A stretch of 33,721 bases of DNA, taken from contig PGYS01000019.1 of NCBI GenBank assembly GCA_002839795.1, positions 1 through 33,721 on the forward strand, read 5' to 3'. Origin of the DNA: Ignavibacteriae bacterium HGW-Ignavibacteriae-3 (GTDB taxonomy: Bacteria > Bacteroidota > Ignavibacteria > Ignavibacteriales > Melioribacteraceae). The notes beneath the pieces were generated by a model. That model saw only the letters and a list, made by a program, of their open reading frames with translations, searched no databases and was not told where the DNA came from. Every line of letters begins with the position of its first letter. Position 1 is the stretch's first letter. The position numbers and the translations under genes are program-made. Shown here piece by piece: positions 1-33,721 of the stretch.

Positions 1-809
1 GGTTCATCCAACGCTTCGACCGCCGCGATCTTCTGAATATCTTCGGTTGCCTCTTCTTCAGCGATATCTAATACGTCATCGACGGTTACGATACCGACAA
101 GAACACCGCCGGCATCTGTAACCGGAAGAGCTATTCTGTCATACCTTTTAAAAACATCTACTGCTGTTTCCTGATCATCATTTACTTTAAGAGAAACAAA
201 ATTAAAATCCATTAAATTGTTAACTTTATCCTCGACCGGCGAAAGCAGAAATTCTCGAATGTTAATGTCATCAATCAATAGGCCCTTCTCATTGACAACG
301 TAGACCACATTCAGAGTTTCACTATTCTTTCCATTCTTCCTGATAAACTCAAGAGTATCTCTTACAGTCCAGTTTTGCTGAACGGCAACATAATCGGGAG
401 TCATCAAACGGCCGATACTGTTCTCCGGATAACCAAGAAGTTGCTGAGATATTTTTCTTTGTTCCGGAGAAAGATAAGTTAGCATCTGTCTTACAACATT
501 GGGAGGAACCTCTTCGAATAAAGCTGTTCTATCGTCATCGGCCATTTCATTAAGAACCGCGGCGACATCTTCTTTACCAAGCAACTGAATAAGGTTCAGC
601 TGAGTATCAACGTCGAAATATTCAAAAACGTCGGCGGCAAGGTCTTTTGGAAGAAGCCGGAAAAATATCGCCTGCTCATTATCTGGAAGTGAAAGGAGCA
701 GATCGGCAATGTCTATAGGAGTCCAATCCAAAAGGACTTCTTTCAGATCGGTAAACTGACGATTTTTTATTAAATCCATGATTTCGGGTTTGAGTAGCTG
801 AGAGAGCAT
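1..809 (-). CDS. mgtE: Magnesium transporter MgtE, N-terminal part (cut by window edge)
   Basis: About 269 codons are visible; the 3' end lies outside the window. The visible protein has the MgtE architecture: an alpha-helical N domain (about residues 1-130, with motifs such as DWTPIDIADLLLSLP and LMTPDYVAV at the domain border) followed by two CBS domains (second one around ALPVTDAGGVLVGIVTVDDVLDIAEEE). The five-helix membrane channel domain would follow beyond base 1. In this family the cytosolic N and CBS domains sense Mg2+ and close the channel. The ATG at 809-807 is chosen because a GGAGG sits at 819-815, five bases upstream. The upstream gene ends in a terminator, so mgtE probably has its own promoter in 810-957. 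Confidence 0.93.
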   Translation of the reverse strand, partial: MLSQLLKPEIMDLIKNRQFTDLKEVLLDWTPIDIADLLLSLPDNEQAIFFRLLPKDLAADVFEYFDVDTQLNLIQLLGKEDVAAVLNEMADDDRTALFEEVPPNVVRQMLTYLSPEQRKISQQLLGYPENSIGRLMTPDYVAVQQNWTVRDTLEFIRKNGKNSETLNVVYVVNEKGLLIDDINIREFLLSPVEDKVNNLMDFNFVSLKVNDDQETAVDVFKRYDRIALPVTDAGGVLVGIVTVDDVLDIAEEEATEDIQKIAAVEALDE

Positions 810-959
810 ATCAACCTCCGGAGAATGAAGCGTTGAGAAAACATTTGGAATTTTGCTGTCGCAATCTAAAACAGATTAGTCAAATATCCGAAAAAAATTT
901 TGAATTGGCGTTCTTTTAAGACCGGATAAAATTTATTCCGATCGATGAAGCCGGGGCAT

Positions 960-990
960 AAAAAAAGCTGCCGCCTCTTACTCCGGCAGC
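960..990 (-). terminator. Rho-independent terminator of the lectin-like gene
   Basis: Arms GCTGCCG (967-973) and CGGCAGC (984-990) form a perfect 7-bp GC-rich stem with a 10-nt loop. Read on the minus strand it is followed at once by seven Ts (966-960). It lies 27 bases past the stop codon of the gene ending at 1018 and separates it from mgtE. Confidence 0.85.
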
Positions 991-1017
991 AGCTTCTTCA
1001 AATGTTATCAATGTGAA

Positions 1018-1377
1018 TTACTCTTCGGTATGTGCGACCCAGAAACCACCCACGGAATTCAGCTGCGTATCTCCCCAAACTTCTGCCATCAGCACAAAGC
1101 CGTCTCTGGAGACGCCCGTAGCCCTAATATTATAGCGTACTTGAGTTGCTTTTTCAGCGTCCAGAAGAGATGGCATAATCACTACTTTGGGTTTCTTATC
1201 AAATGGTTTGTTAAAGTTAATTTCATATTCCACCATTCTTTTACCCTGATTTGCGTGGAGAGTATAGTTGGGACTGTCCTTTGAATAGAAGAACGTTCCG
1301 CTTTGAACAACGGACTGCGCATAGGAAGTAGCGCAAACGAAAAGCATAACAGTTATAACCAAAATCAGTTTCTTCAT
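1018..1377 (-). CDS. Small secreted protein with H-type-lectin-like domain
   Basis: 119 residues. Residues 1-20 are a Sec signal peptide (MKKLILVITVMLFVCATSYA, cleavage likely after SYA). The mature part is about 99 residues of beta-rich sequence. Its pattern (YEINFNKPFDKKPKVVIMPSLLDAE, RYNIRATGVSRDGFVLMAEVWGDTQL, then FWVAH at the end) matches the layout of the H-type lectin domain: buried V/I strand, GF in the middle and a terminal W-x-A. H-type lectins bind GalNAc or similar glycans; here that is only inferred. Product is exported to the periplasm or outside. It is monocistronic, with a terminator directly downstream. A structure prediction could show another beta-sandwich fold instead. 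Confidence 0.6.
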   Translation of the reverse strand: MKKLILVITVMLFVCATSYAQSVVQSGTFFYSKDSPNYTLHANQGKRMVEYEINFNKPFDKKPKVVIMPSLLDAEKATQVRYNIRATGVSRDGFVLMAEVWGDTQLNSVGGFWVAHTEE

Positions 1378-1476
1378 AAATAATTCTCCTGATTTATTGA
1401 TAATGTGAAATTGAGCAGTTACAATTTAAATTTCCTATTTATAGTACAAATTGTTCTTTAAAGAATCAAAAAAATG

Positions 1477-2391
1477 TTAAATGTCCAGTTCTTTTTTAAT
1501 CAAAGCAAAAGCCGATTCAATCGGACGGGGTTTAAATCCAATCTCTGTCTCAGCTTTAAGTGTCAGCAGACCTGATTTTAGAGGGCGCGGGGCAGGTTGA
1601 CGCAATTCGTCGGTTAATATCGGCATTATCAACTTTTCATCAAGACCAAAATATTTAGCTATCCGTATTGTAAAATCATATCTGGAAAGTGTTTCTTTTC
1701 CGGCAATATTGTAAATCCCTTCTTTCTTAGATTCAATTATTTTATTTATTGACGCTACAATATCGTCGATAAAGGTAGGATTACCGATCTGGTCTGTTAC
1801 TATTCTTATTTCCTTATTACTCCGCAATGAATCAATCACCCATTTAACAAAATCCGGCCTCCCAAACCTTACAGGGCCGTATAAAATATTTGTGCGCAGT
1901 ATAGTGAACCGTACTCCGCTTGTTCTGATCGAATTCTCTCCGGCTAATTTAGTTCTTCCGTAATATCCTATAGGATTGGGTTTGTCGGATTCCGAATACG
2001 GTCCGTTCTTTCCGTCAAATATGTAATCGGTGGAAATGTGTATCAGGTGAGCATCTATTGTCCATGAATAAAGTGCAATGTTTTCAACTCCGGTTACATT
2101 TATTTTCCAGGCGGTTTCCCTCTCGGATTCCGATTTATCCACATTTGTGAAGGCCGCTGCATTAATAACAAAGTCAGGGAAGAAATCGAGGATAATTTCC
2201 CGAACGTTATTCTTTTGCCTTATATCCAATTGAGTATAGTCTACACCGGGAATAAAAGATTCATTTTCGGCAGAGGCACATTTAAGTTCTATTTTCTGGT
2301 CTTTGCTGAAATATTCAACCAGTCGCTGACCGAGCATACCGTTGGATCCGATGACAAGTAATCTGTTTTTTATTAAATCGCTTTTAATCAT
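1477..2391 (-). CDS. rfbD: dTDP-4-dehydrorhamnose reductase (RmlD family)
   Basis: 304 residues, usual for RmlD. This short-chain dehydrogenase/reductase family makes the last step of dTDP-L-rhamnose synthesis, reducing the 4-keto sugar with NAD(P)H in the cytoplasm. The Rossmann motif GSNGMLG is at residues 15-21, the catalytic Thr/Ser strand is HISTDYIFDG (about 118-127) and the catalytic Tyr-Lys pair is Y144-x3-K148 (YYGRTK). The start ATG overlaps the stop of the upstream PfkB gene by 8 bases (ATGATTAA), so the two are translationally coupled. rfbC lies nearby, but rfbA and rfbB are not in the window. Close relatives act on other nucleotide sugars, so the exact substrate is an inference. 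Confidence 0.88.
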   Translation of the reverse strand: MIKSDLIKNRLLVIGSNGMLGQRLVEYFSKDQKIELKCASAENESFIPGVDYTQLDIRQKNNVREIILDFFPDFVINAAAFTNVDKSESERETAWKINVTGVENIALYSWTIDAHLIHISTDYIFDGKNGPYSESDKPNPIGYYGRTKLAGENSIRTSGVRFTILRTNILYGPVRFGRPDFVKWVIDSLRSNKEIRIVTDQIGNPTFIDDIVASINKIIESKKEGIYNIAGKETLSRYDFTIRIAKYFGLDEKLIMPILTDELRQPAPRPLKSGLLTLKAETEIGFKPRPIESAFALIKKELDI

Positions 2392-3259
2392 TTATACTTA
2401 TCAATGTTTTCAGTGTAAGTTTATTCGCCGAAGCAGTTAGCGCCCCGGCATTATTCGCTTTAACAAGCGATTTGCAGAGATCCCCCGTAGAAATATATGA
2501 ATAAAAGAAGACTGCCCCAAAGATATCGCCGCAGCCCACTTTATTCACTGCATTAATTTTTACTGCATCAAGTGTGTAAAAAGATAATTCTGAATTACTT
2601 TTGTAATACAGACTTGCACCTTTTTCACCTCTTGTAACTAAAACTATTTTCACTCCCTGATTGAGAATTTCCGCCGCGCTTTCCCTTTCATTTTTGTTCT
2701 GAACAATGGTAATAAGTTCGTTCTCATTACATTGCAGAATGTCAATATTAGAAAGCCACTCTTTAACTCGGGGTATTGGTCGGAACTCGCGTTTCATATT
2801 GGCATCGACACCCCTGCTTAACGTATGAACATCAAGATAAATAGTTCCCTTAAAACTGCTGCGGATTGTTTTTAATTGATCGGCTGTAATATCAAATCCT
2901 GTAATCATATTTATCAGAATTCCGTCAAATAGATTCCAATCTGTCACCCTGGAAATAGATAACCCTTCTGATAAATTCACGTACCGCTCCTTTCTTTCAC
3001 CCTCGCCGGAGATGTTCAGAAATACCTCGGGCAATTGATCTATTGCTTCCGCGAACCGCATTTCAACTCTGGAATAAAAGGAATCAAATAAATTAATTGT
3101 TCCTTTATTCCATCCTGTTAGAAGAGAAATACTGTCCTCTGGATTGGCGCATGCCAGCATCCCCAAGGTAGAATAATAAATTCCACCCGGTTCCGGCGTT
3201 CCTGCGCCGGCTCCTTCGAAGTGATCGATAACCGAGTGTCCTATCAGTAAAATTTTCAT
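2384..3259 (-). CDS. PfkB-family carbohydrate/nucleoside kinase
   Basis: 291 residues. The C-terminal PfkB signature is present: NKVGCGDIFGAVFF, with GCGD in place of the common GAGD. The Asp there is the catalytic base and the preceding Gly residues form the anion hole. Residues 25-33 (PGGIYYSTL) correspond to the substrate-side Gly-Gly motif near the N terminus. The substrate is unknown. Coupling to rfbD by an 8-base overlap suggests a sugar used for surface glycans, but this is inference. No clear Shine-Dalgarno sequence precedes the ATG at 3259; the 96-bp gap to the divergent bshA gene should hold promoters for both. Confidence 0.8.
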   Translation of the reverse strand: MKILLIGHSVIDHFEGAGAGTPEPGGIYYSTLGMLACANPEDSISLLTGWNKGTINLFDSFYSRVEMRFAEAIDQLPEVFLNISGEGERKERYVNLSEGLSISRVTDWNLFDGILINMITGFDITADQLKTIRSSFKGTIYLDVHTLSRGVDANMKREFRPIPRVKEWLSNIDILQCNENELITIVQNKNERESAAEILNQGVKIVLVTRGEKGASLYYKSNSELSFYTLDAVKINAVNKVGCGDIFGAVFFYSYISTGDLCKSLVKANNAGALTASANKLTLKTLISIND

Positions 3260-3355
3260 TGAATTAAAAAAGACGTATTTTGAACATTATCATTCCGTGC
3301 AGTGTTACTGCTAAAATAACTAATTACCAACTAATCATAAAAACAGAAAAGAATT

Positions 3356-4486
3356 ATGAAAATCGGCATTACATGTTATCCCACATATGGCGGAAGCGGA
3401 GTTGTGGCAACGGAACTCGGATTGGCGCTCGCGGCGCTTGGACATCAGGTACATTTTATAAGTTACGCTATTCCCCATCGTTTGAACGGGTTTTATGAAA
3501 ATGTTTTTTTTCATGAGGTAGAACTCAGCACATATCCGTTATTTGAGCATTCGCTATACGATCTTTCCCTTACAAGTAAAATGCTGGAGGTATTCGAGTT
3601 TGAAGATCTCGATCTGATGCATGTTCATTACGCCATTCCGCATGCCGTAAGTGCCTATCTCGCCCAGCAGGTTCTGCGTAAATCGAACAAGGATCTAAAA
3701 TTTATTACCACTCTTCATGGTACGGATATCACTCTTGTGGGTCTTGAACCGTCTTTTATGCCTCTGGTTAAGTTCAGCATTGAGGAGAGCAATGGAGTTA
3801 CAGCTGTTTCCCGTTTCCTTAAAGAAAAAACACTCACCAATTACAACATTGAAAAAGAAATTGAGGTAATTTACAACTTTATTGATATCGATAAATATAA
3901 CATCGAGGATAGTGAGGCATTCCGGAAGCATATCGCTCCCAACGGTGAAAAAGTGCTTTTGCACACTTCAAATTTCAGACTCGTAAAAAGAGTAGCGGAT
4001 ACAATACGCGTCCTGGAAAAAGTTAAAAAAGAAGTCCCCACAAAATTAGTTTTAATCGGAGACGGCCCGGACCGTTATGAATGCGAGCGTCTCGCAAGAG
4101 ATCTTGATCTCCAGAAGGATGTTATTTTTCTTGGTAAGCAGGATGGTCTTGTGAAAATTCTTAATGCCGGTGATGTATTTTTGATGCCTTCTCAATCAGA
4201 GAGTTTCGGGCTTTCCGCGCTCGAAGCAATGTCTTGCGGAGTTCCGGTAGTAAGTACCTCGGTGGGCGGATTACCCGAATTAAACATTCACAACGAAACC
4301 GGCTATATTGCAGAGATCGGGGATATCGACAGGATGGCAAAATATGCCATTGAATTATTGACAAATGAAAAAAGATATAATTCATTCTCGAAAAATTCGC
4401 GCGACCGGGCCGTTAAAAATTTCGACAAGAATCTTATTGTGCCTAAGTATGTGAAATATTACGAGGAAGTACTGAATTCCAAATAA
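3356..4486 (+). CDS. bshA: N-acetyl-alpha-D-glucosaminyl L-malate synthase BshA
   Basis: 376 residues, a GT4-family glycosyltransferase. The N terminus (MKIGITCYPTYGGSGVVATELG, then HQVHFISYAIPHRL) is the typical BshA sequence. The C-terminal GT-B half carries the nucleotide-sugar motif QSESFGLSALEAMSCGVPVV, with the E-x7-E retaining-transferase glutamates. BshA joins UDP-GlcNAc and L-malate, the first step of bacillithiol synthesis. The later enzymes BshB (deacetylase) and BshC (cysteine ligase) are not in the window. It is transcribed alone, divergently from the PfkB/rfbD pair and convergently with ugd. Bacillithiol as the low-molecular-weight thiol fits Bacteroidota-type bacteria. Confidence 0.9.
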   Translation: MKIGITCYPTYGGSGVVATELGLALAALGHQVHFISYAIPHRLNGFYENVFFHEVELSTYPLFEHSLYDLSLTSKMLEVFEFEDLDLMHVHYAIPHAVSAYLAQQVLRKSNKDLKFITTLHGTDITLVGLEPSFMPLVKFSIEESNGVTAVSRFLKEKTLTNYNIEKEIEVIYNFIDIDKYNIEDSEAFRKHIAPNGEKVLLHTSNFRLVKRVADTIRVLEKVKKEVPTKLVLIGDGPDRYECERLARDLDLQKDVIFLGKQDGLVKILNAGDVFLMPSQSESFGLSALEAMSCGVPVVSTSVGGLPELNIHNETGYIAEIGDIDRMAKYAIELLTNEKRYNSFSKNSRDRAVKNFDKNLIVPKYVKYYEEVLNSK

Positions 4487-4516
4487 GAACTTTCAGCAAC
4501 AGCGCAATAAATTTAA

Positions 4517-5845
4517 CTAAAGTCCGACAGTTTTCCTGCCGATGCTGAAGTAAACGAATCCAAGTTCTTCTATTTTTTTTGGATCGTAGATATTTCTTCC
4601 GTCAAAAATCAGTGGAGATTTAAGTTGTTCCCTGATCCTTTCAAAATCAGGGTTCCGGAATTCATTCCATTCCGTCACTGTTAAAAGCGCATCCGCGCCT
4701 TTCAGTACATCATACTGATTAGGTGAATACTCTATAATATTTTTAAGATAATATTTGGCGTTTTCCATTGCTGCCGGATCGTAGGCGGAAACTGTAGCGC
4801 CCAGCCGGACTAACTCTTTAATAATAACTATTGCAGGCGCCTCACGCATATCATCTGTGTTAGGCTTAAATGCCAGTCCCCATACAGCGAACTTTTTACC
4901 ATTTATATCATCATTAAAATACTTCAGTATTTTTTTTACAAGAATAAGTTTCTGAAGCTTATTCACTTCATCAACAACTTTTAATAAACGGATCGGCGAA
5001 TTATAATCATTGGAGGTTCTGATGAGAGCATTAACATCTTTAGGAAAACATGAGCCTCCGTATCCTATGCCGGGGAATAAAAATCTTTTTCCGATTCGCG
5101 TATCCGCACCGATTCCTTTACGTACAAGATCCACATTTGCGCCGACACTCTCGCAGAAATTGGCCAATTCGTTCATGTAAGTAATTCGCATCGCCAGATA
5201 TGAATTCGCCGCATATTTGGTCACCTCAGAACTTTCCGGCTCCATTTCTATTATCGGATTCCCCTGCCGGACGAACGGCTCATATAACGCATTCATTTTC
5301 TCAAAAACTTCTCTTGTCCTGGCGCCTACGACTATTCTGTCCGGTTTCATAAAATCATCAACCGCGAAACCTTCCCTTAAAAATTCCGGATTTGATACAA
5401 CTTCAAAATTCGTCTGACCGGCTTTCTCAAAAATTTTTGTAAGCGACGCCGCTGTGCCTACCGGAACCGTACTTTTGTTAACGATGATTTTAAAATCCCC
5501 GCTCTTCGATTCTTTAAGTATCTTACAAATTTCGTCAGCCACCCCGTAAACGTATTTCAGATCGGCCGAACCATCATCATCCTGGGGAGTCGGAAGACAC
5601 AAAAATATTATTTCTGATTCAAGGACCGCAATTTTTAAATTATCGGTAAATGTCAGTCTCTTTTTTTCGATGTTTCTGTTAAACAATATTTCAAGGCCCG
5701 GTTCGTATATCGGAACAATTCTGTCGTTTAATAGCTTAAGTTTATTAGCGTCATTGTCAACGCATACAACATGATTTCCCATTTCGGCAAAACATGTTCC
5801 GCTTACAAGTCCTACGTATCCTGTCCCTATCACTGCTAATTTCAT
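4517..5845 (-). CDS. ugd: UDP-glucose 6-dehydrogenase
   Basis: 442 residues. Oxidises UDP-glucose twice with NAD+ to UDP-glucuronate, a precursor of acidic surface polysaccharides. N-terminal Rossmann motif GTGYVGLVSG (7-16), then central and C-terminal UDP-binding domains. The catalytic Cys is in GGSCFPKD (Cys266), and the general-base region TVPVG and FLREG are conserved. The start ATG at 5845 follows a GGGGATTAAA ribosome-binding site. It lies one base downstream of rfbC in the order galE-rfbC-ugd, apparently one operon. No clear terminator was seen in the 30 bases to the convergent bshA. Confidence 0.94.
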   Translation of the reverse strand: MKLAVIGTGYVGLVSGTCFAEMGNHVVCVDNDANKLKLLNDRIVPIYEPGLEILFNRNIEKKRLTFTDNLKIAVLESEIIFLCLPTPQDDDGSADLKYVYGVADEICKILKESKSGDFKIIVNKSTVPVGTAASLTKIFEKAGQTNFEVVSNPEFLREGFAVDDFMKPDRIVVGARTREVFEKMNALYEPFVRQGNPIIEMEPESSEVTKYAANSYLAMRITYMNELANFCESVGANVDLVRKGIGADTRIGKRFLFPGIGYGGSCFPKDVNALIRTSNDYNSPIRLLKVVDEVNKLQKLILVKKILKYFNDDINGKKFAVWGLAFKPNTDDMREAPAIVIIKELVRLGATVSAYDPAAMENAKYYLKNIIEYSPNQYDVLKGADALLTVTEWNEFRNPDFERIREQLKSPLIFDGRNIYDPKKIEELGFVYFSIGRKTVGL

Positions 5846-5846
5846 T

Positions 5847-6410
5847 TTAATCCCCTTTAATTTTATAGTGAAAATCTTTTTCTATTTCACTAAATAATTT
5901 TGCGTGCAAATCTTTTTCCGAAACCAAAGGATCTGCGACTTTCCAATTAATTTTAAGTTGAGGGTCGTTAAATAAAATTGCCCGCTCGCTTTCCTTGTTG
6001 TAAAGAGCGGTGCATTTATAAGAGAAAACAGCCGAATCTGAGAGAACGGAAAATCCATGCGCAAACCCGGGAGGAATCCATAATTGCTGTTTTGATACGT
6101 CATTGAGTTCCACGGAATAATATTTCCCGAAAGTTGGCGAGCCGAATCTGATATCTACCGCAACATCAAGCACACTTCCAGTCACAACGCTGCATAGTTT
6201 CCCCTGAGCACTATCCCCGGTTTGATAATGTAGGCCTCTGACGGTTCCTCTGACTGATTTTGAAATATTATCCTGAACAAAATTCAGATCAATTCCGCCT
6301 TCCGTAAATTTAGACTTATTAAACGTTTCAAAGAAGTATCCCCGTTCATCAGCATGGACGTCCGGAGTTACAAGAATTAGTCCGTCTATAAAAACTTTTT
6401 CAAATTTCAA
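5847..6410 (-). CDS. rfbC: dTDP-4-dehydrorhamnose 3,5-epimerase
   Basis: About 187 residues of cupin fold. Diagnostic stretches are DVHADERGYFFETFN near the N terminus, GTVRGLHYQ (the His of RGLHYQ is the catalytic base) and IPPGFAHGFSVL. It epimerises C3 and C5 of the 4-keto-6-deoxy sugar in the dTDP-rhamnose pathway. The start is ambiguous. A TTG at 6422 overlaps the galE stop as TTGA but has no Shine-Dalgarno sequence. A second TTG at 6410 has GAGG exactly six bases upstream and gives the normal family N terminus, so it is preferred. Either way translation begins from a rare codon, coupled to the end of galE. Confidence 0.9.
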   Translation of the reverse strand: MKFEKVFIDGLILVTPDVHADERGYFFETFNKSKFTEGGIDLNFVQDNISKSVRGTVRGLHYQTGDSAQGKLCSVVTGSVLDVAVDIRFGSPTFGKYYSVELNDVSKQQLWIPPGFAHGFSVLSDSAVFSYKCTALYNKESERAILFNDPQLKINWKVADPLVSEKDLHAKLFSEIEKDFHYKIKGD

Positions 6411-6418
6411 TTGTGACC

Positions 6419-7393
6419 TCAATATTTTTGTTTCTTATGCCAATGCCAGGCACTTTGAATAATTTCATCGATCGCAAATTCAGGAGCCCAATTAAAAAGA
6501 TCTTTAGCTTTGCTGTTATCCGCCAGCAGCATAGCGGGGTCACCGGGGCGCCGGGAAACAATATCATACGGTATTTTCTTTTTTGTAATATCCTCTGCCT
6601 TCTTAATTATTTCAAGAACAGAATTGCCCCTTCCCGTTCCCAAATTTATAACGGAGGAAGAATTTCCTTTGTTCAAATATTCCACTGCCTTCAAATGCGC
6701 GGCGGCCAGATCATTAACATGCACATAATCGCGTATGCAAGTACCATCGGGTGTTTCATAATCATTTCCGTAAACAGAGACTTTACTTCTTTTACCCAAA
6801 GCAACATTCAAAATTATGGGAATCAGATGCGGTTCGGGATTATGGCTTTCACCTATAAGACCGGATGGATCCGCACCCGCAGCGTTAAAGTAGCGGAGAG
6901 CAACATGTTTCATTCCGAAAGCCGATTCAAAATCCTTAAGGATCATTTCGATCATCAGCTTTGTATTTGCATAAGGATTGATCGGATTAGGCGGCTGTTC
7001 TTCGGATATGGGCACATGCGCCGGATTTCCATAAATGCTGCATGTAGATGAAAAGATAAAATTCTTAATTCCGTTCTGTGCACAGAGCCGGATAAGATTT
7101 AAACTTCCCGCAACGTTATTCTGATAATAAATTTCCGGATGCTCAACCGATTCTCCCACATATGCGTATCCGGCAAAATGAACAACCGCGGAAGGTTCGT
7201 GATTTCTTAAAGCATCCAGAACAGAATCACTGTCAATAATATCAACATCTTCGAAAGGAATTTCCGTCGGAATCGATTCTATGTGTCCTCTTGATAAGTT
7301 ATCAAGAACAACAGGATGATGGCCGTTATTGGCAAGATATCTTACAAAATGAGAGCCGATGTATCCCGCTCCCCCGGTAACAAGAATTTTCAA
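6419..7393 (-). CDS. galE: UDP-glucose 4-epimerase
   Basis: 324 residues, an extended SDR. The NAD-binding motif GGAGYIGSH is at residues 7-15, the Ser/Thr strand FSSTCSIYG at about 114-122 and the catalytic Tyr-Lys at Y141-x3-K145 (YANTK). RDYVHVNDLAAAH and NLGTGRGNSV are further GalE hallmarks. It interconverts UDP-glucose and UDP-galactose. First gene of the galE-rfbC-ugd operon, with its promoter in 7394-7475. A long open frame antisense to it (6413-7051) has no plausible product and is taken as a shadow. Confidence 0.93.
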   Translation of the reverse strand: MKILVTGGAGYIGSHFVRYLANNGHHPVVLDNLSRGHIESIPTEIPFEDVDIIDSDSVLDALRNHEPSAVVHFAGYAYVGESVEHPEIYYQNNVAGSLNLIRLCAQNGIKNFIFSSTCSIYGNPAHVPISEEQPPNPINPYANTKLMIEMILKDFESAFGMKHVALRYFNAAGADPSGLIGESHNPEPHLIPIILNVALGKRSKVSVYGNDYETPDGTCIRDYVHVNDLAAAHLKAVEYLNKGNSSSVINLGTGRGNSVLEIIKKAEDITKKKIPYDIVSRRPGDPAMLLADNSKAKDLFNWAPEFAIDEIIQSAWHWHKKQKY

Positions 7394-7535
7394 TTAATCC
7401 TCATTAGATTTTATTCATTCAAAAATACAAAATCTTTTCATTACGGTATTACCGTTTATTTCAGGCAGGAGTAAATTGCGCCTCCATTATTTTTGCATTA
7501 ATTTACTATCAACAATCATTCATTGTGAGGTTAGG

Positions 7536-7859
7536 ATGTCGACTCTTCCCAAACGATTTGACAGATTTTTAAAAGAATACCCGGAAATTGCAGTTGCTTA
7601 TGAAACTCTCGGAGACGCGATTCATAAAGAAGGATCGTTAACAGAAAAAGAGCGCGCGCTTGTTAAACTGGCTATTTCTGCCGGGGCAAGAATGGAGGGC
7701 GCTGTTCACGCCCAGGTTAGAAAAGCTATTAAGGCCAAACTGACTAAAAGGGAGATACGGCAGGTGGCTCTCCTTTCAATTCCTACAATAGGATTTCCAT
7801 CATCAATGGCTGTTATGAGCTGGATTGATGACATTCTGGATAAAAAGAAAGGTAAATAG
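7536..7859 (+). CDS. Carboxymuconolactone decarboxylase (AhpD-like) family protein without redox cysteines
   Basis: 107 residues of helical CMD fold. The core is LTEKERALVKLAISAGARMEGAVHAQVRKAIKAKLTKREIRQ. True AhpD proteins carry a CxxC-xx-H motif at EGAVHAQ; here no Cys is present, so peroxidase-type redox activity is unlikely. Only the His is kept, as in many small CMD proteins of unknown role. The ATG at 7536 is chosen over an upstream TTG because GAGG (7527-7530) lies five bases before it. First gene of a plus-strand operon with the two genes downstream; the gap to the next start is five bases. Function not known. Confidence 0.78.
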   Translation: MSTLPKRFDRFLKEYPEIAVAYETLGDAIHKEGSLTEKERALVKLAISAGARMEGAVHAQVRKAIKAKLTKREIRQVALLSIPTIGFPSSMAVMSWIDDILDKKKGK

Positions 7860-7864
7860 AACCA

Positions 7865-8941
7865 TTGCCCTGGAATAAAAAGAAGTCTATTCTTTCCCCT
7901 AATATTGTAGAATCAATCCCATTGTCCATTCACAGGATAACAGCCTTATGGGGATTCAGCGAAGCCGCATTCGGCGGGATACTTCATGCATTAAAAATTC
8001 CGTTCACCGGTCTTTTTCTGGGAACGGGGGCGGTGATTTTTATAACTCTCATCGCCCACTATTCACAAGATAAAAAGGCAATTCTTCGCTCCACTCTTAT
8101 TGTTGTACTCGTCAAAGCATTTGTAAGTCCATATTCTCCTCTCACAGCATATTTCGCCGTGGCATTACAGGGGTTTATGGGCTATCTTTTCTTTTCATTC
8201 ATTAAATATGAAAGGATAGCGGCGCTGTTGCTGGGATTTTTTACGCTTCTTTTTTCGGCGCTCCAAAAATTAATACTGCTAACGCTGCTCTTCGGAACCG
8301 GTTTATGGAAATCAATAGATATCTTTGTTGATTTTGTTCTTTCCCAATTACCGGCATTCGCCCATTCAATCTCGTTCAGCATCAGTATGCTTATTATTGG
8401 TATATATACCGGCCTTCATGTTTTTTCCGGAATTTACGTCGGACTTAAAGCGGCTTTAATACCGGAATGGTTATTTAATAAATTCAAATCATTCGAAAGA
8501 TCAAAGCTGAGAGCTCACTACAGCGAAGATTTGTTTGCTGAGAAAAAGAGCCATGTGAAGAAACCATGGTGGAAGAAAAGCACCGGGATATTTCTGTTTG
8601 TCTTTTTAATAGCACTGATGCTTTTGTCATTCCTTTCTCCTCAGCTTGGAAAAAACCAGGTTTACGATATCTTATTTATGATAACGAGGTCAATAGTTAT
8701 AACGATTATCTGGTTTTCAATTTTATCTCCCTTTATCGTGAATCGCTTCAAAAAATTCCTTGATAAAAATAAGTTTCAGCACGCCTCGGAGATTAATGAT
8801 ATCATGGCATTATTTCCCGATTTTAAATCAATTATTAATATCAGCTGGAAATTATCCCTTCCGCACAAAGGAATAAAAAGAATCAGGCTTTTTCTTTCCG
8901 ATTCATTGGCGCTCTTACTTTTTGCGGATGTGAATAAATGA
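7865..8941 (+). CDS. Polytopic membrane protein, ECF S-component-like N-terminal half
   Basis: 358 residues starting with TTG. Hydrophobic segments lie roughly at 46-64, 74-90, 93-113, 118-147, 168-200, 240-260 and 268-292, so about seven or eight membrane helices, with charged loops at about 205-235 and 295-345. The N-terminal half (ALWGFSEAAFGGILHALKIP) recalls S components of energy-coupling-factor transporters, but no substrate class can be named. The stop overlaps the next gene's ATG as ATGA, so it is translationally coupled to the THEP1-like NTPase. This suggests the pair works together. Shine-Dalgarno support for the TTG is weak. Confidence 0.6.
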   Translation: MPWNKKKSILSPNIVESIPLSIHRITALWGFSEAAFGGILHALKIPFTGLFLGTGAVIFITLIAHYSQDKKAILRSTLIVVLVKAFVSPYSPLTAYFAVALQGFMGYLFFSFIKYERIAALLLGFFTLLFSALQKLILLTLLFGTGLWKSIDIFVDFVLSQLPAFAHSISFSISMLIIGIYTGLHVFSGIYVGLKAALIPEWLFNKFKSFERSKLRAHYSEDLFAEKKSHVKKPWWKKSTGIFLFVFLIALMLLSFLSPQLGKNQVYDILFMITRSIVITIIWFSILSPFIVNRFKKFLDKNKFQHASEINDIMALFPDFKSIINISWKLSLPHKGIKRIRLFLSDSLALLLFADVNK

Positions 8942-9405
8942 AGAAGATGTACATTTTTTCAGGGCCGGTTCGTACAGGTAAAACAACAAATTTAATGAAA
9001 TGGGCCGCTTCAAAAACAGAAATTGACGGTATCTTCCAACCGGTAGTTGAGGAGAAAAGATTTATTTATCACATAAAATCCAGGACTCTAAAGCAGCTGG
9101 AGACAGAAGAAAAAGAAAATATAACTTCAATCGGTAAATACAAATTCAGCAATTGTACTTTTGATTGGTCAAAGGAAATATTGGGAAAATGCCTTTCCCA
9201 GAATTTGGAGTGGATTATTATTGATGAAATAGGACCCCTTGAGCTGGATGGCAGAGGTCTTGAACCGGCCATTTCCAAAATATTTTCTGAAATGGACAAT
9301 TTAACTGCGGAGATTATTTGTGTAGTAAGAAAAGAGATTTTGGATAAATTTATTGAGCATTACGGTCTGATTGGAAAGTATAAAATGTTTGAATTGAGTT
9401 TGTAA
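8938..9405 (+). CDS. THEP1-type nucleoside-triphosphatase
   Basis: 155 residues. P-loop GPVRTGKT at residues 9-16 and Walker B IIIDEIGPLEL at about 93-103; the DEIGPLEL stretch is characteristic of the THEP1 / NTPase_1 family. These enzymes hydrolyse NTPs in vitro; their cell role is unclear. Translationally coupled to the membrane protein upstream by an ATGA overlap. A shared role of the two, such as a regulated or energised transporter, is an inference. The coding region ends just before a large inverted repeat. Confidence 0.8.
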   Translation: MKKMYIFSGPVRTGKTTNLMKWAASKTEIDGIFQPVVEEKRFIYHIKSRTLKQLETEEKENITSIGKYKFSNCTFDWSKEILGKCLSQNLEWIIIDEIGPLELDGRGLEPAISKIFSEMDNLTAEIICVVRKEILDKFIEHYGLIGKYKMFELSL

Positions 9406-9465
9406 CTCTGTGCCTCGGTGCCTCTGTGGTTTATTTTTTTACCACAGAGACACAAGGACACAAAT
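9406..9465. repeat. Inverted repeat of CTCTGTG-type units; bidirectional terminator candidate
   Basis: The left arm (9406-9430) is made of three imperfect 8-base units: CTCTGTGC, CTCGGTGC, CTCTGTGG. The right arm (9441-9465) is their imperfect complement, starting ACCACAGAGACACA. The inner nine base pairs (CTCTGTGGT / ACCACAGAG) are perfect, with a T-rich 10-nt loop. It fills the gap between two convergent genes, so it could end transcription both ways. An 11-base piece of the right arm (ACCACAGAGAC) recurs at 15654-15664. Confidence 0.75.
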
Positions 9466-9491
9466 TAAATTATTACGATAATCACTAAATA

Positions 9492-10964
9492 TTAAAATGC
9501 ATAATTCAAAGACAGGTGAACAAGCATCGTGGATAGTTCGCTTGTGCTTCCGCTGTATTCATTCGCAATTAAACTAGGACTTGAAGCTTTTAATGAATTG
9601 TTCAGTCCCATTTCGAAAGCTGCATTTATTGTTATTGGAGCCGAAACTTTATAACTAATACCGGCTGTAATATGGTTTTCTACAATTGCCGGGAAGATTG
9701 GAAATATTGTTGATTCAGGAACCGAATTTTCACCATATACGTAACCGAATCTGAGATTTAAATCTTTATTTAATTCAACTTCGCCGCCAAATTTGAACAC
9801 CAAAGAGTTTTTCCAGTCCAGCGGAAAATCGAGATCAAATGTGCCGCTGTTCCCCATCATTTTATTGATATTGGAATTGCTGCCGTTCTTCAGTTTTAAA
9901 GTCATTTTATCAAAAGCTCTTTCCCAGTTGATCCATTCAAGATCCATATTGAATTTAAATTTTTCACTTAGTTTCTGTGAAAAACCAATTCCAACCGACT
10001 GCGGAAAAGTCAAATCAACGTCCAGATCATAATTGGCGATAACACCCTTCGATAAATCGATTCCCATTTGGGCAAACTGAGCCATTACTGCCGCCTGAGC
10101 CTGGCTCTGGTTCATTCCCTGCATCATAGCGCCCTGAACTGCTTTTCCAAAAGCATCGTTCAGCTGTGTGGTCATATCCATCGTTGCCTTTCCGCCGTTG
10201 TAGGTTAATGAAGTCGGCATGGTATAATTAATTCCAATCGTAAGAGTCTCATCTACTTTATATGCAAATCCAATTTTACCGTTAAAGCCGATAGCAGTAA
10301 GATCTGTCATATTTGCAGCAGCGGTAACCTCTTTGTATCCAAATCCTCCCATTGCCGGCGGTGCAGAGAACATCTGGCCGAAAGTCATTCCCGGCATAGC
10401 AATACCCTGCATTGCCAGCGGGTTCAGTGAAAATGGCATTGAAAATTCAAGCATGGAATAAACCATATGCAGACTTACACCCAAAGATAAATTATTGCTG
10501 ACTTTGTAGCCGGCGCTCAGACCGCCCTGCATTGATGCTAATTTTGAATGATATTTCTGTAATTCTGTTCCATAAAGAGCATGCTTCAAATTGAAATCAG
10601 CACCCATTCCGCCTGATGTAAAAAATCCTGCTCCCCATGTGAATTTACTGTCATCATAATGTTTTACATATGATAAAGCGGGAAGCGGAAATACATTTTT
10701 GTCTCCATCAACATCATTTAGATTATTTTTAAAGTGGAGAGCCGGGAACATCAGGGAGAAATTTACATCGAGTGACGATTTGTTAAGGAAAGAAATGCCG
10801 GCGGGGTTGGTCATCATCAGTTCATTTCCGTCGAATGTTCCGATGGAAGTGCCGCCTCTTCCCATAGATTGCGCCGTGAATCCCACTAGTCTGGTTCCGG
10901 TCTGTGCAGTGGTCATAGTTGCAATAAGTAATATTAACGTCAATGATTTTGAAACTAACTTCAT
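9492..10964 (-). CDS. Outer-membrane transport protein, OmpP1/FadL/TodX-like
   Basis: 490 residues with a signal peptide (cleavage after about residue 20, MTTAQ). The N terminus GFTAQSMGRGGTSIGTFDGNELMMTNPAGISFL is the FadL-family plug and first-strand pattern (G-x-x-S-M-G-x-G ... NPAG). The rest has alternating beta-strand character and ends in NYAF, a C-terminal Phe typical of beta-barrel insertion. A Met/Gln/Ala-rich segment around 270-300 (MMQGMNQSQAQAAVMAQFAQMG) is probably an extracellular or periplasmic helix. FadL-type barrels pass hydrophobic molecules across the outer membrane. In this location hydrophobic sulfur species are a possible cargo, but that is inference. Preceded by AGGAG and 50 bases from the gene upstream. 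Confidence 0.82.
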   Translation of the reverse strand: MKLVSKSLTLILLIATMTTAQTGTRLVGFTAQSMGRGGTSIGTFDGNELMMTNPAGISFLNKSSLDVNFSLMFPALHFKNNLNDVDGDKNVFPLPALSYVKHYDDSKFTWGAGFFTSGGMGADFNLKHALYGTELQKYHSKLASMQGGLSAGYKVSNNLSLGVSLHMVYSMLEFSMPFSLNPLAMQGIAMPGMTFGQMFSAPPAMGGFGYKEVTAAANMTDLTAIGFNGKIGFAYKVDETLTIGINYTMPTSLTYNGGKATMDMTTQLNDAFGKAVQGAMMQGMNQSQAQAAVMAQFAQMGIDLSKGVIANYDLDVDLTFPQSVGIGFSQKLSEKFKFNMDLEWINWERAFDKMTLKLKNGSNSNINKMMGNSGTFDLDFPLDWKNSLVFKFGGEVELNKDLNLRFGYVYGENSVPESTIFPIFPAIVENHITAGISYKVSAPITINAAFEMGLNNSLKASSPSLIANEYSGSTSELSTMLVHLSLNYAF

Positions 10965-11014
10965 AATATACTCCTATATTATTGTGAGCGAATTTTCACA
11001 AGTGAAAACTTTTA

Positions 11015-12118
11015 TTATTTTTTATATTCCTTTCCTAAAAGAGCAACTCCTATTGATTCATCCAGAACTGACGGCATACTCATGTGATTCATAAATGCCA
11101 TTTTCCCCGCATCCCAGAAATACATATCCATTCTGAACATTTCACGCGGAGTGCTGACTAAAATCTGCCCGTCTTTCTGAGTGAGGAGTACCTCGATCGG
11201 ATAAGCTACGACGTGATCAATGCCGGGACATTTATTTTCTTTGTTTTCTCTCGAACCCCCGGCTATCAGGAAGGATAATCCTTCGGTCTGCGGCCGCGTA
11301 ATCCCCAACAGGATGGATGAGGAATCAGGCGAGTATATGCGTCCCATAATACTCCATTTCATTACATCCGGAGAAGCAACATACCTGTACTCAAGATCAT
11401 CTTTTAGCGGTTTGAAATTCTTCAAATTCGTCTGCATCTCATTAATTAATTTTTCAAGACCTCTGCGGCCTTCAGTGTTCTTTCTTTTGTAGATTACCGG
11501 GAACTGATCTTCATCATTAAAAAATGTCATTTTCCCAACCATCATAAACATATCTCGTGACGATTCTCTCAGGTCCTCATCGCTTCTGATTGGCTCCATT
11601 GGTTTTTCAACTTTGATTCCGCTGCCGATTGAATGAATGGTTTTTACAAGATTGGATTTAAATATTTTTGTTTTTGAGATGACCTGATTATAATCGCTTT
11701 CTTTTCCGTTCTCCCAAAGGTCATTGAATACAATTCTGTTTATAGTCTCTAAATCAGCTATAACAATCTGGATCCCATTTTCGCTTTCATAAAGTCCTAC
11801 TCTTAAAAATGAGGCAACCAGATATTTGTTGCCATACGATGTAAGCATTTTGGTGTAGTCATTGGACGAGAGTAAAATTAATTTAGCGCTAAATCCGCAA
11901 TGCTCTTCTTTTTTCTGGCGCATAAGGTCCGGAGTAGCAATATCTTTATAATCAAGTACATCGAATCCTGCTGATTTTAATTTTGCGTTTAATTCTTCAC
12001 CTACTTTGTTAATATCGCCCTTAATGTTGGCAACTGTTAACAGATAAATTCCGTGGTCGGAAGCAAAAATCGCGATACTGGTCATAAGTATGGAGATAAT
12101 TATCATTTTAAATCGCAT
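11015..12118 (-). CDS. Exported DUF302-like protein
   Basis: 367 residues with a Sec signal peptide (about 1-19, ending IAIFAS). After it, residues 20-130 have the DUF302 layout: GEELNAKLKSAGFDVLDYKDI, then AKLILLSSNDYTKML, then VGLYESENGIQIVIADLETI. The last 90 residues (PIEVLLTQKDGQILVSTPREMFRMDMYF) look like a second, divergent copy of the same kind of domain. The match is by pattern only. DUF302 proteins are often found near sulfur-metabolism genes, which fits this place. One AGGAG ribosome site precedes the ATG. It appears to form a two-gene unit with the FadL-like protein and may be periplasmic. Confidence 0.55.
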   Translation of the reverse strand: MRFKMIIISILMTSIAIFASDHGIYLLTVANIKGDINKVGEELNAKLKSAGFDVLDYKDIATPDLMRQKKEEHCGFSAKLILLSSNDYTKMLTSYGNKYLVASFLRVGLYESENGIQIVIADLETINRIVFNDLWENGKESDYNQVISKTKIFKSNLVKTIHSIGSGIKVEKPMEPIRSDEDLRESSRDMFMMVGKMTFFNDEDQFPVIYKRKNTEGRRGLEKLINEMQTNLKNFKPLKDDLEYRYVASPDVMKWSIMGRIYSPDSSSILLGITRPQTEGLSFLIAGGSRENKENKCPGIDHVVAYPIEVLLTQKDGQILVSTPREMFRMDMYFWDAGKMAFMNHMSMPSVLDESIGVALLGKEYKK

Positions 12119-12183
12119 TGTATTTACTCCTATTAATTTTAAGGCCTTTATTCTTTATCTGCTCAAAAGAGTTTATTGTCTAA

Positions 12184-12229
12184 TTAATTGATATTTGATG
12201 CCGTTTTTCACAGATTTTTTATCAATTAA
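12184..12229. terminator. AT-rich inverted repeat after the DsrE-like gene
   Basis: TTAATTGATA (12184-12193) and TATCAATTAA (12220-12229) are perfect 10-base complements around a 26-nt interval. The right arm overlaps the stop codon of the DsrE-like gene. It could be a weak terminator or attenuator between this gene and the DUF302-like gene. There is no GC-rich stem, so the call is uncertain. Confidence 0.4.
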
Positions 12230-12717
12230 GTAAAAATTATTTGGGCTCCGGCAGATTTTTCATAGAACTGACCAACGGAAATTACCTCGTCCACTTCCGG
12301 GCAAAAATCTTTTTTTGTTAAGTGGAACATATCTACTGTTGCCTTGCAGCCGTAAATTTCGCATCCGGCATCGTGAATCATTGTTATGAATTCTCTTACC
12401 GGAGGAATGTCCAGAAGCTCCATTTCTTTTTTCATCATGGATGTGGCAAACCATGACATGCCGGGTATTGCACCCATCCATGTAGGCAAACCGGGTCCCA
12501 TTGCGCTTGGAACGCACATAGCGGGGTTTCCGACTGTTGCCACTTTTATTTTATCCATTTTTTTATCAATAATAGCGTGAAGTCCAAAAAACGTGAAAAA
12601 TAAAGTAGCTTCGATTCCTTCCATTCGCGCGCCATTAGCCATAATCAATCCGGGATAAATTCCCTCAAGCGATCCTTTTGATACTACTATAGATACTTTT
12701 TTGATCGGTTCTTCCAT
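12226..12717 (-). CDS. DsrE2-like sulfur-trafficking protein
   Basis: 163 residues, DsrE/DsrF fold. It has four cysteines at about 68, 119, 124 and 139. The pair in AGCEIYGCKATVDMF matches the place of the active Cys in DsrE2 proteins, which carry persulfide sulfur and pass it to TusA or DsrC. No membrane helix is convincing, although residues 35-50 are hydrophobic. GGAG nine bases upstream supports the ATG. It follows the DsrC-like gene with an 18-base gap. The adjacency of DsrE and DsrC is the classical cytoplasmic sulfur-relay arrangement. Which partner donates sulfur is not shown by the sequence. Confidence 0.85.
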   Translation of the reverse strand: MEEPIKKVSIVVSKGSLEGIYPGLIMANGARMEGIEATLFFTFFGLHAIIDKKMDKIKVATVGNPAMCVPSAMGPGLPTWMGAIPGMSWFATSMMKKEMELLDIPPVREFITMIHDAGCEIYGCKATVDMFHLTKKDFCPEVDEVISVGQFYEKSAGAQIIFT

Positions 12718-12735
12718 TTCTGATTTCTCCTTTAA

Positions 12736-13050
12736 TTAAATACATCCTTTTGGTTTTGGTAATCCTGATATCCGCGCCGCTTTTTTCGCAGGTCCGCCCG
12801 GGAAAAGGGCATAGAGTTCTTTTGTGTCTACTCCGCTTTCCTTAGTCAGTTTTCTAATTGAAGGCGCATCTCCCTTGGCTTTAAATTCATTTCTCATATA
12901 ATTAATTACAGTCCAATGTCGGTCTGTTAAACTAATTCCTTCCTCGGTTGCCAATTCTTTAGCAATCTCTTCATTCCACTCATTCAGATTTGCCAAATTA
13001 CCGTCAGCATCCAGTTCCAGCATTATACCGGCATATTCTTTAGCTGCCAT
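12736..13050 (-). CDS. DsrC/TusE family sulfur-carrier protein with one tail cysteine
   Basis: 104 residues. The family core RHWTVINYMRNEF and the flexible C-terminal arm LFPGGPAKKAARISGLPKPKGCI are clear. The penultimate Cys103 (CysA) is kept, but the second tail cysteine (CysB), normally 11 residues earlier, is Ala92. It therefore cannot form the intramolecular trisulfide/disulfide used with DsrAB sulfite reductase. By this criterion it is TusE-like or a dedicated DsrC-like carrier. No dsrAB is in the window. GGAG is seven bases before the ATG. It sits between the DUF1641 and DsrE2-like genes on the same strand. Confidence 0.92.
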   Translation of the reverse strand: MAAKEYAGIMLELDADGNLANLNEWNEEIAKELATEEGISLTDRHWTVINYMRNEFKAKGDAPSIRKLTKESGVDTKELYALFPGGPAKKAARISGLPKPKGCI

Positions 13051-13063
13051 TATTATTCTCCTT

Positions 13064-13774
13064 CTAATTGATTGATTTGTTTAAAGGTTTGTTTTCCATA
13101 TGATTATTAGTCTCGGGATTAGCAATATTTTTCAGAAATTGAATTGCAAAACCGAGGCCCCTCTTTACTTCCGGTGTGTTTAATTCCTTCATCAGTTTAA
13201 ATATTGAGACGTCCTTACTGACTACAATATCCAGCTGCTTATAAACATTTAATGCGTTGTTGATTGTATGAAGCATATCAGGTTGTGTCAGATTTTTCAC
13301 AGTATTCAGAATTGTCACAATATTATCCCCCAAATTTTTAACGTCTTCCTTTGAAAAGGATGTAACAATATTATCCGTTACATTCGACAATTCTTTAGCA
13401 AATTCGAAGTAACCTTTTTTATCGTACTCGTCAAGCTTTTGCATAAAATCCATGATGGATTCCCGGACCAATGGAGAGACATCGGTGAGAAAATCCTTCA
13501 GACTTTCCAATTGCTCAACGCTTCTGTTGATTGTACTTACGTTTCTAAGAAGGTATTTGCCGAGATGAAGAATCTCTTTTGTGCTCACCTGATCATGAAC
13601 CTGCTCGAGTTCTACAATTGCAGTATCATATATATCTTTTCCAACTCTTAACAGATCATCCTTCAGATCTTCCATTTCCCGTCTGTGTCTTCTTTGAAGC
13701 TCAATTTCCTCAAGTATAACATCCAGTTTTTTATTAATCGACTCGATTTGCTGGTTGACTTTAATCTCTTCCAT
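13064..13774 (-). CDS. DUF1641 protein, likely partner of the adjacent flavoprotein
   Basis: 236 residues, almost all alpha-helical. Residues 1-60 are strongly coiled-coil-like and charged (INKKLDVILEEIELQRRHRREMEDLKDDLL). The DUF1641 signature is near the C terminus: LTQPDMLHTINNALNVYKQL and PEVKRGLGFAIQFLKNI. No catalytic residues are known for the family. The start lies one base after the stop of the SQR-like flavoprotein gene, with GAGG overlapping that stop region. DUF1641 genes are commonly found beside FAD oxidoreductases, so a complex is plausible. Confidence 0.8.
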   Translation of the reverse strand: MEEIKVNQQIESINKKLDVILEEIELQRRHRREMEDLKDDLLRVGKDIYDTAIVELEQVHDQVSTKEILHLGKYLLRNVSTINRSVEQLESLKDFLTDVSPLVRESIMDFMQKLDEYDKKGYFEFAKELSNVTDNIVTSFSKEDVKNLGDNIVTILNTVKNLTQPDMLHTINNALNVYKQLDIVVSKDVSIFKLMKELNTPEVKRGLGFAIQFLKNIANPETNNHMENKPLNKSIN

Positions 13775-13775
13775 A

Positions 13776-15005
13776 TTAAGCCCTCTTTCCTGCCATTGAC
13801 ATTTGTGATTCTATTGGCAGTTCTGTGCCCTTTAATAAAAAATTCCAGTACATCCATCTGAACATCACTTTACCGTAGTGATTCATTTTCGTTTCTTCAA
13901 GGAGTGAAAAAGGTCCTACACCGGGCAGCGGAAATTTTCCGGGCAACGGTTCGGTTTCATAATTGAAATCGATTAATATCCCTTTACCAAAACCGGATTC
14001 AATAAAGCAATTAGCGTGTCCGTCAAATTTTTCATGCGGATCCCGTCCTTCACTCACACTTATGATATTTTCAAGAAGTACATCGGCCTGAAAGTGGGCA
14101 ACGGAGCCGGCTTTGGAACTCGGCAGATCTGTTGCATCCCCTATGACAAAAATATTTTCGTACTCTAATGATCTGAGTGTTTCTTTGTCTGTTGGGACAA
14201 AATTGAGTTCATTACCCATACCGCTGCGTTCTATTACTTCATCGCCCATATTAGTCGGTATTGTCACAAGAACATCAAACTCAACTTCTTTCTCATCCCA
14301 GGAGATGATTTTTTTGCTTTCGTTTTCCACTCGGGCAATATTAAAATCCGTTGTCAGTTTGATATTTTTTTTATCGAGGAAATCCCCGAGAATTGACGAT
14401 GCCTTAGGTTTTGTAAAGGCGCCGGAAAGAGGAGTAACAAAATGAATATCAACTTTATCTCTAAGACCTCTCTCCGTAAAATACGAATCGGCGAGGAATA
14501 CGAATTCGAGAGGCGCTACCGGGCACTTTATCGGCATCTCGGTAATATTAAGCACGAGCTTTCCGCCTTTCCAATGTTTAAAGAAATCAGCTAACGCGCA
14601 TGCGCCTTCTATCGTATAAAAATCAAATATGCTTTTATGCCACAGTACATCATTCAGCCCTTCCGTCTCGGCGGGCTTTATCTTAGCCCCGGTAGCAATA
14701 ATAAGAAGGTCGTACGTCAGAACATTTTGGTTCTTCAGGATAACACGATTTTCTTTTGGTTCGATTTTTTCAATTTCAGACATAATTACATTTGCATCAG
14801 GCGGGAAAAAATCTCTTTTAGGTTTTATTACATCCTTCTTCTTGTAAATACCGAATGGGATAAATAAAAATCCGGGTTGGTAATAATGTGTTTCATGCTG
14901 ATCTACAATTGTTATTTGCCATTCAGATTTATCAAGAGAGGCGCTTAGTTTGTTCAGCATCATTGTACCGGCTGTTCCGGCACCCAGTATGAGTAGTTTT
15001 TTCAT
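13776..15005 (-). CDS. SQR-like FAD-dependent oxidoreductase
   Basis: 409 residues. N-terminal FAD-binding Rossmann motif LILGAGTAGT (5-14), second dinucleotide motif around LIIATGAKIKP, and FAD-ribityl motif IFVIGDATDLPSSKAG (285-300). The cysteines are Cys136, Cys161 (KCPVAP) and Cys333 (ANCFIESG). Cys161 and Cys333 fall where sulfide:quinone oxidoreductases hold their sulfur-bridging pair. The C terminus (NHYGKVMFRWMYWNFLLKG) is an amphipathic membrane-association segment. It probably oxidises a sulfide or persulfide and reduces quinone. The start at 15005 is chosen over 15041 because AGGG lies six bases before it and the glycine motif then begins at residue 8. Confidence 0.82.
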   Translation of the reverse strand: MKKLLILGAGTAGTMMLNKLSASLDKSEWQITIVDQHETHYYQPGFLFIPFGIYKKKDVIKPKRDFFPPDANVIMSEIEKIEPKENRVILKNQNVLTYDLLIIATGAKIKPAETEGLNDVLWHKSIFDFYTIEGACALADFFKHWKGGKLVLNITEMPIKCPVAPLEFVFLADSYFTERGLRDKVDIHFVTPLSGAFTKPKASSILGDFLDKKNIKLTTDFNIARVENESKKIISWDEKEVEFDVLVTIPTNMGDEVIERSGMGNELNFVPTDKETLRSLEYENIFVIGDATDLPSSKAGSVAHFQADVLLENIISVSEGRDPHEKFDGHANCFIESGFGKGILIDFNYETEPLPGKFPLPGVGPFSLLEETKMNHYGKVMFRWMYWNFLLKGTELPIESQMSMAGKRA

Positions 15006-15024
15006 TTTAATCCCTATTAATTTT

Positions 15025-15486
15025 TTATTTTGATGACCCAACTATTAGTTCTTTCAGTTTATCTTTAATGCTCTCGCAATTACCAAATGAGGAATAGACG
15101 TCGCAGTCCCTGCAGTTTTTGGATTCGCAGACGTTGTTTTTATGTTTCAACATCCAGCAAGGCTTTGAATATCCGGTATATGCTTTGCAGACTTTCCTTT
15201 CTTTAGCCGGACATTTTACAATACCCCAGCACGGGATTAGGGAAAGCAGTTTTCGAATTCCCTCAATGCCAATTTTATCCTCGTTTAATACTTTCCTGAT
15301 ACATCTTATTCTTTCAAGATCCTTATCGGAATAAAGTCTTTGATTGCTTTCTTTTTTGAAAGGAATTAATAATCCTTCCCGCTCATACATTCTTAATGTA
15401 TGGACCGAAATATGAAGCAATCTGGCTGCATTGCTTATGGTATAACTTGGGATAGATGACACATTAGTTAATTCTATTTTATTCAT
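15025..15486 (-). CDS. MerR-family regulator 1 with eight-Cys two-CW-like sensor domain
   Basis: 153 residues. Residues 14-80 are a MerR winged helix (YTISNAARLLHISVHTLRMYEREGLLIP ... NQRLYSDKDLERI). Residues 95-145 hold eight cysteines spaced C-x5-C-x7-C-x9-C-x9-C-x4-C-x2-C-x8-C, two of them in CW pairs. The pattern resembles the two-CW domain. It could hold one or two Fe-S clusters, Zn, or act as a thiol sensor; this is inference. It is a paralogue of the regulator at 21266-21703. Upstream it has the shared 27-bp dyad, suggesting autoregulation. It stands 20 bases before the SQR-like gene and probably controls that operon. Confidence 0.9.
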   Translation of the reverse strand: MNKIELTNVSSIPSYTISNAARLLHISVHTLRMYEREGLLIPFKKESNQRLYSDKDLERIRCIRKVLNEDKIGIEGIRKLLSLIPCWGIVKCPAKERKVCKAYTGYSKPCWMLKHKNNVCESKNCRDCDVYSSFGNCESIKDKLKELIVGSSK

Positions 15487-15498
15487 TCGGCGTCTTTC

Positions 15499-15550
15499 AA
15501 TTGTTGATACTGGTCAATGTCAACTATTATACCAGTCTCAACTATCAACT
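15499..15550 (-). promoter_or_regulatory. Operator and promoter region of MerR regulator 1
   Basis: On the minus strand, AGTTGACATT-N7-ATCAACAATT occupies 15525-15499, ending 12 bases before the start codon. The same element precedes the second MerR gene (23 of 27 bases equal). Two bases upstream is a -10-like TATAAT (15531-15526). Further AGTTGA half-sites lie at 15550-15545 and 15543-15538 (minus strand). An ACTGGT / ACCAGT pair (15536-15531 and 15514-15509, minus strand) brackets the -10 box. No good -35 box is visible at 16-18 bases, as expected for an activator-dependent promoter. Confidence 0.75.
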
Positions 15551-15578
15551 ATTTAAAAAAATCAAAGCTTTCCGTCAG

Positions 15579-15614
15579 CCCGTTTTCAAAAATGAGAAAA
15601 CCGGAATATTTTTT
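15579..15614 (+). terminator. Hairpin with T-run, plus orientation
   Basis: CCCGTTTTC (15579-15587) pairs with GAAAACCGG (15596-15604) apart from one G/G mismatch. On the plus strand it is followed by AATATTTTTTT. No plus-strand gene lies upstream, so it may act from the other strand as the end of the rhodanese-like operon, or end a short divergent transcript from the MerR 1 promoter. The rest of the 15487-15704 gap holds no convincing gene. Confidence 0.4.
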
Positions 15615-15704
15615 TCTTATAAGAGAATAATATTAGTTCTCGTCTTATTTGAGACCACAGAGACTGCTATAGTGCCAGCGATTTCAAATTAAATCAAAAG
15701 AAAA

Positions 15705-16370
15705 TTAACAGCCTTCCTTTTTCTTTTTTGCCTTGGGAGTTATATTTCCCGCCGGAGCTGTTAATTTCGGTAATTCCGGCATTTTGTTTTGTTGTAAGGC
15801 CAATGCGGTTGCACTGCCATCTGAAACTATCTGTGGAGTCCCGCCAAAATAAATTGAAACCTGTTTAACTTTTTCAAATTCCCTAATTTCTTCCGGTGTT
15901 GCTGCGGCAGATAATTTCGGGAAGAGAATTTCATTCTTCCATGCATCCATACCGCCGTTAAGAATATAAACAGCTTTGTAATTGCTGCTTTTCAGAATAA
16001 ACCACGCCTGAGCGGCTGCAATGTTATCATTTCCATAAAGCAGCACTTTTTGATTCCTCATCAGATCAGAACCAAGAAGATTTTCCATTTTTTTATTGAC
16101 TGATGAAGGAATGTTATATTCGTAAAAATCTTTCTCATTTCTAAGATCAACCAAAATAAAATCGGCCTTATCCTTTATTAGCCAATCGGCAAAAGTCTTT
16201 ACACTTATTTTATCCTGGTCTTTTACCGTTGAAAGAGCCATCTCTTTGGCGTTTACATAGATTTTATGCACGTCGTTTGGAGTTCCGATAAATATGGCCA
16301 ATACACCAAGGACCAAAGCGCTAATCGCCATTTTTTTGTTGGTGCTTAGATTCTTAAACCAATTTTTCAT
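15705..16370 (-). CDS. Membrane-anchored rhodanese-like protein lacking the catalytic Cys
   Basis: 221 residues. Residues 12-30 are one membrane helix, with a short Lys-rich N-terminal tail. Residues 55-150 have the rhodanese fold (ILVDLRNEKDFYEYNIPSSVN, KVLLYGNDNIAAAQAWFILK, AVYILNGGMDAWK). The active-site loop normally reads C-x5-R after the VLLY strand; here Gly113 replaces Cys. The only cysteine is the very last residue, Cys221, on a Pro/Lys-rich tail (KAKKKKEGC). So ordinary thiosulfate sulfurtransferase activity is not expected. It overlaps the YeeE-like gene by ATGA and has GAGG before its ATG. It may dock or hand over sulfur for the transporter pair. Confidence 0.85.
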   Translation of the reverse strand: MKNWFKNLSTNKKMAISALVLGVLAIFIGTPNDVHKIYVNAKEMALSTVKDQDKISVKTFADWLIKDKADFILVDLRNEKDFYEYNIPSSVNKKMENLLGSDLMRNQKVLLYGNDNIAAAQAWFILKSSNYKAVYILNGGMDAWKNEILFPKLSAAATPEEIREFEKVKQVSIYFGGTPQIVSDGSATALALQQNKMPELPKLTAPAGNITPKAKKKKEGC

Positions 16371-16969
16371 TCCACACCTCTGCCGTTTTTCTTCGCAAAG
16401 AATCTTTCACCCCATTCGGCAGCGGCGAACGCACCTAAAGCCATTAGAACAATCAGAAATACAAGCATACCCTGAGAGAGTCCGAAGAAATCAACGAGTG
16501 TTACTCTTCCCAGGTTGGTCGAATTGTAGAATCCTTCGAGGAGAGGAAACATTTCACCAAAAACTATGATTCCGAAGATAATTCCAGCAATGAAAACCAT
16601 ACCATCAGTTCTTCCGGTGGCGGCGGAAACAACGGAAGTGCCGGGACAGTAGCCGCCAATAACAAAACCCATTCCAAGCAATAATCCGCCGATGATCTGA
16701 GGCACGATGTAGGTATCACCGATATAAACGAGTGAAATGTCAAGCCAGCCTATCCAGGTAAAATAAAATAACCCGAGCATTGCGGTAACTATTGAGGTGA
16801 ACATTACTTTTAAGACTCGCATGTTATAAAAATAGAATTGTGCGGCAAGAATTCTTGCATTTCCGAATCCTCCCCGCTCAAGCGCAAAGCCGAATCCGAT
16901 ACCGATGATAAATGCCACCACCAGGCTAAAATCGAAACCGAAGTAATCAAATTTAAAATAGGGCATCAT
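16367..16969 (-). CDS. YeeE/YedE-family sulfur transporter, half 1
   Basis: 200 residues with about five membrane helices. Motifs RGGFGNAR near the N terminus and GGYCPGTS (Cys108) in the middle are those of YeeE/YedE (TsuA-like) proteins, which import thiosulfate or other sulfur-bearing ions through a Cys-lined path. It is half the size of full-length members and is followed by its partner half. The ATG at 16969 is preferred to 16975. It lies eight bases from GGAGG (16982-16978) and makes the classical ATGA overlap with the upstream stop. The alternative start leaves only two bases of spacing. Confidence 0.86.
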   Translation of the reverse strand: MMPYFKFDYFGFDFSLVVAFIIGIGFGFALERGGFGNARILAAQFYFYNMRVLKVMFTSIVTAMLGLFYFTWIGWLDISLVYIGDTYIVPQIIGGLLLGMGFVIGGYCPGTSVVSAATGRTDGMVFIAGIIFGIIVFGEMFPLLEGFYNSTNLGRVTLVDFFGLSQGMLVFLIVLMALGAFAAAEWGERFFAKKNGRGVE

Positions 16970-17520
16970 AACCATTGCCTCCTTACAAAATATGCAACTG
17001 CGTAACCACCGCCGAATACCGAGAGCATAAAAGCCCAGCCTCCAAGACTAAGCACTGCTCCACCTGTTAAGGCCAAACCGCTTGTGCATCCGCGTGCAAG
17101 TTTAGAGGCAAATCCCATCATCGCACCTCCGACAAAGGCATAAATCAATCTGGTTTTAACTGATACATTAGGGCCCTTTTCAGTAGTTCTTTTTATACGG
17201 TGTGCGAGAGCACCGGAAATAAATCCACCCACCAGAACACCTATTACTTCAAAGAGAAGCCAGTCTTTCAGCGGATTGCTTGTTCCATCGCCCAGATATT
17301 CACTATAAAAATTATTTTTGGCCGCATGTTCCGGTGCAATTTTTTCTACGCCTACTGCTACGACAGTTGATACTGCCCCGCTTGCCCCGAGTCCGCGTCC
17401 CATAACTAAAAAAGCCGCAAGCAGAATTAGGCCCAGACCGAATCCAACGAGGTAAGGATTCGAATATGGTTTCGGCTCGAATTCTTTTTCTCCACGCGAA
17501 TTTTCTTTTTTTGAATTCAT
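16966..17520 (-). CDS. YeeE/YedE-family sulfur transporter, half 2
   Basis: 184 residues. A charged N-terminal tail (1-20) precedes about four or five helices. The family motif KLARGCTSGLALTGGAVLS carries Cys145; a periplasmic-looking loop (about 60-88) follows helix 1. It forms the other half of a split YeeE pair with the downstream gene, coupled by ATGA. GGAG precedes the ATG. A 44-base gap separates it from the nrfD-like gene, so it probably belongs to the same transcript. The cargo is likely thiosulfate or a sulfane-sulfur species; the sequence does not tell which. Confidence 0.86.
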   Translation of the reverse strand: MNSKKENSRGEKEFEPKPYSNPYLVGFGLGLILLAAFLVMGRGLGASGAVSTVVAVGVEKIAPEHAAKNNFYSEYLGDGTSNPLKDWLLFEVIGVLVGGFISGALAHRIKRTTEKGPNVSVKTRLIYAFVGGAMMGFASKLARGCTSGLALTGGAVLSLGGWAFMLSVFGGGYAVAYFVRRQWL

Positions 17521-17564
17521 AAATTCTCCAACCCTTAATCTTTTAATTTATGTGTCAATTGATT

Positions 17565-18512
17565 TCATCTGAAATAAGAATATAGATAATGACTATACTG
17601 CCCAGCAGATACAATGACAAATCTTAATATCAATCCTCCGGCGATTACCATGATCGGGGCGACTGCAGTATGTTTAATTTTATGATTGACAGCGAGCAAT
17701 TGAATTATGAGCGGAATTATAATTCCAATTCCGACAACAAATACCCAGAAAGGTGCTGTATACGGACCACCTAATAAAAGTGAAGCGGCCTGAATTTGCG
17801 CCTGTGAGGAGCTTGCAAGCCCAATCAGCATAAGCAGAATGACAATCAATTCTATAATTAAAAATCCATTATCCGCCTTTGCTAATAATTCTCTCTCGTT
17901 TACATTCTTAGCAATCATATGTACAAATGCCGCAGCAGTTGATAATCCCGAGATCAGAAACAAAACCCAGAGGATTGAACTATTCCATAATGGCCTCGAA
18001 CCCATAGTACTAAGTAAAACACCGGTATAGATGCCAAGTATGCCTCCGAAAAGCATATTCCCTATGCCGATATTTTGGATGAGACGCGGTCTCTCATTAA
18101 TATATTTAGTTATCATTTTAATCTGCTGAAAACGTTTCAGAATAAACGATGGGGGAACCATAAGCATATTGGCCAATATTACCGGGTATACAAGGATTAG
18201 AATCCATGCGCCCCAGGACATTGGAGATAAAATTTTAAATGTAGTGTACAACCTCCAGACAAACAGTTTATGTCCGAGATCCAAAAAAAGCGCTCCCATA
18301 CCAAGGCTTAATAATATGATGCTTATTAACGGGATGTAATTGGCGATACTATCAGAATTTTTATGTTTTTCTTTGAATAAAAAGTAACCTGCGATAATCA
18401 TCATCCCGGCCACCATTCCGCCTATAAATAGATAGACTGGAATTTCCCATTTCCACACAGCTAAAAACGGATCTATCTCAGGATTGTTGCGCGTAGTTGT
18501 AATTTCGTGCAT
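17565..18512 (-). CDS. NrfD/PsrC-type membrane subunit of the molybdoenzyme
   Basis: 315 residues with eight or nine hydrophobic segments. The start WKWEIPVYLFIGGMVAGMMI and the later LGHKLFVWRLYTTFKILSPMSWGAWILI are characteristic of NrfD/PsrC quinone-binding subunits. It would exchange electrons between the menaquinone pool and the ferredoxin subunit encoded 10 bases upstream. GGGAG stands six bases before the ATG. The order catalytic subunit, FeS subunit, NrfD is that of polysulfide and thiosulfate reductases (PsrABC, PhsABC). Confidence 0.88.
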   Translation of the reverse strand: MHEITTTRNNPEIDPFLAVWKWEIPVYLFIGGMVAGMMIIAGYFLFKEKHKNSDSIANYIPLISIILLSLGMGALFLDLGHKLFVWRLYTTFKILSPMSWGAWILILVYPVILANMLMVPPSFILKRFQQIKMITKYINERPRLIQNIGIGNMLFGGILGIYTGVLLSTMGSRPLWNSSILWVLFLISGLSTAAAFVHMIAKNVNERELLAKADNGFLIIELIVILLMLIGLASSSQAQIQAASLLLGGPYTAPFWVFVVGIGIIIPLIIQLLAVNHKIKHTAVAPIMVIAGGLILRFVIVSAGQYSHYLYSYFR

Positions 18513-18522
18513 ACGATTCTCC

Positions 18523-19062
18523 CTAGGCTAAATAGAAAATTCTTGGTGAAGTTCCCGCCTCAGGAATTAGCGGATGATTTTTTCTTGATGAAATCAATCT
18601 GCTGACTTCACTATTCGGATCATCAAAATCTCCAAAATGCATACAATGAGTCGGGCAGACATTTACGCACGCCGGCAATTTCCCATTCTCTACTCTATGA
18701 ATGCAGAAAGTACATTTATCCGCATAACCATCAGGATGAATGAATCTTGCACTATAAGGGCAGGCGGCAATACAAGCCTTGCACCCAATACACATGCTAT
18801 GCGTTACAAGAACAACAGCACCAACTTCATTAATGTGACTTGCACCGGTCGGACAGCACGCAACACACGGTGTATTATCGCAGTGGTTGCAGCGTTGAGA
18901 TTGAATTTCCAAATTAAGATCAGGATATTTTCCGTTAGTAATTGTAACTATCCAATCTCTGTTATGTCCTTCCGGAATATCATTTTCGGTTTTGCATGCT
19001 ACTACACAATCCATACATCCGACGCATTTTTTTGTATCTATGACCATTCCATATCTCGCCAT
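18523..19062 (-). CDS. 4Fe-4S ferredoxin-type electron-transfer subunit (PsrB/PhsB-like)
   Basis: 179 residues. Four cysteine groups are visible: CVGCMDCVVAC, CNHCDNTPCVACC, CIGCKACIAAC and CTFCIHRVENGKLPACVNVC. These are ligands for four [4Fe-4S] clusters, as in the B subunits of DMSO-reductase-family enzymes. It wires the molybdopterin subunit to the NrfD subunit. No own signal peptide is seen, so it would travel with the Tat-exported catalytic subunit. The ATG at 19062 (MARYGMVID) lies one base after the upstream stop; the in-frame TTG at 19080 would add six residues with no support. Confidence 0.92.
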   Translation of the reverse strand: MARYGMVIDTKKCVGCMDCVVACKTENDIPEGHNRDWIVTITNGKYPDLNLEIQSQRCNHCDNTPCVACCPTGASHINEVGAVVLVTHSMCIGCKACIAACPYSARFIHPDGYADKCTFCIHRVENGKLPACVNVCPTHCMHFGDFDDPNSEVSRLISSRKNHPLIPEAGTSPRIFYLA

Positions 19063-19063
19063 A

Positions 19064-21265
19064 TTACACCCCGGTCTCAAAAGTTACAAAGTTCACATTC
19101 ATTCCGGTTCCGCCCATAAGAGGATCGACTGCATATTTAGTGATCAATCCGGAGTCGCTTGCGCCCCTGCCGAATGCCCCTTTCAGCATTTTGCTTTTAT
19201 GACCAAATCCGTGAATCATGTATACGCAGTCTGTTCTTATACGTTCGGTTACTTTCACTTTTATTTTATTGCTCACTATCCCATCCTGATTTTTTAAACG
19301 GACAATCTGAGAATTCTTTAATCCCCATTTTTTCGCCACATCCTGATTGACCCAGACTTCATTTTCATCCATCATATCCATGAGAATCCTGTTGGACTGA
19401 GTCCGGCTGAAAGAATGAACGGGGGAACGTCCGAACAATAATCTGTAATATCCTCCCGGCGGCTGTTGCGGCCTGGTATACTTCGGAACAGCGTCGAACC
19501 CTGCCTGTTGAAGCTGGATTGAATAAAACTCGATTTTGCCGGAAGCTGTAAAAAACTCCGGTTGAATTCCTTCCTCAAAATATATCGGCCGTTTCTGACC
19601 GAGGATGATCCCCTCTTTTTTAAGTTGACTTAAACTCAGACCGCCGGCATTTAATCTATGGTTCAAATAGTCTTCAATATGATTCCATGGATAGTAATTT
19701 CCGAGTCCTAATTTCTCAGCCAGTTTTTTTGCTATCCACCAGTTTGGTTTTTGATCTGACGGTGATTCAATTACAGGCTGGCGTATACCAACGAACGGTT
19801 CCTTGAAAGAGGACATATGAAGATCATCGTAACGTTCAAGATAAACGGATTCCGGAAGTACAACATCGGCGTAACCTGCAATCTCGCTAGGAATTACATC
19901 GACCACGACCATAAGATCCAGGTTTTGAATTGCCCTAATTGTTTCTTCCTCATTTGGAAGAGCCTGCATTAAATTAGTGGCGTAAACGAACCATCCTTTA
20001 ATCGGGTAAGGACTTCCGCTAATTGTTGCTTCTCGTATTCCGGTTGTAAGTTCCTCCGAAGCGAAGGGATATTTCTTACCGGGATTATCAAGTTTTTCTT
20101 TAGTTGGAACAGGATAAGGGGGATAAGGATAACCCGGCAATGAAAAACTGACCGGGTAGAAGAAACCGCCTTTGCGGCCCCAGCTTCCCAACAGCGCATT
20201 TAATAGTGCTATGGCCCTGCTGCGCTGAGCATCATCTCCATACCATGTTGTATGCCTGCCGGGATGCACAAGTGTTGCCGGTTTGTACATTGTCATTTCA
20301 CGGGCAGTGAGACGAATCAATTCGGGATCTATTCCCGTTTCAGGATATGCCCACTCTGGCGTGAAGTTAGAAATTTCAGCGGCAAACTGTTCAAAACCAA
20401 ATCCATAGCTTGTGACATAATCAATATCATATAATTTCTCAGAGACAATCACATTCATCCACGCGAGAAGAAGAGCCAGGTCGGTACCCGGTTTGATCGG
20501 TAAATAGTATTTTGCCTTTGAGGCTGCTACTGAAAAACGCGGATCAACAACGATGATGGATGCATTATTCCCGACTGCCTTTGCAAATTCCTGAGCCTGT
20601 GAATTGTGCATATTTTCTCCGAGATGAGAACCGATTAGCACCAGACATTTTGAATTTTCAATATCGGTTCTTTCAGGTGAACCAATCGACTCCCCAAAAG
20701 TCAGTTCAAAACCCACATCACGCGGACCGCGGCATTGTGCGAATGAAGGGGCCGCAAAATTAATTGCACCATAAGCTTTCAATGTATGCTTTATAAAATT
20801 TCCCCCGATTCCATGAGAAAAAGATGCAAGAGATTCCGGTCCGTATCGTGATTTAATGATTTTCATTTTATCAGCTATATAATCGAGAGCCTCCTCCCAC
20901 GTTACTTCCTTCCAAACTTCATCACCACGTTCGCGTGTTCTTATCAAAGGAGATCTTAATCTGTCAGGATCCTTCACTGCGCCAACACCGCCCGTTCCAC
21001 GGGGACATAACCTCCCCTTACTCAATGGATCTTTAGGGTGGCCCTCTACTTTCCATAATTCTCCATCTTTCAGATACGCAATTGCTCCGCATTTCCAGAA
21101 ACAGATATCGCAGTACGTAGGAATGGTCTGAATTCCCTTAACTTTTTCTTTATTAATTTTTTTTGCCCCTTTGATCATCGGACTTAGTGCCGTAGCCGCC
21201 GCGGCTGCACCAACAGAAAACCCGGTGATTTTGAGGAACTTCCTTCGAGAAATACTATTCATCAT
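19064..21265 (-). CDS. Tat-exported molybdopterin oxidoreductase, polysulfide/thiosulfate reductase-like
   Basis: 733 residues. A twin-arginine signal (SRRKFLK, residues 6-12) is followed by an Ala-rich hydrophobic stretch. An N-terminal [4Fe-4S] site has C52-x2-C55-x3-C59-x27-C87. Cys178 in PSFAQCRGPRD is placed as the Mo ligand. The C-terminal dinucleotide-binding domain starts near VWVNQDVAKKWGL. The length fits PsrA/PhsA (about 750), not the much larger TtrA or SoeA. It probably reduces polysulfide or thiosulfate in the periplasm with quinol electrons; the reverse direction cannot be excluded. The ATG at 21262 has better spacing from AAGG than the one at 21265. It starts directly after the MerR 2 stop. 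Confidence 0.87.
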   Translation of the reverse strand: MMNSISRRKFLKITGFSVGAAAAATALSPMIKGAKKINKEKVKGIQTIPTYCDICFWKCGAIAYLKDGELWKVEGHPKDPLSKGRLCPRGTGGVGAVKDPDRLRSPLIRTRERGDEVWKEVTWEEALDYIADKMKIIKSRYGPESLASFSHGIGGNFIKHTLKAYGAINFAAPSFAQCRGPRDVGFELTFGESIGSPERTDIENSKCLVLIGSHLGENMHNSQAQEFAKAVGNNASIIVVDPRFSVAASKAKYYLPIKPGTDLALLLAWMNVIVSEKLYDIDYVTSYGFGFEQFAAEISNFTPEWAYPETGIDPELIRLTAREMTMYKPATLVHPGRHTTWYGDDAQRSRAIALLNALLGSWGRKGGFFYPVSFSLPGYPYPPYPVPTKEKLDNPGKKYPFASEELTTGIREATISGSPYPIKGWFVYATNLMQALPNEEETIRAIQNLDLMVVVDVIPSEIAGYADVVLPESVYLERYDDLHMSSFKEPFVGIRQPVIESPSDQKPNWWIAKKLAEKLGLGNYYPWNHIEDYLNHRLNAGGLSLSQLKKEGIILGQKRPIYFEEGIQPEFFTASGKIEFYSIQLQQAGFDAVPKYTRPQQPPGGYYRLLFGRSPVHSFSRTQSNRILMDMMDENEVWVNQDVAKKWGLKNSQIVRLKNQDGIVSNKIKVKVTERIRTDCVYMIHGFGHKSKMLKGAFGRGASDSGLITKYAVDPLMGGTGMNVNFVTFETGV

Positions 21266-21703
21266 TTACCTTGAGACAGATTTTATTAATTCTTTAATGG
21301 TACCGCATTGAGAATATTTTGTATAAACTTCACAAGTCCTGCAATCTCTTTCTTTACATACATTTTTATGATCATAAGTCCAGCAAGGATTGTGTGCGCC
21401 GTTAAATGAAGCGCACTCCTTTTGCTCCTCAGCGGAACACTTTATAATATCCCAGCATGGAATTAAAGAGTAGATTGATTTAATCCCGTTTATGCTGATC
21501 TTTGCCTGATTGATGGCGTCACGTATGCATTGTATTCTATCAAGATCAGCTTGAGAGTAGAGACGCTGGTTGGATTTTTTTTTGTAAGGAATAATTAAGC
21601 CTTCCCTTTCGTACATCCGAAGAGTATGAACGGAAATTTTAAGAAGCCTTGCGGCAGTGCTTATCGAAAAGACTGGTTCAGTTTTCTTGATACTCGGGTT
21701 CAT
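21266..21703 (-). CDS. MerR-family regulator 2 with eight-Cys two-CW-like sensor domain
   Basis: 145 residues. MerR winged helix at about 12-75 (FSISTAARLLKISVHTLRMYEREGLIIP ... NQRLYSQADLDRI). The tail at about 90-137 carries eight cysteines spaced C-x5-C-x7-C-x9-C-x8-C-x4-C-x2-C-x8-C. That is the same pattern as regulator 1 except one residue less in the fourth gap. The two proteins are close paralogues. Its gene is directly joined to the molybdoenzyme gene, so it likely controls the reductase operon and its own expression through the dyad at 21714-21740. The effector is unknown: sulfane sulfur, redox or oxygen acting on Cys or Fe-S are candidates. Confidence 0.9.
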   Translation of the reverse strand: MNPSIKKTEPVFSISTAARLLKISVHTLRMYEREGLIIPYKKKSNQRLYSQADLDRIQCIRDAINQAKISINGIKSIYSLIPCWDIIKCSAEEQKECASFNGAHNPCWTYDHKNVCKERDCRTCEVYTKYSQCGTIKELIKSVSR

Positions 21704-21713
21704 TGTTTCTCAA

Positions 21714-21740
21714 AATTGTTGATATTTATAAATGTCAACT
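21714..21740 (-). promoter_or_regulatory. Dyad operator upstream of MerR regulator 2
   Basis: Minus-strand AGTTGACATT-N7-ATCAACAATT, ending 10 bases before the start codon. It equals the element before MerR 1 at 23 of 27 positions, and both have GTTGAYA / TGTCAAC dyad symmetry. The spacing and symmetry suit a MerR dimer. The surrounding 21704-21910 gap has no coding sequence that can be supported. Confidence 0.72.
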
Positions 21741-21750
21741 TCCTTGCCAG

Positions 21751-21773
21751 TTATAATTACTTAGTAATTATAA
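21751..21773. promoter_or_regulatory. Perfect 23-base palindrome upstream of MerR 2
   Basis: TTATAATTAC (21751-21760), spacer TTA, then GTAATTATAA (21764-21773): perfect arms of 10. It contains TATAAT in one orientation and may be both a -10 region and a binding site. It lies 48-70 bases upstream of the MerR 2 start codon. No copy was noticed before MerR 1. Confidence 0.5.
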
Positions 21774-21910
21774 GATTTGATGTAAAAATCGAATAAAAGA
21801 TTCTAACATCCAAGAAAAAAGAAAATAAAGTTTTGTTTTTGAGAAAATAAAGGACTTTTTATCGGAGATAAAATTATCTTGTTAGAAATACAAGAAAGCC
21901 TGATAACCGG

Positions 21911-23899
21911 TTACCAGACAGGTAAAAGGCAATAAGCAGTTTGCTGGGTAAGCGTTTTTGGGAAATTCAATAATGAATTTTTCATAACCCAAGAATCTCC
22001 CGGATGACAAGTAAGACAGGCAGCAACAGTCAGTATTTTCCTCTGCTCGTCTATTGAAAAAGGACGCGTATTATTACGTGTTGTTGAGTTAAAACTTCTT
22101 TCTTCAAGGAATCCGATCCAGGCATCTTGAGGAAGTCCGTCGTCTTTAATTAATGCGTATGCAGGGATAAAATTCCACAGACCGGAACTTCCATTTTTTT
22201 TATATATCAGTTTTCCTCTTCCGTATCCGATCGCAAGCGAATTATTGTGACAAGATGTACATGATCTTGTTTGCTTACGAATTGTATGTGAAAAACCCGG
22301 CGCAAATAATCTTTTAAAAACAGGCTTTTGATTTTTAGACCTACCTTTATCAATCTTCAGAATCATTCCCGGAATGAATTCCTCGACAGTAATTTTTTTT
22401 ATTCCGTTTTCATACGTTTCTTTTATTCCCAGAGTAGCCGGTTCGGGCAAAAACTCACTTGGATGTTCGAGCCATTCTCCCTTCTCTTCCTTATTAGAGA
22501 GAAGGTCATACATAGAGCTGTCCTTATCAAATTCGGTATGACAACCTATGCATTGAGGCGACCAAGAATTATGACAGGAATTACACGACAAATTTTTGTG
22601 AGCAGTCCCTTTTGTACACGCCCCGGAAGGAGTTTTTACCTCAGAAATTTTGCCCGAGGATTTCTTAATTAAATAGACCTTACCATCTTCATAGTAGACA
22701 TTAACCAGAGGGAATCCATTTTTTGCAGACACGATAAAATTTTTGTTCTTGTCATTATATTTTTTTAATTCAGCTATTTTTTGCGATTCGAATTCGAACT
22801 CCGAAAATTTTTGTGTTGTGGGTTCTGATAAAATATGACAATCAATACACTGAACCTTCATCTGATCTTCCTTGTGCAGAGTATAAATTCCGTCTCCCAT
22901 AATCTCATATGAGGTATGGCAGTCAACGCAAAGCAGTCCGGCTTCCGAGTGCACATCTTTCTGAATCTGCTGAACAACACGTCCGTCGTCAAGCAGTTTA
23001 AACCCGATTTTCCCTTTTACATCCTCCGGTTTATAAAGCGTTTCATGCCATCCGTCATAGCTGAGTGATATTCTTCCTGAACGAGAATGACACCCGAAGC
23101 AATGTTGATTTTTTGTTTTTAAAGAAATTGAGGGATGAAATTTTCCAATTGTTCCCTCCTTTTTATCCTTCCGTCCGAGCTCGTAATTTTTTCTTTTATC
23201 AATTAATAACATTGCCAATTCTTCTTCGGCTTCTTTAGAATAATTGAGATGGCAGGCAAGACAGCCTCCACCCCTCGATAAATCCACAATAGGTCCCAGT
23301 TCGCTTTTCACGTTAGCAAGGTGACAGGATGCACACAAATTTCTTAAATGAGTTTCCGCGGGAGAATATTTAATCGAATCAATTGGTGCGCGGAAAGTAG
23401 GAGAAACGGCTTCATCAAAAACCCATTTGTCTACACTCACTACCCCGTTCATAGTGTTCATTATATTATTATCCATTCTTGGTACCATTTGCGGGTGACA
23501 TCCTACCGCCCCGCAAGTTATTGCAGCATCATTTGAATTACCCGGAATCAGGATCATATCTTTATGAGCTTTATTTTTCTCTGTTGTTAGTCTGTCTCCG
23601 AGATGGCAGGAATAGCATCCGATTTTTCCCGGACTGTGTGAATCAGTAAATCCAAGAGTTCCATTGTGACAAGTTACGCAGCCTTCTCTACGGTCAAGTA
23701 TCAGCGGCAATAGAGAATATGCGGACTCATCAACCCCGGTTTGTTTCTTAAGTTTTTCTAATCTGTATTTCTCTACTTTTTCTTCAACAGGTACATTTAT
23801 AAACCAATAGACGCCGTAAATAAAAAACGCAGCAGTAAGAAGAACAAAAAAATAAGATGTGATAAGAAATCTGATATTTGGTTTATGTCTCTTTCTCAT
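21911..23899 (-). CDS. Membrane-anchored dodecaheme cytochrome c
   Basis: 662 residues. One N-terminal membrane helix (about 11-34) without a clear cleavage site should anchor it to the inner membrane facing the periplasm. Twelve heme-binding motifs are visible: eleven CxxCH (about residues 74, 96, 190, 214, 268, 325, 352, 440, 451, 548, 629) and one unusual C-x4-CH (TCGAVGCH, about 130). It probably carries electrons between the quinone pool and periplasmic acceptors, and may serve sulfur-compound redox beside the molybdoenzyme. Not recognised as a named family. It overlaps the mobA stop by ATGA. After it comes a gap of about 200 bases before the MerR 2 gene. Confidence 0.85.
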   Translation of the reverse strand: MRKRHKPNIRFLITSYFFVLLTAAFFIYGVYWFINVPVEEKVEKYRLEKLKKQTGVDESAYSLLPLILDRREGCVTCHNGTLGFTDSHSPGKIGCYSCHLGDRLTTEKNKAHKDMILIPGNSNDAAITCGAVGCHPQMVPRMDNNIMNTMNGVVSVDKWVFDEAVSPTFRAPIDSIKYSPAETHLRNLCASCHLANVKSELGPIVDLSRGGGCLACHLNYSKEAEEELAMLLIDKRKNYELGRKDKKEGTIGKFHPSISLKTKNQHCFGCHSRSGRISLSYDGWHETLYKPEDVKGKIGFKLLDDGRVVQQIQKDVHSEAGLLCVDCHTSYEIMGDGIYTLHKEDQMKVQCIDCHILSEPTTQKFSEFEFESQKIAELKKYNDKNKNFIVSAKNGFPLVNVYYEDGKVYLIKKSSGKISEVKTPSGACTKGTAHKNLSCNSCHNSWSPQCIGCHTEFDKDSSMYDLLSNKEEKGEWLEHPSEFLPEPATLGIKETYENGIKKITVEEFIPGMILKIDKGRSKNQKPVFKRLFAPGFSHTIRKQTRSCTSCHNNSLAIGYGRGKLIYKKNGSSGLWNFIPAYALIKDDGLPQDAWIGFLEERSFNSTTRNNTRPFSIDEQRKILTVAACLTCHPGDSWVMKNSLLNFPKTLTQQTAYCLLPVW

Positions 23900-24546
23900 A
23901 CTTGAAATTTATTCCTCAGATATTCAAAATCCGCTTTCGTATTCATATTAAAAAACAGATCATCGTTATAGAAAGGCAGTGAATCGACTTCGATTATTTT
24001 CGCCCCGGCCTCCAAAATTAGTTTTCTGATGCTTGAATCATATTTACCCTTTTCATTTTTCCTGTTGCCGGCCTGCAGGTGTATACTATTAATTATTGGG
24101 ATTAATTCTTTCTTATAAACACCGCAAGTATGCTGTATTTTGCCTCCTGCGGACGGTACAAGAATCATTTCGGAGAAATGACTGCCGATAATATAACGGA
24201 TCATCTCTTCCGACATTAATGGAAGATCGCATGAAATAAAAAAATTCAGTTCGGTCGAGGATACATTCAATGCAGCATGAATACCGGATAAAGGACCGAA
24301 TCCCTCATAAACATCCTTCACCACATTAAGATTGAGGAAGCTGTATTCTTCAATATCCTTGCTGCTAATAATAACTTTATCAAAAATATTTTGAAGAAGG
24401 TTCCTTGTTCGTTCAATTAAGGTAACAGAATTGATCTCGAGCAACGACTTGTTCAATTTCATCCGGCGGTTTTCACCGCCCGCAAGTATTATACCGGTAA
24501 TATCGGAATATATTTTTTCCACTCTTTGCCAGAAAAATGTTGCCAA
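23896..24546 (-). CDS. mobA: Molybdenum cofactor guanylyltransferase MobA
   Basis: 216 residues. The nucleotidyltransferase motif is ILAGGENRRMKLNKSLLEI, followed by GPLSGIHAAL and FFISCDLPLMS (metal-binding Asp). MobA attaches GMP to molybdopterin to give the guanine dinucleotide form used by DMSO-reductase-type enzymes, such as the one encoded in this cluster. It is translationally coupled (ATGA) to the cytochrome gene. The start is uncertain: TTG at 24546 gives 17 residues before the motif, whereas GTG at 24522 would give a more usual N terminus. Neither has a strong Shine-Dalgarno sequence. Confidence 0.87.
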   Translation of the reverse strand: MATFFWQRVEKIYSDITGIILAGGENRRMKLNKSLLEINSVTLIERTRNLLQNIFDKVIISSKDIEEYSFLNLNVVKDVYEGFGPLSGIHAALNVSSTELNFFISCDLPLMSEEMIRYIIGSHFSEMILVPSAGGKIQHTCGVYKKELIPIINSIHLQAGNRKNEKGKYDSSIRKLILEAGAKIIEVDSLPFYNDDLFFNMNTKADFEYLRNKFQV

Positions 24547-24580
24547 AATATAAATCAGAGATTTTCAAAACAAAATGTTA

Positions 24581-24605
24581 AAAAAAAGGCGCATCAATTG
24601 CGCCT
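24581..24605 (-). terminator. Rho-independent terminator after the four-helix membrane protein gene
   Basis: AGGCGC (24587-24592) and GCGCCT (24600-24605) form a perfect stem with a 7-nt loop. On the minus strand it is followed by seven Ts (24587-24581). It ends the gene whose stop is at 24632 and isolates mobA, which then needs its own promoter in about 24547-24580. Confidence 0.83.
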
Positions 24606-24631
24606 CAAAATCTAACATAGAATGAGCCGAT

Positions 24632-25045
24632 TTAAGCAGTTTTTGGTTTTAGTATTAGTGCGATAATTATTCCTAGAAATATAGATTGAATAGCTCCGAA
24701 AATAAACCATTGCAAAGAAAGTGTATAGGGAACGGGGTAAACTACATTTTGAGCAACTGCCGCCATAAAATTCATGAATAAGGCAATATATAATCCGTAG
24801 CGCGCTCCCTCCATAATTCCCTTGTTCTGATAGCCTTTTGTAAAAATAAATACAAAGAAGAACGACCATACCAGGTCGGCGATCCACATTCTCCACATCA
24901 TCCTGTTCATTTCTTCCATTGAACGGAAGACGTTTGCGAGGCCTTGATACGTCCCCGCCAGTATGAGACCGTGGATCAGAAAGTTTGTTACCTCATAGAG
25001 GATAAAGACGGAGACGACTGCGATAATCATTTTTTTTGTGTCCAT
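24632..25045 (-). CDS. Small four-helix membrane protein, unknown function
   Basis: 137 residues with four hydrophobic segments, at about 7-30, 53-70, 82-103 and 111-133. An acidic/Met-rich loop (FRSMEEMNRMMWRMW) lies between helices 1 and 2. No named family was recognised. GGAG stands six bases before the ATG. It is monocistronic, with a strong terminator behind it. Nothing ties it to the sulfur island next door. Confidence 0.7.
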   Translation of the reverse strand: MDTKKMIIAVVSVFILYEVTNFLIHGLILAGTYQGLANVFRSMEEMNRMMWRMWIADLVWSFFFVFIFTKGYQNKGIMEGARYGLYIALFMNFMAAVAQNVVYPVPYTLSLQWFIFGAIQSIFLGIIIALILKPKTA

Positions 25046-25432
25046 ACCAAACTCCAGCTAATTATTAATACTGTTATTTAAGCAGAACGGAGAAACAATT
25101 TCAAGAAACATTTGAACAAGTATTTATACCATATGTCTATCAAAGATGGCTGCGTGTAAATCCAATCTTGCCAAAACCTCGTCTTCGGCCGCCCCCGGAC
25201 CAGGATGTTAACAAGTTTCTCACGTGAGAGTCAACCGTTAATATTAAAATTATGATAAGACTTCCTGCAATCAGAGATTATAACTCGGTCGATGAAAATC
25301 ACGAAACTTCATTTATGTCTATCACTCAGATTCGGAATATTATCGGTTCCCAGAATAGCTCCGGGTTTGTTCCATAAATAAATATTCCACTGACTATTCA
25401 TCAAGAAATTTATTTGAATAATTGATCTACGG
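25046..25432. other. 387-bp intergenic stretch without a convincing gene
   Basis: No open frame here has a ribosome site and family likeness. The longest candidate is 41 codons (25252-25377, plus strand), without a Shine-Dalgarno sequence. A perfect 12-base palindrome TCTCACGTGAGA lies at 25218-25229. A short GC-rich patch (about 25178-25207) differs from the AT-rich surroundings. It must hold the promoter of the four-helix membrane protein gene near 25046-25110. Confidence 0.6.
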
Positions 25433-26122
25433 TCATGAAAGATTCAGATAACGGTTCCAAATTTTATATAATTCAAAAGTAGCTTTTACATCAGCACCGC
25501 AGTAGATGGCTATATCCTTTATCCGTCCGGCTTTATACAATTCTTTAACATCCATCCCTGTTATTCCCTTCGATTTGGGTGAATCAACACCAAATGCCTG
25601 GCAGTAAAAATCGAGATTGAATTTTTTGGTAAGTCCGAAATAAGTCAACTGTTCAAGCAGATCAATATGATTAGAAGAGTCGAAACGATTCCTTAACAGA
25701 TTTTTAGCGGGTTTTATTTTATTTATAGCGGAGCGGATCGTAATGAACGGCAGATCAAAGCTTCTCCCGTTGAATGATATCATTTTTTCCGCTTTCGAGG
25801 CATAGTTCCAGAAATACCGGAGCATCTCTTCTTCACTGACTGGTTTGTATTTGGTAATTTTTTCTTCCGTCGTCCATCCGTCATTCTCCCCGCTCTCATA
25901 CAGTACTATTGCCTTTTCTTTTTCAACATTAAACAAACCGATTGCAACGATCTTTGCTGTGTATGGATAAAGACTCAAATAACGTTTTGTTTCTTCAACA
26001 AGCTCAGATTTCTTTTCAGGATCTTTTTCTAATTCAGTGTAACGCAGGAGGAATTCTTGTTGAGATTCAGAAAGAGTATCGAATTCCACACCGACTGTTT
26101 CAATATCAAAAACAAGATTCAT
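25433..26122 (-). CDS. DEDDy-type 3'-5' exonuclease
   Basis: 229 residues. The three exonuclease motifs are clear: FDIET (Asp6, Glu8), SFNGRSFDLPF (Asp123) and YCGADVKAT (Tyr207, Asp211). This is the layout of the PolB-like exonuclease family (DNA_pol_B_exo2) found as stand-alone proteins. It should remove nucleotides from DNA or RNA 3' ends with two metal ions. GGGGG lies four bases before the ATG. It is transcribed alone and divergently from the acyltransferase gene. Confidence 0.85.
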   Translation of the reverse strand: MNLVFDIETVGVEFDTLSESQQEFLLRYTELEKDPEKKSELVEETKRYLSLYPYTAKIVAIGLFNVEKEKAIVLYESGENDGWTTEEKITKYKPVSEEEMLRYFWNYASKAEKMISFNGRSFDLPFITIRSAINKIKPAKNLLRNRFDSSNHIDLLEQLTYFGLTKKFNLDFYCQAFGVDSPKSKGITGMDVKELYKAGRIKDIAIYCGADVKATFELYKIWNRYLNLS

Positions 26123-26271
26123 AAAGCCCCCTTTATAAGTTTGTTTTGATAATAAGCTAATAAATTTTCGTCAGATTTGATACATGATAATTAACAAATA
26201 TTCATTCCCCTCTCACCTTGATAAAAAACAATTATTAACTATTTTGGATACAATCTTTGGAGAGATAGGGA

Positions 26272-27402
26272 ATGAGCCAAAAGAATCGTGCATTATTCAT
26301 TGATCTGCTAAAAGGACTTGCATTAATCGTAATGGTGGAAGTTCATGTATTCAATGCCTTAATTTCACCCGAATTAAAAAATACATGGTTATTTGCCCGG
26401 TTAAATTTCATTAACGGACTGGTTGCCCCGGCATTCAGTTTTGCATCTGGATTGGTTTTCGTTCTGTCAATGCAAAGAGGCGCGGAAGAACTGAGAACGT
26501 TTGGTAAAGTGTTCTGGCGAAAATTATCAAGAATCGGATTAATATTACTGATCGGCTACTCACTCCACCTTCCTTATTTTTCACTCACAAAGATTCTCCG
26601 CAATCAGACCCAGCCTGTACTTGAGAGTTTATACACTGTAGATATTCTTCAGCTTATTGCAACGGGACTAATTGTATTGTTCTTTGCCAAGATTTTTATC
26701 AAAAACGAAAAACGGTTTTTTAATTTTTCTCTTTTAATGACAGTGCTCGTACTAGTATTAAGTCCTGTAATGTGGAGTATAGATTTCTCGAATCATTTAC
26801 CTCTTTTATTTTCCAACTACTTTAATAGAATGCACGGCTCACTCTTTCCTCTATTTCCATGGTGGGCATTTGTTTTCAGCGGAGCTTATGTTGCAAAATA
26901 TTACATCCAGGCAAAGAATGAGAACAAAGAACCGGAATTCGCAAAGCGGCTGATTTATTACGGAACAGCATTTTATCTTATAAGTGTAATATTGATGTAT
27001 TTTATTTTTCCTCTGTTTGATATCGGAGTTCGTCCTAATCCGCTTTGGTTTACCGAAAGATTCGGAGTCATTCTTCTTTCACTTGGTATCTTTTGGTTTT
27101 ATTTGAATAAAAAAGAGAATTACAAATCCTTAATATTAGATGTAAGCCGTGAGTCGCTTCTTATATATTGGGTTCATCTTCAATTAATTTACAGAGAACT
27201 TATTGGCGCCAGGAGTTTAGTGCAGATATCAAATCAAAATTATAATTTTTTGGAATGTACTGTGGTAACCATAATACTGATCGGGCTTATGCTCGTTCTG
27301 GCAAAGGCATGGAACGGTTTAAAGGGGAAATATCCCCTCTACACTAAGCGGTTTACAGCGGCTGTTATAGGAATTTCATTACTGATTTTTCTTGTGCGTT
27401 AA
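26272..27402 (+). CDS. DUF1624/HGSNAT-like membrane acyltransferase
   Basis: 376 residues with about ten membrane helices. The N terminus RALFIDLLKGLALIVMVEVHVFNAL, with conserved Asp11 and His25, and GLVAPAFSFASGLVF are typical of DUF1624, related to heparan-alpha-glucosaminide N-acetyltransferase and acyltransferase_3 proteins. It probably transfers an acyl group across the membrane to a surface sugar; the target is unknown. GGAG and AGGGA precede the ATG. Its stop overlaps the stop of the convergent thioesterase gene by four bases, leaving no room for a terminator between them. Confidence 0.75.
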   Translation: MSQKNRALFIDLLKGLALIVMVEVHVFNALISPELKNTWLFARLNFINGLVAPAFSFASGLVFVLSMQRGAEELRTFGKVFWRKLSRIGLILLIGYSLHLPYFSLTKILRNQTQPVLESLYTVDILQLIATGLIVLFFAKIFIKNEKRFFNFSLLMTVLVLVLSPVMWSIDFSNHLPLLFSNYFNRMHGSLFPLFPWWAFVFSGAYVAKYYIQAKNENKEPEFAKRLIYYGTAFYLISVILMYFIFPLFDIGVRPNPLWFTERFGVILLSLGIFWFYLNKKENYKSLILDVSRESLLIYWVHLQLIYRELIGARSLVQISNQNYNFLECTVVTIILIGLMLVLAKAWNGLKGKYPLYTKRFTAAVIGISLLIFLVR

Positions 27403-27851
27403 ATGGATTTAAGAATTTGAACATTTTTCTCAAATTGACTGACAGCATCATATAACTCCTGTGGTATCGGCGATGCTTTTTTCGTCGACCGGTCAATATG
27501 AACAACAGTCCCTCCCCCACGCGCAATAATTTTACCTGTTTCTATTTTCTCAACGAGGTGTTTAAAACCGAAGCTTGAATTCTTTAAGAAATCGATCCGT
27601 GTAAAAATATTCAGCTGATCGTCAAGATAAGCCGACTCAAAATAATCGCAATTATTATGGACCATGATGAAAAATGAATTGCCCTCGAGAAATTCCACTA
27701 ATCCAAACTGTTTTTTAAGATCCCGCAAATATTTAATACGTGCGTCTTCAAAATAGTTAAAGTAAACCGCGTTATTGCAGACTCCGAGAATATCCACCTC
27801 GTGAAACCTTACTTCCTCAACTATTTTATGTTTATAATCGGATATTTCCAT
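27399..27851 (-). CDS. Hotdog-fold acyl-CoA thioesterase (YbgC/FcbC type)
   Basis: 150 residues. The active-site motif is HEVDILGVCNNAVYFNYFEDARIKYL (catalytic Asp20), as in 4-hydroxybenzoyl-CoA thioesterase and YbgC. A C-terminal strand ARGGGTVVHID completes the hotdog fold. It hydrolyses acyl-CoA or acyl-ACP in the cytoplasm; the substrate is unknown. AGGA is seven bases before the ATG. It lies 92 bases downstream of the threonine aldolase gene and may be the last gene of that run. Confidence 0.84.
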   Translation of the reverse strand: MEISDYKHKIVEEVRFHEVDILGVCNNAVYFNYFEDARIKYLRDLKKQFGLVEFLEGNSFFIMVHNNCDYFESAYLDDQLNIFTRIDFLKNSSFGFKHLVEKIETGKIIARGGGTVVHIDRSTKKASPIPQELYDAVSQFEKNVQILKSI

Positions 27852-27943
27852 TTACGTTTCCTTAAGATTCCATTTTGGCTAATGCTCATGCTACATTCAT
27901 AAAAATTGGTCCGGATTAAGAGCATTGGCAAGATCAGAGGATA

Positions 27944-28975
27944 TTATGACATTATCAGTTCAACAATTTTAACAGCGTCACCGATTTCCTCTGACGAAAC
28001 ATCCATATGAGTTACAGCCCTGATTACACCTACTTTCCCCGTTCCAAGAAGAAGGCCATTTTCACGGCTTTTCTTCAAAAAATCCTCAACAGAAAATTTT
28101 AAGACCGTGAACATGACAATATTTGTCTGAACGCATTCCATATCAACAGTTATTCCCGGAATTTTAGAAAGACTTATAGCGAGATTATCGGCTTTATCAT
28201 GATCTTCCTTTAAACGGTCGATATTATTTTTTAAGGCATACATGCCGGCTGCAGCCAGAATACCTACCTGCCTCATTCCCCCGCCCCATGCCTTTCTGAT
28301 GCGGTACACTTCCTTTATAAAATCTTTGGGGCCGGCCACTATTGATCCTATGGGAGCGCCCAGACCTTTGGACAAACAGCATGAGATTGAATCAAAATAT
28401 TTTGCGTATTCAGCGACCGGTATTCCCGTTTTGGCAGACGCATTCCAGATGCGGGCACCGTCAAGATGCATCAAGAGATTATATTTTCTACCCAGTTCGC
28501 TTAATGCTTTAATGTTATCCAGCGGATTGATAGTTCCGCCTGCGCGATTATGTGTATTTTCAACTTCTATTACTTTTGTACGAGCCATATAATAAGCACT
28601 TGCCGGACGGATCAAAGGTTCCACCTGCTCAGCTGTGAAAACACCTTTTATGCCATCGACAAGACTCAATTGTATTCCGCTCAATGCAGCAGGTGATCCG
28701 GATTCATATTGAAAAATATGAGCATCTTTTTCACAGATAACTTCATCTCCGGGACTTGTTAATACATTCAGGGAAATCTGATTTCCCATAGTCCCGCTGG
28801 GGACATAAAGGGCCGCTTCCTTCCCAAGAAGTTCCGCCGCGTATTTTTCAAGAGCATTTACTGTTGGGTCCTCTTTATAAACATCGTCGCCAACCTCGGC
28901 TTCATACATCGCCTTTCGCATTTCCGCAGAAGGTTTGGTAACCGTATCACTTCTTAAATCAATATTTTTTTTCAT
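27944..28975 (-). CDS. ltaE: Low-specificity L-threonine aldolase
   Basis: 343 residues, fold type I PLP enzyme. The PLP-binding lysine is Lys203 in [14 protein letters not shown], Asp172 in [13 protein letters not shown] binds the pyridine nitrogen, and the stacking His86 is in [11 protein letters not shown]. It splits L-threonine or allo-threonine to glycine and acetaldehyde. The start overlaps the lnt stop as ATGA. The symbol may equally be ltaA in other naming schemes. A threonine-aldolase-like lyase for other beta-hydroxy amino acids is possible. Confidence 0.9.
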
Positions 28976-30627
28976 GATTTTTTACTGATCCTGTTTGAGA
29001 TTTTTTTAAAGTAAAAAAATAATATTGTTACAATGGAAATCAACGACGCAAGGTAAGGGATAGTGAACGGATAAGCTGAATAGAAAGTCATTCCTTCCTG
29101 AATTACCGCATCATTAACAAGAATATCTTTAGTGAATAGCTTAGTTGATGCCACTGTTCTTCCCATTGGATCTATTATGCAGCTCACACCGCCATTTGCC
29201 GTTCTTACAACTGATTTCCGGTTTTCCACCGCACGTAGAACTGAGATTTCTTTATGCTGAAATGGCCCGCTCGAATAGCCGTACCAGCTGTCATTAGTCA
29301 CAACCACTATAAGATCCGCGCCCCTCTGGACAAATCCTGCAACAAATTCAGGATAAATTGACTCGATGCAAATCACTCCTCCCGCTCTAACTGAAGATAT
29401 TCCATTTTTATTGAAATTGAAGACAGTCTGATTTTTCCCGACATTCCAGCTTGAGATTCCCACTTCCCACTTGATAAAATCACCAAGAAACGGAAACTCC
29501 TCAACAAAAGGAACATGCTCGCCAAAAGGAACAAGTTTGATTTTTCCGTACTTTTGAACTGCATCGGTCTCAGGCGAGAAGTATAGAATAGAATTATAAC
29601 TTGTGTAAAGCGTACCGCTTTTGGTTTCCTTTGCATCTACCGGAGCGTCCTTCCGGTTGAAATAGAAATTTATATCCGGCATTCCGGTCATTAGAAAAAT
29701 ATTATGCAAGGAAACAAACTCATTAATTCGCGAAACTTCTCTATCATAATTACCGCTTAGAAGATAGACCGGAAGAGCTGATTCCGGCCAGACAATTAAT
29801 TTTGCATTCTGTGCTACCGCTTTATCCGATAAACTCAGATACTGAGTAAGCTGCTCATCAAGATTTCCGTCCTTCCATTTATTCCAGGGATTCAGGTTCG
29901 GCTGGATGAGTCCGACTTTAATTTTTTTCTCCGACAATGTAAAACTGTTGATTCTGATTGTCCCATACACTAAGACAAAGAAAAAAAGTAATACTGCAGC
30001 CATCGCGAATCTGTTATCAACTTTTCTATTCTGTTTCAAATTTTTAATTGACAGATAGATAAAAATATTGACAAAAAGTATTATAAGAGAAATGCCGTAG
30101 ACACCTACTATATCTGCTATTTGAATGAACGTATTGAAATAAGGGAGACAATTTCCGAGCGTGAGCCATGGAAAACGGGCATCAGTAATGCTGTATAGAT
30201 ATTCAAAAGTTACCCAATAAAACGGGAGCAGCATAAGAGCTTTCAGTTTGCCGAATGCTTTCCTGGAAAAATGGTAGAGAGTAGGTACAATCAAGTAGAA
30301 AAATGGATTGAAAAACAGAAGCGCCGCGCCGGAGATCATTAAAAATGTATCGGATTCTTTAGTCCAGCTTCCAACCCAATATAAAGTGATCAGATTAAAT
30401 ATGAAAAGCGTGAAATATGTAAACCTGTTGAGTGATAAAAGTGAATCTCTTTTTTCCATTACATACAAATAAGGGATTAAGGCAAAAAAACTTAAAAACG
30501 GCAGCGGTACCGGCGGGTATGATAAACCGAGCAGAATCCCTGATAAAAGGCCAAGTAACAATTCGCGTTTGCGTTTTTTTATCTGATCGGCGGTCAATTC
30601 AATTTTATTTTTGTGGAATAATTTCAT
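28972..30627 (-). CDS. lnt: Apolipoprotein N-acyltransferase
   Basis: 551 residues. About seven N-terminal membrane helices (24-225) precede a periplasmic nitrilase-like domain with the catalytic triad Glu282 (WPESALP), Lys at 362/364 ([13 protein letters not shown]) and Cys420 ([12 protein letters not shown]). One more C-terminal helix follows. It adds the third acyl chain to lipoproteins in the inner membrane. It abuts the DedA stop directly and overlaps the aldolase gene by four bases. Confidence 0.92.
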
Positions 30628-31233
30628 TTAAACTTTTTTCTTTTTCAGCCAGAATCTTATTAAAACAAAGACCGCTATTAGCGCAAGGATAATTATCACA
30701 ACTTCAGAGTAGCGGGAAAGATAACGATCCACAAGGTCAAGATTTTGACCGATTTTAATACCTAAAAAAATAAGAATCGCGTTCCAGAAAAGAGAACTTA
30801 CAGCAGCATATATAAATGTGCGCACTGGTTTAAGCCTGTGCACTCCCGAGAAAAAACTTACAACGGCTCTTGTTCCCGGGAGAAATCTGTTAATAATTAT
30901 AACATTATACCCATACTTGTGGAAAAATATATCTGCCTTGTTTAAAGATTCTTCCTTTATGAATTTGAACTTCCCGTTGCGGAGTATTCTTGTCCCCATA
31001 AATTCCCCTATCAGATACATCACTATAAAGCCTATTGTGCTTCCCACACTTGTAAGAAGCAATATCGGGATAAATTCAAGAGTGGAATTGGCAATAAGAG
31101 TTGCTCCGAACACAACAACCAGGTCACTTGGCGAGGGGGGAAAGATATTTTCAATAAAAGAAAATGAAAAAAGAGCAAGATAGATCAACACGGGATCTAA
31201 TGAACTGATATAGGCGATTATCTGCTGAAGCAT
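30628..31233 (-). CDS. DedA-family membrane protein
   Basis: 201 residues. Family motifs are FIENIFPPSPSDLVVVFGA (re-entrant segment near residues 25-45) and NRFLPGTRAVVSFFSGVHRLKPVRTF (about 112-137) with conserved Arg residues. About five membrane segments, with a Lys-rich C terminus (WLKKKKV). DedA proteins act in lipid-carrier flipping and proton-linked membrane homeostasis; the specific lipid here is not known. Its ATG shares one base with the ispF stop (TAATG). Confidence 0.88.
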   Translation of the reverse strand: MLQQIIAYISSLDPVLIYLALFSFSFIENIFPPSPSDLVVVFGATLIANSTLEFIPILLLTSVGSTIGFIVMYLIGEFMGTRILRNGKFKFIKEESLNKADIFFHKYGYNVIIINRFLPGTRAVVSFFSGVHRLKPVRTFIYAAVSSLFWNAILIFLGIKIGQNLDLVDRYLSRYSEVVIIILALIAVFVLIRFWLKKKKV

Positions 31234-31724
31234 TATTTCTCTTTTTTAGTAAGAAGAACCACGGCATGAGCCGCACATCCTTCATTGCGGCCTACGAATC
31301 CGAGTTTTTCTGAAGTTGTTGCTTTTACCGATACATGATCAACATCTACATTTATAATGTTCGCAATTACTTTCCTCATGGCAGGTATATGAAGAGCCAG
31401 CTTAGGTTCCTCCAGTAAAATAGTTGAGTCTATATTTCCAATCTGATAATTAAAATCATTCATCAGATAATAAACCTGATTTAACAATTGTTTACTGTCA
31501 GCATCTTTGTATTTAGGGTCGGTATTAGGAAAATGTTTGCCGATATCTCCGAGAGCAAGAGCGCCCAGGATCGCATCACATATTGCATGGAGAAGAACAT
31601 CCGCATCTGAGTGACCAAGGAGCCCATATTCGCCGGGTATCTCAACACCGCCGAGAATAAGTTTCCGGTCTTTAACAAGAGGATGAATATCATAACCGAA
31701 ACCGATTTTAAAGTTTGGATTCAA
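31233..31724 (-). CDS. ispF: 2-C-methyl-D-erythritol 2,4-cyclodiphosphate synthase
   Basis: 163 residues. The zinc ligands are Asp12, His14 (GYDIHP) and His46 ([15 protein letters not shown]), all shifted four residues from the E. coli numbers. [17 protein letters not shown] and [17 protein letters not shown] are conserved. It is the fifth step of the non-mevalonate isoprenoid pathway. The start codon is TTG (31724-31722), overlapping the acyP stop as TTGA and supported by GAGG seven bases upstream. Confidence 0.95.
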
Positions 31725-31993
31725 AATCTAACCTCAAAATTAGAGAATTCATTTTTATATTCGCTCCAGTTAATCGAAGCGTTCTTAACATGGGCATGTG
31801 AAGGACCGATCCTGATCTTATTAAAAAGGTCTTCAATAACCGCAAGTTCGCCTTCAACGACAGTATAAACTTCGCCGTTCGATAAATTTTTTGTAAATCC
31901 TTTCAATCCCAGTTCTGCTGCTCGTTTTACGACAAAATATCTAAAGCCGACACCCTGCACCAAACCATTTACAATTATTTCAGCCCGCTTCAT
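31721..31993 (-). CDS. acyP: Acylphosphatase
   Basis: 90 residues, normal length. The motif [10 protein letters not shown] has the phosphate-binding Arg18, and [18 protein letters not shown] has the catalytic Asn36. It hydrolyses acyl phosphates in the cytoplasm. It lies three bases after the EamA permease stop and overlaps ispF. Confidence 0.93.
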
Positions 31994-31996
31994 TTC

Positions 31997-32953
31997 TTAA
32001 GTTTTAATTCCGTTATTAATTTTCTTTATTAAAAAAGAATCATAAACTTCCGACACAATCAAACCGAGGAATATTAAAGCGCATCCTGCAAAGCCAAAGT
32101 TAGTGATTTTCTCATTGAGTAAAAAGAAAGCGAATAGGGCCGCGAATATCGGCTCAAACGAATAAATAATGCCGGCCTTAGTCGGACTGACAACTTTCTG
32201 AAATTTAGTCTGAAGTCCAATGTTGACAAGTGTGGCCATTAAAGAGGTATAGAGTAATCCAAACAAAAGATATTTGGTTAATGAAATATGAAGCAACTCA
32301 ATGGATGCCCCGGCCGAAATAAACGCGGCAATAAAACTTAACAGCGAAACTGTGGATATCTGTATCAGAAGAAGTGTCCAGAAATGATTTTTCGTAGAGA
32401 TAACATCTATATAGACTACATGAGCGGCGAAGAACAGCGCGCATAGAAGAGTCATACCGTCGCCGAAATTGAAATTAGAGCCAAGCTCGCTCAACAGAGA
32501 ACCGACTGTTGATCCACCGCTCGAGAGGAACAGAATTCCAAAAAAAACCAGTGCCGTTCCTAATACTGCCCCTCTTGAGGGCCGTCTCTTTTCTATAATC
32601 ATTTGTAAAACGGGAACCATCACCACAAGAGATCCGGTAAGAAATCCGGACTTTGTCGCCGATGTAAATTTCAGTCCGATCGTTTGAGTAAAAAATCCAA
32701 GGAAAAGAAAAACCCCGAGGAACATTCCGGGAAGTATAGAATTCCAATCCAATTTGATTTTTCTGATAAGAAGAATAAATCCGAGAACCGCTGCGGCAAT
32801 TCCGAATCGGAATGCGATAAATAGCATAGTTGAGATATCATTCAATGACTCTTTCACTATTACAAAAGTTCCGCCCCAGATAAGAGTCATTAGAAGAAGT
32901 GCGGCCTCGCCGAAATACTTACTATAAGAATTGCCGGAAGAGTTATTCATCAT
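31997..32953 (-). CDS. EamA/DMT-family permease
   Basis: 318 residues with about ten membrane helices in two EamA repeats (about 15-150 and 168-305). Hallmarks are the N-terminal WGGTFVIVKESL and PTKAGIIYSFEPIFAALFAFFLLNEKI in the second repeat. This family exports metabolites or amino acids; the substrate cannot be told. Two ATGs (32953, 32950) both follow AAGG. The start overlaps the era stop by 11 bases. Confidence 0.88.
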   Translation of the reverse strand: MMNNSSGNSYSKYFGEAALLLMTLIWGGTFVIVKESLNDISTMLFIAFRFGIAAAVLGFILLIRKIKLDWNSILPGMFLGVFLFLGFFTQTIGLKFTSATKSGFLTGSLVVMVPVLQMIIEKRRPSRGAVLGTALVFFGILFLSSGGSTVGSLLSELGSNFNFGDGMTLLCALFFAAHVVYIDVISTKNHFWTLLLIQISTVSLLSFIAAFISAGASIELLHISLTKYLLFGLLYTSLMATLVNIGLQTKFQKVVSPTKAGIIYSFEPIFAALFAFFLLNEKITNFGFAGCALIFLGLIVSEVYDSFLIKKINNGIKT

Positions 32954-33721
32954 CCTTTTTATAGCCGAAGCTTTTTAATATAACGGGGTTGGATCTCCAT
33001 TTCTCTCTTACTTTAACACGGAGTTCAAGATAGACTTCGTGCTGGAGAAATTTTTCAATTGCAGCGCGTGCTTCCTGTCCCAATCTTTTAATTGCGTCCC
33101 CCTTTGCTCCGAGAATGATAGGTTTCTGGGAATCCTTTTCGACAACTATCTCAGCGCTGATATAATCTTTAGAATTGTCACGCTCTTTGAATTCTGCAAT
33201 TATCACTTCAGTGCTGTAAGGAATTTCATCACGGTATCTTTCAAAAACCTTTTCGCGTATAATCTCGGAGACGAAGAAGCGTTCATTTTCATCGCTGAGC
33301 TGATCATCGGGAAAATATTTCGGATGTTCAGGAAGATACTCCAGAATTGACTCGGTGACGTAGGGAAGATTAAATCCTTCAGCGGCAGATATAGGAATTA
33401 TCTTTTCAAAAATACCTTTGGCCGATATATCATTTATTAATTTCTCAACCACCGACTGCTCGGATAAATCTATTTTATTTATCAATAGAATCTTTTTTGT
33501 CTCAGTACTGCTTAAAATTCTGGAAACTCTTTCATCCGATAAAGTCTGGGAACCTGTTGGATCTTCCTTTATATCAATGATGAACAGCACGAGCTCAGAA
33601 TCTTTAACCGAGTGGAACACATAATCGAGCATCCTTTCCTGAAGAAGGTATTCCGGATTAAGAATTCCGGGCGTATCCTGAAAGATGATCTGAAAATTCT
33701 CAGAAGATAAAATTCCAAGTA
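32943..33721 (-). CDS. era: GTPase Era, C-terminal part (cut by window edge)
   Basis: About 259 codons are visible. The reading frame continues to base 33721, so the N terminus with the P-loop lies outside. The visible part starts in the switch region: QIIFQDTPGILNP (G3 motif DTPG), then NKID (G4, LLINKIDL) and ISA (G5, IPISAAEGFN). The C-terminal KH RNA-binding domain is intact (IILGAKGDAIKRLGQEARAAIEKFL ... VREKWRSNP). Era binds 16S rRNA and assists 30S assembly. An ATG at 33632 is internal (codes for the Met of QERMLDYV) and not the true start. It heads the visible part of the run era-EamA-acyP-ispF-DedA-lnt. Confidence 0.93.
   Translation of the reverse strand, partial: LGILSSENFQIIFQDTPGILNPEYLLQERMLDYVFHSVKDSELVLFIIDIKEDPTGSQTLSDERVSRILSSTETKKILLINKIDLSEQSVVEKLINDISAKGIFEKIIPISAAEGFNLPYVTESILEYLPEHPKYFPDDQLSDENERFFVSEIIREKVFERYRDEIPYSTEVIIAEFKERDNSKDYISAEIVVEKDSQKPIILGAKGDAIKRLGQEARAAIEKFLQHEVYLELRVKVREKWRSNPVILKSFGYKKDDE

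Follow-up and report, generated by a model that had tools for sequence, protein, structure and literature searches.

The rhodanese fold, the split YeeE importer and arm-type sulfur carriers are each known. In the Sud protein of Wolinella, polysulfide is bound by a cysteine in a loop. According to the available text of the respective reports, SoxY binds sulfur at the cysteine of its C-terminal GGCGG motif (PMC6067878), DsrC/TusE relays sulfur by a conserved cysteine on a flexible C-terminal arm (PMC3397948), and a secreted rhodanese in a Psr operon has already been found (PMC12142623). The split importer YedE1E2 is described as importing zero-valent sulfur and as requiring its two cysteines (PMC10812762). 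For the YeeE-like SoxT importers the passage of sulfur from a SoxY cysteine to a SoxT cysteine has been called conceivable, and direct cysteine-to-cysteine transfer through the SoxT pore, in which the cysteines lie ~7 Å apart, questionable; in a sulfur oxidiser with such importers sulfane sulfur is stated, in the same text, to reach the cytoplasm "by unknown means" (PMC11582611).

Here we describe a rhodanese-like protein encoded next to a split YeeE importer on contig PGYS01000019.1 of Ignavibacteriae bacterium HGW-Ignavibacteriae-3; the stretch analysed, hereafter the window, comprises 33,721 nucleotides. The protein has lost the loop cysteine and carries a single cysteine as its last residue. 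Within the full-text literature, outside which most subscription papers lie and which therefore makes for a weak absence, no description was found of a terminal-cysteine rhodanese lacking the loop cysteine, nor, with the same reservation, of a YeeE1-rhodanese fusion with a cysteine tail.

Results

A rhodanese domain without loop cysteine and with a terminal-cysteine arm

The gene, identified by its open reading frame, Pfam and alignment, lies on the reverse strand at 15705..16370, runs from an ATG start to a TAA stop and encodes a membrane-anchored dead rhodanese of 221 aa. The sole Pfam domain over its cut-off is Rhodanese PF00581 at residues 61-147 (15930..16190; E 2.5e-13, 50.8 bits against a cut-off of 22.2). 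A transmembrane anchor is predicted at residues 14-30 (16281..16331; mean hydropathy 2.42, AlphaFold2 helix 10-29) and is oriented by charge with the N terminus inside and the C terminus outside, the net charge being +4 on its N-terminal flank and 0 over the next 15 residues. An earlier note on this DNA had reported a dead active site and a lone cysteine on a mobile tail. The catalytic cysteine of the CxxGxR-type loop is indeed absent, the alignment of 49 homologues placing Gly113 (16032..16034) at its position, and the translation shows that Cys221, the last residue, is the only cysteine of the protein. It closes a flexible Lys/Pro-rich arm (residues 186-221, 15708..15815) whose final residues are KKKKEGC, the terminal Gly-Cys codons occupying 15708..15713.

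An AlphaFold2 model built from a 12-row alignment had a mean pLDDT of 75.8 (a 3-row alignment gave a poor model, mean pLDDT 39.7), with block means of 83-95 in the core between residues 51 and 180. In the tail, residues 186-221, pLDDT falls below 50, so that this part is probably disordered, in line with the mobility ascribed to it. The model resembles the solved rhodaneses 6mxv, 3ilm, GlpE, YgaP and Sud, the best structural match having a Z of 14.4 and an rmsd of 1.8 over 103 residues; in Foldseek 6mxv took rank 1 and Sud (1qxn) rank 44 (E 1.6e-4).

The other rhodaneses of the host genome, which account for five Pfam matches in four open reading frames, keep the CxxG loop and have no cysteine end, the C-terminal end of one (L001) being uncertain as it carries an in-frame TAG. 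When the host genome was searched for DNA encoding KKxGC followed by TAA or TGA, the pattern was in frame solely in the 15705-16370 gene; the one other match (C142) is out of frame in the Lys-rich tail of another gene, and a general C-terminal tag was rejected on this count.

Conservation of the terminal cysteine among homologues

Searches with the rhodanese gave matches in 33 of 96 genomes (relatives and the host) and in 31 of 395 genomes of the phylum, the latter set overlapping the former. Forty-nine proteins were aligned, not all of which are independent (L065, L116 and L117 are close). Left out were L035, an interrupted gene; L066, which had a mis-picked start and whose place was taken by L116, found in that genome too; L036 together with weak matches in genomes G066, G020 and G007, all lying in open frames 395-404 aa long, those of G066 and G020 being YeeE1-rhodanese fusions in the transporter-side survey described below; a weak second match in G027; and L037 and L038, which denote genes already entered as L009 and L008. 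Realignment of 40 of the 49 showed the 39 others to be 25-66% identical to the window protein.

The earlier note had made its proposal depend on conservation of the final cysteine. No homologue has lost it: cysteine is the last residue in 49/49 proteins, and the residue before it is glycine in 48/49. At position 113 serine is found in 28 proteins, glycine in 13, alanine in four, and cysteine and aspartate in two each, the two with cysteine (L019 and L023) being of the same genus. The linker is weakly conserved (mean conservation 0.36 for residues 186-219 against 0.56 for residues 50-185), and the last two residues therefore stand out. Its length varies as well, with 33-50 residues from the FGG motif to the C terminus across the 49 homologues. 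The terminal cysteine is the protein's sole cysteine in 38/49. Its codon is TGT in 30 and TGC in 16 of the 46 genes read, and all four glycine codons are used before it; with varied codons and a cysteine end in all 49, chance or an assembly artefact was rejected. At the level of the aligned sequences, the loop cysteine has been lost while the terminal cysteine is invariant.

Operon and neighbouring genes

All of the neighbouring genes discussed here are, like the rhodanese gene, on the reverse strand. The cassette is headed by a MerR-type regulator (21266..21703, found in the neighbour-locus search), followed by a PhsA/PsrA-like molybdopterin enzyme with a twin-arginine (SRRKFLK) start (19064..21265; best NCBIfam match PhsA, 500.8 bits, below the cut-off of 694) and, as assigned by profiles, a 4Fe-4S PsrB-like subunit (18523..19080) and an NrfD/PsrC-like membrane subunit (17565..18512). 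Next come the PmpA-type YeeE half 2 (YeeE2; 16966..17520, profiles and alignment), with its cysteine in RGCTSG, and the PmpB/YedE-type YeeE half 1 (YeeE1; 16367..16975, profiles), whose cysteine in GGYCPGTS is invariant in a 16-row alignment. This order, from MerR to the rhodanese, is also that of the usual cassette among the homologous loci. Of 51 YeeE1 copies 49 have the motif CPGTS and two have CPGTG or CPGTC in its place, and the YeeE2 motif is RGCTSG in 44/49 copies, the other five keeping the cysteine with a changed neighbour.

Downstream of the rhodanese gene lie a second MerR-type regulator (15025..15486, Pfam), a type III sulfide:quinone reductase (13776..15041; NF049943, 664.7 bits against a cut-off of 525), a DsrC/TusE protein (12736..13050, profiles) and a DsrE2-like sulfur carrier (12226..12717; NF047629 at 109.7 bits, below the cut-off of 210, with Pfam DrsE_2 over its cut-off), the last two being possible cytoplasmic acceptors. 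The sulfide:quinone reductase passes the cut-off of the NCBIfam "type III, selenoprotein subtype" yet has no in-frame stop. Between it and the DsrC gene lies a 236-aa protein with a DUF1641 match (13064-13774), and L070, L090 and L091 have matches arranged likewise. The DsrC/TusE protein has a single cysteine and ends in KPKGCI, the cysteine being penultimate as is usual for DsrC/TusE. The window thus encodes two proteins with a Lys-bearing C-terminal cysteine arm, of which DsrC/TusE is probably cytoplasmic, judging by its family, and the rhodanese probably periplasmic. The TusA/YeeD domain (PF01206) has no match in the host genome at E 0.001; 11/14 control genomes do match.

That a YeeE pair adjoins the rhodanese, as had been noticed earlier, extends well beyond the window. 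In 48 of the 49 fetched loci, which were chosen by their rhodanese hits, YeeE1 is in contact with the rhodanese gene: it lies directly upstream in 47 and is fused in one (L079). The remaining locus, L113, has the rhodanese beside NrfD and no YeeE hit in 8.5 kb; its Psr genes and arm-bearing rhodanese lie at 10-1314, with a further 212-aa open reading frame after them. A molybdoenzyme hit was found near the rhodanese in 41/49 loci. The 14-kb loci L107, L108, L109, L111 and L112 contain YeeE2, YeeE1 and the rhodanese and gave no Psr hit; the stretches fetched for the three others without molybdoenzyme hit, L090, L092 and L115, were shorter (3.4-10.5 kb). One locus, L181, carries a second rhodanese in tandem (201-809) which ends in KKPEGGC, i.e., two arms on the same scaffold in one operon. 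In L035 / L163 (G070), a single-contig genome, the rhodanese gene is frameshifted and may be a pseudogene.

Survey from the transporter side

A search with a YeeE1 profile identified 71 places in 63/296 genomes. A gap between 109 and 189 bits was visible and a line was then set at 180 bits; since this line is post hoc and the profile was built from arm-linked YeeE1, the resulting count, 53/71 places above the line with a cysteine tail encoded at all 53, is less than fully independent. The rhodanese searches had already found 27 of these places. In the 26 new ones the cysteine is always within the last four residues and in 21 it is the last. At one place, L163 (G070), the gene is frameshifted and the 3' remainder encodes KKKKREGC in another frame.

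The 53 places divide into 28 with separate genes, such as L170 and L171, both ending in KKKKKEGC, and 25 where YeeE1 and the rhodanese form a single polypeptide of 394-521 aa with YeeE1 in front. The rhodanese profile matches 24/25 fusions, and L205, which has no such hit, was counted as a fusion by length and alignment. All 25 have a terminal or penultimate cysteine, the ends being GGC, GGCT, GGCS, GGCA, GGCG and LCS, and no cysteine was seen by eye at the loop position in their alignment. In 24/25 fusion loci (fetched stretches of 4.3-7 kb) YeeE2 is present and the molybdoenzyme, Fer4 and NrfD gave no hit, which indicates that it is the YeeE pair that is the constant partner.

Next to the 18 generic, low-scoring YeeE halves no adjacent open reading frame ends in cysteine (0/18), and three (L210, L211 and L221) have a cysteine in the last four residues; that of L221 is 63 aa long. 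In L210 and L211 the generic half is followed by a permease of 360-383 aa, presumably ACR3-like, which ends in DICP or DVCP with a penultimate cysteine. As background, among other predicted genes of at least 100 aa around the YeeE1 places (n = 266) one ends in cysteine and two have cysteine in the last three residues. A 236-aa gene in L216 (5358-6065), a few kb from a generic YeeE half, ends in APKKKDVKC and is possibly a further Lys-rich tail with terminal cysteine.

Distribution in other phyla and on plasmids

In Gemmatimonadota there were 16 rhodanese matches in 15/249 genomes, all with a YeeE1 hit adjacent or in frame. Cysteine is within the last three residues in 15/16 and the 16th leaves its contig; the tails include RRRGC, KKRSC, RRRTC, RRRNTC, KKKKKEGC, GGCGW and SGGCG. 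The plasmid search returned three records, of which that of Gemmatirosa kalamazoonensis is a relative, ending in RRRGC with a YeeE pair adjacent. Of 12 matches in 11/398 Pseudomonadota genomes, one (L144) is in one frame with YeeE1 and ends in ASGGCA. For the other 11 the short flanks yielded no YeeE hit, and a terminal cysteine is lacking in all of them; ten have an internal cysteine and the other has in-frame stops. A membrane rhodanese of Candidatus Woesebacteria (L045, 4695-5897) keeps the loop cysteine and ends in GGGCGA, possibly an independent C-terminal cysteine arm.

Similar tails on other scaffolds

A second type of operon was found in 6/146 genomes. It is composed, in this order, of a molybdoenzyme (778-786 aa), a 4Fe-4S protein, a YeeE2 fusion, YeeE1 and a membrane peptide of 88-130 aa without rhodanese hit. 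YeeE2 is fused behind a cytochrome-b-like part (e.g., L231 2594-4066 and L086 6585-8063), and a TorD-like gene stands in front in five operons and a MerR gene in three, the rest being contig-cut or unlabelled; TorD-like and cytochrome-b-like are names read from the sequences. All six molybdoenzymes end in -EGC and all six peptides in -DEGC. Genomes G075 and G079, noticed through the tail, encode a 782-aa molybdoenzyme ending in ASAIKEGC and, in the same operon, a distant rhodanese ending in ATIKEGC or AAIKEGC. Among first-type molybdoenzymes 0/41 end in cysteine.

The tail, present on a peptide without rhodanese, is thus a unit retained even where the rhodanese is absent, and the reversal of its charge in second-type operons means that the basic run itself is not essential. 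The sign of the charge agrees between both tails in 8/8 two-arm operons (six acidic, two basic), these eight being few and related, with three genomes sharing genus g17 and two g53. In G027 the first-type rhodanese has a basic tail (KRKREGC) and both second-type tails are acidic; in that genome, therefore, the tails match by operon and not by genome.

Side of the membrane

Across the 49 proteins the mean net charge is +2.9 before the helix and +0.2 after it, being higher before than after in 47 and equal in two, and from this bias the tail is predicted to lie outside. The molybdoenzymes with a similar tail begin with what we take to be a twin-arginine motif, and the fusions have a basic-looking linker joining YeeE1 to the additional helix. 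The charge rule is indecisive for the small peptides, L093/L231 looking by eye more basic after the helix. Charge thus supports a periplasmic arm, as a prediction from sequence.

Discussion

A probable carrier arm for the importer

We consider it rather probable that the protein serves a YeeE-type sulfur importer as a swinging-arm carrier of sulfur in the periplasm, with the rhodanese domain as its scaffold. A terminal cysteine kept in the relatives examined, beside the importer or fused to it, points to a tail that passes sulfur on to the importer. The N-terminal helix would be the anchor in the cytoplasmic membrane; the rhodanese domain, its catalysis lost, would serve as scaffold or docking body, and a disordered, mostly basic arm of ~35-45 residues would end in the free Gly-Cys. 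The terminal thiol would load sulfane sulfur as a persulfide or thiosulfonate, drawing on polysulfide or thiosulfate in the periplasm or on the PsrA/PhsA-like molybdoenzyme encoded nearby, and would present it to the YeeE1/YeeE2 pore, through which sulfur would enter the cytoplasm to meet acceptors of the DsrE2/DsrC type. The reading is in keeping with zero-valent sulfur import by split YedE1E2 (PMC10812762), with sulfur binding at the SoxY cysteine (PMC6067878), with the conceivable passage from SoxY to SoxT (PMC11582611) and with the lack of a TusA/YeeD match in the host genome. Against it stand locus L113 with no YeeE hit, the cysteines at position 113 in L019 and L023, the indecisive side of the small peptides, the incomplete independence of the transporter-side count, and the doubt, on grounds of distance, about direct cysteine-to-cysteine transfer in the SoxT pore (PMC11582611). 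A further point against it is that the two YedE1E2 proteins sufficed for import of zero-valent sulfur in E. coli, no arm protein being named in the available part of that report (PMC10812762).

The earlier note had offered two options, either that the sulfur-carrying thiol had moved from the loop to a mobile tail or that the protein only docks sulfur carriers at the membrane. The relocation is strongly supported by the sequences, i.e., by the loss of the loop cysteine, the invariance of the terminal one, the predicted disorder of the tail and a similar tail on a peptide without rhodanese; that the thiol carries sulfur is a step that we infer. The docking platform is disfavoured, since a platform would need no invariant thiol at its end.

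Alternative explanations

The best of the alternatives, though in our view an unlikely one, is a Sud-like respiratory carrier, in which the arm supplies the PsrA-like molybdoenzyme with sulfur from polysulfide, to be reduced there, and YeeE is merely co-regulated. It would account for the molybdoenzyme hits near the rhodanese in 41/49 loci, for L113 with its Psr genes, rhodanese and no YeeE hit, and for the similar tail on eight molybdoenzymes; moreover, Wolinella Sud is itself a rhodanese-fold protein (PDB 1qxn) and, in the accessible text, a sulfurtransferase of the periplasm to which a polysulfide chain can bind (PMC3397948). It fits poorly with 24/25 fusions and loci L107, L108, L109, L111 and L112, where YeeE2, YeeE1 and the arm occur with no Psr hits in the fetched stretch, with the physical fusion of the arm to YeeE1 at 25 places, and with the lack of a cysteine end in all 41 first-type molybdoenzymes.

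Less probable still is a structural or redox thiol, which would form an intermolecular disulfide (for dimerisation or as a tether to YeeE) or sense redox state and carry no sulfur. A lone extracytoplasmic cysteine is prone to mixed disulfides, and 38/49 proteins have no other cysteine. The fusions, however, are already tethered to YeeE1 and still keep the cysteine in 25/25 cases, and a structural disulfide would hardly need a thiol placed terminally on a linker that is long and variable. That the end residues are a C-terminal processing or anchoring tag, a signal for lipid attachment, protease or sorting unrelated to sulfur, is very improbable: the last position does recur on several scaffolds, tails having been looked for almost only in YeeE operons, but no other in-frame KKxGC-stop (TAA, TGA) occurs in the host genome, most carriers found are already membrane-held, and in the variants GGCT, GGCS, GGCA, GGCG, GGCGW and LCS the chain runs on for one or two residues past the cysteine.

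A possible modular hand-over device

Beyond the carrier reading itself we put forward, tentatively and at somewhat less than even chances, that the terminal Gly-Cys arm is a modular, scaffold-independent device for sulfur hand-over at the membrane, placed on a dead rhodanese, a YeeE half, a molybdoenzyme or a bare membrane peptide, with tail chemistry matched per operon; sulfur would then stay covalently bound, and never be released, as it moves from the arm of the enzyme to that of the carrier and on to a pore cysteine. An enzyme fold has here been kept after loss of its catalytic residue with a mobile thiol retained, and a similar arm is common to unrelated proteins of one operon. With an invariant C-terminal thiol that is fused to an importer half in 25/53 places, sulfur presentation could be tested by changing one residue.

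Comparison with known systems

The likeness to the DsrC swinging arm, drawn in the earlier note, holds for the mechanism only. Both have a conserved cysteine on a flexible C-terminal arm, but DsrC/TusE is cytoplasmic, has another fold (PF04358, for which Pfam gave no match in the window rhodanese) and a penultimate cysteine, whereas that of the window rhodanese is last. The periplasmic GGCGG arm of SoxY is the closer analogue: SoxY is a periplasmic carrier with a sulfur-binding cysteine near its C terminus, and several relatives described here end in GGC, GGCG or GGCGW. The window protein itself ends in EGC. It differs from SoxY in its rhodanese fold, its membrane anchor and its place beside YeeE; the SoxY domain PF13501 has no match in it (Pfam, E 0.01). 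In 92 genomes no SoxY was over the cut-off, with one weak match below it, a search for which 14 control genomes gave no positive control.

With Sud of Wolinella and the single-domain rhodaneses the window protein shares the fold, and Psr genes are adjacent in many loci and were not seen in others. It differs in having no loop cysteine, a thiol on the tail and one membrane helix, the topology being predicted from charge. A YeeE partner of the YeeD/TusA type is a different protein, the TusA domain PF01206 being unmatched by the window protein. The window YeeE pair resembles YedE1E2/PmpAB, as far as these are described in the available text, in being two short halves with one conserved cysteine each (PMC10812762, PMC11582611), and differs from the 18 generic halves, whose next open reading frame in no case ends in cysteine, in having a cysteine-tailed protein encoded beside YeeE1. 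In Hyphomicrobium, SoxT1A stands next to a DsbA-like thioredoxin whose extreme C terminus bears a CxxC (PMC11582611). By that description a thiol protein of the periplasm, with cysteines at its C terminus, here too accompanies an importer of the YeeE family, but it is of thioredoxin type and has two CxxC motifs. By its likely function we place the window protein among the arm-type sulfur carriers, outside the SoxY, DsrC and Sud families.
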